Assembly (NCBI RefSeq): GCF_001553625.1
Contig: NZ_CP014230.1
Span: forward strand, 1,736,001 to 1,800,000
Source of the DNA: Desulfomicrobium orale DSM 12838
Lineage (GTDB): Bacteria; Desulfobacterota; Desulfovibrionia; Desulfovibrionales; Desulfomicrobiaceae
Length of the DNA: 64,000 nucleotides
Reading direction: 5' to 3'
The notes under the pieces are model-generated. The model made no database searches. It worked only from the letters and a program-made list of their open reading frames with translations, and was not told the DNA's origin. Positions within the stretch are counted from its first letter, which is position 1, and each line of letters begins with the position of its first letter. The translations under genes were made by a program, and so were the position numbers. Below, one piece after another: positions 1 through 64,000 of this stretch.

Positions 1-626
1 TTCTGGAGATCACAGAGCGTATCACGGAGCTTCTGGCAGCAGGATGGAAACGTGTTCGGGTTGTGACAGACCATGGCTGGTTGTTGCTGCCCGGGGGATT
101 GCCAAAAATCGATCTTCCCAGCGCCTTGGCCGATAACAAGTGGGGCCGATGCGCCTCATTAAAACCCGGGGCCACTTCCGAGGAGCGGCTTTACCCATGG
201 TACTGGAACCCAAACCGGTACTTTGCCCTTGCCGATGGCGTGAGCTGCTTCAAGAAAGGCGAAGAGTATGCCCATGGCGGACTGAGCCTGCAAGAGTGCC
301 TGACGCTACATTTGACGGTAACGCGAGGCGAATCTGCTCAGGCTGCAACATCTGTCGAATTTACCGACGTGGTGTGGAGGGGGCTGCGCTGCACCGTTGC
401 CGTGGATGGCAACTTCTCGGGTTTATCGCTTGATGTTCGTAGCCAAGCTGGCGATTCATCGTCCAGTGTGGTCGTCGGCAGCAAACCGCTTAAAGACAAC
501 GGGACAGCCTCCGTAGTTGTCGAGGACGAGGACATGGAGGGGCGTGAAGCAACGGTGGTCCTGGTCGATGCCAATGGATCGCTGGTTGCGCAAATTGCCA
601 CAGTGATTGGTGGAGGTAATACATGA
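1..626 (+). CDS. pglZ: PglZ, BREX phage-defence protein (3' part only)
   Basis: The frame is open from the left edge and ends in TGA at 624-626, so only the last ~207 codons are present. The reading TDHGWLLLPGGLPK near codon 21 fits the conserved C-terminal metal-site motif of the PglZ domain (alkaline phosphatase superfamily). The following stretch (KWGRCASLKPG, YPWYWNPNRYFALADGVSCF) matches what I know of type 1 BREX PglZ proteins. The remaining ~90 residues look like a beta-rich tail. The stop overlaps the brxL start as ATGA (623-626), the usual pglZ-brxL coupling. The other BREX genes (brxA, brxB, brxC, pglX) should lie to the left, outside the window. The identification is by motif and neighbour; I am fairly sure. 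Confidence 0.85.
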   Translation, partial: LEITERITELLAAGWKRVRVVTDHGWLLLPGGLPKIDLPSALADNKWGRCASLKPGATSEERLYPWYWNPNRYFALADGVSCFKKGEEYAHGGLSLQECLTLHLTVTRGESAQAATSVEFTDVVWRGLRCTVAVDGNFSGLSLDVRSQAGDSSSSVVVGSKPLKDNGTASVVVEDEDMEGREATVVLVDANGSLVAQIATVIGGGNT

Positions 627-2667
627 TTGAAATGGATCAGATCGACAAAAAAGCGGCCTCCTCGCTGGGGGGTACCTGGTCCGGAAGGATCTGGTCCGGA
701 CGTTTAGCCGCCAGTTTCCGGTGCCGACCTATGTGGTCGAGTTCCTGCTCGGCCGCTACTGCGCCAGCACCGAGCAGGACGAGATTGATGAGGGTCTCGA
801 GATCGTCCAAAGGCAACTCAAATCGAGAACGGTCAAGGCCGGGGAAGAAGAGCTCTTCAAGGCTCGGGCCAGGGAAAATGGCGAGGTCAAAATCATCGAC
901 CTCATCACCGCTCGCCTGGATGCGAAGACCGACTCCTACATCGCTACACTGCCCAGCCTGCGATTGACCGATGTCCGCATTAGCCCGGAACTGGCGAATG
1001 AACATGAGCGAATGCTGACAGGTGGCTTTTATGCCGAAATCAGTCTGAACTACGATGCGGCTATTGCCCAGGAGAGCAAAGGCAGACCGTTCGGGGTTGA
1101 GTCGCTCCGGGAGATCCAACTCTCAAAACGCGATGTGCTCGACATCCTAGCCGAGGCTCGCAAGTCCTTCACTACCGACGAGTGGAAGGAATTCCTGCTT
1201 CGATCCATTGGCATTGAATCAAACGGATTGTCCCGGCGGCAACGCGATGCCTTGATGCTGCGAATGGTTCCCTTTGTCGAGCGTAACTACAACCTGGTGG
1301 AACTCGGTCCCAGAGGAACGGGCAAGAGCCATCTCTTCCAGCAGGTTTCTCCGTATGCGCATCTGATTTCCGGGGGTAAGGCCACGGTTGCCCGGATGTT
1401 CGTCAACAACGCAACCGGCCAGCGCGGATTGGTCTGCCAATACGATGTGGTCTGCTTCGATGAGGTGTCCGGCGTCTCTTTCGACCAGAAGGATGGCGTG
1501 AACATCATGAAGGGGTACATGGAGTCCGGTGAATTCAGCCGCGGCAAGGAAAGCATCCGAGCCGATGGCAGTATCGTCCTGGTTGGCAATTTCGATGTGG
1601 ATGTTGAACATCAACAGCGCATCGGACACCTGTTTGGCCCCATGCCACCCGAGATGAAAGACGACACCGCTTTCATGGACCGAATCCACGCCTTTCTGCC
1701 CGGCTGGGATGTTCCCAAGATCAGCAAGGAGCTGTTGACGAATCACTTCGGTCTGGTGAGCGATTTCTTGTCCGAGTGTTGGAGCCAGCTTCGTAATCAG
1801 AGCAGAGTGAGCGTATTGCAAAACCGGGTGTTCTTCGGTGGCGCTCTGTCGGGGCGCGATACCAATGCGGTCAATAAAACCGTGAGCGGACTGCTCAAGC
1901 TCCTCTATCCTGGTGAAGGTGAGGCTGTTGATGAGGACATCGAGTGGGCCGTCCATATCGCCATGGAGGCAAGGCGTCGCGTCAAGGAACAGCAGAAGCG
2001 TATCGGCGCGGCGGAATTCCGTAATACGCACTTCAGCTACGTGATGGGGACCGATGGCGTGGAAAAGTTTGTCTCGACTCCAGAACTGCAAAGCGAAAAC
2101 AGCATTGGTGCCGATCCCCTTGAGCCCGGCCAGGTCTGGACCATCTCGCCGGGTGGCGGTGAAGAGCACCCGGGACTCTACCGTATCGAGATCAACGAAG
2201 GCCCGGGTTCCGGCGTCAAGATCCTCAACAAACCCGTGCCGCCTGCTTTTAAGGAAAGCATGGGCTACGCAGAACAAAATCTCTACGCCCGGGCAATGCA
2301 ACTGGTCGGGGACAAAGACCCTCGTCACCACGAATTCACCGCTCAACTCCGAGCCTTTGACGCATCCAAGTCCGGTGCGAAACTCGGCATGGCGTCACTC
2401 ATCGCGCTCTGTACGGCTTTCTTGAAGAAGAGTGTTCGCGGCGGCCTCATCATCGTGGGGGAGATTAACCTGGGCGGGTCTATCGAGCCTATTCACAACC
2501 CTGTCACCATTGCCGAGATCGCAGTTGAAAAAGGCGCCTCGGCTCTCTTGATGCCGGTTTCCTGCCGTCGGCAGCTTGTTGACCTGTCCGATGATATGGC
2601 GACGAAGATCGATATCCAGTTTTATTCCGATACCAAGGATGCCCTCCTGAAGGCCATGGTGGAGTGA
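623..2667 (+). CDS. brxL: BrxL, BREX AAA+/Lon-like protein, with an apparent N-terminal frameshift
   Basis: BrxL is a ring-forming AAA+ factor needed for BREX restriction. The ATG at 623 overlaps the pglZ stop and opens MIEMDQIDKKAASSLGG, as expected for the family. The rest of the family pattern (GYLVRKDLVRTF, then PVPTYVVEFLLG) continues in another frame from about 676. The switch falls in a run of six G at 677-682, and one extra G would restore a single frame. Downstream, the 648-codon frame is intact: Walker A GPRGTGKSH (about residue 198 of that frame), Walker B VVCFDEVSG, and a C-terminal Lon-protease-like domain (GEINLGGSIEPI). The usual Lon Ser-Lys dyad is not evident there, as is known for BrxL. 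If not a sequencing error, translation could start only at GTG 721, losing the N-terminal ~33 residues. Confidence 0.85.
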
Positions 2668-2729
2668 TGGGGCAAAATTTTATTCCACAAGTTTGCCGTA
2701 GATTGTATGCCGTTCGCCGCACGAAGAGA

Positions 2730-3446
2730 TTATGCCCGCCCGGCCCACAGCCGCAGAGAGAGCAGGAACAGGGCGGCGGTTTCAAAGCGCAGGATGCGGG
2801 GGCCGAGAGTTCTGGGTGCGAAGTTGTGGCTCAGGAACAGCCGGGCTTCGTTTTCGGTCAGGCCGCCTTCGGGGCCGATCACGGCGATGCAGCCCGCCGG
2901 GTGGATCAGCTCGGCGGGCTGGATGAATTCCATTTCTTTCTTTTCCCAGCAAAGTAGCCGGCAGCCGAAGGAACCGGCCGCCTGGAGAAGCTCCGGAGCG
3001 CCGCGTAACGCACGTATTTCCGGCAGCCACAATGCGCCGCACTGTTTGGCTGCGGCCACGGTCTGGCGCTCCCAGGTTTCGGCGCCCTGAGAGATTTCAC
3101 CCTGGGATCGCTCGGCCTGCCAGAACCAGATGGCCGCCGCGCCCAGTTCCACCGCTTTTTCCAGCAGGTAGCCGCGCCGCAGGCTTTTGGACCAGCCCAC
3201 AGCCAGGGTCAGGCCGGGAGGCGGTTCGGGTGCGGCGGTTATGGAAAGGGCGTCCAGTTCGGCTTTTTTCCCTGTGATGGTGCTGATCCGGAAAAGCCCC
3301 CACCGGCCGCGGCCGTCGAACAGGCGGATGGTGTCGCCGGGACGGGCCCGCAGGACACGGATCAGGTGCCGGGCTTCCTCGTCCGCCAAGATGAAGGGCT
3401 CCCGCCAGAGGGCGGGAGGAAGGTGGAACGAATTGAGCCGGCTCAT
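2730..3446 (-). CDS. rsmE: 16S rRNA (uracil-1498-N3)-methyltransferase RsmE
   Basis: RsmE methylates U1498 of 16S rRNA with S-adenosylmethionine. The 238 residues are the usual family length. The N-terminal part (HLIRVLRARPGDTIRLFDGRG) is the PUA-like RNA-binding region. The C-terminal SPOUT knot shows IGPEGGLTENEA near residue 190 and LGPRILRFETAAL near the end, both signature motifs for SAM binding. Its start shares one base with the stop of gcvT upstream (TGATG), so the two genes form a translationally coupled minus-strand pair. The 62 bases between its end and brxL (2668-2729) hold nothing I recognise and mark the edge of the BREX locus. Confidence 0.93.
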   Translation of the reverse strand: MSRLNSFHLPPALWREPFILADEEARHLIRVLRARPGDTIRLFDGRGRWGLFRISTITGKKAELDALSITAAPEPPPGLTLAVGWSKSLRRGYLLEKAVELGAAAIWFWQAERSQGEISQGAETWERQTVAAAKQCGALWLPEIRALRGAPELLQAAGSFGCRLLCWEKKEMEFIQPAELIHPAGCIAVIGPEGGLTENEARLFLSHNFAPRTLGPRILRFETAALFLLSLRLWAGRA

Positions 3447-4531
3447 CAGGTGCCGGTTTTTTTCCGGGCCGTGCCTTCGGTGTAGAAAGGCGGTTCCACG
3501 CGCACGGCCTCAAGCGACGTTCTGGCGGCCTTGATGGCAAAGGAGGAAGCGTCGGCCAGATCCGCCCGGACGTAGGCCAGGGCCACACAGCAGCCAAGGC
3601 TCGGGGCGATGGAGCCGCTGGTGACCACGCCTGCTCTGGTGTCCCCCAGATAGACCTCGTCGTGGGGCCGGGCGCTGCGCCGCCCCTCGATACGCAGGCC
3701 GATCAGTCTTTCGCGGACCGCATCCAATCCGGCTTTGCCCACGAAAGGCTCGGAGCTGGTGAGCATCGCGCCATAACCGGCCTCCACCGGGGTATGTTCC
3801 TCGTCCAGGTCCTGACCGTACAGGGGCAAGCCCATTTCCAGGCGCAGGGTATCCCGCGCCCCGAGGCCCGCCGGGAGCACATCGGGTTCATTCAGCAGGC
3901 GCTCCCACAGCCACTCGGCCTTGTCCCAGGGCAGATACAGCTCGTAGCCCAGCTCGCCGGTATAGCCGGTCCGGCTGACCAGCAGAGGGAAATCCTCGAT
4001 CCGCGTCTCCCTGAATCCGAAATATCCAAGGCTCTCCCAGTCGCCGGGAATGGCGGCGGCAAGGGCCGCAAAGGATGCCGGCCCTTGAAGATCGATCTTG
4101 GCGGTTTTATCGCTTTGGTTCAGAAAGCGCAGTCCGGAGGGCAGCAGTCCCGCGATCCACGAGAAATCCGCGTCGATGCGTGCGCCGTTGACCACCAGCA
4201 TGTATTTTTCTTCGGCCAGACGGTACACGATGAGGTCGTCCAGCACGCCGCCCCGCTCGTTCAGCAGAAATCCGTAGCGGCATTTTCCCGGCGCAAGGGT
4301 CTGAAGATTGTGGGTCACCACGCGGGACAGAATACTGGTGGCTCCGGGGCCTTCAAGCAGAAATTCGCCCATGTGGCTGATATCGAAAAGCGAGGCCCGG
4401 GTTCTGGTGTGCTTGTGCTCCTCCAGAATGCCCCGGTACTGCACGGGCATGCTCCAGCCCGCGAAGGGCACCATTCTGGCACCGTTTGCCACGTGCCAGT
4501 CGTGCAGGGGAGTGGTCAGCAAAGAGGACAT
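3446..4531 (-). CDS. gcvT: Aminomethyltransferase, glycine cleavage system T protein
   Basis: GcvT transfers the methylene group of the aminomethyl-lipoyl H protein to tetrahydrofolate, releasing ammonia. The 361 residues match the family. Diagnostic segments are the N-terminal MVPFAGWSMPVQY and ASLFDISHMGEF, the central SRTGYTGELGYELY, and the C-terminal GLGARDTLRLEMGLPLYGQDLDEEHTPVEAG. The distal barrel domain is recognisable in TSGSIAPSLGCCVALAYV. It is coupled to rsmE downstream. No gcvH or gcvP genes are adjacent, so the rest of the system must be elsewhere. I see no glycine-riboswitch pattern in the short space upstream (4532-4586). Confidence 0.95.
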   Translation of the reverse strand: MSSLLTTPLHDWHVANGARMVPFAGWSMPVQYRGILEEHKHTRTRASLFDISHMGEFLLEGPGATSILSRVVTHNLQTLAPGKCRYGFLLNERGGVLDDLIVYRLAEEKYMLVVNGARIDADFSWIAGLLPSGLRFLNQSDKTAKIDLQGPASFAALAAAIPGDWESLGYFGFRETRIEDFPLLVSRTGYTGELGYELYLPWDKAEWLWERLLNEPDVLPAGLGARDTLRLEMGLPLYGQDLDEEHTPVEAGYGAMLTSSEPFVGKAGLDAVRERLIGLRIEGRRSARPHDEVYLGDTRAGVVTSGSIAPSLGCCVALAYVRADLADASSFAIKAARTSLEAVRVEPPFYTEGTARKKTGT

Positions 4532-4586
4532 GATTTTTCCCGCCGCTGAAGGTTTGGATGCTGGGGAAGCGCCCGCCGTTTCGGCG

Positions 4587-6293
4587 TCACGCTTCGGCCT
4601 TTACCTTGTGGATGGCCCTTATCTCGTCGACCAGCGCGACCAGACGGCCGTAGAGCTTTTTGATCTGCCGGCCGCCGTCGGTGAGGTTGTCGTCGGGTTC
4701 CGTAATATATGTCCTGATCAGATAGCGGTCGTTCAGCATGCTCTCGGCGAAATGCAGGGCCTGCCGGACCAGGGTTTCGAAGTAGGCGGCCAGTTCGAAC
4801 TTCAGCTCCCCGAGCAGGGCCGTGGCCAGGGAAAGCATGGTCCGGTAGGTGATTCTTCTGCCCTTGTGCATCCGGCCGCTCAGGTCTTCGAGCTGTTTCA
4901 CCTTGCGGGCCTGCCTGATGTAGGCGTGGACGGCGCAGACGCTCTGGTGCAGCTCGTGCATTTCCTCGAATTCGTCGGCCATGCCGGGGTTGTGCAGATA
5001 GCCGTCCAGAACGTGGTCCACTTCGGCGTAGAATTCATCCGAATAGCCGATCATCCGCCGCTGGTGCTTGGTCAGCCAGGAGTGCAGGAACTTGAGCCGG
5101 TTCTCGTGGGTTTTCGTGTTCTCCACGACCTCGTTGGCGCGGTAGACCGCCTGGCCGATATATTCCCCGCGCACGATATCGTTCAGTCTGAGGCTCATGG
5201 AGTAGGAGTCCCGCAGCAGGTTGACGGCCGTGCAGACTTTGCCGCTCAGGGGATGGATGATTTCCTGACGCAGCACGGACAGGGCGCGTTCCTGGCGTAC
5301 GTTGTTGGGGTCGAACTTGTGCTGGCGGTACACGATGCGCAGGATGACCACCCTTTTTTCGGGGTGGACGAAATAGCCGCCGCGTTCCAGCACGTTGAGG
5401 ACGTCCATGCCCTTTGCTTCCACATGCACCAGGGCGGTTTTCTCCACCTGCGGATAGGCGTGGCCGGGCTCGGAGCTGAAAAGCGAGGTGATGATGCGGT
5501 CTGACTGCCCGAGTGCCTTGATCAGGAACCGCTCGCCCATCTTGTGCAGCCGCCGGGCGAAGATGGCTGCCGAGGTCCGGCGTTCCGAGGAGATGGGATA
5601 GCCGTAGAGCTCCATCAGGAACTGGTACACGAACTCCCGGTTCCGCTCGTAGGAGAGGCTGTCGTTGGGCTGGAACTTGCGCATCCGCAGGCCGAAACGC
5701 TTGAGCTCCGTGTCCAGGTCCGAGGGCAGGGACGCGTAGACGCCCGAGAGATGATAGCGGCCCGAACGGTCCAGAGAGAGCACGTGTGCCCTGTCCATTC
5801 TGCCGAGATAGCCGATCATCCCCGAATACGAGGTCATGTCGACGAAGTGGCCGGGCATCTCCGAGCGGAACGTCTCGCGCAGTTCCCGCGGCAGATGGCG
5901 CAGCAGGCAGTCCATGTTTTTTTTCCGGCCGCGGATATCCTGGGCGTCCGTGCCGGATTTGGGGGCGCCGGACGGCAGGCAGTCGTGGAGCAGGTCGAAC
6001 TGGAAAATCTCGTTGAAGTAGTCCAGCTGCCGCTGGAAGGCGACCATGGAAAAGGCGGGCAGTTCCGCGAATTCGATCAGGTTGGGCTCGAAAGACGGCA
6101 GCAGGTCGCGCACGTCCACCACGGGGTATGCGTCCAGTTCGTCAAAAGGCTTGAGCAGACAGAACTTGATATGCACATGATCCAGAAAGCGGCGCAGTTC
6201 CGGGAGGTTATCCAGCGGCAGGGTGGGGAGGAGATGGCCGTTTTCCAGGCAGAGCATGTCCGGAATCCGGGAAAACGCGGTGCGCCAGTGCAT
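4587..6293 (-). CDS. Uncharacterised large soluble protein
   Basis: I do not recognise a named family. The protein is 568 residues from the ATG at 6293 (MHWRTAF); the frame stays open to 6509, but those 72 codons overlap the divergent GAF gene and look non-coding. A purine-rich AGGAGAG lies about 14 bases before the chosen start. There is no signal peptide or membrane segment. The N-terminal third is mixed, while the C-terminal ~230 residues are strongly helical with many charged residues (HENRLKFLHSWLTKHQRRM, KQLEDLSGRMHKGRRITYR). There are few cysteines and no clear metal or nucleotide motif. It lies 55 bases upstream of gcvT on the same strand. Codon usage resembles the core genes around it. 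Confidence 0.8.
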   Translation of the reverse strand: MHWRTAFSRIPDMLCLENGHLLPTLPLDNLPELRRFLDHVHIKFCLLKPFDELDAYPVVDVRDLLPSFEPNLIEFAELPAFSMVAFQRQLDYFNEIFQFDLLHDCLPSGAPKSGTDAQDIRGRKKNMDCLLRHLPRELRETFRSEMPGHFVDMTSYSGMIGYLGRMDRAHVLSLDRSGRYHLSGVYASLPSDLDTELKRFGLRMRKFQPNDSLSYERNREFVYQFLMELYGYPISSERRTSAAIFARRLHKMGERFLIKALGQSDRIITSLFSSEPGHAYPQVEKTALVHVEAKGMDVLNVLERGGYFVHPEKRVVILRIVYRQHKFDPNNVRQERALSVLRQEIIHPLSGKVCTAVNLLRDSYSMSLRLNDIVRGEYIGQAVYRANEVVENTKTHENRLKFLHSWLTKHQRRMIGYSDEFYAEVDHVLDGYLHNPGMADEFEEMHELHQSVCAVHAYIRQARKVKQLEDLSGRMHKGRRITYRTMLSLATALLGELKFELAAYFETLVRQALHFAESMLNDRYLIRTYITEPDDNLTDGGRQIKKLYGRLVALVDEIRAIHKVKAEA

Positions 6294-6437
6294 ATGCCGT
6301 GATGACTCTCCTGTCGGGTTTGTTGACGTTGGAAGCCGTTTTACATGTTTCCCGCCAGCCGTAAACCGGATTTTCAGAAGCCGGGGCGCGCCCCGCTTTC
6401 CTCTTCCGGCGTCCGGTTGCTGACGGCGTGCTTTCCC

Positions 6438-6461
6438 TGTATGCCCGGAGGGCCGGGTATA
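6438..6461. repeat. Inverted repeat between divergent genes
   Basis: GTATGCCCGG and CCGGGTATAC form a near-perfect inverted repeat (one mismatch) around a short G-rich centre. It lies about 40 bases before the GAF-protein start and about 145 bases before the divergent gene's start. It could be an operator or a transcript hairpin. No T run follows on either strand, so it is not an obvious terminator. Confidence 0.4.
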
Positions 6462-6501
6462 CGCCGCATCATCATTATCCGCGACGCCGGAGAGTACACC
6501 A

Positions 6502-7527
6502 ATGGCCAAGACATATTCTTCTCTGGACAGACTGCTGGAAGCCGTGGGCAGCGTTTTCGACGCCTATTCGGTGGCGCTGTTCCGCCGCAACGCCGAAGGC
6601 GCCTTCGACCTCGCGGCCTCCTTTTCGCTGGGAGATTCCATCCCCAAGAATCTGACCATCGAGGCCGGGCACGGCCTGGCGGGGTGGATTCTGAAAAACA
6701 ACACGCCCCTTCTGGTGGAGAAGTTCGACCGGAAGAGATCCCTGCTCGGCTATTATCCTCCGGGACAGGATGAGGGCATCAAGGTGTTCATGGGCTGTCC
6801 CCTGCCGGGGGGGCTCGGCGCTTTGTGCATGGACAGCAAGAAGACCTATGCCTTCACGGACAAGGATCAGCGCGTCCTGTCCCTGTTTGCCCAGGTCGTG
6901 GCGGCCATCGTCACGGACATGGGCGAGGTGGAGGCCAGCAGCCGGGAACAGATGCTGTACCGCTTTCTGCAGCAGGTTTACGACCTGCGGGAAACCTATC
7001 CCAAATGGACGGAATTTCTGAATTGCTATCTGGCCCTGGTGGCCGGAGGCGGAATGTGCGAGCTGTCCTTTTTGGTGGTCAGCGACGAATGGGGGGACAA
7101 CTATCTGCTCGAGGGCGCCAACAAGCCGTTTCCGCCCGACACCGTCTCGCCGGGCCAGCTTTTCAGCATGAACAGCGGCCTTCTGGGCTGGGTGTTCAAG
7201 AAAAACCAGCCCGCCTTCTTCGACGACCGCAGAAGCGAGCAGGGGCACACGCCGCTGTTCGGCCGGGACATTCCCGGCCTGACCCTGAACACGCTGCTGG
7301 CCTTCCCCCTGAAAGTGCATACCCGCTGCCGGGGCGTGCTGGTCATCGGCGACCGGGAAGGCCGCGTCATCGACGAGGAGCTGAAATCCTTCGCCAAAAT
7401 GGCGGCGGACTACCTGGCCCTTTTTCTGGAGAATCTGTATCTGAAGAACAAGCTGCGGAGGTTCATGCCGCCCGGCCTGATGGAACATGGCGGCGATGAC
7501 TACGGCCCCGGAGATGCGAGTCTTTAA
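6502..7527 (+). CDS. Two-GAF-domain sensory protein next to mreB
   Basis: The protein has 341 residues and no membrane segment. Residues ~5-150 and ~165-320 each read like a GAF domain: GHGLAGWILKNNTPLLVEKFD with MGCPLPGGLGALCMDS in the first, and SGLLGWVFKKNQPAFFDDRR with TLLAFPLKVHTRCRGVLVIGDR in the second. No kinase, cyclase, HTH or GGDEF output domain is attached, so it probably acts by binding a ligand and a partner. mreB starts 18 bases downstream on the same strand, which suggests joint transcription and a possible regulatory role in cell shape; that role is inference. The start ATG at 6502 lies just after GGAGAG. The GAF assignment is by pattern only. Confidence 0.8.
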   Translation: MAKTYSSLDRLLEAVGSVFDAYSVALFRRNAEGAFDLAASFSLGDSIPKNLTIEAGHGLAGWILKNNTPLLVEKFDRKRSLLGYYPPGQDEGIKVFMGCPLPGGLGALCMDSKKTYAFTDKDQRVLSLFAQVVAAIVTDMGEVEASSREQMLYRFLQQVYDLRETYPKWTEFLNCYLALVAGGGMCELSFLVVSDEWGDNYLLEGANKPFPPDTVSPGQLFSMNSGLLGWVFKKNQPAFFDDRRSEQGHTPLFGRDIPGLTLNTLLAFPLKVHTRCRGVLVIGDREGRVIDEELKSFAKMAADYLALFLENLYLKNKLRRFMPPGLMEHGGDDYGPGDASL

Positions 7528-7545
7528 CCTGAGCGGGAACTGTTC

Positions 7546-8571
7546 ATGTTTTTCGGTAAACTGTTTGGTTTTTTCAGCAAGAATCTGGCTATGGATCTGG
7601 GTACGGCCAACACCCTGCTGTACTCTCCGAAGGAAGGAATCATTCTGAACGAGCCTTCGGTCGTGGCTCTGGACGTGCGCAACGACTCCATTCTGGCCGT
7701 GGGACGGGAGGCCAAGGAGTATCTGGGCCGCACCCCGGAGCGCATCCGGGCGGTCCGGCCCCTGAAGGACGGCGTCATCGCGGACTTCGAGGTCACCAAG
7801 GCCATGATCGCCTATTTCATCCGCAAAACCATAACCGGCAGGCGCTTCGCCAGACCGCGCATGGCCATCTGCGTGCCGGCGGGCATCACCCAGGTGGAAA
7901 AGCGGGCGGTGATCGAGTCGGCCCTGCAGGCGGGAGTCCGTGAAGTGCGCCTCATAGAGGAGCCCATGGCCGCGGCCATAGGCGCTGGGCTCCCTATTCA
8001 CGAACCCCGGGGCAACATGGTGGTGGATATCGGCGGCGGCACGACGGAAGTGGCGGTCATTTCCCTTTCGGCGGTGGCCTATGCCGAATCCGTGCGCATT
8101 GCCGGAGACGAGATCAACGACTGTATCCAGCGGTACGTTCAGGATGAATTCAAGCTTCTGATCGGCGAGAACATGGCCGAGGCGGCCAAGATGCAGATCG
8201 CTTCGGCCGTGCCGCCCGCCGAGTCCATGCAGTTCAGGGTGGCCGGAAAGAATCTGGTGGACGGCACGCCCAAATCCATCGTTCTGACGGACGCCCATGT
8301 GCGCGAAGCCATCCGGGAGCCGGTGAACGCCATTGTGGCCGCCGTGCGCAGGGCTCTGGAAAAGACCCCGCCCGAGCTGGTGGCGGATATTGCCACCAAC
8401 GGTCTGCTGCTGGCCGGAGGCGGCGCTTTGCTGAAGGGACTCGACAAGCTCATCACTCAGGAGAGCTCGCTGCTGGTGCATATTGACGATGGCCCCCTGA
8501 CCACGGTGGTCCGCGGTACGGGCCGGGCCATGGAAGATCCGGAGAGGTTCGGCGGAGTCTATATCAACTGA
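7546..8571 (+). CDS. mreB: Rod shape-determining protein MreB (actin homologue)
   Basis: MreB polymerises under the inner membrane and guides lateral wall synthesis. The 341 residues match the family length. Actin-fold motifs are visible: phosphate 1 AMDLGTANTLLY near residue 15, the connecting region RPLKDGVIADFEVT, phosphate 2 VVDIGGGTTEVAVIS near residue 160, and the adenosine motif LLLAGGGALLKGLD near residue 290. The N-terminal MFFGKLFGFF is an amphipathic membrane-binding helix as in other MreB proteins. It follows the GAF gene by 18 bases. No mreC or mreD follows; the next gene is convergent and overlaps the 3' end by 8 bases. Confidence 0.96.
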   Translation: MFFGKLFGFFSKNLAMDLGTANTLLYSPKEGIILNEPSVVALDVRNDSILAVGREAKEYLGRTPERIRAVRPLKDGVIADFEVTKAMIAYFIRKTITGRRFARPRMAICVPAGITQVEKRAVIESALQAGVREVRLIEEPMAAAIGAGLPIHEPRGNMVVDIGGGTTEVAVISLSAVAYAESVRIAGDEINDCIQRYVQDEFKLLIGENMAEAAKMQIASAVPPAESMQFRVAGKNLVDGTPKSIVLTDAHVREAIREPVNAIVAAVRRALEKTPPELVADIATNGLLLAGGGALLKGLDKLITQESSLLVHIDDGPLTTVVRGTGRAMEDPERFGGVYIN

Positions 8572-9085
8572 CGCCCGATTCGCGGCCGGTCATGTCCGGC
8601 CAGCGGTACAGCCGTCTGTCCCACACGGTGGCGAGTGCCGCGGTGAAACAGTCCTGGTACGATGCGGCCAGGGCCTGGAATTCGTCCCGGTCCACCAGAA
8701 GGTATTCCAGGCTGTCCGTGAAATGATGGAGCATGCGGTCCGGAATCCGGATTTCGAAAATGTCCACGGCTTCGTTGCCCGTGCCCGCTCCGCTTTCCAG
8801 ATGCAGTCTGTGATGAGGGCTCAGCTCCTGGCTTTGCAGCACGCCGGGCAGTGCGCGTTCCGCCGCTTCATCCGCCGCTTCGTCGATGCCTATGTGCCCG
8901 CCGCCGGGGATGTCCCAGTTTGCGGTACGCCTGCGCAGGACCAGACGGCCGGAACTGTCCGTCAGCAGCAGAAAAAATCCGCGGTGCCGCAGATTCTGAC
9001 TATGGACTTCTTCCACGGGCATGACGGCCAGGGGCCGGTTGTCCGCATCCACCACGTAAATCTGTTTCGGCTCGTGTTCCGTCAT
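8564..9085 (-). CDS. Nudix-fold protein with degenerate catalytic box
   Basis: The 173 residues resemble the Nudix branch near IDI-like hydrolases: YVVDADNRPLAVMPVEEVHSQNLRHRGFFLLL, then RLVLRRRTANWDIPGGG. The Nudix box begins correctly (GHIGIDE, with Gx5E) and keeps the x7-R spacing. However, the REUxEExGU core reads RALPGVLQS, so the metal-binding glutamates are missing. The rest of the fold looks intact (EAVDIFEIRIPD near residue 110). I infer that classical Nudix hydrolysis is lost or altered. The start codon is only 23 bases from the divergent rimI start, so promoters would have to overlap coding sequence. The 3' end overlaps mreB convergently. Confidence 0.75.
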   Translation of the reverse strand: MTEHEPKQIYVVDADNRPLAVMPVEEVHSQNLRHRGFFLLLTDSSGRLVLRRRTANWDIPGGGHIGIDEAADEAAERALPGVLQSQELSPHHRLHLESGAGTGNEAVDIFEIRIPDRMLHHFTDSLEYLLVDRDEFQALAASYQDCFTAALATVWDRRLYRWPDMTGRESGVS

Positions 9086-9108
9086 GGCGTTTGGGTAGTT
9101 GAAGAACT

Positions 9109-9618
9109 GTGCGGGAAGGTGTTGTTCTGCGTTTTTTGCGGCCAGAAGACGCCGCCGCTCTGGCCGGGCTCGAAGGCGAGGTGTTTGCCGACGCCTGGAG
9201 CGCGGAGCGTTTCGTGTCCCTGCTGGGGCGGGAGCAGTTTCTGGCGGCGGGCGCTTTTGGCGGCGGGCCGGAGGCCCGGCGGGACGCTTTGCTGCATGCC
9301 TACGTCAGTGCGTACAGTGTGGCGGGCGAGCTGGAAATAGTCAACGTGGCCGTGCGTACAGCCTTACGCGGCCAGGGGCTGGGCACCCGTTTACTGCTTT
9401 TTTTCCTGCGCGAGGCTGCCGGACGCGGAGTTGGAAGGGCTGTCCTTGAAGTGCGGCAGGGCAATGCCGCCGCCCATGCGCTGTATGCCCGGTGCGGCTT
9501 CACCGCCATCGGCAGGCGCAAGAAATATTATTCCGATACGGGAGAGGACGCTCTGGTGCTGGAGTGGAGGCCGGAGGCGTGCCGCTCAGACGGAAGCGCC
9601 GGGTCCGCCGGAAAATGA
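9109..9618 (+). CDS. rimI: RimI-type GNAT acetyltransferase
   Basis: The family transfers acetyl groups from acetyl-CoA, classically to the N-terminal alanine of ribosomal protein S18. The protein is 169 residues from a GTG start at 9109. The GNAT core is clear: VVLRFLRPEDAAALAGLE at the N-terminus, ELEIVNVAVRTALRGQGLGTRLL (motif A, with the RGQGLG pyrophosphate loop), AVLEVRQGNAAAHALYARCGFTAIGRRKKYY (motif B) and the DALVLEW end. The EVR...N..A..LY..CGF...GRR..YY pattern is typical of RimI rather than a general GNAT. It runs into the cyclophilin gene with a 39-base gap. The exact substrate is inferred from the family. Confidence 0.8.
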   Translation: MREGVVLRFLRPEDAAALAGLEGEVFADAWSAERFVSLLGREQFLAAGAFGGGPEARRDALLHAYVSAYSVAGELEIVNVAVRTALRGQGLGTRLLLFFLREAAGRGVGRAVLEVRQGNAAAHALYARCGFTAIGRRKKYYSDTGEDALVLEWRPEACRSDGSAGSAGK

Positions 9619-9657
9619 AGCAATCCGTCGCGGACGGAGAAAAATAAGGAGCTTGTC

Positions 9658-10140
9658 ATGGTTGTCATGGAAACATCCAAGGGGACATTGAAGATCGAAC
9701 TGTATCCGGAAAAGGCGCCGCTTACCTGCGAGAATTTTCTGTCCTATGTGCGGGACGGCTTTTACGACGGAACCATCTTTCACCGGGTGATCCCGAATTT
9801 CGTCCTGCAGGGCGGCGGACTGACCAGCCGCATGCAGGAGAAGGAGACCCGTCCGGCCATCAGGAACGAGGCCGATAACGGGCTGAAGAATCTGGAAGGC
9901 ACCCTGTCCATGGCCAGAACGCAGGCCGTGGACAGCGCCACTTCCCAGTTTTTCATCAATCTGCGGGATAACGCCTTTCTCGATCACGGCTCCAGGGATT
10001 TCGGCTATGCGGTTTTCGGTCGCGTGGCCGAGGGCATGGATGTGGTCCGGTCCATCGCCCGGGTGGAAACGTGCGATCTGGGCTTTTATCAGGATGTGCC
10101 CAAGGAGCCGGTGCTCATAGAGCGGATGTACGAGGAGTAA
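9658..10140 (+). CDS. Cyclophilin-type peptidyl-prolyl isomerase
   Basis: This is a cytoplasmic-type cyclophilin of 160 residues with no signal peptide. The fold shows [27 protein letters not shown], then the active-site segment [20 protein letters not shown] with the catalytic Arg in [17 protein letters not shown] and [15 protein letters not shown] follow, and the tryptophan loop region reads [14 protein letters not shown]. It catalyses cis-trans isomerisation of Xaa-Pro bonds during folding. A strong AAGGAGCTTGTC precedes the ATG. The YheT-type gene starts immediately after its stop, sharing the GAGGAG at its 3' end as a ribosome-binding site. Confidence 0.93.
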
Positions 10141-10143
10141 AGC

Positions 10144-11094
10144 TTGAACCGTCTGCTCACGGGGTTTCCGTTTCATTCGGGGCACATGCACACTCTGTTT
10201 CCGCCGCTGTTCCGGCCGGAACCCCGCGTGCTTTACGAGCGGCGGCGTTTTGAGACCTCCGACGGGGATTTTGTCGATCTGGACTGGTCCGCCGGCGGCG
10301 GAAAGCGGCTGGCGGTCATTCTGCACGGTCTGGAAGGACATTCCCGCCGGAAATACGTGCTGGGCATGGCCCGTGCGGCCCGTATCCGGGGGCTCGACGT
10401 GCTGGCCATGAATTTCAGGGGGTGCGGCGGAGAGCCCAACCGGAAACTTTTTATGTACCATTCCGGGTGGACCCGCGATCTGCATGAGATTTTGCTCATG
10501 GTCCGGGAAACGGGCCGGTACGAGAGCGTGGTTCTGGTGGGATTCAGCCTGGGCGCGAACATGGTGCTCAAATATCTGGGCGAGGACCCGGACCGGGTTC
10601 CGGATTCGGTGCGCGGGGCGGTAGCCCTTTCCGTACCCTGCGATCTGGAGGATTCGGCCAGGGCTCTGGCCCGGCCCTTGTGCCGGATATACACGCGTTA
10701 TCTGCTCGGACAGTTGCGGGAGAAAATCGCGGAAAAGGGCCGCCTGTTCCCGGGAGCCCTGGATCTGACCGGCCTGGAGCAGATCAGCACGTTTCAGGAG
10801 TTCGACGACCGTTTTACCGCTCCCCTGCACGGGTTCCGGGATGCTCTGGACTATTGGCGGAAGTCCTCCTGCAAGCAGTTTCTGACAGCCATCCGCCATC
10901 CGGCCTGCATCATCAACGCCCGCAACGATCCGTTTCTGGGACCGGCCTGCTTTCCCGAGGAGGAGGCGCGGGAGAACCGCCATCTGACCCTCCTCATGCC
11001 GGATACGGGCGGCCATGTCGGGTTCGTGAGCCGGGGTGGGGAATACTGGTCCGAATGGACGGCCATGCGTTTTCTCCGGGAATGTGCACAGTGA
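10144..11094 (+). CDS. YheT-family alpha/beta hydrolase
   Basis: The protein is 316 residues and starts at TTG 10144, three bases after the cyclophilin stop and behind GAGGAG, which supports this start. It has the family opening GFPFHSGHMHTLFPPLFR, the oxyanion segment ILHGLEGHSRRKYV and FRGCGGEPN. The nucleophile elbow is VGFSLGANMVLKYLG (Ser near residue 140), followed by a late acidic region (NARNDPFLGP) and the His in TGGHVGF. These complete a Ser-Asp-His triad. The family (YheT/ABHD1-3 like) has esterase or lipase activity, with the natural substrate unknown. It is co-oriented with the cyclophilin and the protease downstream. Confidence 0.87.
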   Translation: MNRLLTGFPFHSGHMHTLFPPLFRPEPRVLYERRRFETSDGDFVDLDWSAGGGKRLAVILHGLEGHSRRKYVLGMARAARIRGLDVLAMNFRGCGGEPNRKLFMYHSGWTRDLHEILLMVRETGRYESVVLVGFSLGANMVLKYLGEDPDRVPDSVRGAVALSVPCDLEDSARALARPLCRIYTRYLLGQLREKIAEKGRLFPGALDLTGLEQISTFQEFDDRFTAPLHGFRDALDYWRKSSCKQFLTAIRHPACIINARNDPFLGPACFPEEEARENRHLTLLMPDTGGHVGFVSRGGEYWSEWTAMRFLRECAQ

Positions 11095-11248
11095 TTGCAG
11101 TTTGTGCATTTTTCTTGCTTTATGTGCATGTATTTGTGCAAAAAATCATGTGAAGATCATGCGGTCATGCCGTCAGCCTTTACTGAACGGAAGACGGGCG
11201 TTGGCATGGTCAATGCTTTCAAGGCCAACCACACCGTTGGAGGTATAT

Positions 11249-12661
11249 ATGAAACATGCCCTTCGTTTTCTGGCAATTTTTCTCATGTTCACGGCTTCGG
11301 CCGCCCTGGCCGCCCAGCTTCCGGATTTCACGGAGCTGGCCGAAACATCCGGGCAGGCCGTAGTCAACATCAGCACGGTCAAGCTGGTCAAAAGGCAGCA
11401 GCGAAACATGCGACCGTTTTTTCGGGGCCCGCACGGTCAGGACCCCTTCGAGGATTTTTTCGATCAGTTCGAGCGTTTCTTCGGTCAGCAAGGGCGCGGC
11501 GTGCCTCGGGAGCAGCGCTCTCTGGGGTCGGGGTTCATCATTTCCGCCGACGGCTATATTGTGACCAACAATCACGTCATTGACGGCGCGGACACCATCA
11601 AAGTCAATCTGCTCGGCGACAGAAACGGCGAGAAGTCCTACGACGCCGAAGTGGTGGGCACGGACAAGGAAACGGATCTGGCTCTTCTGAAGATAAAGGC
11701 CGACAAGCGTCTGCCGTATCTGCAATTCGGCGATTCCGACGCCCTGAAGGTGGGGCAGTGGGTCATGGCCATAGGTAATCCTTTCGGACTGGACCACACG
11801 GTTACGGCGGGAATTGTCAGCGCCAAGGGCCGGACCATCGGGGCCGGGCCGTACGATAACTTCATCCAGACGGATGCTTCCATCAACCCCGGCAACAGCG
11901 GCGGCCCCCTGATCGATCTGGACGGCCGGGTGGTGGGCATCAATACGGCCATCATCGCTTCGGGCCAGGGCATCGGATTTGCCATTCCCAGCCGGTCGGC
12001 CAGGCAGATCGTGGACCAGCTGAAGGAGCACAAGAGCGTCCGGCGCGGCTGGCTCGGCGTCTCCATTCAGAATGTGGACGAGAACGCGGCCAAGGCTCTG
12101 GGACTGGACGCGCCCCGCGGCGCGTTGATTGCCTCCGTGACACCCGGCGATCCCGCGGCCAGGGCGGGCATCCGCGCCGGAGATGTCATCACCGCCGTTG
12201 AGGGCCTGCCTGTGGACAGCGCCAGTGATCTGACCCGGAAGATCGGTGATCTGCTGCCCGGAGCGAAGGTCACGGTATCCGTGTGGCGCGGCGGCAAGAC
12301 TCTGAGCATTCCGCTGGAGCTTGGAGAACGCAATGCCGGGAAGGTCGCCCAGAATGAGCAGGGGCAGCCGGGCGAGGATGTGTTGGGTCTGTCCGTGCGT
12401 GCCGCAATGCCCAGGGAACGTGAGGCGCTGGGCTTGTCCGATGAGAGCGGTCTGATTGTGGTGGAGGTGGGCGAAGGCTCGCTGGCCGCCCAGAGCGGTC
12501 TGGAGCCGGGAGATGTCATCCTGGAAGCCAATGGCCGGGTCATGGATTCGGTGGACGCTTTCCGGAATGTGCTCGAAGGCGACGCCAAGGCCAAGGGCGT
12601 GGTCATGCTGCTGATCAACCGTCAGGGCCGGGCCATGTTCCGCACCATTCCCCTGTCCTGA
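11249..12661 (+). CDS. degP: DegP/DegQ-type periplasmic serine protease
   Basis: This is a 470-residue HtrA-family protease. The ATG at 11249 is chosen because it follows TTGGAGGT and begins a Sec signal peptide (MKHALRFLAIFLMFTASAALA). The trypsin-like domain shows the triad in TNNHVIDGA (His), ETDLALLKI (Asp) and NPGNSGGPL (Ser). Two PDZ domains follow (GWLGVSIQNV and GLSVRAAMP). A flexible F/Q-rich loop near residues 60-90 (FEDFFDQFERFFGQ) is the LA-loop region typical of DegP and DegQ. It degrades or refolds damaged envelope proteins. The 154-base space upstream (11095-11248) holds no gene; TTGTGCAT-rich AT sequence there may contain a promoter. Confidence 0.93.
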   Translation: MKHALRFLAIFLMFTASAALAAQLPDFTELAETSGQAVVNISTVKLVKRQQRNMRPFFRGPHGQDPFEDFFDQFERFFGQQGRGVPREQRSLGSGFIISADGYIVTNNHVIDGADTIKVNLLGDRNGEKSYDAEVVGTDKETDLALLKIKADKRLPYLQFGDSDALKVGQWVMAIGNPFGLDHTVTAGIVSAKGRTIGAGPYDNFIQTDASINPGNSGGPLIDLDGRVVGINTAIIASGQGIGFAIPSRSARQIVDQLKEHKSVRRGWLGVSIQNVDENAAKALGLDAPRGALIASVTPGDPAARAGIRAGDVITAVEGLPVDSASDLTRKIGDLLPGAKVTVSVWRGGKTLSIPLELGERNAGKVAQNEQGQPGEDVLGLSVRAAMPREREALGLSDESGLIVVEVGEGSLAAQSGLEPGDVILEANGRVMDSVDAFRNVLEGDAKAKGVVMLLINRQGRAMFRTIPLS

Positions 12662-12666
12662 AGCAC

Positions 12667-13551
12667 ATGATGGAGTTCGCGCTTACGGCCGGATGCAAGG
12701 TCAACCTGTATCTGGACATCGTGGGCATCCGTCCGGACGGTTATCATGAGATCGAGAGCCTGTTCTACCCCCTTCCCGCGCCATGCGACACGCTGCTGGT
12801 GCGGGAAGGGGAGAGCGGGTTTTCCCTTTCCTGCTCCGATCCATCCCTGGCCACGGATGCCAATATAGTCAGCCGGGCTTACCGGCTCTTTGCCGAAACC
12901 ACGGGCTTTGCCCCGGACGTGTTCGTGCATATACAAAAAAGAATTCCCATGGGCGCGGGGCTTGGCGGCGGCAGCAGCGATGCGGCCGCGTTTCTTTTGT
13001 GGCTGAACGGCCGGGCTGGGGAAAAGGCGTTGGCCGCCGGGGAGCTTGCTGAGGCGGCTTTGTCTCTGGGTGCCGATGTGCCGTTTTTTCTCGTGAACCA
13101 ACCGGCCTGGATCACAGGCATCGGTGAACGGATCGAGCCCATCCTGTGCGATCTGGGCGACACTCTGGTTCTTCTGATCTGTCCGCCGTTGCGGGTGGAC
13201 ACCGGATGGGCTTACGGCCGGTGGGATGAGGTCCATGTCGGGGGGCCGCGTTCAAGAAAAAAGTTGACACCCCATCCCCCCCTGACTAGGAAATTTTGCT
13301 TCACGAATCCGTCGGCTCTGTGGAATGCATTCGAAAATGTGGTTTTTCAGGAATTTCCACTGCTTCGGGATATCAAGTCTGATGTCATGCGGCACGGCGC
13401 GAAGGGGTGCGTCATGAGCGGAACGGGATCGACTCTGGTGGCGCTATTTGATGCTCCGGAGGATGCCCTTTCATGTGCAAGACGGCTTCATGCCGCAGGG
13501 TGTGGCTGCCACGCCGTGAAATCCGGGCGGGAATTTTCTCTGGAGTCGTGA
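12667..13551 (+). CDS. ispE: 4-diphosphocytidyl-2-C-methyl-D-erythritol kinase
   Basis: IspE phosphorylates CDP-methylerythritol in the non-mevalonate isoprenoid pathway. The 294 residues match. GHMP-kinase motifs are present: KVNLYLDIVGIRPDGYHEIESLF at the start, the ATP loop PMGAGLGGGSSDAAAFL (residue ~98-114), and the C-terminal CVMSGTGSTLVALF. It begins 5 bases after the degP stop, with MM in tandem; the second ATG (12670) is equally possible. A proline and lysine rich insert (RSRKKLTPHPPLTRKF) sits near residue 195. The chain continues towards tRNA-Gln, prs, rplY and pth, an arrangement common in Proteobacteria. Confidence 0.95.
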   Translation: MMEFALTAGCKVNLYLDIVGIRPDGYHEIESLFYPLPAPCDTLLVREGESGFSLSCSDPSLATDANIVSRAYRLFAETTGFAPDVFVHIQKRIPMGAGLGGGSSDAAAFLLWLNGRAGEKALAAGELAEAALSLGADVPFFLVNQPAWITGIGERIEPILCDLGDTLVLLICPPLRVDTGWAYGRWDEVHVGGPRSRKKLTPHPPLTRKFCFTNPSALWNAFENVVFQEFPLLRDIKSDVMRHGAKGCVMSGTGSTLVALFDAPEDALSCARRLHAAGCGCHAVKSGREFSLES

Positions 13552-13629
13552 GGCTTCCGGTAAGCTGCGGGACGGCGGGTCCCGCGGTCTTTTCTTGTGG
13601 GCGGGCTCTATATGCGGGCCCTGCGAGAT

Positions 13630-13705
13630 TGGGGCGTCGCCAAGCTGGCAAGGCAACGGGTTTTGGTTCCGTCATTCGGAGGTTCGAATCCTCCCGCCCC
13701 AGCCA
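13630..13705 (+). tRNA. tRNA-Gln (anticodon TTG)
   Basis: The sequence folds as a full cloverleaf. A 7-bp acceptor stem pairs 13630-13636 with 13695-13701, followed by discriminator G and an encoded CCA. The anticodon loop TTTTGGT carries TTG, read as CAA (glutamine). The T arm has GGAGG-TTCGAAT-CCTCC. The T-A first pair is characteristic of bacterial tRNA-Gln. It sits between ispE and prs, and probably shares their transcript. Confidence 0.95.
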
Positions 13706-13733
13706 ATTTTCATAATATTATGAAGGCATCGTC

Positions 13734-14678
13734 ATGGCACGCGTAGGCGAACTGAAGATTGTCACGGGAACGGCCAACCCGGCACTGGCTCTGCGTATCT
13801 GCGATCATCTGGGCTGCAAGCTTTCCCCGGCGCTGGTGGACACCTTCAGCGACGGGGAAATCCGGATCGAGATGAGCGACAATGTGCGCGGAGACGATGT
13901 CTATGTGGTGCAGCCCACGTGCGCTCCGGTGAACCACAACCTGATGGAGCTGTGTCTGATGCTGGACGCCCTGAAGCGGGCCAGCGCAGGCCGGGTGACG
14001 GCGGTGGTGCCGTATTTCGGGTATGCCAGGCAGGACCGCAAGGTGGTCCCGCGGGTGCCCATCAGCGCCAAGATGGTGGCGGACTTCATCACTGTAGCGG
14101 GCGTGGACCGGGTGCTGACCATAGATCTGCATTCCGGACAGATTCAGGGTTTCTTCGACAAACCTGTGGACAACCTGTATGCGGCGCAAATCCTGCTGGA
14201 TTACATCCGCAGGCTGGGCGATAACCTCATCGTAGTCTCTCCCGACGCCGGAGGAACGGAACGGGCCCGGGCCTACGCTAAACGGCTGGGTGTGGGGCTG
14301 GCCATTGTGGACAAGCGCCGCGAAGGTCCGAATCAGGCTCACGCCATGCAGCTTATCGGTGACGTCAAAGGTAAGATCGCCGTGGTTCTGGATGATATGA
14401 TCGATACCGCCGGGACTATGACCGCGGCCGGCAATCTGCTGGCCGAGCATGGTGCCGAGGGAGTGGTGGCCTGCGCCACGCACGCCGTCCTTTCGGGCCC
14501 TGCCGTGGAGCGGCTGATCAGTTCCGCCTTTTCGCAGATCATTGTCACCGATACCATTCCCCTCAATCCCAAGGCCGCGGCCAGTGACAAGTTCAAGGTC
14601 ATTTCCGTGGGCAGTCTGATCGCCAAGGCCATACACAATATCCATTCCGAATCTTCGGTCAGCGTGCTTTTCAGCTGA
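13734..14678 (+). CDS. prs: Ribose-phosphate pyrophosphokinase
   Basis: Prs makes PRPP from ribose 5-phosphate and ATP for nucleotide, histidine and tryptophan synthesis. The 314 residues are standard. The N-terminal LKIVTGTANPALALRICDHLG, the flexible ATP loop YFGYARQDRKVVPRVPISAK, the metal site DLHSGQIQGFF, the catalytic VVSPDAGGTERARAYAKRLG and the PRPP loop VVLDDMIDTAGTMTAAGNLL are all visible. It starts 28 bases after the tRNA. rplY follows 32 bases downstream behind AAGGAGTACAGC. Confidence 0.97.
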   Translation: MARVGELKIVTGTANPALALRICDHLGCKLSPALVDTFSDGEIRIEMSDNVRGDDVYVVQPTCAPVNHNLMELCLMLDALKRASAGRVTAVVPYFGYARQDRKVVPRVPISAKMVADFITVAGVDRVLTIDLHSGQIQGFFDKPVDNLYAAQILLDYIRRLGDNLIVVSPDAGGTERARAYAKRLGVGLAIVDKRREGPNQAHAMQLIGDVKGKIAVVLDDMIDTAGTMTAAGNLLAEHGAEGVVACATHAVLSGPAVERLISSAFSQIIVTDTIPLNPKAAASDKFKVISVGSLIAKAIHNIHSESSVSVLFS

Positions 14679-14710
14679 GCGCAGCCGGTTTTCGACTTAA
14701 GGAGTACAGC

Positions 14711-15307
14711 ATGTCTGAAGTCATGAGTTTGCAGTTGAAGCGCCGCGAAGAGCGGGGCAAGGGGCCCTGTTCCCGTCTGCGTGCCAGTGGTCTGGTCCCC
14801 GGAGTGTTCTATAATTCCAAGGGAGAGAATATTTCCTTCACTGTGGACAACTTGGCTCTGGGCAAGGCCTTTGAGAAGGTTCGCTACTCGAAGATGCTTG
14901 AACTTGAAATCGACATGGACGGGAAGGTGGAGAAGCGCAACGCCCTTTTCAAGAGCCTGGTTTCTCACCCGGTGAAGCGCCGTTACGACCATGTGGATTT
15001 TATCGGCGTGGACCTGGACAAGGAAGTCGAAGTCACGGTCCCGGTGGAAGTTCGCGGCAGAGCCAAGGGCATCGTTCTGGGCGGCAAGCTGGAGCTGTAT
15101 CAGGAACGCGTGCTGGTGCGCTGCCTGCCCGCGGCCATTCCGGATTCCATTGGTTTCGACATTACGGAGCTGAACATCGGGGACAAGGTCTTTGTTGATC
15201 AGCTGGCCATGCCTGAAGGTGTCAAGGCTGTTTACGACCGCAATTACCTCGTGCTCGCCATTCTGGCCGGACGCGGCGCAAAGGCCGGCGAAGAAGAAGA
15301 GGTCTAG
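14711..15307 (+). CDS. rplY: 50S ribosomal protein L25 (long, CTC/TL5 type)
   Basis: The protein is 198 residues, the two-domain form of L25 that binds 5S rRNA. The N-terminal L25 domain shows RRREERGKGPCSRLRASGLVPGVFYNSKG and SHPVKRRYDHVDFIGVD. The C-terminal TL5-like beta domain (VTVPVEVRGRAKGIVLGGKLELYQERVLVRCLP) ends in an acidic tail (GEEEEV). The ATG at 14711 follows AAGGAGTACAGC. A strong terminator lies directly after the stop, so the ispE-prs-rplY run probably ends here. Confidence 0.96.
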   Translation: MSEVMSLQLKRREERGKGPCSRLRASGLVPGVFYNSKGENISFTVDNLALGKAFEKVRYSKMLELEIDMDGKVEKRNALFKSLVSHPVKRRYDHVDFIGVDLDKEVEVTVPVEVRGRAKGIVLGGKLELYQERVLVRCLPAAIPDSIGFDITELNIGDKVFVDQLAMPEGVKAVYDRNYLVLAILAGRGAKAGEEEEV

Positions 15308-15317
15308 ATTTCACACC

Positions 15318-15346
15318 GGGCTCCGCCGCGCGGAGCCCTCTTTTTT
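15318..15346 (+). terminator. Rho-independent terminator after rplY
   Basis: GGGCTCCG (15318-15325) pairs with CGGAGCCC (15331-15338) across a short loop and is followed by TCTTTTTT. It lies 11 bases after the rplY stop. Confidence 0.9.
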
Positions 15347-15378
15347 CCGCTTTTTCCTTTCGTTATTGACGGTTCCCC

Positions 15379-15972
15379 ATGGCATATGACGGCCTGATCG
15401 TGGGTTTGGGCAATCCGGGACGCGGATACGCCCGAACCAGGCATAATTTCGGTTTTCTGCTTGCGGACTGGCTGGTCAGAGCATGGAATACGCAACCCGG
15501 ATCGTTTTGCGAGCCGCGCCGGGCGAAAAACGCCGAGGTCTGGGACGTGACCGAGGAATATGGGGCACGACGCTGGCTGTTGGTCAAGCCACAGACATTT
15601 ATGAATCTGAGTGGGCAGGCCGTGGGAGAATTGAGCCGGAAAAACGGCATCTCTCCGGATCGGGTGCTCGTCCTGCATGATGAACTCGATCTTTCCTTCG
15701 GCACGATCCGTTTGAAATTTTCTGGAGGCCTGGCCGGGCACAATGGACTGAAATCCGTGGCCGCCCATCTGGGAACCCAGGATTTTGTGCGGCTGAGGCT
15801 GGGCATCGGACGGCCGGATGATGGAACTCCCATGGCCGATTATGTCCTGCGCGGTTTTACTCCCGAGGAATGGAGCAGGATGGACGGTCTTTTGGAGATG
15901 GCCGGGGAAGCGGTCCTCGATTTCTGCCGTGAAGGCCGGGATGCGGCCATGGCCAGGCTGCACTCCCGTTGA
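15379..15972 (+). CDS. pth: Peptidyl-tRNA hydrolase
   Basis: Pth releases peptides from stalled peptidyl-tRNAs. The 197 residues match. Family motifs are GLIVGLGNPGRGYARTRHNFGFLLAD with the catalytic His of RHNFGF, LVKPQTFMNLSGQAV, VLHDELDLSFGTIRLKFSGGLAGHNGLKSVAAHLGTQDFVRLRLGIGRP, and DYVLRGFTPEE. It begins 32 bases after the rplY terminator, so it either has its own promoter or depends on read-through. The pairing with rplY is conserved in many bacteria. Confidence 0.96.
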   Translation: MAYDGLIVGLGNPGRGYARTRHNFGFLLADWLVRAWNTQPGSFCEPRRAKNAEVWDVTEEYGARRWLLVKPQTFMNLSGQAVGELSRKNGISPDRVLVLHDELDLSFGTIRLKFSGGLAGHNGLKSVAAHLGTQDFVRLRLGIGRPDDGTPMADYVLRGFTPEEWSRMDGLLEMAGEAVLDFCREGRDAAMARLHSR

Positions 15973-16110
15973 GCCGCATCGCCCGTTTGCCTTGGGGATA
16001 AGGCGTATGCCGAAAGATCCCGGCGGAGTCCGGAGCGGAACTTTTGCTTGGCACGATCCGGCATTGGATCGCGGAAATCCTTTCTTCCAAAACCCGGAAG
16101 CCCCTGCTGG

Positions 16111-16139
16111 TGGACTGCATAGCAATTTTCGCCTATACA
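16111..16139 (+). promoter_or_regulatory. Candidate sigma70-type promoter for carD
   Basis: TGGACT (16111-16116) and TATACA (16134-16139) are separated by 17 bases and lie 44 bases before the carD start. The -10 is close to consensus and the -35 matches at four of six positions. This is a pattern call only. Confidence 0.45.
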
Positions 16140-16182
16140 GGCCGCCTTATGTTGGTTGATTCTGTTTCCCTGGAGGTCGCTT

Positions 16183-16719
16183 GTGTTTTCACTTGATGAG
16201 CTTGTCGTCTACCCCGCGCAGGGGGTCGGTAAGATCGAACGGATCGAAACTCAGGAGATAGGCGGGGTACCCACGGAACTGATCATCGTCCGCATTCTGA
16301 GCAACAACGTGACGCTGATGGTGCCCGTCAAGACCGCGCAAAATGTCGGCCTGCGGGGCATATACACTGCCGAGCAGGGCAGGGAGATTCTTCTTTACCT
16401 TCAGGATCGCTCCGATTTCACCGGCTATTCCGGTCAGAACTGGAACCGGCGGTATCGTGAGTATTCCGAAAAACTCAAAAGCAGCAATCTGCGTGATGTG
16501 GCCTACGTGCTGAAGGAGCTGATCCTCATCGGCAAGGACAAGGAGCTGTCTTTTGGGGAGCGCCGTCTGCTGGAGCAGGCCATGGGGCTTATTTCTCTGG
16601 AACTTTCCTTTGCCCTGGGCCAGGAGCAGGCCGAGGTGAAGAAATCCATCGAGGCGCGTTTCGCGGATATTCTGCGTAAGGAAAGCGCCGACGATGCTGC
16701 GGAAGCGGAAGAGGAGTAG
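16183..16719 (+). CDS. CarD/CdnL-family RNA polymerase-binding regulator
   Basis: CarD-type proteins bind the RNA polymerase beta subunit and stabilise the open promoter complex. I choose the GTG at 16183 because TGGAGG lies 6 bases upstream and it starts directly with the conserved FSLDELVVYPAQGVGKIERIE. The protein is 178 residues. The N-terminal Tudor-like RNA polymerase interaction domain covers ~1-60 (VTLMVPVKTAQNVGLR). The C-terminal helical DNA-binding part includes NWNRRYREYSEKLKSSNLRDVAYVLKELI and FGERRLLEQAMGLISLELSFALG. An acidic tail ends the protein. A terminator follows immediately, and the rho gene would be next but for an inserted IS. Confidence 0.9.
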   Translation: MFSLDELVVYPAQGVGKIERIETQEIGGVPTELIIVRILSNNVTLMVPVKTAQNVGLRGIYTAEQGREILLYLQDRSDFTGYSGQNWNRRYREYSEKLKSSNLRDVAYVLKELILIGKDKELSFGERRLLEQAMGLISLELSFALGQEQAEVKKSIEARFADILRKESADDAAEAEEE

Positions 16720-16743
16720 GGGGATTTTCCCCCTTGTTTTTTT
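16719..16743 (+). terminator. Rho-independent terminator after carD
   Basis: GGGGG (16719-16723), the loop ATTTT and CCCCC (16729-16733) are followed by TTGTTTTTTT. The hairpin starts at the last base of the carD stop. Confidence 0.85.
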
Positions 16744-16825
16744 ATTTTCAACCAGCCGATCCTGTCCATGCCGCGGCTCCGGCGGTTACTAGGCTCAGGC
16801 CTCATTAATTGTAAAAGGGTCATGC

Positions 16826-16849
16826 CTAGGTTCAGTCCTCATTAATTGA
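16826..16849. repeat. Second, imperfect copy of the IS5 terminal repeat, preceded by an IS1595-end motif
   Basis: TAGGTTCAGTCCTCATTAAT (from 16827) repeats the element's outer terminus with only two changes over its first 20 bases. Between the two copies lies GGGTCATGCCTAG (16817-16829), which is exactly the terminal repeat of the unrelated IS1595-type element at 42307 and 43865. The transposase stop codon falls within this inner copy. I read this as the scar of an earlier insertion or recombination between IS ends. Confidence 0.7.
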
Positions 16850-17608
16850 GATAGAAAATGACGGAAGCCGCGAGGCACAGAGCTGAAAAGAAGGTATGCG
16901 CGCAGCGGTCATAACGCATGGCTATTCTGCGCCAGTCCTTGATCCTGCCAAACATGATCTCGATCTTGTGCCGCTGTTTATACAGATCTTTATCGTACGG
17001 GCAGGGTCTCTTCCGGCTCCTGCTGGGCGGGATGCAGGGCGTAATGCCTCTGGCGCACAGGGCGTCACGGAACCAGTCGGCGTCGTAACCACGGTCCGCC
17101 AGAAGCTCCCTGGCCTCAGGCAAAGCATCTATGGCGTCCACAAGCAGGGCGGCTCCTTTGTAGTCGCTCACCTGGCCTTCTGTGAGCGTCATGGCCAGAG
17201 GCCTGCCGTGGCCGTCGCAAAGGGCATGGAGTTTGGAGTTCAGACCGCCCTTTGTGCGTCCGATGCAGCGGGAAAGAGCCCCTTTTTGAGCAAACTGGCG
17301 GCGGTTCGATGCGCCTTGAGGTGGGTTGCATCGATCATCAATCGTCCATCTTTTCCCGCTGTTTTTGCCAATTCGGTAAAAATATTGTTGAAGACGCCCA
17401 TCCGGCTCCAACGCAAAAAACGATTGTACAGCGTCTTGTACGGGCCATACTCGCGCGGCGCGTCTTTCCACTGCAGGCCATGTTTGATGACATAAATGAT
17501 GCCGCTTATGACTTTCCGGTCATCGACCCGCGGAATACCATGTGAACGTGGAAAGAAGGGCTTGATACGCTCCAGTTGTTCGGCAGAAAGGTAGAAAAGT
17601 TGGCTCAT
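16842..17608 (-). CDS. IS5-family transposase, probable programmed -1 frameshift
   Basis: Two frames together make one DDE transposase. The first begins at ATG 17608 (MSQLFYLSAEQLERIKPFFPRSHG) and carries the first Asp in DGRLMIDATHLKAHRTAASLLKKG. The second frame takes over near 17280-17290, giving ALSRCIGRTKGGLNSKLHALCDGHGRP, then LLADRGYDADWFRDAL (second Asp) and HKIEIMFGRIKDWRRIAMRYDR (Glu region), and stops at 16842. At the junction the minus strand reads CAAAAAGGGG, a typical -1 slippery site, so this is more likely translational frameshifting than decay. The element therefore looks intact and may still be active. Confidence 0.85.
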
Positions 17609-17799
17609 GGCGTCCTCCCTGAGCACAACTAACCAACTTTTCTGATTTTTACAATTAATGAGGCCTGAGCCTACTTTCCAGTTCAGGTGTTCCACCTCAT
17701 ACATATTGACGCGCAGGCATATCCCGGAGGGTTTGCCGTGGCGTTTTCCGTATTGTCCATGGTCAAGGGATTTATTTTTTATCGTCATGAGGGAGTGTT

Positions 17800-19047
17800 A
17801 TGAATCTGTCCGAGTTGAAAACCAAGTCCATGCCGGAGCTCATGGACATCGCCAGCGGGTATCAGATCGAGAATCTGAGCGGGCTGCGCAAACAGGAGCT
17901 GATTTTCGCGTTGCTGCAGGCCTGTGCCTCCCAGAACGGCTCCATTTTCGGGGAGGGAGTGCTTGAAATTCTGCCCGACGGCTTTGGTTTTCTGCGTTCG
18001 CCCATGTACAGCTACATGCCCGGTCCGGACGATATTTATGTCTCGCCGTCGCAGATCAGGCGTTTCGGTCTGCGTACGGGGGATGTCATTTCAGGACAGA
18101 TTCGCCCTCCCAAGGAAGGCGAGCGCTATTTTGCTCTGCTCAGAGTCAAGGAAATCTGTTTTCGCGAGCCTGAGGAGGCCAAGAAAATAGTCCTCTTTGA
18201 CAACCTGACACCCATCTATCCGGATCAGCAGTTCCGGCTGGAAAACGGCGACAAGAATTATTCCGCCCGGATCATGGACCTCATGACGCCCATCGGCATG
18301 GGCCAGCGCGGCCTCATCGTGGCGCCGCCCCGCACCGGCAAGACCATGCTCCTGCAGACCATCGCCAACTCCATCAGCGTCAACCACCCTGATGCCTATC
18401 TTATCGTGCTGCTCATCGACGAACGACCCGAAGAAGTCACGGACATGGAGCGCACGGTCAAGGCCGAGGTCATCAGCTCCACATTCGATGAACCGCCCCA
18501 GCGCCATGTGCAGGTGGCCGAAATGGTGCTGGAAAAGGCCAAACGCCTGGTGGAGCGCAAGGTGGACGTGGTCATTCTGCTCGATTCCATCACCCGCCTG
18601 GGCCGGGCCTACAACGCCACCACGCCGTCATCGGGCCGGGTGCTGTCCGGCGGTCTGGACGCCAATGCCCTGCAGCGGCCCAAGCGCTTTTTCGGCGCGG
18701 CCCGGAACATCGAGGAAGGCGGCAGCCTGACCATCATCTCCACGGCCCTCATCGACACGGGGTCGCGCATGGATGAAGTCATTTTCGAGGAATTCAAGGG
18801 TACGGGCAACGCGGACATCTATCTGGACCGCCATCTTTCGGACAAACGGGTGTTCCCGGCCATCGACCTGAACCGCTCCGGCACGCGCAAGGAAGACCTG
18901 CTGCTCGATCCCGACGTGCTGAACAAGGTCTGGATTCTGCGCCGGGTCATGGCCCCCATGAACTCCGTGGACAGCATGGACTTTCTGCTGGACAAGATGC
19001 GCGGCACCAAGAGCAACAAGGATTTTCTGGAAGTGATGAACTCCTGA
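17800..19047 (+). CDS. rho: Transcription termination factor Rho
   Basis: Rho is a hexameric RNA helicase that ends transcription. The 415 residues are the typical length without N-terminal inserts. It begins [21 protein letters not shown], the Rho N-terminal helical domain, then the cold-shock RNA-binding fold ([39 protein letters not shown]). The ATPase core has Walker [11 protein letters not shown] near residue 177, Walker [17 protein letters not shown], the Q-loop/R-loop region [35 protein letters not shown] and [21 protein letters not shown]-type sequence (here [21 protein letters not shown]). AGGGAGTGTT precedes the ATG. The IS ends 126 bases upstream, so an outward promoter or the native one in 17674-17799 must drive it. 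Confidence 0.97.
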
Positions 19048-19058
19048 CGGGAGGAAGC

Positions 19059-19955
19059 GTGACTCTGCCCCGCATGAATTGTCCGCGCGACGACGACTAC
19101 GCGCTCTGGCTGGAACTTCTGGAAGTGAAAGCTTCCGGGCGGCTTCTGGACGCTCTGGGCGATTTCCTGCGGGATTACCTGCGCTTCTCCGGGCGGAAGC
19201 TGTACGTACTCGGTCTGTCCGGCGGGATCGATTCTTCCTTTCTGGCGGCCCTGCTCCACTCCCGGGGCATTCCCTATCTGGGTTTCGTGCTGCCTGTTGC
19301 CACCAATTCGCCGGAAGAGATCGACCGGGGGCGGCGTGTCTGCGAGGCCTATGCCAGTCCGCCCGGACATCTCCGCCTTTCCTGCCTGCATGATTTCTCC
19401 GCCGTATACGACCGGATTTCATCCGCGTTCTCGGATATCTGCGGCAGCTCGTCCGCTCTGGCCGAAGGCAATATCAAGGCCCGGATCAGAATGCTTTTTC
19501 TTTACCATGTGGCGCATCTGCACGCAGGTTGCGTTCTGGGTACGGATCAGCTGGACGAACTGCTCACCGGATTCTGGACCCTGCACGGCGATGTGGGTGA
19601 CGTCAGTCCCATACAGCTCATCCCCAAAACCGCGGAATACGAACTGGCCCGCCTGCTCTGCCTGCATCTGGACGATCCGGCGCCCCTCCAGGCGGCCATC
19701 GAGGCCGTGCCCACGGACGGCCTGGGTATCAGCTCCTCGGATTTGGAGCAGCTGGAAGTGGACTCCTATGCCGCCCTGGAGGAGCTTTTCCGTGAATATT
19801 TCTGGCTTTGCCTGCGGGCCCAGGTGCATGAGCCCGGCCCGAAAGAGCGGCAGCGCCGCGCCGAACTCGAACGGACCGGACCCGTGCGCCGCTTTTTGCA
19901 CAGCGGGCATAAGCGTGCCGGAACGGTTCTGGCCGATCCGAGGGTAGCCGGATGA
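19059..19955 (+). CDS. nadE: NH3-dependent NAD+ synthetase
   Basis: NadE amidates deamido-NAD to NAD with ATP. The GTG start at 19059 follows GGGAGGAAGC, 11 bases after the rho stop. The protein is 298 residues and lacks the N-terminal glutaminase domain, so it should use ammonia. The PP-loop VLGLSGGIDSSFLAALL is near residue 50. Further family motifs are AEGNIKARIRMLFLYHVA, VLGTDQLDELLTGFWTLHGDVGDVSPIQLIPKTAEYELARLL and DGLGISSSD. A C-terminal basic stretch follows. Its stop overlaps the next gene as ATGA (19952-19955). Confidence 0.9.
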   Translation: MTLPRMNCPRDDDYALWLELLEVKASGRLLDALGDFLRDYLRFSGRKLYVLGLSGGIDSSFLAALLHSRGIPYLGFVLPVATNSPEEIDRGRRVCEAYASPPGHLRLSCLHDFSAVYDRISSAFSDICGSSSALAEGNIKARIRMLFLYHVAHLHAGCVLGTDQLDELLTGFWTLHGDVGDVSPIQLIPKTAEYELARLLCLHLDDPAPLQAAIEAVPTDGLGISSSDLEQLEVDSYAALEELFREYFWLCLRAQVHEPGPKERQRRAELERTGPVRRFLHSGHKRAGTVLADPRVAG

Positions 19956-21367
19956 GCGCGTGGAAATTGAGATGCGCGGCGCTTGTATGCTGCGTTCTGA
20001 TGTTTCTTCCGGCGCGCATGTTCGCCGGATTCGGGGAGTTCACCATCCGGGACGAGCTGGAGCTGGCCCGGAAATTCGACCTGGTCATCGAAACACGTTT
20101 TCCCGTGGTGCACGACCCGCAGATCACCGGCTACGTGCGCTCTCTGGTGGACCGGCTGGTGGCGGCCATGCCGCCGCAGCCCTTTCCCATCAAGGTGACC
20201 GTGGTCAGAAATGGTTCCATGAACGCCTTCGCTTCCGCGGCCGGGCATATCACCGTCTTCACTGGCCTGATGGCCAATCTGGACGGGGAAGACGAGCTGG
20301 CCAGCGTCATCGCCCATGAACTGGCCCACGTTTCCGAGCGGCATATCGCCAAATCCATCGAAAAAAATCAGCTTATCGGTGCGGGCTCCCTGCTGGGCAT
20401 TCTGGCCGGGGTGCTGGTTGGCTCCCAGACCAAGGGAGACGGCGGAGAAGCTCTGGCCATAGGTGCCATGGCCGGTTCGCGCGCCCTGCAATTGCAGTAT
20501 TCCCGCCAGAACGAGCGTGAGGCGGACCAGTATGGTCTGGACTTCCTCGTGGCGGCGGGTTTTTCCCCTCGGGGCATGGTCGATGCTTTCGGGAAGATCC
20601 GCAGACTGCAATGGCTGGGCGGCGGGGGAAACGTCCCTTCGTACCTGACCACGCATCCGGGCATGGACGAGCGCGTGGTGTACATGCAGGAGCGCATCGC
20701 CCGCCTGCCGCTGTCCGTCAGGGAACGCGCATCGGACAATGCCGCTTTTCTGCGGGCCAAGGCCCTGGTGCTGGCCTGGTATACGGATCCCAATACAGCC
20801 ATCGCCATCTTTTCCGCCGAATCCCATCCATACCCTGCCTGCACCGCTTTTCTGGGCGAGGCCATTGCACGCAGCCGCCTGAAGCAGAGCGAGGCGGCCA
20901 GAGCCGGATTCGGGAAGGCGCTGGCCTGCGGCGGGGACGACGCGTTGTGGAAGCGCGAATACGGGCGGTTCGCCTTCGAGTACGGGGCCTTGAGGGATGC
21001 CGCTCAGGCTCTGCAGGAGGCGGTTTTGCGCGCGCCGGACGATCTTTTCGCCCTGTTTTTTTACGCCAGGGCCATGGGCGAGCAGGGAAATCACGCGGCG
21101 GCCATCGGGGCTCTGGAGCGCGTGGCCAAAGCTGTGCCAAGGGACGCTGAAGTGCTGGAAAATCTGGGCCGCCAGCAGGCTGCCCAGGGCATGCAGTTCG
21201 AGGCCCATCTGAATTACGCCAAGGCCTTTGCCTACAGACGGCAGTTCAGAAAATACGCGTTTCATCTGGAGAAGGCCGAAGCCCTGGCCCGCACGGAGGA
21301 ACAGCGGACCGCTGTTTCGCGCGCCCGGGAGGAAGTGGACGAGTACCGGGAAATTTTGGCCGGCTGA
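19952..21367 (+). CDS. M48-family metalloprotease with TPR-like C-terminus (BepA/LoiP type)
   Basis: This is an exported 471-residue zinc protease. An N-terminal signal (MSAWKLRCAALVCCVLMFLPARMFA) is followed by a region typical of periplasmic M48B proteases (VHDPQITGYVRSLVDRLVAAMP). The zinc motif HELAHVSERH is near residue 110, and the third ligand region is NEREADQYGLDFLVAAGF. Residues ~290-470 are alpha-helical repeats (LYAR..., NLGRQQAAQGMQFEAHLNYAKAFAYRRQF), as in BepA, where TPRs contact the outer-membrane assembly machinery. It is translationally coupled to nadE by ATGA, though the two functions are unrelated. Confidence 0.9.
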   Translation: MSAWKLRCAALVCCVLMFLPARMFAGFGEFTIRDELELARKFDLVIETRFPVVHDPQITGYVRSLVDRLVAAMPPQPFPIKVTVVRNGSMNAFASAAGHITVFTGLMANLDGEDELASVIAHELAHVSERHIAKSIEKNQLIGAGSLLGILAGVLVGSQTKGDGGEALAIGAMAGSRALQLQYSRQNEREADQYGLDFLVAAGFSPRGMVDAFGKIRRLQWLGGGGNVPSYLTTHPGMDERVVYMQERIARLPLSVRERASDNAAFLRAKALVLAWYTDPNTAIAIFSAESHPYPACTAFLGEAIARSRLKQSEAARAGFGKALACGGDDALWKREYGRFAFEYGALRDAAQALQEAVLRAPDDLFALFFYARAMGEQGNHAAAIGALERVAKAVPRDAEVLENLGRQQAAQGMQFEAHLNYAKAFAYRRQFRKYAFHLEKAEALARTEEQRTAVSRAREEVDEYREILAG

Positions 21368-21445
21368 ATTCTTTTACCCTTGAATTGCGTACTGTTCCGG
21401 GGTAGCCAAGCGGGCTACTTGCGACACCACTTTACGGAGGAAAAC

Positions 21446-21811
21446 ATGTTTTTTGCCAATATCGCCCATGCCATGGGACAGGCTCCGGCCGATGCGGGCG
21501 CGCAGCCCGGCGGACCGCTCATGACGTTCATGCCGCTCATTTTGATGTTCGTGATCTTCTATTTTCTGCTCATCCGTCCGCAGCAGAAAAAGCAGAAGGA
21601 GCACAGGCAGATGCTGGATGCCCTGGGCCGCGGAGACCGTGTGGTCACGGCGGGCGGGCTTTACGGCCAGGTGGTGGAAGCCAGGGAAGACGTGCTGACC
21701 GTCGACCTGGGCAATAATGTTCAGGTGCAGGTCGGCCGGGCCTTTATTTCCGGGAAGCTTGCCCCTGAAGGGGACAAGGTCAAGGATAAAGACAAGGACA
21801 AGAAGAAATAG
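21446..21811 (+). CDS. yajC: YajC, Sec translocon accessory subunit
   Basis: The protein is 121 residues from the ATG at 21446, chosen because ACGGAGGAAAAC precedes it. One transmembrane helix (LMTFMPLILMFVIFYFLLIRPQQKKQKEHRQ) is followed by the conserved cytoplasmic core LDALGRGDRVVTAGGLYGQVV and a strongly basic/acidic C-terminal tail (KVKDKDKDKKK). YajC joins SecD and SecF, which follow in the same order as in most bacteria. The 120 bases to secD contain no gene. Confidence 0.94.
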   Translation: MFFANIAHAMGQAPADAGAQPGGPLMTFMPLILMFVIFYFLLIRPQQKKQKEHRQMLDALGRGDRVVTAGGLYGQVVEAREDVLTVDLGNNVQVQVGRAFISGKLAPEGDKVKDKDKDKKK

Positions 21812-21931
21812 CTTCCTTCCGGGATTCTCCGCGAAGCGGTTCCCGAATGCTTTGCCGTCCGCGCCCGGATCACCGGCTGGGCGGCTTACGATATGCAACC
21901 TGTTGACTGATTTTGGATAAGGAAGACACTC

Positions 21932-23527
21932 ATGGGTAGTTTGCGTTGGAGGGCGATCCTTGCCGCCGCGGTGGTGCTTGTGGCTCTGGTGTATTTTCTG
22001 CCTTCGGTTCCAGCGGTTCGCCATTCTTCTCTGGGCGCGCTCCTGCCGTCCCAGGAGATCAGCCTGGGGCTCGATCTGAAAGGCGGCATCCATCTGACTC
22101 TGGGCGTGGATCTGGACACGGCCCTGGTCAATGCCGTGACCAGCATGGGCCAAGATATCCGGGCCGAGGCCAGGGAGAAGAAGATCACGATTCTGCGGCC
22201 CAAGGCGGTGGGAACGCGGCAGCTTGAATTTGTCCTGCTCAAGGCGGAACAGCAGAAGGAACTGGATGACCTGCTGCGCGGGCGTTTCGGCAGCATGGAA
22301 GTCAGATCGCGGGAAGAGGCCGGTAACGGCCAGCTCAAGTACACGCTGGAAGTGACGGACGAGCATGCCAAATATCTCGAGGGTCTGACCATGGATCAGG
22401 CTCTGAAGACCATCAGAAACCGCATCGACCAGTTCGGCGTGGCCGAGCCGGACATCCGCAAGCAGCAGGACAACCGCATCATCGTGCAGCTCCCCGGTCT
22501 GGACGACCCCAAGCGGGCCATCAGCATCATAGGACGCACTGCGCACCTGGAGTTCAAGCTGGTGGATGAGGGTGCGGATGTTCAGGCCGCCGCGGCTGGA
22601 CAGGTGCCCCCCGGAAGCGAACTGATGCAGATGCAGTCCAGGCGGGGCGGGACGGAGACCAGCACGCCCATCGTGGTCAAGTCGGAAGCGGTGCTCACGG
22701 GCGAGTACATCACCGACGCCAATGTTCAGTTCGATTCGTACGGCCAGGCTTATGTGGGCATGTCTTTCAATGCGCGCGGCGCGCGCGTGTTTGAGGAAGT
22801 GACCGGGGCCAATGTGAAGAAACGCCTGGCCATCGTGCTTGACGACTCCGTATATTCCGCACCGGTCATTCAGGACCGCATCAGCGGCGGCCGGGCCTCC
22901 ATCACCGGCCAGTTCACCACCGAAGAGGCGCACGATCTGGCCGTCGTGCTGCGGGCCGGCTCCCTGCCCGCGCCGGTGAATATTCTGGAGGAGCGCACCG
23001 TCGGCCCGTCCCTGGGGCAGGAATCCATCGACAAGGGATTCATGGCCGCGTGCATCGGCGGCGTGATGGTCGTGTTGTTCATGATACTCTATTACCGCCG
23101 GGCAGGCGTCATCGCCGCCTTTGCCATCGTGCTCGACATCCTGCTGATCATGGCCGGACTGGCGGCCTTCGGCGCTACTCTGACGCTGCCGGGCATCGCC
23201 GGTATCATCCTGACCCTGGGCATGGCCGTCGATGCCAATGTGCTCATCTACGAGCGCATCCGCGAGGAACTGCGCGCGGGTGAATCCGTGCCCACGGCCA
23301 TCGACAACGGCTTTTCGCGGGCCACCATTACTATTTTTGACTCCAACCTGACCACGGTCATTGCCGCCGTTATTTTGTACCAGTTCGGCACCGGGCCGGT
23401 ACGCGGCTTCGCCGTGACTCTGACCCTGGGTATTTTGGCCTCCATGTTCACGGCCATTTTCGTTTCGCGTATCTTTTTCGACTCTTGGCTGGCCAGAAGG
23501 CTGCCCGGAACCCAACCGAGTATTTGA
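21932..23527 (+). CDS. secD: Protein translocase subunit SecD
   Basis: SecD with SecF uses the proton motive force to pull exported proteins through SecYEG. The 531 residues have an N-terminal transmembrane helix, the D1 motif LGLDLKGGIHLTLGVD, the periplasmic P1 domain with DQFGVAEPDIRKQQDNRIIVQLPGLDDPKRA, the YSAPVIQDRISGGRASITGQFT segment, and then five membrane helices with the D4-like GIAGIILTLGMAVDANVLIYERIREELRAG. A SecDF-type insert near residues 210-235 is short and rich in Gly/Gln. AAGGAAGACACTC precedes the ATG. secF starts 11 bases after the stop. Confidence 0.96.
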   Translation: MGSLRWRAILAAAVVLVALVYFLPSVPAVRHSSLGALLPSQEISLGLDLKGGIHLTLGVDLDTALVNAVTSMGQDIRAEAREKKITILRPKAVGTRQLEFVLLKAEQQKELDDLLRGRFGSMEVRSREEAGNGQLKYTLEVTDEHAKYLEGLTMDQALKTIRNRIDQFGVAEPDIRKQQDNRIIVQLPGLDDPKRAISIIGRTAHLEFKLVDEGADVQAAAAGQVPPGSELMQMQSRRGGTETSTPIVVKSEAVLTGEYITDANVQFDSYGQAYVGMSFNARGARVFEEVTGANVKKRLAIVLDDSVYSAPVIQDRISGGRASITGQFTTEEAHDLAVVLRAGSLPAPVNILEERTVGPSLGQESIDKGFMAACIGGVMVVLFMILYYRRAGVIAAFAIVLDILLIMAGLAAFGATLTLPGIAGIILTLGMAVDANVLIYERIREELRAGESVPTAIDNGFSRATITIFDSNLTTVIAAVILYQFGTGPVRGFAVTLTLGILASMFTAIFVSRIFFDSWLARRLPGTQPSI

Positions 23528-23538
23528 GGAGCTTCGAC

Positions 23539-24609
23539 ATGTCCTTTGAACTTATCAGACCCGGCACCACAATAGATTTCGTCGGCATGCGCCGGTACGC
23601 TTATGCGTTTTCGGCGGTTCTGCTCCTCGTGGGAGGCCTTTCCCTGCTCTTCAAAGGCGGGCCGACCTATGGCGTCGATTTCGCCGGCGGTTTCAACGTG
23701 CAGATTCAGTTCAGCAAGGCCGTGGACCTGGGCGTGCTGCGCAAGCATCTGGAAAACCCGGCCCTGCCGGGGCTGGTCATTCAGAATTTCGGTGATGTCG
23801 AAGACCACCAGATGCTGCTCAGGGCCTCCTTCGCGGACCAGAGCGCCAATCAGGTCCGCGAGGCCATCGAACAGGGGCTCGGCTCTCTCCCCGACACCTC
23901 CTATGAGATTCAGCGCCTGGAAATGGTCGGTCCCAAGGTAGGCGCCGATCTGCGTGAAAAGGCCCTGCAGGCGATTTTTTATGCCGTTCTGCTCATCGCC
24001 ACCTATGTTTCCGGCCGGTTTGAGCAGAAATGGATGGTATCCGGGCTCATGGCGGCGGCTTTGGCTTCCGTGGTCTATGTGCTGGAACTGCTGCACGCGC
24101 CCATGAGTTTTTCCGTGGTGGCGGCCACTGTGGTCACCCTTGTACTGTGTGCGGTGCTGCGGCTCAAGTACGCTCTGGGTGCCATGGTTTCTCTGGTGCA
24201 TGACGTCATGATTCCGCTTGGGATTTTTTCGCTTCTGAACAAGGAAGTGGACCTGACCATCATCGCTGCGCTTCTGACCATCGTGGGATATTCTCTGAAC
24301 GATACGATCATCATTTATGACCGCATCCGTGAAAACCTGCGGGCCAAGGTCGCGCCGACCCTGAACGAGGTCATCAACAACTCCGTGAACCAGACCCTGT
24401 CGCGGACGGTTATCACTTCTGGCACCACGTTCATGGCCGTACTTGCTCTGTATATCTTCGGTGGCGCCGTGATTCACGACTTCGCCTTGGCCATGCTGAT
24501 CGGCGTGGTGTTTGGAACGTATTCCTCCATTTTTGTCGGCGCGCCAGTTCTGGCCCTGTTCAAACCCAAGGCCGAGGAGCCCGAAAGAGGAGTAGCAACC
24601 ACTGCCTGA
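23539..24609 (+). CDS. secF: Protein translocase subunit SecF
   Basis: The protein is 356 residues from the ATG at 23539 (MSFELIRPGTTIDFVGMRRYAYAFS), chosen because GAGGAGCTTCGAC precedes it; the frame extends into secD without support. Family motifs are GPTYGVDFAGGFNVQIQF, the periplasmic region, VGPKVGADLREKALQAIFYAVLLIATYV, and TIVGYSLNDTIIIYDRIRENLR with SVNQTLSRTVITSGTTFMAVLALYIFGG. It has six membrane helices, completes YajC-SecDF, and is followed by a strong terminator. Confidence 0.96.
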   Translation: MSFELIRPGTTIDFVGMRRYAYAFSAVLLLVGGLSLLFKGGPTYGVDFAGGFNVQIQFSKAVDLGVLRKHLENPALPGLVIQNFGDVEDHQMLLRASFADQSANQVREAIEQGLGSLPDTSYEIQRLEMVGPKVGADLREKALQAIFYAVLLIATYVSGRFEQKWMVSGLMAAALASVVYVLELLHAPMSFSVVAATVVTLVLCAVLRLKYALGAMVSLVHDVMIPLGIFSLLNKEVDLTIIAALLTIVGYSLNDTIIIYDRIRENLRAKVAPTLNEVINNSVNQTLSRTVITSGTTFMAVLALYIFGGAVIHDFALAMLIGVVFGTYSSIFVGAPVLALFKPKAEEPERGVATTA

Positions 24610-24633
24610 CCATTACCTGTGTGAAAGATTGCA

Positions 24634-24657
24634 AAACGCCCTGCGGGGCGTTTTTTT
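24634..24657 (+). terminator. Rho-independent terminator after secF
   Basis: AACGCCC, the loop TGC and GGGGCGTT precede seven T (24651-24657). It lies about 25 bases after the secF stop. The 223 bases that follow to the next gene are AT-richer and without a gene; they should hold the promoter of the next unit, but I see no strong -35/-10 pair. Confidence 0.92.
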
Positions 24658-24880
24658 GTATCTGCATTGTGAATTAAGGCTCAATATATCCCTGTCTCAT
24701 ACGATGTCAGAAAGGCTTTTCAGGTGAAAAATACGACAGAACGAGAAATCTCCCGAAATTTTTTTCTTCTGAAGATTTTCAGTAAGAGAAAGGTTATCAA
24801 CCTGTAAACGAAAGAGGGAATTTTCTCGCAATCTGGACTTTGAAACAGTTGTACACAGTTACCGGGACACAGGAGGTTCT

Positions 24881-26329
24881 ATGCTGAAACCATTGTATGC
24901 TGCGATCATTGCCGTGCTGCTGGTAGTCGCAGGGATGACTTCTCCCTTGCAGGCGGAGGAAAATGATTCAGCCTCACCGGGCATAATGGAACGGGCTGCG
25001 ACCACTGCCGAGCAGTTAAAGGAGAGTGCCGGGGCAAAAATGGATTCCGCGGTTTCGGCCGTGGAAAACATGACCGAAGCGGTCAGGGGCAGCACTGTCG
25101 AAACTGCGGAAGATCTGAAGCAGAAAGCAGCGGAAGGAGCTGCCGAGGCTGCGGAAGCCGCAAAATCATTGCAACGCGAGGCTGCGGAGAAGACCTCTGC
25201 CGCTGTGGAAGCGGTCCGCAACATGACGGATAATGCCAAGCCTTCCGCCGCTGCGGCTACCGGGTCAAGGCTGCAGCAGGCCATTGCCAAGGCTCCTACG
25301 GGCACGGAGCAAGGGCAGGTGAATATGTCCAGCCCGGCAGGTTTTCTGGGTATTCCCGGGGGGCCGCAGGTCAATCTCATTCTGGCCCTGGTCTGGGCGA
25401 TCTGGGTTGGCTGGATTTTTTCCACCGTGGGTGCTTTTGGCGGCGTCATGGCCGGTGTGGGGCATATGAGCATCTTCGGCCTCGGCGCATACGCCAAAGG
25501 TTTCAAAGGCACGGCTCCTGAACTCAACAAGACCCTCACCGACTCCATTCGTGCGTCCAACCAGTTTCTGGTGGGTCTCTCGGCCCTGATTTCCTCCATT
25601 AACTACGGCAGGATGGGCCGCTTGGTACTGCCTCTCGGCCTGGCTCTGGGAGTGGGTTCCCTGCTCGGAGCCTGGGGTTCTGCGACACTGACGGCCGGAA
25701 AAGTCTCTTTCTCTCAGTATCAGGGATATTTCGGGCTTTTTGTGTTGCTGCTCGGTTGCTATCTGCTCTGGGAAACCTCTCCGGCGGGCCAGGCCAGCAA
25801 GAAGAAGGCTAAGGCTGCGGCTCAGGCTTTCGAGGCTGCGGTCAAGAATCAGAAAACGGGTGGAGCGCCCGCTCCGGCCGGAGTGAAAATTCTCGGTGCG
25901 AGCCTGGCCAGGATCCGCTTTACCTTTTGCGGAGTGGAATTCAGCTTCAATCCCCTGCTCCCTGTCATCGGCGGCATCGTCATTGCCGCCGTGGCCGCCT
26001 TCCTCGGCGTGGGCGGCGGGTTCATGCTGGTGCCCTTTCTGACCAGCATCACGCAACTGCCCATGTATCTTGCCGCAGGAACTTCTGCACTGGCCGTACT
26101 GGTCAGCATGATCACCAGTATCGTCACTCTTATGACAAAAGGAGTTCCCGTAGATTGGGCGCTCGTCGGAACAGAAATGGTGGGCATAGCTATTGGCTCT
26201 GTCGTTGGACCTCATACATCCAAGTATTTTTCGGACAAGTGGCTGAAGCGTCTGTTCATTGTTTTGGCTTTCTATGTCGGTATAGACTATGTGCTGAGAG
26301 GATTTTTCCATTACAGGATATTCGGATAA
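24881..26329 (+). CDS. TauE/SafE-family permease with a secreted-type helical N-terminal region
   Basis: The protein has 482 residues. It opens with a Sec signal-like segment (MLKPLYAAIIAVLLVVAGMTSPLQA). Next come about 110 residues made of Ala/Glu/Lys-rich amphipathic repeats (AATTAEQLKESAGAKMDSAVSAVENM and similar), reminiscent of apolipoprotein or LEA-type helices. From residue ~165 it is a TauE/SafE (DUF81) membrane protein: LALVWAIWVGWIFSTVGAFGGVMAGVGHMSIFGL, then a basic hydrophilic loop (~305-340), then VIGGIVIAAVAAFLGVGGGFMLVPFLTSI and GTSALAVLVSMITSIVTLM. Family members export sulfite, sulfoacetate or other sulfur-containing anions; the substrate here is unknown. ACAGGAGGTTCT precedes the ATG. 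Confidence 0.86.
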   Translation: MLKPLYAAIIAVLLVVAGMTSPLQAEENDSASPGIMERAATTAEQLKESAGAKMDSAVSAVENMTEAVRGSTVETAEDLKQKAAEGAAEAAEAAKSLQREAAEKTSAAVEAVRNMTDNAKPSAAAATGSRLQQAIAKAPTGTEQGQVNMSSPAGFLGIPGGPQVNLILALVWAIWVGWIFSTVGAFGGVMAGVGHMSIFGLGAYAKGFKGTAPELNKTLTDSIRASNQFLVGLSALISSINYGRMGRLVLPLGLALGVGSLLGAWGSATLTAGKVSFSQYQGYFGLFVLLLGCYLLWETSPAGQASKKKAKAAAQAFEAAVKNQKTGGAPAPAGVKILGASLARIRFTFCGVEFSFNPLLPVIGGIVIAAVAAFLGVGGGFMLVPFLTSITQLPMYLAAGTSALAVLVSMITSIVTLMTKGVPVDWALVGTEMVGIAIGSVVGPHTSKYFSDKWLKRLFIVLAFYVGIDYVLRGFFHYRIFG

Positions 26330-26337
26330 CAAAACAG

Positions 26338-26378
26338 GCATGCCATGTGGAATAAGCATGGCATGCTTTTTATATTTT
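26338..26378 (+). terminator. Terminator-like hairpin between permease and split-Soret cytochrome
   Basis: GCATGCCATG (26338-26347) and CATGGCATGC (26357-26366) form a perfect 10-bp stem with a 9-base loop, followed by TTTTTATATTTT. A further GGCATGCCGGGCATGCC repeat lies at about 26382-26398. The hairpin may separate, or only attenuate, transcription into the cytochrome gene. Confidence 0.8.
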
Positions 26379-26426
26379 CAGGCATGCCGGGCATGCCATA
26401 TGCAAACTGTAGCTGGAGGAGGAAGT

Positions 26427-27269
26427 ATGAGCCTGACAAGAAGAGCGATGCTTGGGGCACTGGGCGGGCTTGCTGTGGGTGGAACTGTAGCCTCCGTTGT
26501 AGGGACGGGTATTGCCGCGGCTCCTGAAAATGCTTCTCCGGCCAAAACGGGACGTTTTGAGCAGGTCGGTGGGGATTTCGGATGGAAGCCGCATAAACTG
26601 GATGCGCGTGTCTGTGCGCCGGTGGCCTATGACGGCTACTGGCATAAAGGTTATGCGTGCGGGTACGGAACTTTCTACGGCATTATCGGTATGCTGGGAG
26701 AACAGTACGGCGCGCCGTACAATCAGTTCCCTTTCACCATGCTCGAAGCGAACAAGGGGGGTATTTCCGATTGGGGCACCATCTGTGGAGCGCTGTACGG
26801 GGCGGTTGCCGCTTTCGCGCTGTTCTGGCCCCGCAAGGAGCGTAATGCGATGGTTGATGAATTGTTCAGATGGTATGAGAAAACCAAACTGCCGATCTAC
26901 AATCCGGGGGATGCCGCCAAAGGAGTGAAAGGAGAAATTCCTTCCAATGCGTCCGAATCCGTGCTCTGTCATATATCCGTCGCCAGATGGTGCTATGAGC
27001 ACAAGAAGGAGAACGGAAGCAAGGAACGCAGTGAGCGATGCGGGCGCATCACCGCTGATGTAACGACAAAAGCCATTGAAATAATAAATGCCAAGATAGA
27101 TGCCGGAGAGAGCTGGAAAGGCGCTTATCCCAAACAGGAGTCTGTCGCCTACTGTGGGGAATGCCATTCCAAGGGAAAGGACGCCGACATCCAGAAAGGC
27201 AATATGGACTGTACACCCTGTCATGGCGGCAGCGAGCATGTACAGAACAAGTTCAAGGATCATCCATGA
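26427..27269 (+). CDS. Split-Soret cytochrome c (di-haem, Tat-exported)
   Basis: The protein is 280 residues from the ATG at 26427, behind AGGAGGAAGT. It starts with a twin-arginine signal (MSLTRRAMLGALGGLAVGGTVA). The body matches the split-Soret/C_GCxxG_C_C family: RVCAPVAYDGYWHKGYACGYGTFYGIIGMLGEQYG, FPFTMLEANKGGISDWGTICGALYGAVAAFALF. Two c-type haem sites, CGECH and CTPCH, are close to the C-terminus. The known protein from Desulfovibrio is a periplasmic dimer with stacked bis-His haems; its role is unsettled (nitrate/oxygen stress has been suggested). It follows the TauE-type gene on the same strand, with a hairpin between. Confidence 0.9.
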   Translation: MSLTRRAMLGALGGLAVGGTVASVVGTGIAAAPENASPAKTGRFEQVGGDFGWKPHKLDARVCAPVAYDGYWHKGYACGYGTFYGIIGMLGEQYGAPYNQFPFTMLEANKGGISDWGTICGALYGAVAAFALFWPRKERNAMVDELFRWYEKTKLPIYNPGDAAKGVKGEIPSNASESVLCHISVARWCYEHKKENGSKERSERCGRITADVTTKAIEIINAKIDAGESWKGAYPKQESVAYCGECHSKGKDADIQKGNMDCTPCHGGSEHVQNKFKDHP

Positions 27270-27296
27270 TCCTTCCGCGTGAATGTTCACTTTCAA

Positions 27297-27323
27297 GGGC
27301 CCCATTTATTGGGGCCTTTTTTT
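27297..27323 (+). terminator. Rho-independent terminator after the cytochrome gene
   Basis: GGCCCC (27298-27303), the loop ATTTATT and GGGGCC (27311-27316) are followed by seven T. It lies 28 bases past the stop. Confidence 0.92.
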
Positions 27324-27425
27324 CGGACGCGGCGGGCGAAGATATTTCTTGCTTTTTTGTGCGGAAGAGCTTGAGGTTTGACGCTGGCTTTCGGGCAGCG
27401 TTTCCGGGCTATCGAGGCGGTTTTC

Positions 27426-28088
27426 ATGGAGATTGTGCATCGCTTTTTCTTGTCGCTGGACCCTTGGCTGATCTGGGCGTTCAGGTTGACGGAGGATCCG
27501 TGGGCGGGTTTTCTGACGGGCTGCGTGCTGATCTGCCTGATCTGCGTGATTCTGGGAGATGCCACCTCGATCCTGGCCAGACGTTTGAATCGCGGCGTTT
27601 ACGGACGCTATCACGACGAAATGGTCCGCAACCACAATCTTTCGGTCACGGCTCTCCGGCATGCGGACAAAGCGGCCTATGCGGCGGCAAACAAACAGGC
27701 CCATGAGGCCTTTGGGAAATATTTTTTCAGCCAGGCCGGGGCGTTCACTCTGTCCATCTGGCCTTTTCCCTTCGCTTTGGGCTGGATGGAGACGCGCTTT
27801 GGCGGCGTGCCGCTGACTCTGCCCGTGTCCATACCGGGCGTGGGCGACGAAGTGATGTACCCTTTTTTCTGCATCCCGCTCTATATTCTGGTGCGGATTG
27901 TCTACGGGCGGATCATGCGGCTTTTCGCCCCGTACCGGCGGGTCCTTGCCTGGACCGGGCATGGAGGGAAAACGGAAATGCTGCGCTTCGAGGAGCTGCT
28001 GCGTCCGGAGCCGGCGCAAACAAGGCCCGAGACGGCTGGTCCCGAAGGGAGCGGCAAGGAAGGAGGGCGGCATGGAACAGGGCTTTGA
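27426..28088 (+). CDS. Uncharacterised inner-membrane protein, possibly Oxa1-superfamily (DUF106-like) in layout
   Basis: The protein is 220 residues from the ATG at 27426, preceded by GAGGCGG. I do not recognise it firmly. The layout is a membrane helix (LTEDPWAGFLTGCVLICLICVILGDATSILA), then a basic, charged helical stretch (RHADKAAYAAANKQAHEAFGKYFF), then hydrophobic segments (AGAFTLSIWPFPFALGWM, and VMYPFFCIPLYILVRIVYGRIM), ending in a hydrophilic tail. This TM-coiled coil-TM pattern recalls the DUF106/EMC3 branch of the Oxa1 superfamily of membrane insertases, but that is a resemblance only. The 3' end overlaps the next gene by 17 bases, indicating one operon. Confidence 0.75.
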   Translation: MEIVHRFFLSLDPWLIWAFRLTEDPWAGFLTGCVLICLICVILGDATSILARRLNRGVYGRYHDEMVRNHNLSVTALRHADKAAYAAANKQAHEAFGKYFFSQAGAFTLSIWPFPFALGWMETRFGGVPLTLPVSIPGVGDEVMYPFFCIPLYILVRIVYGRIMRLFAPYRRVLAWTGHGGKTEMLRFEELLRPEPAQTRPETAGPEGSGKEGGRHGTGL

Positions 28089-29745
28089 TCTGTTTTCGCA
28101 CTGGACTTTCGAATCCTTTGCTCCCGGTTCCATTTCCCGGCTGAAGTACGACGCGTTCCGGCAAATCCAGGAAAATGCGTCAACGTGTCTGCGCCTTTTG
28201 GGTGAGATCGAGGCCCTGGATGCGGCCCTGACGGATTGGGCCCGCGTTTCCGCTCTGGTCGACCGGCTGTCCGTGGAAATCGGGGCGCTCGTGGAGCGGC
28301 TGCGCATCATGAATCCCGTTGAATTCATGGATGTGCGCGAGCGGTTTGCCAAGGTGGATTTTTATGTACGCTTGGCAATGGACCGAGCGGAGGAAAAGAC
28401 CGGGCCGCCTTATGTGCGGGAATGTTCCTCCTGGAGCGGGGAATGCGCGTGGCTTCGCAACTTTCTGGACGGCGGGGAGCGGACGGTAGTGTTGGTGGTC
28501 AGTCCGGCCCTGTATCAGTATTTCGTGGAAGTGAACGCGTTGCGCCATGATCTGGAAAGAACATTGTGCGCGTGCGATCCGGCGGATCCTGCACGGCTTG
28601 CCGCTGTGGAAGAAGAGGCCCGCACCCTGCTGCACGCCGGGAGGCTGCCCCGGCGGCTGGCTGACGAGCTGGAGATCGCCGCGGTGGATCTGGCTCCGGG
28701 CGGTGGCCTGCTGGATGTGTGGAGTTTCATAGGGACCGGGGATCAGCGGGATTTTCTCGGTGGCGAGCGGGGAGTACGGGCCGCCGACATGGCCGGGGCC
28801 TGGAAGCGGGCGGTGGTCCGGAAGTTTTCCCCCGAGGCGCAGATTTTTCGTTTGAACCGGGGGCTGGCCGACGGGGAAGACGGGGTGACGGTCGTGGCTC
28901 ATATATCGAAAGCGGCGGAGCCGCGTCCCGCCGTTCCGGCCGTTTCCGATGCGGCGGCTTTCAGGAGCCGCCTGCGCGGTGTGCTTCCGCAGGTCACGCA
29001 TCTGCATGTTTTTCGCGGTGAAGAAGAGTCCGTCCGTCCGGACCAGTGCCGGTCCCTGTATGATCTGCTGTGCCTGTGCCTGGACCGGGGCCTGTCTCAG
29101 GTCTTCGCCTTTGCCGGGGAGCCGGGCAAAGGCATGGCGGGGGTGAAGCGGATGCGGCTGGATGTTCCGGTGACGGTGGACGTTTTCAACCTGGAGGACG
29201 CCTTTTTTCCTTCAGTGGCGGAGCGGGCGGTCATTTCCGTGGAAGATGTCCGATCCATTCCGGCGTGGTCTTTTCTCCTTGGTCTGGCCTGTCCTGCTGT
29301 TTCGTGGCCGCCTTTCCCTCAGGAGAAAACGGCCCTGAGGCACCACGGCAGCTACGCTGTTTTGTCCCAGTTTTTCATGCACTGTACGCTGCGCCTGAAG
29401 CGGAATCTGTTCGCGGTGGAGTGTCACTGCTCGGATCATGCCGAAAAATATGTCCGTTTCTGTTTCAAGGGCGTGTGCCGGGGCGAGGGCGGGCAGAGCG
29501 GCCGCCGGGAAATCCTGCGCCGGATTCTCGAGGACGAAGGCTTTCTGGTGCACACCTGCGGCGAGTATCTGGAGGCTGTCCGCACGGCCGGCGACGATGT
29601 GCCGCTGCAGCGCAACCTTGTCTGTCTGGGGGTGCTCGTGGCCTGGATTCAGACCAGCGGCGAACGGGAACTGGAAGCACTGGGGCCGGAGCGGGGGCTG
29701 GAGGCGTTCCGGACGCTTCTGGCCGGAACCGTCGATCAGGACTGA
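28072..29745 (+). CDS. Uncharacterised protein with a C-terminal region like that of PEP-synthase-type proteins
   Basis: The protein is 557 residues from the ATG at 28072, behind AAGGAGGGCGGC; the frame is open further upstream, but that part overlaps the preceding gene. It is soluble and has no signal. The first ~230 residues are helical and acidic. The C-terminal part (GSYAVLSQFFMHCTLRLKRNLFAVECHCSDHAEKYVRFCFKGVC, then RREILRRILEDEGFLVHTCGEYLEAV) resembles, from memory, the extra C-terminal domain of PEP/pyruvate-binding proteins of Desulfovibrionales. No ATP-grasp or phosphohistidine domain is visible, so no PEP chemistry can be claimed. It is co-transcribed with the membrane protein upstream. 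Confidence 0.75.
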   Translation: MEQGFDLFSHWTFESFAPGSISRLKYDAFRQIQENASTCLRLLGEIEALDAALTDWARVSALVDRLSVEIGALVERLRIMNPVEFMDVRERFAKVDFYVRLAMDRAEEKTGPPYVRECSSWSGECAWLRNFLDGGERTVVLVVSPALYQYFVEVNALRHDLERTLCACDPADPARLAAVEEEARTLLHAGRLPRRLADELEIAAVDLAPGGGLLDVWSFIGTGDQRDFLGGERGVRAADMAGAWKRAVVRKFSPEAQIFRLNRGLADGEDGVTVVAHISKAAEPRPAVPAVSDAAAFRSRLRGVLPQVTHLHVFRGEEESVRPDQCRSLYDLLCLCLDRGLSQVFAFAGEPGKGMAGVKRMRLDVPVTVDVFNLEDAFFPSVAERAVISVEDVRSIPAWSFLLGLACPAVSWPPFPQEKTALRHHGSYAVLSQFFMHCTLRLKRNLFAVECHCSDHAEKYVRFCFKGVCRGEGGQSGRREILRRILEDEGFLVHTCGEYLEAVRTAGDDVPLQRNLVCLGVLVAWIQTSGERELEALGPERGLEAFRTLLAGTVDQD

Positions 29746-29841
29746 TGTCCATCCCGGCCTGTGCCATTTTGATGGCCAAGCCCCAGTGGCCGGCCTTCGC
29801 GTGTTTGTGGACCCGTTTTCAATTGGATGGAGAGATGCCGC

Positions 29842-29860
29842 ATCATGCTGTTCGCATGAT
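29842..29860 (+). repeat. Small hairpin just before the lysC ribosome-binding site
   Basis: ATCATGC (29842-29848) and GCATGAT (29854-29860) enclose the loop TGTTC and sit directly before TTTAAGGAG. In RNA it could affect translation start or work as a weak attenuator. There is no long T run. Confidence 0.4.
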
Positions 29861-29875
29861 TTAAGGAGAAACGGC

Positions 29876-30991
29876 ATGGCCCGTATCGTTCAGAAGTACG
29901 GCGGCAGCAGTGTGGCCGCCCCGGAGCAGATTCGCGATCTGGCCCGGCGCATCGTGGCCCGGCACGACGCCGGAGATGAAATAGTGGTGGTGGTTTCGGC
30001 CATGGGCAAGACCACGGACGCCCTGGTGGCTCAGGCCAGGGAACTGGCCGCGCGGCCGGATCCGAGAGAGATGGACATGCTGCTTTCCGTGGGGGAACGT
30101 ATTTCCATCGCCATGATGAGCATTGCCATAAACGGTATCCGTCCCGGTCTGGCCGTGTCCTTTACGGGGTCGCAGATCGGCCTTATCACGGACTGCAACC
30201 ATGGCGACGCCCGTGTGCTCGAGGTGCGCGGCGAGCGGTTGCGGCAGGCCCTGAGCCAGGGAAAGATCGCGGTGGTGGCCGGTTTTCAGGGCGTATCCAC
30301 GGACAAGGAGATCACCACCTTGGGCCGGGGCGGCTCGGATACCACGGCCGTGGCTCTGGCCGCCGCTTTAGGGGCCGATGTCTGTGAAATCTATTCGGAT
30401 GTTGATGGCGTGTACACGTCCGACCCGCGCCTTGCTCCCGCCGCCCGCCGCCTGGATTCCGTGGACTATGAAACCATGCTGGAGATGTCCGCGGCCGGGG
30501 CCAAGGTACTCAAGGATGACGCCGTCGAGTACGCCCGCCGCTTGGGCGTGCGCATCGCCGCGGGGTCGAGCCGCTCCGGCGAGATAGGAACCATCGTCTC
30601 CAGCGGAAACCTGAACCGGGACACCCTGCAGGCCATGGTCTACCATGACCGTCTGCGCTGGATGGTCTTCGAGGAGGGCGCTGATCTGCCGCCGGAATGC
30701 CGGTTGTGCCAGAGCATGGATCAGCGCACCGTCGTGGTGGTGGATGAGCGGCACGCGGGCGGCATGGAAGGCGTGCCCTGCGTGAGCCTGTCCATGATCG
30801 GTTCCTGGGCGGCGGGGCGGAAGGAGCATCTGAGCCGGGTTTTCGCCCGCCTGGAAAAGGCCGGAAACCGCGTGCTGGCCATCAGCAGCACGGTGCTCAA
30901 GTATGAGATTTTTCTGGAAGATCCCCTCGAGCAGGAACTGGTGGTGGCCATTCACGACGATCTCTTCGGTCCCGGCGAGCCGGGCCGGTAA
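29876..30991 (+). CDS. lysC: Aspartate kinase with a shortened regulatory region
   Basis: Aspartokinase phosphorylates aspartate, the first step to lysine, threonine and methionine. The ATG at 29876 follows TTAAGGAG. The protein has 371 residues, whereas typical enzymes have about 400 or more. The kinase core is complete: ARIVQKYGGSSVAAPEQI, VVVVSAMGKTTDAL, LLSVGERISIAMMSIAI, GFQGVSTDKEITTLGRGGSDTTAVALAAALGADVCEIYSDVDGVYTSDPR and EMSAAGAKVLKDDAVEYARR. The ACT part (~residue 250 onward) is short and divergent, with no clear second copy of the usual lysine-binding motif. Feedback control may therefore differ; this is inference. Confidence 0.9.
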   Translation: MARIVQKYGGSSVAAPEQIRDLARRIVARHDAGDEIVVVVSAMGKTTDALVAQARELAARPDPREMDMLLSVGERISIAMMSIAINGIRPGLAVSFTGSQIGLITDCNHGDARVLEVRGERLRQALSQGKIAVVAGFQGVSTDKEITTLGRGGSDTTAVALAAALGADVCEIYSDVDGVYTSDPRLAPAARRLDSVDYETMLEMSAAGAKVLKDDAVEYARRLGVRIAAGSSRSGEIGTIVSSGNLNRDTLQAMVYHDRLRWMVFEEGADLPPECRLCQSMDQRTVVVVDERHAGGMEGVPCVSLSMIGSWAAGRKEHLSRVFARLEKAGNRVLAISSTVLKYEIFLEDPLEQELVVAIHDDLFGPGEPGR

Positions 30992-31017
30992 AAACGCAAG
31001 TCCAAGGAGGAAAAGAT

Positions 31018-31806
31018 ATGAGCTTCGGCAATATTCTCGGCAAGTTGTTGCAGCAGGGCATGTCCGGACAGACCCGGACGCGGATTGAACGGGCCGCTCA
31101 GGCTCCCGGCATGAACACCAGTCTGAACGATCTGCTCGGCGGCGTGCTGGGCGGCCAGCGTGGTGCTCAGGGCTCCACTGGCGGCGATGCCCTGTCCGGC
31201 GTGTTGGGCATGGCCCGGGATTTTCTGGGCAACAAGCAGGCGGGCGGCCTGTCCGGCGCCCAGTTGGGAGGGCTCGGCGCCCTGGCCGGAGCGCTGCTTG
31301 GCGGCGGCGGAAAATCCATGCGCGGCGCTTTGAGCGGAACGGCGGTGGCCCTGCTCGGGTCGCTGGCCCTGAACGCCCTGCAGGCCAAACGTTCCGGACA
31401 GGCGAGTCCGGTTCAGGGTCTGGATGCGACAGCCATGCAGGCCCTGGCTGCGGAGGATACCCAGCGGCTGATGGTCCGGGGCATGATCGCCGCCGCCAAG
31501 GCCGATGGGGGCATTGACCAGGCCGAAATGGGCCGCATCATGGGCAAGATCGGCGATGACGGCGTGACCGGCGAAGAGAAGCAGATGGTCATGGATGAAC
31601 TGATGCGTCCGCTGAATCTGGAGGCTCTGGCCGCCGAGGTGCCCAACGAGGCCGTGGCCAGTCAGCTCTATGCAGCTTCGCTTCTGGCCATCGAGGTCGA
31701 TACGCCTCAGGAGATCGACTACCTGCGCCGTCTGGCCGCGGCTTTGAATCTCGATCAGACCACTGTGGCCCGTCTGCACGAACTGACCGGCGCGCCGCAG
31801 GTTTGA
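31018..31806 (+). CDS. DUF533 (YebE-like) protein
   Basis: The protein is 262 residues, behind AAGGAGGAAAAGAT. The first ~120 residues are Gly/Ala/Gln-rich with a hydrophobic glycine-rich stretch (GGLGALAGALLGGGGKSMRGALSGTAVALLGSLALNAL) that may insert in or lie on a membrane. The C-terminal ~130 residues are the DUF533/TerB-like helical domain (QRLMVRGMIAAAKADGGIDQAEMGRIMGKI, ASQLYAASLLAIEVDTPQEIDYLRRLAAALNL). YebE-type proteins are linked to envelope stress in enterobacteria, but no biochemical function is known. It follows lysC by 26 bases, possibly on the same transcript. Confidence 0.85.
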   Translation: MSFGNILGKLLQQGMSGQTRTRIERAAQAPGMNTSLNDLLGGVLGGQRGAQGSTGGDALSGVLGMARDFLGNKQAGGLSGAQLGGLGALAGALLGGGGKSMRGALSGTAVALLGSLALNALQAKRSGQASPVQGLDATAMQALAAEDTQRLMVRGMIAAAKADGGIDQAEMGRIMGKIGDDGVTGEEKQMVMDELMRPLNLEALAAEVPNEAVASQLYAASLLAIEVDTPQEIDYLRRLAAALNLDQTTVARLHELTGAPQV

Positions 31807-31811
31807 GCGTA

Positions 31812-31841
31812 ATTTCCGGGAGGCTCCGGCCTTCCGGAAAT
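31812..31841. terminator. Inverted repeat between convergent genes
   Basis: ATTTCCGG (31812-31819) and CCGGAAAT (31834-31841) flank a GC-rich loop in the 34 bases between two convergent genes. It may serve both directions as a terminator, though no T run follows. Confidence 0.5.
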
Positions 31842-33142
31842 CATTCGGGCGAGGGCGCGAACCGGATGCGCTGAATGCGCCTGCGGTCCATGCGTTCCAC
31901 CGTGAACACGCCTTCGGGGAGAGAAATCACATCCCCGGTTTCCAGCACCCGCCCGGCCTGGGCCAGCAGAAAACCGGCCATGGTGGTGTAGGCCTCGCTT
32001 TCGGGCAGGGAGAGGCCGAGCTTCCGGTTGGCGTCGCGCACCGTGAGCATGCCGTCCAGCACGAACTGTCCTCCATCGCGCACGATCTGGGAGCGGACTT
32101 CTTCATCGTACTCGTCGTTGATCTCGCCCACGATTTCTTCCAGCACATCTTCCAGGGTGACCAGCCCTTCAAGACCGCCGTACTCGTCCATGACGAAGAC
32201 GAGATGCGTGCGGGTGGCCTGCATCTGCTTGAGCAGGCTGCCCAGATGCTTGCCGACGGGCACGAAGACCGGCGGGTGGATGATGGCGGTCATGGAGAAC
32301 ACCAGGCCGGGCGTTTTGGACATGAACGGCTCCATATCCTGGCGGAACAGCACGCCGACCATATCGTCCAGGTCTTTCCCGTAAACGGGCAGGCGGGAGT
32401 AGCCGTGAACGCGGAAGGCTTCCAGCGTTTCGTCCAGGGTCGCGTCCACTGGCAGGGCCGTGATTTCCGAGCGCGGCACCATGGCTTCATGGGCCTCGGT
32501 GGTGTCGAAGTCGAAGGCGCGCCGGATGAGACGGCGTTTCTCCTCTTCGATCTGGCCGCTGGAGTAGCTGGCGTCGATGAGCATGCGCAGCTCCTCCTCG
32601 GTGTACACGGAACCGTGGCTGGCATTGGGTGAAAAACCCAGCATCCGGACCGTGAGGTTGCCGGCCCGGTCCAGCAGGCGGATGGGCCAGTAGAACACGC
32701 GGTGGAATATCTCCATGGGCAGGGCCACGATGAGGGCCGTTTTTTCCGCCTGATCCAGAGCGATGGTCTTGGGGGCCAGCTCACCCAGCACGATGTGCAG
32801 AAAGGTGATCAGGCTGAAGGAAATGGCGAAGGACAGGGAATGCAGGACCGCGTCGGGCACGTAGTTCTGGAGCAGGGGATCGAGCAGGCGGGCGATGGCC
32901 GGTTCGCCGATCCATCCCAGAGCCAGAGAGGAGAGGGTGATGCCCAGCTGTGTGGCCGAGATGTACGCGTTCAGATTGTCGATGACCCGCAGCAGGCGCT
33001 TGTACCGCCTGTGTCCTTCGGCGGCCAGGGACGCTACGCGGGAACGGCGCACGGCCACCAGGGAAAATTCCGAAGCCACGAAAAAGCCGTTGGCCAGCAC
33101 CAGAAGTATCACCAGAAGCAGAAAAAGACCTGAGCGCAGCAT
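31841..33142 (-). CDS. CNNM/HlyC-type membrane protein with CBS domains
   Basis: The 433 residues show the full family layout. A DUF21 membrane domain has four helices (LFLLLVILLVLANGFFVASEFSLVAVRRSRVASLAAEG, LSSLALGWIGEPAIARLL and LITFLHIVLGELAPKTIALDQAEK). A CBS pair follows (EAHEAMVPRSEITALPVDATLDETLEAF and GSLLKQMQATRTHLVFVMDEYGGLEGLVTLEDVLEEIVGEI), then the C-terminal CorC/HlyC transporter-associated domain (DGMLTVRDANRKLGLSLPE). Related proteins (MpfA, YfjD, CNNM) take part in magnesium or cation export and hemolysin-like phenotypes; the substrate here is inferred. The 254 bases upstream to the next gene contain no gene that I can see. Confidence 0.92.
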   Translation of the reverse strand: MLRSGLFLLLVILLVLANGFFVASEFSLVAVRRSRVASLAAEGHRRYKRLLRVIDNLNAYISATQLGITLSSLALGWIGEPAIARLLDPLLQNYVPDAVLHSLSFAISFSLITFLHIVLGELAPKTIALDQAEKTALIVALPMEIFHRVFYWPIRLLDRAGNLTVRMLGFSPNASHGSVYTEEELRMLIDASYSSGQIEEEKRRLIRRAFDFDTTEAHEAMVPRSEITALPVDATLDETLEAFRVHGYSRLPVYGKDLDDMVGVLFRQDMEPFMSKTPGLVFSMTAIIHPPVFVPVGKHLGSLLKQMQATRTHLVFVMDEYGGLEGLVTLEDVLEEIVGEINDEYDEEVRSQIVRDGGQFVLDGMLTVRDANRKLGLSLPESEAYTTMAGFLLAQAGRVLETGDVISLPEGVFTVERMDRRRIQRIRFAPSPE

Positions 33143-33396
33143 GAATGTCCTTTGAACTCGTGTTTTCTGTTATGGCTTCCAGGTTCCGCCGGTGCGGCCC
33201 GCGCGCCGGAAGAAGCCTGTCTGTCCGTCTGTAGATGGGGTTCGGGGTGGGGGTAAAGGGGCAATCCGGGCGGGGGCGGGAAATAAGCCTGTTTTCGGAA
33301 GGTGCAGGCGAAGCCTCGCCGGTGCGGGGCTCCGCATTTTGTTGTTCAAAGACGCCTGCCGCCGGATGGCCGTGTGTTTTACGGCGGGCGGCCGGG

Positions 33397-34014
33397 CTAT
33401 TTAATGGCTCCGCTTTCTTTCAGCAGCACGGCCATGGATTCGGCCAGGCGGCGGTATCCCGCGGCATTGGGATGGACCTGGTCCGCCTTGAGGTCGCCTT
33501 TTTTCAGTATCTCAACAAGTATGTCCTCCTCGATGGGCAGGGAAAATTCCTTGGCCAGATTCGCGTACAAGGCCGGCGGGGCCAGAGGAAGGCGTGGCGC
33601 GGGCACGGCCACCAGCACCACGGAGATGCCCCTGTCCCGGGCCGTCTGGATCATGGCCCTGAGGTTCGCCTCGGTCTGCTCGAAGGGCGCGTGCTGGAGC
33701 ATGTCGTTTCCTCCGTGGCAGAGAATGAGCAGACCGGGAGTTTCCCTATCCAGGATTTCCGGCAGGCGCCGCAGCCCGTCGGAGGTCACTTCTCCGGAAA
33801 TTCCGGCGTTGATGACGCGCCGTCCGGTCATGCTTTCCAGCACGGTTGGATAATCCTCCCCTGAAGCGGCCCCATTGCCGGCGGTCAGGCTGTCGCCGAA
33901 GGCCAGAATGGCCGCGTCGTTTGCCAGAGGCGGCAGTGCGGGTTGCGAGGAGCAGGACGCGAGCGCGATGCAGAAAAGCAGCAGCCCTGCAGCCGCGTGA
34001 AGCGATTTTTTCAT
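33397..34014 (-). CDS. SGNH/GDSL hydrolase lipoprotein (TesA-type arylesterase)
   Basis: The protein is 205 residues with a lipoprotein signal peptide: MKKSLHAAAGLLLFCIALASCSS, the lipobox LASC giving Cys near residue 21. The SGNH blocks are visible: ILAFGDSLTAGNGA (block I Ser), INAGISGEVTSDGL (Gly), LLILCHGGNDMLQ (Asn) and ADQVHPNAAGYR (catalytic Asp-x-x-His). The family includes TesA multifunctional esterase/lysophospholipase. The lipobox predicts anchoring in the envelope, unlike periplasmic TesA. AAGGAGGTTTCG precedes the start. Confidence 0.9.
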   Translation of the reverse strand: MKKSLHAAAGLLLFCIALASCSSQPALPPLANDAAILAFGDSLTAGNGAASGEDYPTVLESMTGRRVINAGISGEVTSDGLRRLPEILDRETPGLLILCHGGNDMLQHAPFEQTEANLRAMIQTARDRGISVVLVAVPAPRLPLAPPALYANLAKEFSLPIEEDILVEILKKGDLKADQVHPNAAGYRRLAESMAVLLKESGAIK

Positions 34015-34161
34015 CGAAACCTCCTTGATCCGACTTTCTTGTGGAATGCCGTACCGTTAGCCTGCGGAGAGGAAAGACACAAGACGATCTGGCCAGAGTA
34101 CATATCCCGCCCGGAAGATCTCTGGGTGAAAGGGCGTGCGGCCGTCCCGCTTCGGAAAAAG

Positions 34162-34189
34162 AAACCGCCGGAGAAGGCCCGGCGGTTTT
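34162..34189 (-). terminator. Terminator for the M23 peptidase gene
   Basis: AAACCGCCGG and CCGGCGGTTT form a perfect stem around a short loop (AGAAGGC). On the minus strand it is followed by CTTTTTCC. It lies about 50 bases beyond the peptidase stop. Confidence 0.85.
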
Positions 34190-34236
34190 CGCGGTCAGCG
34201 GCTGTCTGGCCGCGGCAGAGTCCGGCTCCGGCCTCT

Positions 34237-35541
34237 CTACATTTTGGATGTGATGTTGTTCTTGATCCAGCGCGCGTCCCACCATTCGATGGGCTGTACC
34301 TCAAGGCCCGAGACGAGCATGCCGAAATGGAGATGATCGCCGCCCGCCATGCCCGTGGCTCCCGTCTTGCCGATGATCTGGCCGCGCTGGACGGTTTCTC
34401 CTTTCTGCACGTGGATCTCGCTCAGATGGGAGTACAGGGACTGCAATCCGAAACCGTGGTCGATAATCACCACGTTGCCGTAGATGCCCATGAATTCGGC
34501 CAGAATGACCCTGCCGGTGTTGCCTGCGGGAACGGGCGCCATGGCCAGTGAGGCCAGATCGACGCCCATGTGCGTCTGGCTGTCCACGGCCTTGCCCTGA
34601 TAAAGGTAGGTGCGGTGATCGGCGAACCCGGCCATGGGCGCACTGTTGGGCAGACGGATGAAAGTGCCGTCCCAGAGTTTCTGCGGCACCGTGTCCCGGC
34701 CGAGAGCCATCAGAAAATTCATGTTCTTGCGCCGCAGTTCGGAGTTGACCTTGAGGAAGATGTCGATGGGCTGGGTCAGTCCGGGATAGAGTCCGGAGAA
34801 CTGGCCCATTTTGGATTGCAGGAAGTTTTCGGACACGTTGATGTTGTCCTTCCTGAATTTTTTCGGGATCGCCTGGAAATGAAACCCGAGGGAGACCTCG
34901 TTGTCGGCCATGTCCGAAGCGTACAGTACAGGCTTGGCCGTTTTGGGATCAAGGTCGTGGGGAAGGGCGAAAAAGCAGAGATACCTGCCCGGCTGGTAGG
35001 GGTAGCCCGGAAAAAAGCGGTCGCCCATCCTGACGCCGGAGGTGGAGAGCTCCTCGTCGGTACTGTATACGATAAGCCCCGCCCCGCCCTGGTTGACGTT
35101 GTGCTGGCCGGACAGGACGGAAATCATGGGTGGACGTGAGTCGATCTCCATTTCGCGCACGACCTCGGCCTTGTTGCCCCAGCCGAAACGGTGCCAGGAC
35201 GTATCCCGCACGGTGACTTCCAAAATCAGCGGCGCGTTCTTGATGCCCGTCTTGGGCAGGCTGAACTGCTCCGAGTACTCGCGCGTACCCGCTGGCAGGT
35301 CCTTTTTGATTATGGTCACGGTATCGGAACCTTGGTGGACCAGCACGCGCAGGGAGCGCAGATCGGAATCCCGGTCCGAAGCCGTGACGGTGAAGACCGT
35401 TCTGGGGCTGGCCTTGGACTGGTCCGGGGCCAGCGTGAGGTCGGGCGGCGTCCATTCCGCCTTGAAATAGTAGAGTGCGCCGAGAGCCCCGGACAGAAGA
35501 AGAAGGACAATGAAATAGGCTGTGGAAATACGGCTGCGCAT
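34237..35541 (-). CDS. M23-family peptidase (membrane-anchored, LytM domain)
   Basis: The protein has 434 residues. An N-terminal membrane anchor (STAYFIVLLLLSGALGALYYF) is followed by ~280 residues of beta-rich sequence with Ig-like features. The C-terminal LytM domain begins near residue 325: SQTHMGVDLASLAMAPVPAGNTGRV supplies the first His and Asp ligands, and YSHLSEIHV, GATGMAGGDHLHFGMLVSG the HxH motif. Family enzymes cleave peptidoglycan cross-bridges or activate amidases, and this domain keeps the zinc ligands, so catalysis is likely. It lies back to back with the hmc operon, 512 bases away. Confidence 0.9.
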   Translation of the reverse strand: MRSRISTAYFIVLLLLSGALGALYYFKAEWTPPDLTLAPDQSKASPRTVFTVTASDRDSDLRSLRVLVHQGSDTVTIIKKDLPAGTREYSEQFSLPKTGIKNAPLILEVTVRDTSWHRFGWGNKAEVVREMEIDSRPPMISVLSGQHNVNQGGAGLIVYSTDEELSTSGVRMGDRFFPGYPYQPGRYLCFFALPHDLDPKTAKPVLYASDMADNEVSLGFHFQAIPKKFRKDNINVSENFLQSKMGQFSGLYPGLTQPIDIFLKVNSELRRKNMNFLMALGRDTVPQKLWDGTFIRLPNSAPMAGFADHRTYLYQGKAVDSQTHMGVDLASLAMAPVPAGNTGRVILAEFMGIYGNVVIIDHGFGLQSLYSHLSEIHVQKGETVQRGQIIGKTGATGMAGGDHLHFGMLVSGLEVQPIEWWDARWIKNNITSKM

Positions 35542-35860
35542 GGTGTCATATCCTTATTATACGGTCAGCTGAAGATGGCGGCTTCGTGATGAACTGCGCG
35601 GGAGGTTTTTTGGTGTTCCGCGGGCCGGGTTCTGACGCGGGAGTGCTGCGAATCTGCGGCTGTTCCTGTTTGTGGCGGGCCGTCTAACGGATTTTTACAG
35701 CCTGCCAGCAAAGTATCTTGCTACGGACAGGAGAAAATTTTGGCAAGCCCGGCCGCATGGCGCCGTGCGGCATCGCCGCCAACCGGGAATACACTTGGGG
35801 AAATACCGGGAAAATCCACTCGGAGTCATGTGTTTGTCTTGTGAAAGAATGCCTTAGTTG
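35542..35860. other. Gene-free stretch between M23 peptidase and hmc promoter
   Basis: This ~320-base stretch holds no convincing coding frame, RNA gene or repeat. It contains the peptidase start region on one side and leads into the hmc promoter on the other. I see no obvious regulator-binding palindrome within it. Confidence 0.5.
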
Positions 35861-35889
35861 TTGACGGAAAGTCTGTACTTCCATACACT
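35861..35889 (+). promoter_or_regulatory. Sigma70-type promoter of the hmc operon
   Basis: TTGACG (35861-35866) and TACACT (35884-35889) are separated by exactly 17 bases. Transcription should start near 35896, leaving a leader of about 158 bases before hmcA. Confidence 0.65.
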
Positions 35890-35908
35890 GACGGTTGGAA
35901 ATTTCATG

Positions 35909-35973
35909 CCTGAAACCTGCTTTGCCGCGTGGTGGCTTCACGCATTTTCAGCGGCGTGAAGGCATGTTTCAGG
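35909..35973 (+). repeat. Nested inverted repeats in the hmc leader
   Basis: An outer pair, CCTGAAAC (35909-35916) and GTTTCAGG (35966-35973), encloses an inner pair, GCTTCACGC (35935-35943) and GCGTGAAG (35954-35961). The leader RNA could form a long interrupted hairpin, or the DNA could offer two-fold symmetric protein sites. It lies entirely within the predicted hmc 5' leader. Confidence 0.55.
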
Positions 35974-36053
35974 TGCGGGGCACTGGAAGAAGTTTTTCCG
36001 GTTTTGGATTTCCGGAATTTTCCGGGGGCGGATTTCAACAGAGGATTTTCACT

Positions 36054-37586
36054 ATGGAGAAGGGAAGACCACTGCTGCGATGGGCTGGGATCCTGTGCGT
36101 GGGCATGGCTGTGGCTGGGTTCGGTCTGAACGCTCTGGGGGGAAAACAGGAGCCGGACGCGATGAAGCGGATGGGGGCGGACCTTGTCTCCATCGATACG
36201 CTCAAAAAGTTCGGCACGCTCGAGTATCCTGTGGTTCGCTTCGAGCACGACAAGCACACACGGGCCGTGGAAGGGAAATGCGAGACCTGTCACACGGTGT
36301 CCGGAAGCAAGGTCGCGGCCAGGTTCAAACGCCAGGAAGATACTGACGCCGCTGAAATCAAGGCCATCTACCATGAGAACTGTATAGGCTGTCATATCGA
36401 GACGGCCAAGGCCGGCAAGAAAAGCGGCCCTGGCAGCGGCGAGTGCCGGAGCTGTCATACCGGCCCGGCGGAATCCGTCCGGACACCCGTTGTTTTCGAC
36501 AAGTCCCTGCATTACCGCCACTCTTCTTCCAAGATGGTGCTTCCCGCGTCCGGCCAGAAAGAAAATTGTTCCAAGTGTCACACCAAGGACCAGCCGGACA
36601 AGCGCGATCTGTCTTTCGCCGAGAACAAGGAGCAGGCTCACGAAAAATGCCTGTCCTGCCATATGGAGATCGGCAAGGCCAAGCAGGCCACCGGGCCGCT
36701 CGAGTGCGCGGGCTGTCATGACGCCACTGTCCGTGCCGGATTCAAGAAGATCGCCGATGTGCCCCGCCTCGAAGCCGGACAGTCCGACTACGCCCTGCTC
36801 ATGGCGCCCGTGAAGAATGCCGGCCAGCCTGTGCCCATCAATGCGGTGCCTTTCAATCACAAGCTGCACGAAGAGAAGATCGAGAACTGCTCCACCTGCC
36901 ATCACAATGTCGCTTCCAAAGGCGTCATGGCCTGCTCCCAGTGCCATACCTCTCTGGGCAAGGAAGAAGGCGGGTTCGTGACTCTGGAGCAGGCCATGCA
37001 CCGGGTCGGCGCCAAGTCCAGCTGTGTGGGCTGCCATGCTGCGGCCCAGGCCAAGCCGCAGTGCGCTGGCTGCCATGCGTTCATGGGCCGGACCGGACAG
37101 AAGAGCGATTCCAGCTGTTCCAAATGCCACGTCGATATTACGGCGGATCCGGCGCTCATGGCGGACAAGACCACCGGAAGCGCAACCGCCCGCATGATCA
37201 TCGATGCGCGGCCCAAGGCCGACACCACGCTGAATCTCGACGAGATTCCCGACGTGGTGGAAATCGGAGTGCTGTCCAATGAGTTCCAGCCCAGCAAGTT
37301 CGCCCATCGCAAGATCGTGGGCAAGATGCTGGAAGGCATGAAGGACGACGCCATGGCTGCCTACTTTCATTCCAGCCCCTACGCCGTATGCTCCGGGTGC
37401 CATCATAACAGTCCGCCCTCGGCCAATCCGCCGAAATGCGCGAGCTGCCACAACCAGAACACCGACGGCGTTAAGCCGGGGCTGAAGAACGCCTACCACC
37501 AGCAGTGCATGGGCTGCCACCGCGAAATGGGAATTCAGAAGCCGGCTGACACGGCCTGCGTGGAATGCCACGCCACGAAGCAATAA
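36054..37586 (+). CDS. hmcA: HmcA, high-molecular-weight multihaem cytochrome c
   Basis: HmcA accepts electrons from periplasmic cytochrome c3/hydrogenase and hands them to the membrane Hmc complex. The protein is 510 residues from the ATG at 36054, behind AGAGGATTTTC; its signal (MEKGRPLLRWAGILCVGMAVAGFG) closely resembles that of known HmcA. I count 15 CXXCH motifs and no other cysteines in the mature part. They fall as 3 (CETCH, CIGCH, CRSCH), 3 (CSKCH, CLSCH, CAGCH), 5 (CSTCHH, CSQCH, CVGCH, CAGCH, CSKCH) and 4 (CSGCHH, CASCH, CMGCH, CVECH). Known Desulfovibrio vulgaris HmcA carries 16. The first two groups look like three-haem c7-type domains. It is the first gene of hmcABCDEF. Confidence 0.95.
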   Translation: MEKGRPLLRWAGILCVGMAVAGFGLNALGGKQEPDAMKRMGADLVSIDTLKKFGTLEYPVVRFEHDKHTRAVEGKCETCHTVSGSKVAARFKRQEDTDAAEIKAIYHENCIGCHIETAKAGKKSGPGSGECRSCHTGPAESVRTPVVFDKSLHYRHSSSKMVLPASGQKENCSKCHTKDQPDKRDLSFAENKEQAHEKCLSCHMEIGKAKQATGPLECAGCHDATVRAGFKKIADVPRLEAGQSDYALLMAPVKNAGQPVPINAVPFNHKLHEEKIENCSTCHHNVASKGVMACSQCHTSLGKEEGGFVTLEQAMHRVGAKSSCVGCHAAAQAKPQCAGCHAFMGRTGQKSDSSCSKCHVDITADPALMADKTTGSATARMIIDARPKADTTLNLDEIPDVVEIGVLSNEFQPSKFAHRKIVGKMLEGMKDDAMAAYFHSSPYAVCSGCHHNSPPSANPPKCASCHNQNTDGVKPGLKNAYHQQCMGCHREMGIQKPADTACVECHATKQ

Positions 37587-37622
37587 CCTGCCCGGAAGGC
37601 CGTAATAACGAGGAGCTATCTT

Positions 37623-38678
37623 ATGAAACGCAGAAAATTCATTGGCATGCTGGCTGGCGCGGGCGCCTGTTTGGCGGCGACTCCGGCCGCTGCCGGTGGA
37701 AATCATCATTTTACGGGATATCCCGGCAGCTTCGGTGTGCTTTTCGACAGCACCAAATGCATCGGATGCAGGAAGTGCGAGGCGGCCTGCAGCAGGGTGA
37801 ACGAACTGCCGCCCCAGCCGCAGCCCTTCGATGATCTGACCGTGCTGGACAAGAAGCGCCGCACCCACCACGACACCTTCACCGTGGTCAACAGATACGA
37901 GACGGACGGGAAACCCGTATTCCGCAAGATTCAGTGCAACCACTGCCTGGAACCGGCCTGCGCTTCGGCCTGCTTCGTGGGCGCCTTTGAAAAGGATAAG
38001 ACCGGGGCGGTCAGCTACGACGCCAAGAAATGCGTGGGCTGCCGGTACTGCATGATCGCCTGCCCCTTTGAGATTCCGACCTACGAGTACCACGACCCTA
38101 TCACGCCCCGCGTGCGCAAGTGCACCATGTGCCAGCCGCTGGTGGAGGAGGGCAAACTCCCCGGATGCGTGCAGGACTGTCCTACCGGAGCCCTGGTTTT
38201 CGGCCGCCGCGAGGACCTGATCGACATCGCCCGGGAGCGCATCCGCAAACACCCCGATACCTATGTGAACCATATCTACGGCGAACGGGAGATGGGCGGC
38301 ACGAACTGGCTCTACATATCCGGCGTGCCTTTCGAGAAGATCGGTCTGCGCGAGGATCTGGGCGTCACCTCCGCGCCCGAGCTGACGTCCGGCGCACTGT
38401 CCGTGGTTCCGGCCATCGTCGGCATGTGGCCGGTCTTTCTGACCGGGGCGTACGCCCTGACCAAGCGCAAGGAAAAGATCGCGGACGAGGAGCAGAGGCA
38501 CGCCGTGGCCGAGGCTGTGGCGGCGACCGAGGCGGAGGCCGCGCAGAAGCTCAAGGCGGCCATGGACAAGGCGGAGAAGGACAAGCAGGCCGCCATTGAT
38601 CGTGAAGTGAAAAAAGCGCTCAAGGAAGCGGAAGAGGCGCGCAGGAAAGCCGAATCCGCCGACTCGGAAGAGCAGTAA
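37623..38678 (+). CDS. hmcB: HmcB, iron-sulfur subunit of the Hmc complex
   Basis: The protein is 351 residues, behind CGAGGAGCTATCTT. A twin-arginine-like signal ([24 protein letters not shown]) is followed by four 4Fe-4S clusters' worth of cysteines: [35 protein letters not shown] and CTMCQ...CVQDC. A membrane anchor ([22 protein letters not shown]) lies near residue 265. The last ~70 residues form a Lys/Glu/Ala coiled coil ([21 protein letters not shown]) on the other side of the membrane. It links HmcA to the quinone-facing membrane subunits. Confidence 0.93.
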
Positions 38679-38690
38679 GGAGGCGTGTCC

Positions 38691-39860
38691 ATGTCTGAAC
38701 ACACCACACCCCGCAAGTCCTTCTGGACTCCCGCGAATATCGTGACCGCCGTCATTCTTGTCATCGGCCTGATCCTGACGGTCAAACGTTTCACCATGGG
38801 GCTGGACTCGGTAACCAACCTGAGTGACGACAACCCTTGGGGTATCTGGATCGGATTCGACCTCCTGTGCGGCGTGGCTCTGGCCGCGGGCGGCTATACC
38901 ACGTCGGCCGCCGTGTATCTCTTCGGCATGAAGAAATTCCACTCCGCCGTGCGGCCGGCCATCACCACGGCTTTTCTGGGCTATGCCTTCGTGGTTTTCG
39001 CCCTTTTGTACGACCTGGGCCGCTATTACCGGCTGCCCTATCCGCTGACCATCTATCCCGGTCCGACTTCCTTTCTGTTCGAAGTGGGTCTGTGCGTGGC
39101 CCTGTACCTGACGGTGCTGGCCATCGAATTCTCTCCGGCCCTGTGGGAAGCCCTGAACTGGAAGAAACTGCGCGCCTGGGCGCACGCCCTGACTCTGGTG
39201 CTGACCATTTTCGGCGTGGTCCTGTCCACGCTGCATCAGTCGTCTCTGGGCGCGCTGTACCTGATCGCTCCGTCCAAACTGCATCCACTGTGGTACTCGC
39301 CGTATCTGGCCCTTTTCTTTTTCGTGTCCAGCATTCCGGCCGGCCTTTCCATGGTCATCTTTGAGGGCCGCCTGTCCCACAAGTATCTGCATCACAAGAT
39401 GGACGCGACTCATCTCGAGGAATCGCCCGGCGTGACTCTGGGTTTTGCCAAGGCTGCGGCCGTGGTGCTTTTCGCCTACTTCAATCTGAAGTGGATCGGC
39501 GTGGCCCTGGACGACAACTGGAAATATCTGGCCACGGGCTGGGGCGCGTGGTTTCTGGTGGAACTGCTGGGTTTCGTCCTGACGCCCTGCCTCATGTACG
39601 CAGTGGCCGCCCGCGAGAAAAACCAGAACCTGGCTTTTTACGCCTCCATCGTGACGGTCGCGGGCATCGTGCTGAACCGACTGAACGTCTCGCTGGTGGC
39701 CTTCAACTGGCGTCTTCCGGCCGCGGCGCGCTACATGCCTTCTCTGGAAGAAATTCTGCTTACCGTGTTCATTGTCACCCTGGAAATCACCGTGTTGCGG
39801 ATCTGCCTGTGCAAGCTGCCGATTCTGCACGAACACCCCGAATTTAAGGGCGCACATTAA
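38691..39860 (+). CDS. hmcC: HmcC, NrfD/PsrC-type integral membrane subunit
   Basis: The protein is 389 residues from the ATG at 38691, seven bases after TAAGGAGG; the upstream GTG (38685) would add two residues. Ten hydrophobic segments can be followed, beginning IVTAVILVIGLILTVKRFTMGLDSVTNLSDDNPWGIWIGFDLLCGVALAAGGY, the NrfD signature start. Members of this family pass electrons to or from menaquinone. It lies directly between the FeS protein and the small HmcD. Confidence 0.93.
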   Translation: MSEHTTPRKSFWTPANIVTAVILVIGLILTVKRFTMGLDSVTNLSDDNPWGIWIGFDLLCGVALAAGGYTTSAAVYLFGMKKFHSAVRPAITTAFLGYAFVVFALLYDLGRYYRLPYPLTIYPGPTSFLFEVGLCVALYLTVLAIEFSPALWEALNWKKLRAWAHALTLVLTIFGVVLSTLHQSSLGALYLIAPSKLHPLWYSPYLALFFFVSSIPAGLSMVIFEGRLSHKYLHHKMDATHLEESPGVTLGFAKAAAVVLFAYFNLKWIGVALDDNWKYLATGWGAWFLVELLGFVLTPCLMYAVAAREKNQNLAFYASIVTVAGIVLNRLNVSLVAFNWRLPAAARYMPSLEEILLTVFIVTLEITVLRICLCKLPILHEHPEFKGAH

Positions 39861-39872
39861 GGAGGTCCGGTT

Positions 39873-40022
39873 ATGGAATTCATGACTATGCACGATTTCA
39901 TGTTCTGGACCAAGGGCATGGCCTATGTGGGCATGGCTATCGGTCTGGTGGCGTTCATTCCCTTCTGGTTATTTCTGACCGAACGGGATGAGGACAGATT
40001 CGCCGACAGGGAAGAAGAATAG
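39873..40022 (+). CDS. hmcD: HmcD, small single-helix membrane subunit
   Basis: This short gene of 49 codons starts at ATG 39873 behind TAAGGAGGTCCGG. The product (MEFMTMHDFMFWTKGMAYVG) has one membrane helix (AYVGMAIGLVAFIPFWLFLT) and a charged tail (ERDEDRFADREEE). Position and size match HmcD of known hmc operons. Its function is unknown; a structural role in the complex is likely. Confidence 0.88.
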   Translation: MEFMTMHDFMFWTKGMAYVGMAIGLVAFIPFWLFLTERDEDRFADREEE

Positions 40023-40048
40023 GTCTGACCAACGAAGGAGTCATCTCT

Positions 40049-40723
40049 ATGTATGAAATACTGACTGGACCGCTGCTCTGGTTTGCCTTCGCGGTATTCT
40101 TCATCGGCCTGGGCGCGCGGGTGGTCCTGTACTTTCTCGGCTTGGACTGGAGGCTGGACCGTGTGGCCTACAAACCTCATATGGCCCATGGTCTGAAGGG
40201 CGCGGCCCTCTCCGTGTACCGCTGGGTGCTGCCTTTCGGCACGCACAGCTGGCGGGAGAAGCCCATTTTTACCATCATGTTTTTTGCCATGCATGCTGGA
40301 CTGGTCGTGGTTCCCCTGTTTCTGGAGGGACATGCCGTGATGATCAAAAGCGGCACGGGAATCGACTGGCCGTCCATGCCGCAGATACTGGCCGATATTC
40401 TGGCCATAGCCGCATTGCTGGGCGGTCTGGGTATCGCTTTGCGCCGTCTGCTCCTGCCCGAGGTGCGGATCCTGACCAATGTTCAGGATGTCCTGCTGCT
40501 GGTGCTGATTCTGACCCTGCTTGGCTCGGGCATCATTGCCGCGCACAATCCCGTGCATTATTCGTTCTGGATCAATCTGCACATTCTGTGCGGCGTGACG
40601 GTGCTGCTGCTCGCGCCTTTCACCAAGCTGGCGCATATCGTGCTTTTCTTCTGCACCCGCATTCAGATCGGCATGGATTTCGGCATCAAGCGCGGCGGCA
40701 TGAAGACCAATTTTGACTGGTAG
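40049..40723 (+). CDS. hmcE: HmcE, b-type membrane subunit
   Basis: The protein is 224 residues, behind AACGAAGGAGTCATCTCT. About five membrane helices are visible ([119 protein letters not shown]). Histidines in helices 2, 4 and 5 are placed as haem b ligands are in NarI-like subunits. It probably takes part in quinone chemistry alongside HmcC. Confidence 0.9.
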
Positions 40724-40739
40724 CCAAGAGGAAAACGAA

Positions 40740-42137
40740 ATGCCTGAAGGAACTCTCTGCAATAAAAGGCCGGTGGCCAGCCGCGAGGAACTGGACGCGC
40801 TCCTGGCGGACAGCAACGGCAGAACGTATTACGCGGAAATGGAAAAGCTGGAGGTGGATTCCGACAAGCTGTGGGAAACCATCCAGAAGACCATGAAGTC
40901 GCGCACCAAAACCTGGCTGGACATCTGCGCCCACTGCGGGCTGTGTGCCGACAGCTGCTTTTTGTACAGCGTGAACGGCCGTGACCCCAAGCAGGTGCCG
41001 TCATATAAGATCCAGTCCACTCTGGGCGAGATGGTCAGAAAGAAGGGCAAGGTCTCCAACGAGTTCATGCGCATGTGCATGGACACGGCCTGGTCCAAGT
41101 GCACCTGCTGTAACCGGTGCGGCTCCTTCTGCCCGTACGGCATCGATATGGGTGTCATGTTCAGCTACCTGCGCGGTCTTCTGAATTCGCAGGGCTTCGT
41201 GCCGTGGGAGCTGAAGATCGGCTCGGGCATGCACCGTCTGTTCCGGGCTCAGATGGATGTCACTGCCGAAGACTTCGTGGATACATGCGAATGGATGGTG
41301 GACGAAGCCCTGGAGGAATGGCCCTGCCTGGAAATCCCGGTGGACAAGGAAGACGCCGACCTCATTTACATGATCAATGCCCGCGAGGCCAAGCACTATC
41401 CGGAAGATATCGTGGAGGCGGCCATTCTTTTCCATCTTGCCGGAGAGAACTGGACCGTCCCTTCCGAGGGCTGGGAAATGACCAGTCTGGCCATGTTCGC
41501 CGGAGACTGGGAAGCCTGCAAGATGCAGGTGGAGACGGTCTATGCGGCCATGGAGCGGCTGCGCCCCAAACGCATGGTGGCCACGGAGTGCGGCCACGCC
41601 TACCGGGCCACGGTCATCGAAGGGCCCTACTGGGCTGGCCGGCCCGATGGCAAGCCCCCGGTGGAATGTCTGCACTATGTGGAATGGGTGGCCGAGGCTC
41701 TGGAAACGGGCAAGCTGAAAATCGATCCGTCCAAGAAGATCAAGGAACCCGTCACCGTGCAGGATTCCTGCAATTACGTGCGTAACGCCGGACTGCGCGA
41801 ATGCACGCGTATCATCATGAAGCACATTGCCGAGGATTTCCGGGAGATGTCGCCCAGCAAGGAGCACAATTTCTGCTGCGGTGGTGGCGGCGGTTTCAAC
41901 GGTATCGGCCGCTACCGCAAGGAGCGCAATATCGCCCTCAAGATGAAACGTGAACAGATTCTGGCCACCGGAGCCAAGTTCGTCATTGCGCCCTGCCACA
42001 ACTGCTGGGACGCCATCCGTGACCTGGAAGAAGAGTATGAAATCGGTATCCGCTGGAGCTTTCTGAAGCCCCTGCTGGTCAAGATGGTGGTAGTGCCCGA
42101 GCATCTGAAGCCCAAGGAAGAGGACGAAGACGAATAG
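40740..42137 (+). CDS. hmcF: HmcF, cytoplasmic iron-sulfur subunit (HdrD-like)
   Basis: The protein is 465 residues from the ATG at 40740, behind AAGAGGAAAACGAA. Two 4Fe-4S sites are near the N-terminus ([25 protein letters not shown]). Two CCG-type motifs follow in the C-terminal half ([12 protein letters not shown] ... [15 protein letters not shown] and CHNCWD), the non-cubane cluster domain shared with heterodisulfide reductase subunit D. This is the cytoplasmic electron exit of Hmc. The operon ends here with a strong terminator; the rrf1-rrf2 regulatory genes that follow hmcF in D. vulgaris are absent. Confidence 0.94.
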
Positions 42138-42159
42138 GTTTTTTCAGGATCAATGGAAA

Positions 42160-42196
42160 AGCGCGCCGCTTGGAGACAAGCGGCGCGCTTTTTTTG
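42160..42196 (+). terminator. Rho-independent terminator of the hmc operon
   Basis: AGCGCGCCGCTT (42160-42171) and AAGCGGCGCGCT pair perfectly around the loop GGAGAC and are followed by seven T. It lies 23 bases after hmcF. Confidence 0.95.
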
Positions 42197-42298
42197 TTAG
42201 GTATTACCAATTTATTTTGAGCCAATGCCTGTTGATCTGGAGGGTATTGTAGAATCGGGATAAACCATCATGTTGACAAACAGGTATTTTGTCGATTT

Positions 42299-42306
42299 TT
42301 GATTTT
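42299..42306. repeat. Target-site duplication, left copy (TTGATTTT)
   Basis: TTGATTTT abuts the left end of the IS1595-type element and recurs directly after its right end at 43866-43873. An 8-bp duplication is the hallmark of IS1595-family insertion. Confidence 0.88.
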
Positions 42307-42911
42307 GGGTCATGCCTAGTCCATGAGTCTCCATTCGACTATAAGGCTAGTCACGACAATGAAAAACAAGTATGCGAAGCGTTCAAGAATTTCAGAGGCC
42401 AAAGTCCGACAAATAGTGAAGCTGTTTGCCGTGGATTTGAATGCCCTGCAGATAGCTGAAATAGCCGGGGTAAATCGTAATACCGCGAACCGTTATCTGG
42501 CTGCTTTCCGAGAGAGGATTGCCCGGTTCTGCGAGGCGGAGTCTCCTGTTCAAGGCGAAGTTGAGGTTGATGAAAGCTATTTTGGCGCATGCCGCGTTAA
42601 GGGAGTCAGAGGCCGAGGAGCCAAGGGTAAAACTATTGTGTTCGGCTTATTCAAGCGCGACGGTCGCGTTTATACCGAAATTGTCCCGGACTGTTCAAAA
42701 ATCACCCTCCAAGGGATCATCCGGGGCCGCGTGAAACTTGAAAGTATTATTCACTCTGATGGCTGGCGCGGCTATGATGGTCTCGTAGACCTAGGCTACC
42801 AAAAACACTTCCGGGTTGAGCATGGCAACAATGAATTTGCCAATAAAAACTCACACATTAACGGCATTGAGAGCTTCTGGGCTTTTGCCAAAACACGACT
42901 TGTTCGTTTTA

Positions 42912-43732
42912 GGGTGTGTTTGCAAACTTTATAACCAGCGTGGTTTGGTGTAGCTTTTGGACATGTGTTATACCGATATTTCCGATGAAACCTGGCAACG
43001 GCTTGAGCCCGTTCTGCCGCTTGAGGGTTCGCCCAAAGGCGGCCGTCCGGCCAAAGATAAACGAACATTCATAAATGCAATCATCTGGCTGCTGCGCACC
43101 GGGGCTCCCTGGAGGGCCCTGCCGAAAGAGTATGGGTCATGGAATGCCGTGTATTCCCGCTTTCGGCGTTGGCAGATAAAAGGATCCTGGAAAGCAGTCT
43201 TTCTCGCTCTGGCGTCTGACCCCGATCTCGAAGCGGTAATGATTGACGGTACGTACATCCATGCCCACAAACATTCGGCTGGCGCAAAAGGGGGCAGCAC
43301 AGACAAGCTCTGGGCCGCAGTCGCGGAGGTTTTACCTCCAAGCTGCATGCACAGGTAGACGCGCTCGGCAATCCTGTATCGTTTTTCCTTACAGGAGGTG
43401 AATGCGCGGATATCAGTGTTGCACCACAATTACTTGAAGGGGTTCGTGATTGCACTGTCATTGCCGATAAAGGGTATGACAGCGAGCCGTTAGTTCAACT
43501 TCTTGAAGCAAGAGGCTGTACCGTAGTTATTCCTCCACGCTCAAATCGTAAAACACCTCGTCGGTATGATCGGCATCTTTATAAGGAACGGCACCTTGTT
43601 GAATGCTTTTTCAGTAAAATCAAAGAGTACCGCAGAGTGGCAACACGTTATGAAAAGCTTGCCCAGACTTTTCTTTCTTTCGTTTACCTGGCAGCTTCAA
43701 TGATTTGGATCAAATAGTTTGCAAACACACCC
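42912..43732. mobile_element. IS5-family insertion sequence nested in the IS1595-type element
   Basis: The element is 821 bp with 17-bp terminal inverted repeats (GGGTGTGTTTGCAAACT at 42912, complement ending at 43732). TA is duplicated at 42910-42911 and 43733-43734. Its terminal repeats and transposase differ from the IS5-family element at 16792-17671, so the window holds two distinct IS5 types. It is younger than the IS1595-type element that contains it. Confidence 0.9.
42963..43717 (+). CDS. IS5-family transposase, probable programmed -1 frameshift
   Basis: The first frame starts at ATG 42963 (MCYTDISDETWQRLEPVLPLEG) and includes RRTFINAIIWLLRTGAPWRALP-like sequence and the first Asp in AVMIDGTYIHAHKHSAGAKGG. 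That frame would stop at 43358. A -1 shift at the AAAAGGGGG run near 43290 leads into QALGRSRGGFTSKLHAQVD, then VIADKGYDSEPLVQLLEARG (second Asp) and HLVECFFSKIKEYRRVATRYEK (Glu), ending at TAG 43715-43717. Both halves are intact, so a functional transposase by frameshifting is likely. TTG 42957 is an alternative start. Confidence 0.85.
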
Positions 43733-43865
43733 TAGGGGTTTGCCCAAGCACACTTTTTACTTTCATTTGAAAGAATGTGAATTTCGCTTTAACCATAGAA
43801 ACGAAGATAGTTATAAACTTCTGCTCAAAATGCTCAGAGAAAATCCACTCAGCTAGGCATGACCC

Positions 43866-44009
43866 TTGATTTTTAAACGGACTGTCAAAGAAGATAACAC
43901 TGTAGCATAGGCCTCGAAATTTTTAGTGCCAGTGTAGTTTCGAACATGGCCGGTACAGAACTCTTTTGTTTTGGCAGCCTCATGCATCTCCCCCAAGGAG
44001 GGCTACTCC
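43866..44009 (+). promoter_or_regulatory. Leader region of the helicase gene, cut by the IS insertion
   Basis: This begins with the right copy of the TTGATTTT duplication. Before the insertion it was continuous with 42197-42306, where GACAAA and TTTTGTC form an inverted repeat and TTGACA (42274-42279) could be a -35. The helicase's own promoter may thus lie to the left of the IS elements. AAGGAGGG just before 44010 is the ribosome-binding site. Confidence 0.4.
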
Positions 44010-46625
44010 ATGGCATTTAAAATTCCCCAGAAATCTTCGGTATCCATCAAAGACCCTGAATCGTTGTTCCGTGATCTGAGGGAACGTACCGTAGAAGGGC
44101 TTCTTGCGCAGCAGGCCGACATGCTTCGCAAATACATGGAGCACGTTGATAAGCCAGACATAGCACTTGAGCTGCCCACCGGCAGTGGTAAGACCCTGGT
44201 TGGCCTCCTGATCGCTGAGTGGCGTAGGAGAACGAAACAAGAGAGATGCGTGCTGCTCTGTCCTACCAAACAGCTTGTCCATCAGGTCGTTGAACAGGCC
44301 AAAGAAAAATACGGAATCAACGCTCTTGATTTCTCAGGTTCCAAACACCAGTACCCGGAGGCCGATAAGACCGCCTTTAATAATTGCGAATCAATAGGCG
44401 TTGCCACCTATAGTGCTCTGTTCAACACAAATCCGTTTTTCAGCGACGTCCATACACTCATTTTTGATGATGCCCACGCCGCCGAGAATTATGTGTCGAG
44501 TTTCTGGTCGTTGGAGGTCCGGCGCTATCAGGATGAATCCACCTTCGATGCAATCTGGCAGATCATCGCGCCTTACACCACGGAAAATGACCAGCTCCGA
44601 TACGATCAGGGCAATGAGGGATCGCTTGATACGTCATTCGTGAACAAGGTTCCAACGCCATATTTACTCGAGTGCAGGACCGCTCTGACGGCAGCGATTG
44701 ACAATGCCTCCAGAGACGATGAGAGCCCGGAGGAATACGGTTATCGATGGCGCATGATCAGAGATCACCTCCATGCCTGCCATCTCTATTACTCCAGCAA
44801 TTCCATTCTCATTCGTCCTCTTATAGCGCCCACCAAGAGCTTTGCGCCGTTTCAGAATGCGCGGCAGCGCATTTATATGTCCGCGACTCTCGGAGAAGGC
44901 GGGGATCTGGAAAGAATTTTCGGGCGGAAGAAAATCGAACGGATACCTGCTCCAGAGGGCTGGGATAAGCAGGGAATCGGTCGACGTTTCTTCGTGTTTC
45001 CTATGCGGAATTGGGATGAAGCGGATTCATTGAGTCTTGCGATTTCCTGGACTACGAAATTTGACAGAGCACTCGTCCTCACCCCAAGCAACCGCGATAC
45101 TGATAAAGTCAGAAAAGCCATTGGAGCACTTCCGACGACGCAGGATCATACCCTCTTTGACGCCGCACAATTGGAGGCGTCGAAGAAATCATTCACCCAG
45201 TCCAGTTCCGCCATTGCGGTTCTGGCGAACAGGTATGACGGAATCGATCTGATCGGAGACGAATGCAGGTACCTGATTATCTATGATCTTCCGGAGTCTA
45301 CAAATCTGCAGGAGCGCTTCATCATCAGCCGCCTTGGGGCCTCTGTTCTCTTCCGGGTTCGCATCCGCACCAGAATAACTCAGGCGGTAGGAAGATGCAC
45401 ACGTTCATCAACCGATTACGCGCTCGTGGTGATCATCGGCGACAAGGTGCATCAGTATTTCCACATGCCGGAAAAGCGAGAAACACTGCATCCGGAACTT
45501 CAGGCCGAAGTCAATTTCGGTGTCGAACAATCAAAAGTCGATAACTCGTCTGAACTGGGGGATAACATCGACATATTCGTTGACCATGGAGAAGAGTGGA
45601 GATCGGCCGATGACTATATACTGCGAACAAGAGGCGAACTGACTCAATCGCCCATACCATCGGCAAAGCAGCTCCAAGATTCTGTTATTCATGAAGTGAA
45701 ATTTCACGATGCTTTTTGGTCCGGAGATTTTGACAGCGCTCTCTCTTCAGCAAAAGACGTGTTGGCCCATCTTGCCGGCGGGGATGATCTGAAGGGCTAT
45801 TCTGCTCTTTGGAATTACCTTGCCGGCTCGGCAGCCTACCAGGCGAAGCAACCACAGGTGGCTCAAGAACATTTTTCTGCTGCCTTTTCATGCGCCAGTA
45901 CGTTGCCGTGGCTCAAACAGATTCAAAAGCTGCTCTCAAACCAAGCGCAGGAAGTGCCTGTCGAGGTCATTTATGGAGAGCGCATCGAGCGTATAGAAGG
46001 TGTCCTCGAACGGTTTGGAAAGTCCGGCAGCGTAAAAATCGAAAAATATTTCCAGGCCATCCGGGAAGGGCTTTCGAGTACGGAGGCGAAGTCGTTTGAA
46101 GCAGCTCAGGTCAAGCTCGGTTGCCTGCTGGGCTTTGAATCGGGGAACACGGAGCGATCCGGTGATCCGGACCCGTGGTGGATCTTTGGGCGACAGGGCG
46201 TTATTTTTGAGGATTACACGGCAACCGGAGAGAATCCGGTCATCTCAAAAAATAAAACACTTCAGGCCAAGGCCCATCCGGACACTCTCGCAGCAAAATA
46301 CCCAGGAGTAAGTTTCTCAGTCGTGTTCTGCTCGACTTCGGACAAATTAGATGATGCCGCAAAACCTCACACGGGCGATGTCTTTTACATCAGCGTTGAA
46401 GACTTCAAAAAGTTTTCAGAAGAGTGCATGACAACAATGCGAGCGCTATGGGACTCTTTCCAGTCGCCTGGAGTTATCGAATGGAGGGAACGTGCTGCAC
46501 GCAAGCTGGTCGAAGCGAAACTGCGCAGTGATGATATTCTGGCAAGATTGAAGAGCAAAAAACTTTCCTCGTTGGCAGGCGGCGGACAAAAACGACCTGC
46601 TTCAAAATTGTCTTCAACATTCTGA
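44010..46625 (+). CDS. SF2 helicase with PD-(D/E)XK-like C-terminal domain, candidate defence gene
   Basis: The protein is 871 residues from the ATG at 44010, behind AAGGAGGG. Helicase motifs: Q-like region and Walker A LELPTGSGKTLVGLL (~residue 50), CPTKQLVHQ (Ia), LIFDDAHAAENYV (II, DDAH), YMSATLGEGGDLERIFG (III) and ITQAVGRCTRSSTDYALVV (VI). The SATLGEGG form recalls XPD/DinG-like helicases. A helical middle region follows. The last ~200 residues (LLGFESGNTERSGDPDPWW, GVIFEDYTATGENPVISKNKTLQAKAHPD, AAKPHTGDVFYISVEDF) resemble a restriction-endonuclease-like domain. The usual ExK reads EDY, so catalysis is doubtful. Composition is poorer in G+C than the neighbours, and IS elements adjoin it. 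Confidence 0.8.
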   Translation: MAFKIPQKSSVSIKDPESLFRDLRERTVEGLLAQQADMLRKYMEHVDKPDIALELPTGSGKTLVGLLIAEWRRRTKQERCVLLCPTKQLVHQVVEQAKEKYGINALDFSGSKHQYPEADKTAFNNCESIGVATYSALFNTNPFFSDVHTLIFDDAHAAENYVSSFWSLEVRRYQDESTFDAIWQIIAPYTTENDQLRYDQGNEGSLDTSFVNKVPTPYLLECRTALTAAIDNASRDDESPEEYGYRWRMIRDHLHACHLYYSSNSILIRPLIAPTKSFAPFQNARQRIYMSATLGEGGDLERIFGRKKIERIPAPEGWDKQGIGRRFFVFPMRNWDEADSLSLAISWTTKFDRALVLTPSNRDTDKVRKAIGALPTTQDHTLFDAAQLEASKKSFTQSSSAIAVLANRYDGIDLIGDECRYLIIYDLPESTNLQERFIISRLGASVLFRVRIRTRITQAVGRCTRSSTDYALVVIIGDKVHQYFHMPEKRETLHPELQAEVNFGVEQSKVDNSSELGDNIDIFVDHGEEWRSADDYILRTRGELTQSPIPSAKQLQDSVIHEVKFHDAFWSGDFDSALSSAKDVLAHLAGGDDLKGYSALWNYLAGSAAYQAKQPQVAQEHFSAAFSCASTLPWLKQIQKLLSNQAQEVPVEVIYGERIERIEGVLERFGKSGSVKIEKYFQAIREGLSSTEAKSFEAAQVKLGCLLGFESGNTERSGDPDPWWIFGRQGVIFEDYTATGENPVISKNKTLQAKAHPDTLAAKYPGVSFSVVFCSTSDKLDDAAKPHTGDVFYISVEDFKKFSEECMTTMRALWDSFQSPGVIEWRERAARKLVEAKLRSDDILARLKSKKLSSLAGGGQKRPASKLSSTF

Positions 46626-46648
46626 TAATCAAAGGGTACATCCCAAGT

Positions 46649-46671
46649 GAAGCCTGACTCCATCAGGCTTC
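46649..46671. repeat. Hairpin after the helicase gene
   Basis: GAAGCCTGA (46649-46657) and TCAGGCTTC (46663-46671) form a perfect 9-bp stem with loop CTCCA. It lies 23 bases after the helicase stop. There is no T run, but it may still end or protect the transcript. Confidence 0.55.
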
Positions 46672-46690
46672 GATAACGGGCCAAAGACGG

Positions 46691-46712
46691 GTCCGGGACT
46701 GAGACCCCGGAC
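46691..46712 (-). terminator. Hairpin after tgt
   Basis: GTCCGGG and CCCGGAC pair around ACTGAGAC, 8 bases beyond the tgt stop on the minus strand. It lacks a clear T run, so it is a weak terminator candidate. Confidence 0.5.
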
Positions 46713-46720
46713 GGATGGAT

Positions 46721-48582
<1,862 letters not shown>

Positions 48583-48762
48583 GGAGCGGACCTTGCCCGA
48601 CAGTTCCCACGAGCTCAAGGCCTCATTTTACCCCATGTGGTGCCGGACAAGGCCATGAGTATCTGGAACTGCGTCAATGGCGGCAGTTTTAAATGCCGGG
48701 ATGCAGTGCGAGGCCAGCCGGATTTGGAATTATTCTCGAGGCCGCTTTCATTCCAGAAGTCC

Positions 48763-49236
48763 TCATCCCAGGCTGACGCATGTTTTTTCCTGAAAATCGG
48801 CAATGAGGCCATAGCTGTCCACTTTGAGTTCCACGAGGGCCGTATCGGGAGATGAGGCTGTGGTGCGCAGTTCCGGGTGTTTCCGAATGAAAAGAGCCAT
48901 GGCCTGCGACTTGCGTGCGCCTTTCGGCTTTGCGGCGAAGGCGGTCACGGTCAGGGCCTGAAGCGTCGCCTCTTCCGCGGCTGGAGCGGCGACAAGGAGC
49001 GAGACATTGGGGTTGGCGGCCATGTTTTCGTATTTGGCCGTGTTCTGGGCCGTGATGATGACGATGGTTCGCAGATCCTCGCTGACAGCGAAAGGCACCT
49101 GGCTGCATCTTGGGATTTCCATGAAGCAGGTTCCCAGAACAGCCGTATTTTGCTGCCGGAGGATGCTCTCCACTAGGGCGTGTATGCGGGGCTCGGTAAT
49201 GCTGACCGTGGAAATCCGGGACTGGGCGATGGGCAT
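48763..49236 (-). CDS. Pyridoxamine-5'-phosphate oxidase-like (FMN-binding) protein
   Basis: The protein is 157 residues with a split-barrel flavin-binding pattern: RIHALVESILRQQNTAVLGTCFMEIPRCSQVPFAVSEDLRTIVIITAQNTAKYENMAANPNVSLLV. The phrase T..T.KY.NM..NP.VSLLV is typical of PNPOx-like proteins. The C-terminal part (LVELKVDSYGLIADFQE) completes the barrel. Members include flavin reductases, haem-degrading proteins and general FMN proteins; the substrate cannot be assigned here. An AAGGAGAATG precedes the start. Confidence 0.8.
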   Translation of the reverse strand: MPIAQSRISTVSITEPRIHALVESILRQQNTAVLGTCFMEIPRCSQVPFAVSEDLRTIVIITAQNTAKYENMAANPNVSLLVAAPAAEEATLQALTVTAFAAKPKGARKSQAMALFIRKHPELRTTASSPDTALVELKVDSYGLIADFQEKTCVSLG

Positions 49237-49382
49237 ACATTCTCCTTGTACAGTGAGCTTGAAGGGCGTTTCCCATTCCGTAGCCGATTCCGGACAAAAC
49301 AGAAAGACTTCACCTCCGCGGAGGCTGGACCTTGGCCGCAGCCGGACATATCCTGCGGCATCTGCAATATGAGGAGGCCGCC

Positions 49383-50093
49383 ATGTATTCCCGATTCGCG
49401 CGCTGGTATGACCGGATTTTTCCCTTCAGTCCCGGAGTGTACGCTTTTCTGTCACGCCACATGGATCGTCCTGGTGGCCCGGTGCTGGATCTCGGATGCG
49501 GTACCGGCGACTACTGCGCGGCCTTCGCCCGCGACGGCATGCGGGCCGTGGGCCTCGATCTGGATGCCGCCATGATTTTCCGGGCCCGGGAAAGCGGCTC
49601 CGGCGCGGAATTTCATGTATTGGACATGGGAGATTTTCAGGTTCTGGGCGGTCCGTGGTCGTTTATCTATTCCATCGGCAACACGGCGGCACACCTGCCC
49701 CCGGAGAAATTCTGGTCGTGTGTGGACAATGTGGCGGCCTGTCTGGAGCCGGACGGGACGTGGATCGTACAGGTCATGAACTGGGATTACGTGCTGGGGC
49801 TCAGGCATTTCACGTTTCCGCCCAAGGTCATGGATGGAGCGGTTTTCCACCGCTTTTACGAGGATATCTCCGCCAGCGGGCTGACTTTTCGCACAGGACT
49901 CGACGTGGACGGGGAGCGAGTTTTCGACGATGCCGTGCGCCTGTACCCGCTGTCTTCGCGGGAAATCATCGAAGGGCATGAAAAGCGGGGCTTTCGTCTG
50001 GTGGAGCATGCGGCGGACTATGCGGGAAGTGCCTTCGATCCGGAGGTGTTCTCGGCCAATATCTTTGTCTTCAGGCGCCAGGAGGGGGCATGA
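49383..50093 (+). CDS. Class I SAM-dependent methyltransferase
   Basis: The protein is 236 residues from ATG 49383, behind ATGAGGAGGCCGCC. Motif I is VLDLGCGTGDYCAAFARDG (residue ~36-54), followed by the acidic residue in AVGLDLDAAMIFRAR, and motif post I/II in WSFIYSIGNTAAHLPPEKF. The C-terminal half resembles the small-molecule methyltransferases of the UbiE/Methyltransf_25 type. The substrate is unknown. Its stop overlaps the Crp/Fnr gene as ATGA (50090-50093), so the two are coupled. Confidence 0.85.
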   Translation: MYSRFARWYDRIFPFSPGVYAFLSRHMDRPGGPVLDLGCGTGDYCAAFARDGMRAVGLDLDAAMIFRARESGSGAEFHVLDMGDFQVLGGPWSFIYSIGNTAAHLPPEKFWSCVDNVAACLEPDGTWIVQVMNWDYVLGLRHFTFPPKVMDGAVFHRFYEDISASGLTFRTGLDVDGERVFDDAVRLYPLSSREIIEGHEKRGFRLVEHAADYAGSAFDPEVFSANIFVFRRQEGA

Positions 50094-50776
50094 CGGACTT
50101 CATGGAGACCATGGGGAGAAGCGTCCTCTTCAGGGGGCTTCCGGCGGAAGAGCTGGCTCGGCTGGAGAGGATCAGCGAGCCGCGCCGCTATGGGAAAGGG
50201 GCCGTGCTGTTCCGGGAGGGAGATGACGGCGCGGGGTTCTATGTGGTGTCCTCGGGGCAGGTTAAGGTCTTCAAGACATCCTTCGACGGGCGGGAACAGA
50301 TTCTGCACATTCTCGGGCCGGGCGATCCGCTGGGAGAAGTGCCGGTCTTCGCGGGGCAGACGTTTCCGGCCAGCGCCCAGGCTCTCGCGGAATCGCTGCT
50401 CTACTTTTTTCCCCGCCCGAAACTGGCGCAGCTGTACCGGGACAACCCTTCCCTGGCGATGAACATGCTGGCCGTTCTGTCCAGGCGGCTGCGGGAGTTC
50501 ACGGTGCTCATCGAAAATCTTTCCCTGAAGGAAATCCCGCAGCGTCTGGCCACGTATCTGCTGCATCAGCATGCCCAAAAACCTGTCTCCTCCAGGGTCA
50601 AACTGGCTGTGACCAAGGGGGTGCTGGCCAATATCCTGGGCGCGTCTCAGGAAACATTGTCCAGAGTGCTGGGCAAACTGGGTCAGGAAGGAGTGATCGA
50701 GGTGCAGGGTAAGGAAATTACCATTCTGGACTGGGACAGACTGAAGGAACTGGCGGGTGGAGAGATCAGCTTGTAG
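50090..50776 (+). CDS. Crp/Fnr-family transcriptional regulator
   Basis: The protein is 228 residues. The cyclic-nucleotide-binding type beta roll covers ~residues 10-125 (KGAVLFREGDDGAGFYVVSSGQVKVFKTSFDGREQILHILGPGDPLGEVPVFAGQTFPASAQAL). A dimer helix follows, then the winged helix with recognition element LAVTKGVLANILGASQETLSRVLGKLGQEGVIEV. There is no N-terminal cysteine cluster, so it is not a classical Fnr oxygen sensor. It could be an HcpR- or Dnr-like regulator, but the effector cannot be read from the sequence. It is coupled to the methyltransferase gene. Confidence 0.88.
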   Translation: MTDFMETMGRSVLFRGLPAEELARLERISEPRRYGKGAVLFREGDDGAGFYVVSSGQVKVFKTSFDGREQILHILGPGDPLGEVPVFAGQTFPASAQALAESLLYFFPRPKLAQLYRDNPSLAMNMLAVLSRRLREFTVLIENLSLKEIPQRLATYLLHQHAQKPVSSRVKLAVTKGVLANILGASQETLSRVLGKLGQEGVIEVQGKEITILDWDRLKELAGGEISL

Positions 50777-50863
50777 GGATCAGGGTCCTTCAGGCTTGCG
50801 TGGCGGTTGCGGTATGAAACCTGAAGAGGAAGACACCGCTGGCTGCGAAGAATCCCTGTTCGT

Positions 50864-51955
50864 CTAATCCTGCCACTTCTGGCGGATGGCCCGGATATCG
50901 TCGATATTGTCCAGAAAGACCCGGACCACGGCCGGATCGAAATGCGTCCCCGATTCGTTGCGGATGATGTCCAGGCATTTTTCCTCAGGGAAGGCCGGTT
51001 TGTAGGGCCGTTCGCTGGCCAGGGCGTCGTAGGTGTCGACAAGGGCTACGATGCGGGCCTCGATGGGAATATCTTCTCCGGCCAGACCGAAAGGATACCC
51101 CTTGCCGTCCCATCGTTCATGGTGAAGCAGGGCCAGTATCCTGGCCAGATCGAGCAGTTCATTGTCTTCTCCGCTGCCTTCCTGCCATGATTCACAATTT
51201 CTGTGGGCTTCTTCCTTGCTGGCCAGGGGCCCCAGGATTTCACAGCCGTACATGCAGTGCCGCTGCATGATTTTCCATTCCTCGGGATCGAGCTTGCCGG
51301 GCTTCAGCAGAACCTGGTCCGGGATGCCGATTTTTCCGATATCGTGCAGCGGCGCGCAGTCCCGCAGGTTGTCGCACAGGATTTGATCCATGCCCAGAGC
51401 CTGGGCCAGAACGGCGGCGATCTCCCCCACCCGGACGACATGGTGCCCGGTTTCGTTGTCCTTGTATTCCGCGGTCCGGCTGAGACGGTGCATGATCTGG
51501 CGGCGGGTGCGTTCCAGCTCAGCGGTGCGCTGCCGGACCAGCTTTTCCAGCCCGGCGTGGTAGGCGTTGTTTTCGCGGATCAGGCGGGCCTTCTCCATGG
51601 CCTTGGTCAGCGTGTGTTCCAGAACGCCCATGCTGGACATGGGTTTGGTCAGAAAATCCCAGGCCCCGGCACGCACGGCCTGCAGGGCGTCCTCGATCAC
51701 GCCCACGCCGGACAGAACGATGACGGGCAGTTCCGGGGCCTCGACAGTGGCCTTCTCCAGAAACCCGTATCCGTTCAGGACAGGCATGTTCAGATCGACA
51801 ATGACGGCGCACAGTTCAGGCAGACGTTCCCGCAGGACTTCCAGACCTTCGAGACCGTTGGAGGCGGTCAGTGTGTCATAGTTCAGGTCTTCCAGGTACG
51901 CGCACAGGGAGCGCCGGAGACCGGCTTCGTCATCGATGACAAGAATGGTGTTCAT
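50864..51955 (-). CDS. Response regulator with HD-GYP phosphodiesterase domain
   Basis: The protein is 363 residues. The receiver domain (MNTILVIDDEAGLRRSL, phospho-Asp in CAVIVDLNMPVLNGYGF, Lys in WDFLTKPMSSM) is joined by a coiled coil to an HD-GYP domain. The latter shows HHVVRVGEIAAVLAQALGM, CAPLHDIGKIGIPDQVLLKPGKL (the HD pair) and HHERWDGKGYPFGLAGEDIPIEARIVALVDTYDAL (HxxxxxxGYP). Such enzymes hydrolyse cyclic di-GMP. The HxxR-type insert EGSGEDNELLDL near residue 275 is slightly longer than usual. Its start overlaps the histidine kinase stop (51952-51955). Confidence 0.93.
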   Translation of the reverse strand: MNTILVIDDEAGLRRSLCAYLEDLNYDTLTASNGLEGLEVLRERLPELCAVIVDLNMPVLNGYGFLEKATVEAPELPVIVLSGVGVIEDALQAVRAGAWDFLTKPMSSMGVLEHTLTKAMEKARLIRENNAYHAGLEKLVRQRTAELERTRRQIMHRLSRTAEYKDNETGHHVVRVGEIAAVLAQALGMDQILCDNLRDCAPLHDIGKIGIPDQVLLKPGKLDPEEWKIMQRHCMYGCEILGPLASKEEAHRNCESWQEGSGEDNELLDLARILALLHHERWDGKGYPFGLAGEDIPIEARIVALVDTYDALASERPYKPAFPEEKCLDIIRNESGTHFDPAVVRVFLDNIDDIRAIRQKWQD

Positions 51956-54384
51956 TGATTTTTTCCGTATTGATCATGGACCACAACATCTTCGAGGCCA
52001 TAGAGATGCCGGTCCGCCTGGACGGGCGGCATTTCTTCCGGGGCCGGGTCCTTCCAGGGCAGTTCAATGATGAAGGTCGTGCCGCCTTCGGGCGGAGACA
52101 GGACATGCATCCTCCCCCCGTGTCCCTTGGTGATGATGAAGTAGGATACGGACAGACCCAGTCCTGTGCCGGAGCTGGCTGCCTTGGTGGTGAAGAAGGG
52201 TTCGAAGATGCGCTTACGGTTCTCTTGGGTGATGCCGGGACCGTTGTCAGCGATTTCGATGCGGAGCTCCTGTGCCTGCAGACGTGCCGTGATGCGGATA
52301 CGTGGCTCGGCGATGGGCGGGTTGGCGTCCATCATGGCCTGGGCCGCATTGCGCAGCAGGTTCAGCAGCACTTGTTCGATCTCCGTTTCCGTGCAGGTGA
52401 TTTCCGGCAGGAATTCATTGTAATCGCGGATGATCTGGATCCGTTTGAAATCATACTTTTTCTTCAGATCGTAGTCGCTGGCCGCAAGGTTCAGGGCACG
52501 GTCGATAATGGCCGGAATCGAGCAGAAAGAAGTGCGGGATTCGCTTCTTCTGCTGAAATCGAGCATGTGGCGTACGATATCGGCGGCCCGGGCGGCGGCG
52601 GATTCGATATCCCTGACAAAGTCGTGGATTTTTCTGGCTTCAAGATAGCGGTCCAGCAGTTCCATATCCAGTCCGATTTTCGTCGCTGTATCCTGATTCT
52701 TGGGAAAACTGGATTTGAGACGCAGGGCCAGGGTCTGGCTTGCCTGGAGTACGACTCCCAAGGGGTTGTTGATCTCATGAGCGATACCGGCGGCGATGCC
52801 CCCCAGCGAGAGCATCTTTTCCGACTGCACCATCATGTCCTGAATGGTCTTCAGGCGGGTGATGTCCCAGGTGATGGAGAGAACGCAGAGTTGTCCGCCC
52901 AGCGTGATCAGGGAGCCCGAATACAGCACGTGACAGGTGGACCCGTCGGGGCGGTACATGACTGTTTCCATGGAGTGAACAGGGCGGTTTTCCTGCAGCA
53001 GGGCGCGGATCCGCAGGGCATGCTCCGGGGGGAAGGAATCGATCTCGGAGGTGACAAACTGGGGGAGCTCCTGCCGGGAAATATTCATCATTTCCAGGAA
53101 GGCGTTGTTGGCGTCGATGTATCCGCCGTCGGCAAAGCGGGAGATGGCGATGGCGCAGGGGGAATTCTCGAAGACGCCCCGGAATTTCCGCTCGCTGTCC
53201 AGCAGTTCGGTCTGGTTTGCCCTGATCTCCGAGAGGTCGTGCCCCTCGACGACAATGTACTGCAGCCCGCCACCATCATTCCGGAAGGGCGAGGCCTTCA
53301 ATTCCAGAGGGAAGCGCTCCCCCTGCGGAGTCAGGTAGGTCATTTCGCAGTCTACATTCTCTCCGGAACGGACCCTGCGGAAAACATCCTCCAGAATGGA
53401 TTTGGCGTGGTGCTGGTCGTCCCACCATGGTGCATCCCAGAAATACCGCCCCATGATATCTTTGTCGGAAACACCCGCCCGGCGCAGACTGGCGTGGTTC
53501 ATGGCCACGACGGAGCCTTTGGGACTGACTAGACCGATGAATCTGGAACTCTGCTCCAGAAGGGCTCTGGCCATGTCTTGAGAGGCGAGAGAGGTTTTCT
53601 GTGCGTTCTTCATCTTCTGGATGTCCAGTTTCAGCCCGAGGACCCTCGAACTTTTCCCTTCCGGGTTCCAGGCCACAGCTACGGCCTTGACCAGCATCCA
53701 GCGCCACGCTCCATCCTGCGCGCGCATGCGATATTCGGCTTCATGGACTTCCCGGCTGCCCGAATGAATGTACTCCATGAAGGCGGAGAAGGCGTGGTCC
53801 CGGTCAGCGGGATGGATCATTTCCGCCCAGACGTTCAATGTGTCCGGCTCCAGGCGGAGGGTGCAGTCCCATGAGGGGATGGGAGGCGGTTCATACTCTT
53901 GGGATAGGCCGTCGGTGTATGCCCAGTATTCGATACCGGCGGCCTCCGCCATGAACTGGAGATTGTCGATCTGGCCCAGCAGACGGTTTCTGCTCTCGGC
54001 CAGCAGTTTGTTCTCTGATTGCAGTCTGCGGCGCATGAAATATGTGTATGCGGCCAGCAGAAGCAGGGCAGCGGCCAGTATGCCTGTGACCACATCCATC
54101 CAGACGGGGCGTTGAGCGTGTGCGGTGTGCGGAGGCATCCGGCGGAGCAATGCCGCTTCACGCTCGTTTTCAGGCAGAGATACCGGAATTTTGGAGATGG
54201 CGTCACCCAGGAGTGAATAGGCGTGACCCAGAGGCAGAAAGAGGGAACCTTCGTGCACGCTGATTAGAGAGTTTTCTCTAATGCAGGGATATGGCTTTTC
54301 CAGAGCGAGACCCTTGGCCGCAAAAAAGCAAACGAGCAGAATCGTGAGGCTCAGAATGCAAAGGGAGCTTCTTTTCCGCGGCAT
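51952..54384 (-). CDS. Membrane histidine kinase with PAS domains
   Basis: The protein is 810 residues from the ATG at 54384; the frame is open to 54447, with ATGs at 54408 and 54447, and no start has a clear ribosome-binding site. A signal/anchor (CILSLTILLVCFFAAKGLA), a short periplasmic part of ~70 residues and a second helix (VTGILAAALLLLAAYTYFM) lead into three PAS-like domains (e.g. RMRAQDGAWRWMLVKAVAV; NHASLRRAGVSDKDIMGRYFW; IDANNAFLEMMNISRQEL). Then come HisKA (GGIAAGIAHEINNPLGVVLQ, phospho-His) and HATPase (IEIADNGPGITQENRKRIFEPFFTTK, GTGLGLSVSY). It partners the HD-GYP regulator downstream. Confidence 0.9.
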   Translation of the reverse strand: MPRKRSSLCILSLTILLVCFFAAKGLALEKPYPCIRENSLISVHEGSLFLPLGHAYSLLGDAISKIPVSLPENEREAALLRRMPPHTAHAQRPVWMDVVTGILAAALLLLAAYTYFMRRRLQSENKLLAESRNRLLGQIDNLQFMAEAAGIEYWAYTDGLSQEYEPPPIPSWDCTLRLEPDTLNVWAEMIHPADRDHAFSAFMEYIHSGSREVHEAEYRMRAQDGAWRWMLVKAVAVAWNPEGKSSRVLGLKLDIQKMKNAQKTSLASQDMARALLEQSSRFIGLVSPKGSVVAMNHASLRRAGVSDKDIMGRYFWDAPWWDDQHHAKSILEDVFRRVRSGENVDCEMTYLTPQGERFPLELKASPFRNDGGGLQYIVVEGHDLSEIRANQTELLDSERKFRGVFENSPCAIAISRFADGGYIDANNAFLEMMNISRQELPQFVTSEIDSFPPEHALRIRALLQENRPVHSMETVMYRPDGSTCHVLYSGSLITLGGQLCVLSITWDITRLKTIQDMMVQSEKMLSLGGIAAGIAHEINNPLGVVLQASQTLALRLKSSFPKNQDTATKIGLDMELLDRYLEARKIHDFVRDIESAAARAADIVRHMLDFSRRSESRTSFCSIPAIIDRALNLAASDYDLKKKYDFKRIQIIRDYNEFLPEITCTETEIEQVLLNLLRNAAQAMMDANPPIAEPRIRITARLQAQELRIEIADNGPGITQENRKRIFEPFFTTKAASSGTGLGLSVSYFIITKGHGGRMHVLSPPEGGTTFIIELPWKDPAPEEMPPVQADRHLYGLEDVVVHDQYGKNQ

Positions 54385-54424
54385 CTGGGATGAAATAGAC
54401 GAAGGCATAGGCACGGTGCGCGGG

Positions 54425-54778
54425 TCAGAATTGGCAGCTGCCGACATTATTTGTCACATTACAGGAGATGGTCAGACCGTCATATATGTTGGAACAGGGA
54501 CTGGTCAGGGAGATGAGCCCGCTGCCTGCAAGAGTCGTTACGGTGCAGTGCAGGCGATTGCCGGATATGACGGAACAATCCAGGGAATTGGTGCCATTCG
54601 TGATTTTTTGTGCTGTCGCTTCAGTCATACAGTTGCGCAGGTCCGATTCGGCCTGTGCCAGTAACGCTGTCCTTTTATATTTAGTCATCTGTGGGAGAGC
54701 GATAACGGCGAGAATGCCGATGATGGCAATGACAATCAGGAGTTCCACCAGGGTGAACCCGGGAGAGGTATGGCGCAC
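54425..54778 (-). CDS. Type IV pilin-like protein
   Basis: The protein is 117 residues from a GTG start at 54778, behind AAGGAGAAAGC. It has a prepilin leader of six or seven residues before the cleavage point (TSPG/FTLVELLIVIAI), with the conserved Glu at +5 and the hydrophobic N-terminal helix (LIVIAIIGILAVIALPQM). The C-terminal half has six cysteines (CMTEAT, LDCSV, LHCTV, SPCSN, ISCNV, SCQF), suggesting a disulfide-stapled headgroup. It sits directly upstream of the kinase/HD-GYP pair with overlap or near-overlap, so it may be in the same operon. No pilus assembly genes are present in the window. Confidence 0.9.
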   Translation of the reverse strand: MRHTSPGFTLVELLIVIAIIGILAVIALPQMTKYKRTALLAQAESDLRNCMTEATAQKITNGTNSLDCSVISGNRLHCTVTTLAGSGLISLTSPCSNIYDGLTISCNVTNNVGSCQF

Positions 54779-54855
54779 GTGCTTTCTCCTTCAGAGAGAA
54801 TTCCGTTAATTATTCGGATGCGCCAATGCAGTAAGCATGCCTTTTGATGGGTGCC

Positions 54856-55416
54856 TTATAGTCCCTGCCACAGAATTTTTCCGCCAATGGCCAGAAGCAC
54901 CATGCCGCCCAGTATTTCCGCCCGGTGGCCCATGCGCGTGGCGCATCCCAGAAGCCTGCCCAGGTGCAGACCCAGAGCGGTGAAGACAAGGGCTACCAGG
55001 CCGATGACGGCCGACGGCAGCCAGATGGACACGCTGAGCATGGCCAGGGAAAAACCCACGGCCAGAGCGTCGATGCTGGTAGCCACGGAGAGCATGATCA
55101 GTCGCGTGCCTTGCGTGGGGTCCTGACAGGTGTCTTCGTCTTCGTGGGAAAATCCTTCCCGGATGGTCCGCACGCCGATGTACAGCAGAAGGGCGAAGGC
55201 GATCCAGTGTCCGAGGCGCAGAAAATAGTCCCGCACGGCAAAACCCCCGGCCCAGCCCAGCACGGGCATGAGGGATTGAAAAAGCCCGAAGTGCCAGGAC
55301 AGGCGGAAGGTCTGGCGGGCGGTCACTGTCTGCAGGGCCACGCCCGAGGCCACGGCCACGGCAAAGGCATCCATGGCCAGAGCCACGGCCACGAGGAAGA
55401 TCTCGGTGAGAGACAA
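54856..55416 (-). CDS. mntP: Manganese efflux pump MntP
   Basis: The 186 residues give six membrane helices. Family motifs are the paired acidic sites AVALAMDAFAVAVASGVA and SVATSIDALAVGFSLAML. The start is a TTG at 55416, supported by CGGAGG seven bases before it. MntP exports Mn2+ and protects against excess manganese. I looked for a yybP-ykoY (manganese) riboswitch in the upstream ~170 bases and did not recognise one. Confidence 0.92.
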   Translation of the reverse strand: MSLTEIFLVAVALAMDAFAVAVASGVALQTVTARQTFRLSWHFGLFQSLMPVLGWAGGFAVRDYFLRLGHWIAFALLLYIGVRTIREGFSHEDEDTCQDPTQGTRLIMLSVATSIDALAVGFSLAMLSVSIWLPSAVIGLVALVFTALGLHLGRLLGCATRMGHRAEILGGMVLLAIGGKILWQGL

Positions 55417-55591
55417 AAGAGCCTCCGGTTTTTTGACACCGCCCGCCTATCGCGTCGCCCCGGGAATGCCAAGAGATGAGAAGTGCGTTTTCAATGCGTG
55501 GTCCCGGTCATCGGATTGGACATTTACAGGGGGCTTTATTACTTCCTCGCCTTGTCCGTCGGGACAAATCCATGACATAGAAGGCCCGTTT

Positions 55592-56359
55592 ATGCTTCAG
55601 ATAGAGAATCTGCGCGTGCGCGTCGGCGGCAGGGAAGTCCTGAAGGGGATCAACCTGAACATCGCCGAGGGAGAGACGTTCATCCTGTTCGGCCCCAATG
55701 GTTCGGGCAAGACCACGCTGCTCATGACGCTCATGGGTTTCAGCGGCTACACCGTGACCTCCGGGCGGATCCTTTTCAAAGGTGTGGATATCACGCATAT
55801 GCCCACCTATGAGCGGGCGAGGCTCGGCATGGGCATGTCCTTCCAGCGTCCGCCGACCATTCACGGCCTGAAGACCAGGCATCTGGTTTCCATGTGCGCC
55901 CGGGACCGGGAGGTGGACGTGGACGGCTTGGCCAGAACAGTCAATTTCGAGGATTTTCTGGATCGGGATATTAACGCCGGTTTTTCCGGCGGCGAGATCA
56001 AGCGTTCGGAATTGCTCCAGCTCATGGCCCAGCATCCGAGCCTCATTCTTTTCGATGAGCCGGAGTCGGGGGTGGATCTGGAAAACATGGCACTTATCGG
56101 CAAGACGGCCCGTCTCCTGCTGGACGGAGCAACCACTCCCTCGCCCGACGCCTGCATGCGGGATTTGCGCCGCCGCAACAGAACTTCCGGTCTGATCATC
56201 ACTCATACCGGATACATTCTGGACTACGTGAACGCCGATCGCGGACAGGTGATGTATGACGGCGTGCTCTGCTGTGACACCCGGCCCATCCGGCCCAGAG
56301 ACATCCTCGATCATATCGGTAAGCACGGCTACAAGGAGTGCATCAGATGTCTGAACTGA
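55592..56359 (+). CDS. sufC: SufC-type ABC ATPase for iron-sulfur cluster assembly
   Basis: The protein is 255 residues from ATG 55592. Walker A is ILFGPNGSGKTTLLMTLMG (~residue 33), the Q-loop is MSFQRPPTIHGL, the ABC signature FSGGEIKRSELLQLMAQHPSLILFDEPESGVDLENMALIG carries Walker B, and the H-loop is LIITHTGYILDY. The SufC-specific features (ESGVD after Walker B) distinguish it from transporter ATPases. A short unusual insert lies after it (DGATTPSPDACMRDLRRRNRTS). The 3' end overlaps the sufB-type gene by 13 bases. Confidence 0.9.
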   Translation: MLQIENLRVRVGGREVLKGINLNIAEGETFILFGPNGSGKTTLLMTLMGFSGYTVTSGRILFKGVDITHMPTYERARLGMGMSFQRPPTIHGLKTRHLVSMCARDREVDVDGLARTVNFEDFLDRDINAGFSGGEIKRSELLQLMAQHPSLILFDEPESGVDLENMALIGKTARLLLDGATTPSPDACMRDLRRRNRTSGLIITHTGYILDYVNADRGQVMYDGVLCCDTRPIRPRDILDHIGKHGYKECIRCLN

Positions 56360-57519
56360 CCGTTGATTTGTCCTCCTATGCCTTTTCCGGGAAGGAGAAC
56401 CCGGAACTGAAAGATTTCTCCGGCCTGACCGAGGACGGCAAACGCGAACTGCGCATGGTCGGCGTGGATGTGGACTCGGCGGCCAGCCGCGCGGGTACGT
56501 TTCTGCAATTCGATCATTCCACCGTGCACTGCAAAAGCGCCTCCAAGGGCGTGGAAGTACTGGGTATTCGTCAGGCGCTCAGGAAATATGACGGATTGCC
56601 GGAATACTTCTGGAAAGCTCTGGATCGCGACAAGGACGATTTCACCCGGGCCGCGGCCAGGGAGGAACTGCACGGCGGGTATTTTATCCGCACGGAAAAA
56701 GGGGCCAGAGTGTCGGAGCCGGTGCAGACCTGCCTGTTCATCAAGGGCGAGAACACAGGTCAGAACGTGCACAACATCGTGGTGGTGGAGGAAAACTCCG
56801 AAGTCCACATCATCACGGGCTGCGCCACGTCCCACGGAGTGGTGTCCGCCCTGCATCTGGGCATTTCGGAATTTTACGTCAAGAAGGGCGGCAGACTGAC
56901 TTTCACCATGATCCATAACTGGGGCGAAGAGGTCGTGGTCCGGCCCCGCACCGTGGGCATCGTGGAGGAAAACGGCGTGCTGCAGAACAATTACGTGCTG
57001 CTCAAAAGAGTCAAATCCGTGCAGTCCTATCCGACCATCTACCTGAACGGACCGGGTGGGGTGGCGCGCTTCAATTCCGTCATCGTCACGCCCCCGGGTT
57101 CCCACGTGGACACGGGAAACCGCATCATCCTGAACGCTCCGGATACGCGCGGCGAAATCATTTCCCGGACCATCACCACCGGTGGCGGCATTGTCGCACG
57201 TGGAGAGATTGTCGGCAACGCCGTGCCCGCGCGCGGCCATCTGGAATGCAAGGGGCTTATTCTGGGCGGAGGCACCATTCACGCTATTCCCGAACTGCAG
57301 GGTACCAGGCCCGGCGTGGAGCTGTCTCACGAAGCAGCCGTGGGCAAGATCGCCCAAGAGGAAATCGAATACCTCATGGCCAGAGGGCTGGATGAGGACG
57401 AAGCCACTTCCACCATCGTGCGCGGCTTTCTGAATGTGGAAATCATGGGCCTGCCCGCCGAGCTTCAGGAATCCATCGACCGCACCATCGCCGAGCTGAA
57501 CTCCGGCGAAGCCATGTAG
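56347..57519 (+). CDS. sufB: SufB/SufD-family scaffold protein
   Basis: The protein is 390 residues from ATG 56347; GTG 56338 would add three. The right-handed beta-helix core of SufB/SufD covers ~residues 110-330 (NVHNIVVVEENSEVHIITGCATSHG, LHLGISEFYVKKGGRLTFTMIHNWGEEVVVRPRTVGIVEENGVLQNNYVLLK, VIVTPPGSHVDTGNRIILNAPDTRGEIISRTITTGGG). The C-terminal SHEAAVGKIAQEEIEYLMARGLDEDEATSTIVRGFL contains the conserved His/Glu of the cluster-assembly site. With sufC this makes a two-gene system and no sufA, sufS or sufE is nearby, as in the minimal SUF-like systems of anaerobes. Confidence 0.9.
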   Translation: MSELTVDLSSYAFSGKENPELKDFSGLTEDGKRELRMVGVDVDSAASRAGTFLQFDHSTVHCKSASKGVEVLGIRQALRKYDGLPEYFWKALDRDKDDFTRAAAREELHGGYFIRTEKGARVSEPVQTCLFIKGENTGQNVHNIVVVEENSEVHIITGCATSHGVVSALHLGISEFYVKKGGRLTFTMIHNWGEEVVVRPRTVGIVEENGVLQNNYVLLKRVKSVQSYPTIYLNGPGGVARFNSVIVTPPGSHVDTGNRIILNAPDTRGEIISRTITTGGGIVARGEIVGNAVPARGHLECKGLILGGGTIHAIPELQGTRPGVELSHEAAVGKIAQEEIEYLMARGLDEDEATSTIVRGFLNVEIMGLPAELQESIDRTIAELNSGEAM

Positions 57520-57544
57520 TTCCACCCGACACTTTCCCTGCTTC

Positions 57545-57585
57545 AGCCCGCAGCCGCCTCACAACCGGAGGACCTGCGGGCTTTT
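57545..57585 (+). terminator. Terminator after sufB
   Basis: AGCCCGCAG (57545-57553) and CTGCGGGCT (57574-57582) pair across a 20-base loop and end in TTTTT. The next gene is convergent and ends 8 bases further on. Confidence 0.85.
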
Positions 57586-57592
57586 TCGTCAT

Positions 57593-59290
57593 TCAGGAGG
57601 CTCTGTATTTCTCCAGGAATGTGCGTTCAGCCTCGGCCGTGCCGATGAGGATGAGTTTGTCCTCGGCGGTCACCACCGTGGAGGGATCGGGGTTGATGTG
57701 CATCTGTTCTTCCCGTTTGATAGCGATGATGCTGCATCCAGTGTCCTCGCGCACATGCAGGTCGTGGAGCGCTTTGCCTGTGATGCTCTGGTGGGGCGTG
57801 GACCGGAAGATGTGCAGCCCTTCGGAGATCATGAGCAGTTTTTCGGGCTTGAGCAGGTTCAGGATGGTGGTGGTGACCAGAGACGAAAAGGACATGACCA
57901 GATTGGCCCCGGCGCGGTGCATGGTGTTGATGTTGCGATCCAGGCTGGCCCGGCAGATGATCTGTACATCGGGCCGCAGACGGCGGCAGTAGATGGTCAG
58001 GAAGATGTTCAGGTCGTCGTCGTGGGTGGTGACGATGATGGACGGCGTGTCGTTGATGCCGGCCTCGATGAGCACATCCAGGTCGGCCGCGCTGCCCTGA
58101 ATGATACGTTCATCGTCCGTGGTGCGGGCTTTTTTTTCCACGACACGGTAGTCGATGCCGCGTCCGCCCAGAGTCTGGGCTACGGACATGCCTACCCTGC
58201 CGCCGCCCAGCACCAGTACCGGTTTTTGTTCCGAGCGGTCCGTTTCGGACGAGCCGACAAATTTGTCGTAAGCCCGGAGCTGTTCCTGCGATCCGGCCAG
58301 AACGAGCACCGTGGACGGGCCGATGACCGTGGTGGGACTTGGCAGGTGAAAGCGTCCCTGTTCCCAGAGGCCCACCACGTTCACACCGGTCAGTTCGCGC
58401 AGGCGGCTCTGGGCCAGGGTCTGCCCCTGAAGGGGGGAACGCATGGCCGGAGCTTCAGCGATGCGCAGTTCATCGAACTGACCGATGATGTTGGCTTGCA
58501 GACTGAGTCCCAGCACGCGGCGGGCCAGGACCTGTCCGAGCATTTTGGTGAACTGGAAGGTGTGGGTGCTGCCGGCCAGGCGCAGAATGTCCAGAGAGTC
58601 GTCGTCATCCGCGTTGGTAATGGTGGGCACCTGGTCGCATGCCTCATGGATGGTGAAAATGATGTTGGTACTGGCGATGTCTCCGTTCATGACCACCACC
58701 AGAGCCGCGTGCTGCACGAGCAGACGGGTGTATGTCTCCGGAGCGTCCACTTCGCCCAGTACCACGTTCAGTCCTCTTTCATGCAGATGCAGGGCCTGTT
58801 GCAGGTCCGGAGCGAGGATGACGTACGGGATGCCGTACCGGTCCAGCTTTTCCACCAGGTTTTGGGCCACGGCGTCGAAATGGGTCAGGATGACGTGTCC
58901 GGACATGGTGTCCGGCACCTTGCGCGGGGCTCGGGCCCTGCTCTGAGCCTCCAGCCAGGGCGCGTAAAAGAACTGGATGAAGGTGAACGGCAGCATGATC
59001 AGCAGGAAGATGACTCCGCTCAGCATGACCAGCATGGAAAAAAGGCGTCCCAGATCGGTGGTGAAGGTGATATCTCCGAAGCCAAGGGTGCTCATGACGG
59101 TCAGGGTCCAGTACAGGCCCGTGAGCCAGGAGTGCCTCTGCCCCTCCATTTCCATGATGACATGAAAGAGCACGCTGTATACCACGAACATGCCCGCCAG
59201 AATAATGACGAAACGAATCAGCAGCCGGAGATTGTTGCTCTGCCTCGATTGATTCATGAGGGCCATGAGCTGGGAAAACATGTATTTCAT
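57593..59290 (-). CDS. Potassium channel with two fused RCK (TrkA) modules
   Basis: The protein is 565 residues from ATG 59290 (MKYMFSQLM). Two membrane helices (LLIRFVIILAGMFVVYSVLFHVIME and LFSMLVMLSGVIFLLIMLPFTFIQFFY) flank a pore loop with filter TLGFGDITF, in place of the classical TVGYGD. Two cytoplasmic RCK modules follow: GHVILTHFDAVAQNLVEKLDRYG (Rossmann 1) and PVLVLGGGRVGMSVAQTLGGRGIDYRVVEKK (Rossmann 2, NAD-type GxGxxG). Each is followed by a TrkA-C type segment (EAPAMRSPLQGQTLAQSRLRE and QSITGKALHDLHV). The fused arrangement resembles GsuK-like channels gated by nucleotide or calcium. Confidence 0.9.
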   Translation of the reverse strand: MKYMFSQLMALMNQSRQSNNLRLLIRFVIILAGMFVVYSVLFHVIMEMEGQRHSWLTGLYWTLTVMSTLGFGDITFTTDLGRLFSMLVMLSGVIFLLIMLPFTFIQFFYAPWLEAQSRARAPRKVPDTMSGHVILTHFDAVAQNLVEKLDRYGIPYVILAPDLQQALHLHERGLNVVLGEVDAPETYTRLLVQHAALVVVMNGDIASTNIIFTIHEACDQVPTITNADDDDSLDILRLAGSTHTFQFTKMLGQVLARRVLGLSLQANIIGQFDELRIAEAPAMRSPLQGQTLAQSRLRELTGVNVVGLWEQGRFHLPSPTTVIGPSTVLVLAGSQEQLRAYDKFVGSSETDRSEQKPVLVLGGGRVGMSVAQTLGGRGIDYRVVEKKARTTDDERIIQGSAADLDVLIEAGINDTPSIIVTTHDDDLNIFLTIYCRRLRPDVQIICRASLDRNINTMHRAGANLVMSFSSLVTTTILNLLKPEKLLMISEGLHIFRSTPHQSITGKALHDLHVREDTGCSIIAIKREEQMHINPDPSTVVTAEDKLILIGTAEAERTFLEKYRAS

Positions 59291-59352
59291 GGAGTTGCCT
59301 GTTGTGCCCTGATGGTTCGCGTACCGGAAATGTCTGTTGTCCGCGCTCCGCG

Positions 59353-59685
59353 TCAGGAGGTTCTGGGCGCGAACATGATGATGGACATGCCGATCAGGGT
59401 GACCGCCGATCCGGCCAGATCCCAGACCGTCGGCCGGATGCCGTCGACCGCCCAGAGCCAGAATATGGCTGTGGCGATATAGATTCCGCCGTAGGCCGCA
59501 TAGACGCGGCCCGCCGCGGTGGGATGCAGGGACAACAGCCAAGCGAAAAGGGACAGACTGACTGCTGCGGGAAGCAGCAGCCATGCGGATTTTCCCTCCC
59601 GCAGCCAGAGCCAGGGCAGATAGCATCCGACGATTTCCGCTAGGGCGGTGAGGATGAAAAGGCCGATGGTCTTGAACGCAAGCAT
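59353..59685 (-). CDS. ynfA: YnfA/UPF0060 small membrane protein
   Basis: The protein is 110 residues from ATG 59685, with four membrane helices. Family patterns are [74 protein letters not shown] and [24 protein letters not shown]. This short gene lies within a longer open frame on the same strand, of which only this end is credible. YnfA belongs to the small multidrug-resistance-like fold, but its substrate is unsettled. Confidence 0.92.
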
Positions 59686-59714
59686 ATTTTTTACGATCTC
59701 GTCGTGCGTGGCGC

Positions 59715-60686
59715 TCAGCCTGCAGTCCTGATAGCCGTCCAGATCAGGAACAGGGTATAGAGAACATACGAGGCCAGAAGAATCGATCCTTTGGTCTGGT
59801 TGAGACGTCCGGGTCCGCGAAAACCGTATCCGAAGAGGAAAAGGGAGCCGGTCATGGCCGCCATGACCGGAATATCGCGCAGAAGCACTTCCGGACCGGC
59901 TTCCAGAGGATGGATCACGCCCGCTAGGCCCACCACGACCAGTGTGTTGAACAGATTGGAGCCCAGGATATTGCCCAGGGCGATATCGTCCTCGCCCCTG
60001 CGCGCCGCCATGACGGAGGAGGCCAGCTCCGGCAGGGACGTGCCCACGGCCACCACCGTCAGGCCGATGAGGAGATCGTTTATGCCGAGCAGACGTGCGA
60101 TTTCCACAGCTCCCCACACCAGCAGGCGGGAGCTGCCCACCAGCAGGACAAGTCCCGCCGTCAGCCAGAAGGCGGCTTGGCGAATGGACATGGGATCGGA
60201 TTCGAGCCCCACTTCGTCTTCCGTCCAGTTGGAATTCATGCTCTGGCGGATACTCCAGGTCATGAGTCCGCCGAATACGGCCAGCAGCACGACGGCGTCG
60301 AACCGACTGAGCATTCCGTCCCGCAGAAGCCAGGCGGCTAAAATGGTGATCAGGGCCAGAAAGGGCAGTTCCTGACGCAGCACCTGAGGCTGGACGGCGA
60401 TGGGCCGGATCAGGGCCGTCACGCCGAGAATGAGACCGATGTTGGCGATGTTGGAGCCGTAGGCGTTGCCCAGGGCGATGCCGGGACTGCCCTGAATGGC
60501 GGCGAAGGCCGAAACCACCATTTCCGGTGCGGAAGTGCCGAAACCGACGACGAGCATGCCGATCAGAAGGGGCGGCATGCGGAAGTGTCTGGCCGTGGCG
60601 GCGGCCCCTTCCACGAAGCGGTCGGCGCTCCAGACCAGTACGGTCAGGCCGGCGAGAATGGCGAGAACGGCAAGAAAGGCGAGCAT
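59715..60686 (-). CDS. Na+/Ca2+ (CaCA-type) exchanger, YrbG family
   Basis: The protein is 323 residues from ATG 60686, behind CAAGGAAAAC. Two inverted repeats each carry a CaCA ion-binding signature: [47 protein letters not shown] and [46 protein letters not shown]. About ten membrane helices are visible. Such exchangers move Na+ against Ca2+ or K+. It is followed after 29 bases by ynfA on the same strand. Confidence 0.92.
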
Positions 60687-60846
60687 GTGTTTTCCTTGTG
60701 TTATGGAAAGGTGTTTTGCGGGAGTGTCCCGCATTCCGCCGCGGAGCGGGAGCCAGACCTTCGACCCGGTGTTTTCGGGCCATGAGCATGGCGGGGCTGC
60801 TCTGTCAACCGGCGGGAAGGTGGAAAAAGCGAAGCGGGAGGCGGAC

Positions 60847-61380
60847 ATGCATGCGCATGAAATGAAGACGGGAATTTGTTTCGACGTGGCGGAATGCTGG
60901 CTGGGCCGGGTGTTGGCCGCCATGACCGGGCAGCAGCTGTGCGCCGTTTTTCTGGGGGATGATCCCGGCGTTCTGACCTGCCATCTTCGTGTGTGCTTTC
61001 CGCGGGCCGGGCTGACGAGAGATCGGGCAGTCTGCAAGGAGATCATGGCAGGCGTGGTTGAAGCGGTCGAGCATCCCGGCCGTGGTCCGTCGCTGCCGCT
61101 GGCCGTGAACGGTACGGCCTTTCAGCTGCGGGTCTGGCGGGAGCTCATGGAAATCAGTCCCGGAGAGACGGCCACTTACACGGAAATAGCCCGCCGTCTG
61201 GGAGCCCCTTCGGCGGCTCGGGCCGTGGGCCGGGCCTGTGCGGCCAACAAGTTGGCCGTGGTCGTTCCCTGCCATCGCGTCGTGCGGACGGATGGAGGAC
61301 TGGCCGGATATCTCTGGGGTGTGGAACGTAAACGCGCTCTGCTGGAGCGGGAGCGGAATTTTCATGCCTCAGGGATTTAG
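60847..61380 (+). CDS. ogt: Methylated-DNA-[protein]-cysteine S-methyltransferase
   Basis: The protein is 177 residues. ATG 60847 is chosen because GGGAGGC lies five bases before it. The C-terminal MGMT domain shows GTAFQLRVWRELMEISPGETATYTEIARRLGAPSAARAVGRACAANKLAVVVPCHRVVRTDGGLAGYLWGVERKRALLERE, with the methyl-accepting Cys in PCHRV, the Arg finger in ARAVG and the Tyr in GETATY. The N-terminal half is the usual beta domain without Ada zinc cysteines, so this is Ogt-type rather than Ada. It repairs O6-alkylguanine once per molecule. Confidence 0.93.
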   Translation: MHAHEMKTGICFDVAECWLGRVLAAMTGQQLCAVFLGDDPGVLTCHLRVCFPRAGLTRDRAVCKEIMAGVVEAVEHPGRGPSLPLAVNGTAFQLRVWRELMEISPGETATYTEIARRLGAPSAARAVGRACAANKLAVVVPCHRVVRTDGGLAGYLWGVERKRALLERERNFHASGI

Positions 61381-61422
61381 GTCTGATCCGGAAACTTCTG
61401 CTTCGCGCCGGGCCGGGCAATG

Positions 61423-61449
61423 AAAAAAGGCAGGGATGAAATCCCTGCC
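61423..61449 (-). terminator. Terminator for the SLOG-like gene
   Basis: GGCAGGGAT and ATCCCTGCC form a perfect 9-bp stem with loop GAA. On the minus strand a run of six T follows. It lies 33 bases beyond the stop. Confidence 0.92.
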
Positions 61450-61482
61450 CGGGAAGGCCGGACAGCGTCCGGATATGGCGGC

Positions 61483-62034
61483 CTATTTGCCGAAAGACTT
61501 GGCGAACAGGTCGGCGATGGCCTGACGTCCGTTGTCTTCGAGAAAGCGGGTTCCGGTGCCGCTGAAATGCCGGGCGGTGATGGTGGGCGTGTCGCAGCGC
61601 TCCCAAGCCTCACCGGTCCATCTGTGCCAGGCGTTTCGCACCTGGCCGAAGGCGTACAGTGGCTTGTTGCAGATTTTGGCGAATTCGGTGCCCCAGCCCG
61701 TGCCGCCCTTGACCGTACCGTCTTCCATGATGGTTCCGATGACGAAGATTTCGTGTCCAGAATCCACCTGATACATGATGGTCTGCAGGATTTTACGCAT
61801 GAGGGGCGCGTTGGTGAAGGTTCTGTTCAGGAGCCTGGACACATAGCTCAGGCTGACATCCTTGCGCATCAGTTCTTCCGGGGTCAGCATCCGCAGGCCT
61901 CTGGAACGTTCGATTTTGTGTCCCTCGAAGGCGAAAGTCACTTCCTGCACGCCGTATTTTTCAGCCATGCGGCCGAATTCCGCTTCGGCCCCCTGGGCGC
62001 CGCCGCTGAAAAGCGTATAATTTGATGCGGGCAT
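61483..62034 (-). CDS. SLOG-superfamily-like nucleotide-binding protein, uncharacterised
   Basis: The protein is 183 residues from ATG 62034, behind CAGGAGGGCTC. It opens MPASNYTLFSGGAQGAEAEFGRMAEKYG, a Rossmann-like strand-loop-helix with the SGGAQGAE motif of SLOG/LOG-DprA-like proteins. Residues ~90-135 (HEIFVIGTIMEDGTVKGGTGWGTEFAKICNKPLYAFGQVRNAWHRW) give a second conserved glycine-rich loop, GGTGWGTE, consistent with a nucleotide site. The C-terminus ends in FLEDNGRQAIADLFAKSFG. SLOG proteins sense or process nucleotide-derived signals in defence and hormone contexts, but I cannot assign a ligand. It has its own terminator and lies apart from other genes. Confidence 0.78.
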   Translation of the reverse strand: MPASNYTLFSGGAQGAEAEFGRMAEKYGVQEVTFAFEGHKIERSRGLRMLTPEELMRKDVSLSYVSRLLNRTFTNAPLMRKILQTIMYQVDSGHEIFVIGTIMEDGTVKGGTGWGTEFAKICNKPLYAFGQVRNAWHRWTGEAWERCDTPTITARHFSGTGTRFLEDNGRQAIADLFAKSFGK

Positions 62035-62137
62035 GAGCCCTCCTGTGAAGGTTGAAGGTGAATGTCCGTTGACGGCAAGCACTATGCCCGCAATGGACTT
62101 CTGAATCAACCCGGCGTCTTCCCCGGAAAAGAGGAAG

Positions 62138-62171
62138 GGAGGTTGACCTCCTTTGCGGCATCGTCTATTGG
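62138..62171 (+). promoter_or_regulatory. Candidate greA promoter with an overlapping operator-like palindrome
   Basis: TTGACC (62143-62148) and TATTGG (62166-62171) are 17 bases apart; the -10 is weak. The palindrome GGAGGT-TG-ACCTCC (62138-62151) covers the -35, a position suited to a repressor. Transcription would begin near 62178, about 110 bases before greA. Confidence 0.4.
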
Positions 62172-62206
62172 GGCTGTGTCTGCGTACAAAGAAACAATGT
62201 TGCCAT

Positions 62207-62254
62207 GCTTTGTTCATCATGGGTGCCCGGTGAACAAAGCTTCTTTTTTTATTT
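62207..62254 (+). terminator. Terminator/attenuator in the greA leader
   Basis: GCTTTGTTCA (62207-62216) and TGAACAAAGC (62231-62240) form a perfect 10-bp stem with a 14-base loop, followed by TTCTTTTTTTATTT. It ends about 32 bases before the greA ATG, and no other plus-strand gene precedes it. Established knowledge: in E. coli, greA is preceded by an attenuator that yields a short leader RNA. This looks analogous. Confidence 0.8.
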
Positions 62255-62286
62255 GGGCCCATTTGCGCCGTCAGGCACAGGAAGAC

Positions 62287-62775
62287 ATGAGCAGGATTCC
62301 CATTTCAGTCGAAGGCTTCAAGCGTTTGGAAAAGGAACTGGAAGAGTTGAAAAAGGAGCGTCCGGCAGTCATTCAGGCCATCAAGGAAGCCCGCGAGGAA
62401 GGAGATCTGCGGGAAAACGCCGGGTACGACGCGGCCCGCGAACGGCAGGGACTTCTGGAAGCCAGAATCAGCCATATCGAGTCGCGGATGATACGTTTCG
62501 ATGTGATCGACATAGACATGCTGCAAAGCGACCGGGTCGTCTTCGGAGCCACGGTGACCCTGGAGGACCTGGACAGCGGGGAATCCAGAACCTACACGCT
62601 GCTCGGCCCGGACGAAGCCGATCACACCAGGGGGACTATCTCCATCGAATCTCCCGTGGGCCGGGCGCTGCTCGGCAAGCGCGAAGGGGACGAGGTCTCG
62701 GTGCAGATTCCGCGCGGCCGCGTGGACTACGAAATCGTCTCTCTGGCCTTTCAGGGTACGGCCGGCCTGAAGTAA
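62287..62775 (+). CDS. greA: Transcription elongation factor GreA
   Basis: GreA rescues backtracked RNA polymerase by stimulating transcript cleavage. The protein is 162 residues from ATG 62287, behind CACAGGAAGAC. The N-terminal coiled coil (KRLEKELEELKKERPAVIQAIKEAREEGDLRENAGYDAARERQGLLEARI) has the acidic tip EEGDLRENAGYD that coordinates the catalytic magnesium. The C-terminal FKBP-like domain includes FGATVTLEDLDSGESRTYTLLGPDEAD and SPVGRALLGKREGDEVSVQIPRG. It is preceded by a strong terminator-like hairpin and followed by a second one. Confidence 0.96.
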   Translation: MSRIPISVEGFKRLEKELEELKKERPAVIQAIKEAREEGDLRENAGYDAARERQGLLEARISHIESRMIRFDVIDIDMLQSDRVVFGATVTLEDLDSGESRTYTLLGPDEADHTRGTISIESPVGRALLGKREGDEVSVQIPRGRVDYEIVSLAFQGTAGLK

Positions 62776-62797
62776 CGCATCTTCCGGCCTTCGGCGG

Positions 62798-62830
62798 AAA
62801 AGCCTTCACGGGAAACCGTGGAGGCTTTTT
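62798..62830 (+). terminator. Rho-independent terminator after greA
   Basis: GCCTTCACGG (62802-62811) pairs with CCGTGGAGGC (62816-62825), with one G-T pair, and is followed by TTTTT. AAAA on the 5' side lets it serve the convergent permease gene too. Confidence 0.88.
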
Positions 62831-62891
62831 GCGTGTTCGGGCCTTCGCTTCTCTTTTCAAATCCGGGTGGAAGCTCCGCCGTCTGAAGCTT

Positions 62892-64000
62892 TTATCCGAA
62901 CCGCCGACGGAAAATAATCACGGCGGCGATCAGAGTGGCGGCGGCGATGAGCGCCAGCGGCACACAGTTTTCCAGCACGAAAGTCAGCGAGGCATCTTTC
63001 AGGAACACGCTCTTCACGATGACCACGAAGTGCCGGATGGGGTTTATCCAGGTGATGGCCTGCAGCCACTCCGGCATGTTTTCCACGGGTGAGGCGAAGC
63101 CCGAAAGGAGAATCGCGGGCATGATGAAGGAGAAGGCTCCCAGGAACGCCTGTTGTTGGGTGGAGCAGAGGGCGCTGATGAAAAGGCCGATGCCCGCCAG
63201 GGCCAGAAAGTAGAGGATGGCGCTGGCGTAGATGAGCAGGAGTGAGCCGGAGAGGGGCACGCCGTACACGAAGACTGCGGCCGCGATGATGATGCTGGCC
63301 TGGGAAAGCCCGACCAGCAGCACGGCGACGGCCTTGCCGGTCATGATCATCTCCAGTGTCAGGGGCGAGACCAGCAGCTGCTCGAAAGTGCCCTGTTCCC
63401 GCTCTCTGGCCACGGACAGGGCGGTGAGGATCAGGGCGCTGACGGTCAGAATCACGGCCACCAGGCTGGGCAGGATGAACCACTGGTAGTCCAGGTTGGG
63501 ATTGTAGCGGTGGCGGACCACGATCTCGGAAAGGGGCCGCCCGCCCGATGCCGCGGATAGTTCGGCGAAGTAGTCCGCTACGATTTCCTGAATGTATCCG
63601 GCCGCGATCTGGCTGCTGTTGGATCGCCGTCCATCCAGCAGGATTTGTAGCGGGACTGTCTGGCCCTGGGTCACACGCCGGGAGAAGTCCTGCGGAAAGC
63701 GGACCAGGGCGATGGCCTTCTGGGTGTCCATGGCGGAGGCAATCTGGTCGGCGGAATACAGGTGCAGGATGCGGGTGAAGGCTTCGGCCCTGGCCAGGCG
63801 CTGGACGAGTTCCTCGGAGATGTGCCCGCCGTCTTCGTTCAGCACGGCCAGGGTGTTGTTTTTGACTTCCAGGGTGGCGGCCAGGGGGAAGAGAAGAGCC
63901 TGCACGATTACCGGCGCGATGACCAGCTGGCGGCTCTGGGGATCGGCCAGAAGGATTTGCAGCTCCTTGCGGATGAGAGCCAGAATGCGGATGAGAATCA
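62892..64000 (-). CDS. ABC-2-type transporter permease (5' end beyond the window)
   Basis: The frame runs from the right edge (~369 codons visible) to a stop at 62892. The N-terminal region visible (RILALIRKELQILLADPQSRQLVIAPVIVQALLFPLAATLEV) is the start of an ABC-2 permease of the YhhJ/YbhS type. A periplasmic domain of ~150 residues follows, then helices WFILPSLVAVILTVSALILTALSVAREREQGTFEQLLVSPLT, VAVLLVGLSQASIIIAAAVFVYGVPL, AILYFLALAGIGLFISALCSTQQQAFLGAFSFIMPAILLSGFASPVENMP and LALIAAATLIAAVIIF. The ExREQGT..QL..SPL motif is the family hallmark. It probably exports drugs or lipids with partner genes outside the window. Confidence 0.9.
   Translation of the reverse strand, partial: ILIRILALIRKELQILLADPQSRQLVIAPVIVQALLFPLAATLEVKNNTLAVLNEDGGHISEELVQRLARAEAFTRILHLYSADQIASAMDTQKAIALVRFPQDFSRRVTQGQTVPLQILLDGRRSNSSQIAAGYIQEIVADYFAELSAASGGRPLSEIVVRHRYNPNLDYQWFILPSLVAVILTVSALILTALSVAREREQGTFEQLLVSPLTLEMIMTGKAVAVLLVGLSQASIIIAAAVFVYGVPLSGSLLLIYASAILYFLALAGIGLFISALCSTQQQAFLGAFSFIMPAILLSGFASPVENMPEWLQAITWINPIRHFVVIVKSVFLKDASLTFVLENCVPLALIAAATLIAAVIIFRRRFG

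Follow-up and report, generated by a model that had tools for sequence, protein, structure and literature searches.

The window analyzed here comprises 64,000 nucleotides of Desulfomicrobium orale DSM 12838 (contig NZ_CP014230.1, positions 1,736,001 to 1,800,000), and at positions 44010-46625 of its forward strand lies an uninterrupted reading frame of 871 amino acids, an hna-like gene that we place in the PDC-S28/Hna family. A ribosome-binding-site-like sequence (AAGGAGGG, 43995-44002, forward strand) stands directly 5' of the frame, and promoter-like sites near the gene are no commoner than in shuffled sequence. The original prediction had set the gene between IS elements and a housekeeping gene in DNA of foreign composition, and both observations hold: an interrupted ISXO2/IS1595-type transposase lies to the left and tgt to the right on the opposite strand, and the GC content of the hna region is 0.50-0.53 compared with ~0.57-0.63 in the flanks. 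The IS1595-type element (42307-43865), a neighbor and not a component of the system, ends in matching 13-bp sequences and is bordered by a target duplication of 8 bp (42299-42306 and 43866-43873). An IS4/5-family element (42911-43733; 17-bp perfect ends) interrupts its transposase, and the transposase of this inner element is in turn in two frames. We do not favor mobilization of hna by the adjacent IS, as the IS1595-type element carries its own 8-bp duplication beside the upstream scar discussed below and the whole stretch 42195-46664 is missing from the nearest relative (G006), where ~7.8 kb of other genes takes its place. Across the genus, the interval from an Fe-S protein gene to tgt varies from ~1.8 to 7.9 kb in genomes with both genes on one contig (L132-L141), and in the nearest relative (L132) it holds transporter-like ORFs and other genes.

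Within the encoded protein, the core of SF2 helicase domain 1 (approximately residues 33-160; 44106-44489) is defined by the Pfam DEAD and ResIII matches together with the invariant columns Q35, G58-S-G-K61-T and D153-D-A-H156, and helicase domain 2 (approximately residues 352-482; 45063-45455) matches Helicase_C_2 and contains a motif VI region reading QAVGRCTR. These three generic helicase domains, each over its cut-off, are the only Pfam matches. The secondary structure of an AF2 model (31 sequences, pLDDT 85.4) places a helical region behind the helicase (approximately residues 495-690; 45492-46079), followed by a PD-(D/E)XK nuclease core that the model and alignment to Hna locate at approximately residues 693-795 (46086-46394). 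Alignment assigns motif II to P720-D721 (46167-46172) and the ExK motif to E734-D735-Y736 (46209-46217), with Tyr at the position of K729 in Sinorhizobium meliloti Hna; alignment and model together point to K749 (46254-46256), in the following helix, as a candidate migrated lysine. All of these features lie on the forward strand. The protein had been described from its letters as an XPD/DinG-flavored SF2 helicase fused to a helical region and a PD-(D/E)XK-like domain with Tyr at the ExK lysine position, a description with which the Pfam matches, the modeled fold and the motif alignment agree, and the C-terminus has a nuclease fold.

The family to which the protein belongs emerges from several searches. 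The PADLOC PDC-S28 profile matches it over its whole length (2e-113, residues 8-848 of 871), and a phmmer search of PDB sequences returned a sole full-length relative, 10UJ/9YHN/9YKJ (E 1.3e-39, residues 12-840), of which 10UJ and 9YKJ are the Hna monomer and dimer (PMC13381803). The solved fold closest to the AF2 model is likewise the Hna monomer (Foldseek 3.1e-37), and VIA-align superposes the two with a Z of 35.9 over 769 aligned residues at an rmsd of 9.7, a high whole-chain value that probably reflects how the domains are placed; DinG ranks second at 18.2. When the S. meliloti 1021 pSymA protein (L025) was read directly, P712, D713, E727 and K729 matched the published positions once 15 missing N-terminal residues were added, and this agreement, together with the 8.1e-303 match of the PDC-S28 model to S. 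meliloti Hna, equates PDC-S28 with Hna. The window protein shares ~21-24% identity with S. meliloti Hna, from which a long branch separates it, and it is near certain to be a member of the Hna family. The original prediction of a single-gene anti-phage protein thus finds its counterpart in a family that joins an SF2 helicase to a PD-(D/E)XK fold, whereas its statement that the protein matches no named system was mistaken; the whole-length match, the Hna fold and the link through the model rule out a new, nameless system. Distribution of the family is patchy: a search of 150 genomes found the window's own genome, four clear matches and two weak ones, the gene occurs in 0 of 15 other genomes of the genus and in 3 of 395 of the phylum (own genome included), and homologues also occur on plasmids and viral contigs, although a second scan of viral contigs with the Tyr/His clade yielded no additional member.

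Ten distinct loci (L001-L009 and L011) encode proteins that share 80% identity or more with that of the window, a sample biased toward close relatives because the scan of genome contigs used exact peptide patterns. Their sources include sulfate- and metal-reducing lineages, a gammaproteobacterial MAG and a Nitrospirae MAG, and one comes from the window's own order. In seven of the ten (L001, L003, L005, L006, L007, L008 and L011 (extended as L095)), hna is situated between hsdS and hsdR and behind two hsdM genes, giving the type I restriction-modification (RM) gene order hsdM1-hsdM2-hsdS-hna-hsdR, and we infer that the five genes are cotranscribed; in L001 the hna stop overlaps the hsdR start. 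The remaining three loci do not show the hsdS-hna-hsdR order: hna of L004 neighbors hsdS-like, DUF5655 and RhuM genes, L002 retains the upstream scar but has no hsd gene within 7.8 kb upstream on a contig that ends soon after hna, and L009, on a short contig, has no hsdR within 1.7 kb downstream. A relative with the canonical lysine (L096) lies directly downstream of hsdS-hsdR. The description of the gene as alone therefore stands for the window and fails for most of its close relatives, and a check of homologues' neighbors for defense genes found the hsd operon in those seven loci and not in L002, L004 or L009. Homologues occur mostly in RM or mobile contexts and not consistently among DNA-repair genes, an exception being the homologue L022, which a conjugative plasmid carries next to recN and genes for helicases.

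Between hsdS and hna the relatives also carry a piece of ~100 bp that resembles the beginning of hsdR; compared with the hsdR start of L011, it shows 83-91% identity across 95-99 bp. In several loci the scar upstream of hna is similar to the beginning of hsdR in both L011 and L005. The likeness of this piece to the L011 hsdR start suggests that hna was inserted at the 5' end of an hsdR gene; exact direct repeats around hna were not found inside single loci. Two loci have further genes of their own: two additional ORFs (445 and 273 aa) fall between hsdM2 and hsdS in L095 (10353-12508), and the RM-Hna operon of L001 is flanked (947-2722 and 13685-16415) by a TraG_N conjugation gene and a PDC-M68-like pair of DUF4263/CTD10-type and DUF2326 proteins, flanks that suggest that this operon is probably on a mobile defense island. 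Our literature search returned no account of hna inside an hsd operon in the text it covered; the founding Hna study (Sather et al. 2023), covered here through PMC12445080 and PMC13381803, may already report some of these findings. Neither the hsd-operon setting nor the Tyr/His-Lys749 subclade described below appears in the available part of the Hna account in PMC13381803.

Comparison with these operons suggests that the window hna has strayed from the type I RM operon in which close relatives keep the gene. No hsd genes are present at the window locus, and the stretch immediately upstream of hna (43887-43986, forward strand) is a decayed scar with homology to the relatives' hsdR-5'-end-like piece, its similarity score being reached in 0 of 2000 shuffles against each of four relatives and in 16 of 2000 against a fifth. 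Four tests for an hsdR remnant downstream of the gene gave no signal (424-1014 of 2000 shuffles reached the score), and a search of the rest of the genome for a full hsdR of the operon type found only a 34% partial match. The gene has also lost its ancestral stop (TGA to CGA), so that ten amino acids are added by read-through. Standing alone, as the original prediction had it, is consequently not the ancestral state, given the hsdS-hna-hsdR order of most close relatives and the scar that the window retains.

Substitution patterns distinguish this copy from its relatives. Pairwise dN/dS is 0.155 between the window gene and L001 and 0.074 between L001 and L006, and a three-point hand estimate assigns ~0.21 to the window branch and ~0.09 to that of L001; by these estimates the gene is under mildly relaxed constraint and not neutral. 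In addition, 15 window-only changes fall at sites invariant in nine close relatives, compared with 4-7 such changes in three of those relatives. A reading that we hold possible but doubtful is that the family is defensive and the window copy is a pseudogene-like remnant, inert after the loss of operon, stop codon and perhaps promoter, as would accord with its orphaned state, the decayed scar, the IS insertion upstream, the raised dN/dS and the excess of changes at invariant sites. The frame nevertheless remains open over 871 codons with its helicase and nuclease motifs intact, the ribosome-binding-like site is retained and dN/dS is still far below 1, and the orphan copy may still be functional.

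Active-site residues were counted in 56 aligned rows, from which we omitted L010, L018 (the window itself), L015-L017 (helicase-only matches, E ~1e-4), L062-L089 (28 weak viral loci) and L090-L094 (repeat loci); L020, a duplicate of L004, is counted in these 56 rows and not in the 41 dereplicated rows, and L009 and L030 are partial proteins, the latter kept out of the tree. All 56 rows have D721 and E734, and 55 have P720; position 736 is Lys in 38 and Tyr or His in 18. Lys749 is present in every one of the 18 Tyr/His rows and absent from every one of the 38 Lys736 rows, a pattern that persists after dereplication at 80% (present in 7/7, absent from 34/34). In the Tyr/His rows, which retain it down to ~40% identity, this lysine sits 13 residues past position 736, in the helix that follows core strand three. 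On a tree of 40 of the 41 dereplicated rows (L030 omitted), the six Tyr/His rows can be explained by one change (78% of bootstrap trees), and since one change suffices, the correlation is probably a single evolutionary event that was retained afterwards. A shift of this catalytic-motif lysine from motif III to motif IV, accompanied by a similar correlation between positions, is described for other PD-(D/E)XK families (PMC1913061). We infer that K749 probably takes over the role of the lost ExK lysine and that the nuclease should be active. Two proteins close to the Tyr/His clade (L024 and L038) have the canonical Lys (E-D-K) and another Lys at the residue immediately preceding position 749; they may represent an intermediate step in the relocation of the lysine. 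Elsewhere in the subclade, a His-type copy on an E. coli plasmid (L030, 2444-6872) is cut in two by an IS91-family transposase, and its matching part is also found on at least four other E. coli plasmids among the matches listed.

The K729A substitution leaves S. meliloti Hna without nuclease activity (PMC13381803), and the equivalent residue in the window protein is Tyr; loss of this lysine could instead have produced a nuclease-dead paralogue that acts as an ssDNA-stimulated ATPase or clamp, serving as a sensor or type I RM accessory and keeping K749 for DNA binding. We think this unlikely in view of the invariant carboxylates, the co-occurrence of Lys749 with Tyr/His in all rows that have lost the lysine and the low dN/dS among relatives.

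What the protein may do is best judged against S. meliloti Hna, an abortive-infection ATPase and 3'-5' ssDNA exonuclease that is held as an ATP-bound auto-inhibited dimer until phage SSB releases the nuclease, and for which unwinding was not detected (PMC13381803). The two proteins (the latter from pSymA; PDB 10UJ, 9YKJ and 9YHN) are alike in length, domain order, whole-length homology and fold, in the PD and E of the nuclease motif and in Q39, kept as Q35 in the window protein, and the window gives no sign of further subunits. They differ in sequence, in the Tyr at the K729 position with its candidate lysine in the next helix, in the type I RM setting of the window protein's close relatives, and in that T30, D31 and P34 of the S. 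meliloti dimer interface and R36 of its ATP site have no counterpart in the aligned window protein. The window belongs to an 18-row clade, with S. meliloti Hna among 22 rows beyond a fully supported branch, and the missing counterparts suggest that regulation in the window clade may differ; taken with the changed position of the essential lysine, they suggest that even catalysis could.

Other systems are more distant. Resemblance to XPD and to DinG/ExoDinG, which share the SF2 core and of which ExoDinG is likewise a 3'-5' ssDNA exonuclease (PMC13381803), is limited to the helicase part (Z ~18). That the protein is a DinG/XPD-type helicase for DNA repair or housekeeping and not a defense protein, as this resemblance and the L022 homologue beside recN might suggest, is very improbable and we reject it, since the NCBIfam DinG models score far below their cut-offs (18.2/789, 27.6/547.7 and 14.4/598 bits), the whole-length Hna/PDC-S28 match stands well above DinG, and homologues are patchily distributed on plasmids, on viral contigs and beside RM genes. 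Hachiman (HamAB), Nhi and Gabija follow a comparable helicase and nuclease logic, and stimulation by SSB is also reported for Hachiman and Nhi (PMC13381803); Hachiman consists of two proteins, however, in contrast to the single polypeptide here, and the HamB profile matches weakly (18.5 bits, E 9.9e-5) over residues 55-157 only and not over the whole length. Scans of the neighbors in the window (Pfam) and in L001 (Pfam and PADLOC) found no HamA gene. In gene setting, the relatives of hna can be likened to EcoprrI, where PrrC is described as a latent suicide enzyme whose gene is embedded in a type I RM operon (PMC3874165); both place an effector gene within an hsd operon, although PrrC is an anticodon nuclease.

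We consider it likely that the window encodes an Hna-family protein of a Tyr/His subclade, with probable takeover by K749, that is an orphan of the type I RM operon arrangement and may still function. One polypeptide would fuse an XPD/DinG-like SF2 ATPase to a PD-(D/E)XK nuclease, kept active by K749 in the following helix in place of the motif-III lysine; by homology to Hna, a phage-made trigger would release the protein, which would then degrade ssDNA from 3' ends and bring about abortive infection. The window itself would represent hna with a decayed hsdR-derived scar, stripped of the hsd genes and of the ancestral stop. For the relatives we offer, tentatively and with some doubt, a composite defense unit, a type I RM operon with a built-in Hna-type nuclease between hsdS and hsdR, in which the RM enzyme would provide first-line protection and the Hna-type protein, its active site rebuilt by the move of the lysine to the next helix, would be a back-up that fires on free 3' ends left by restriction and end-processing or, alternatively, in response to a phage that evades or inhibits the RM enzyme.

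The Hna family is already known, and the variant of it seen here is a subclade whose nuclease site appears to have been rebuilt, with most of the close relatives lying in type I RM operons. In the papers covered (PMC13381803, PMC12445080), the Hna mechanism rests on one S. meliloti protein. A subclade that dispenses with the essential lysine position and the dimer-interface residues, and that has RM-embedded relatives, would reveal which parts of the Hna mechanism are general and, besides PrrC, would add another suicide-type effector housed in an hsd operon.
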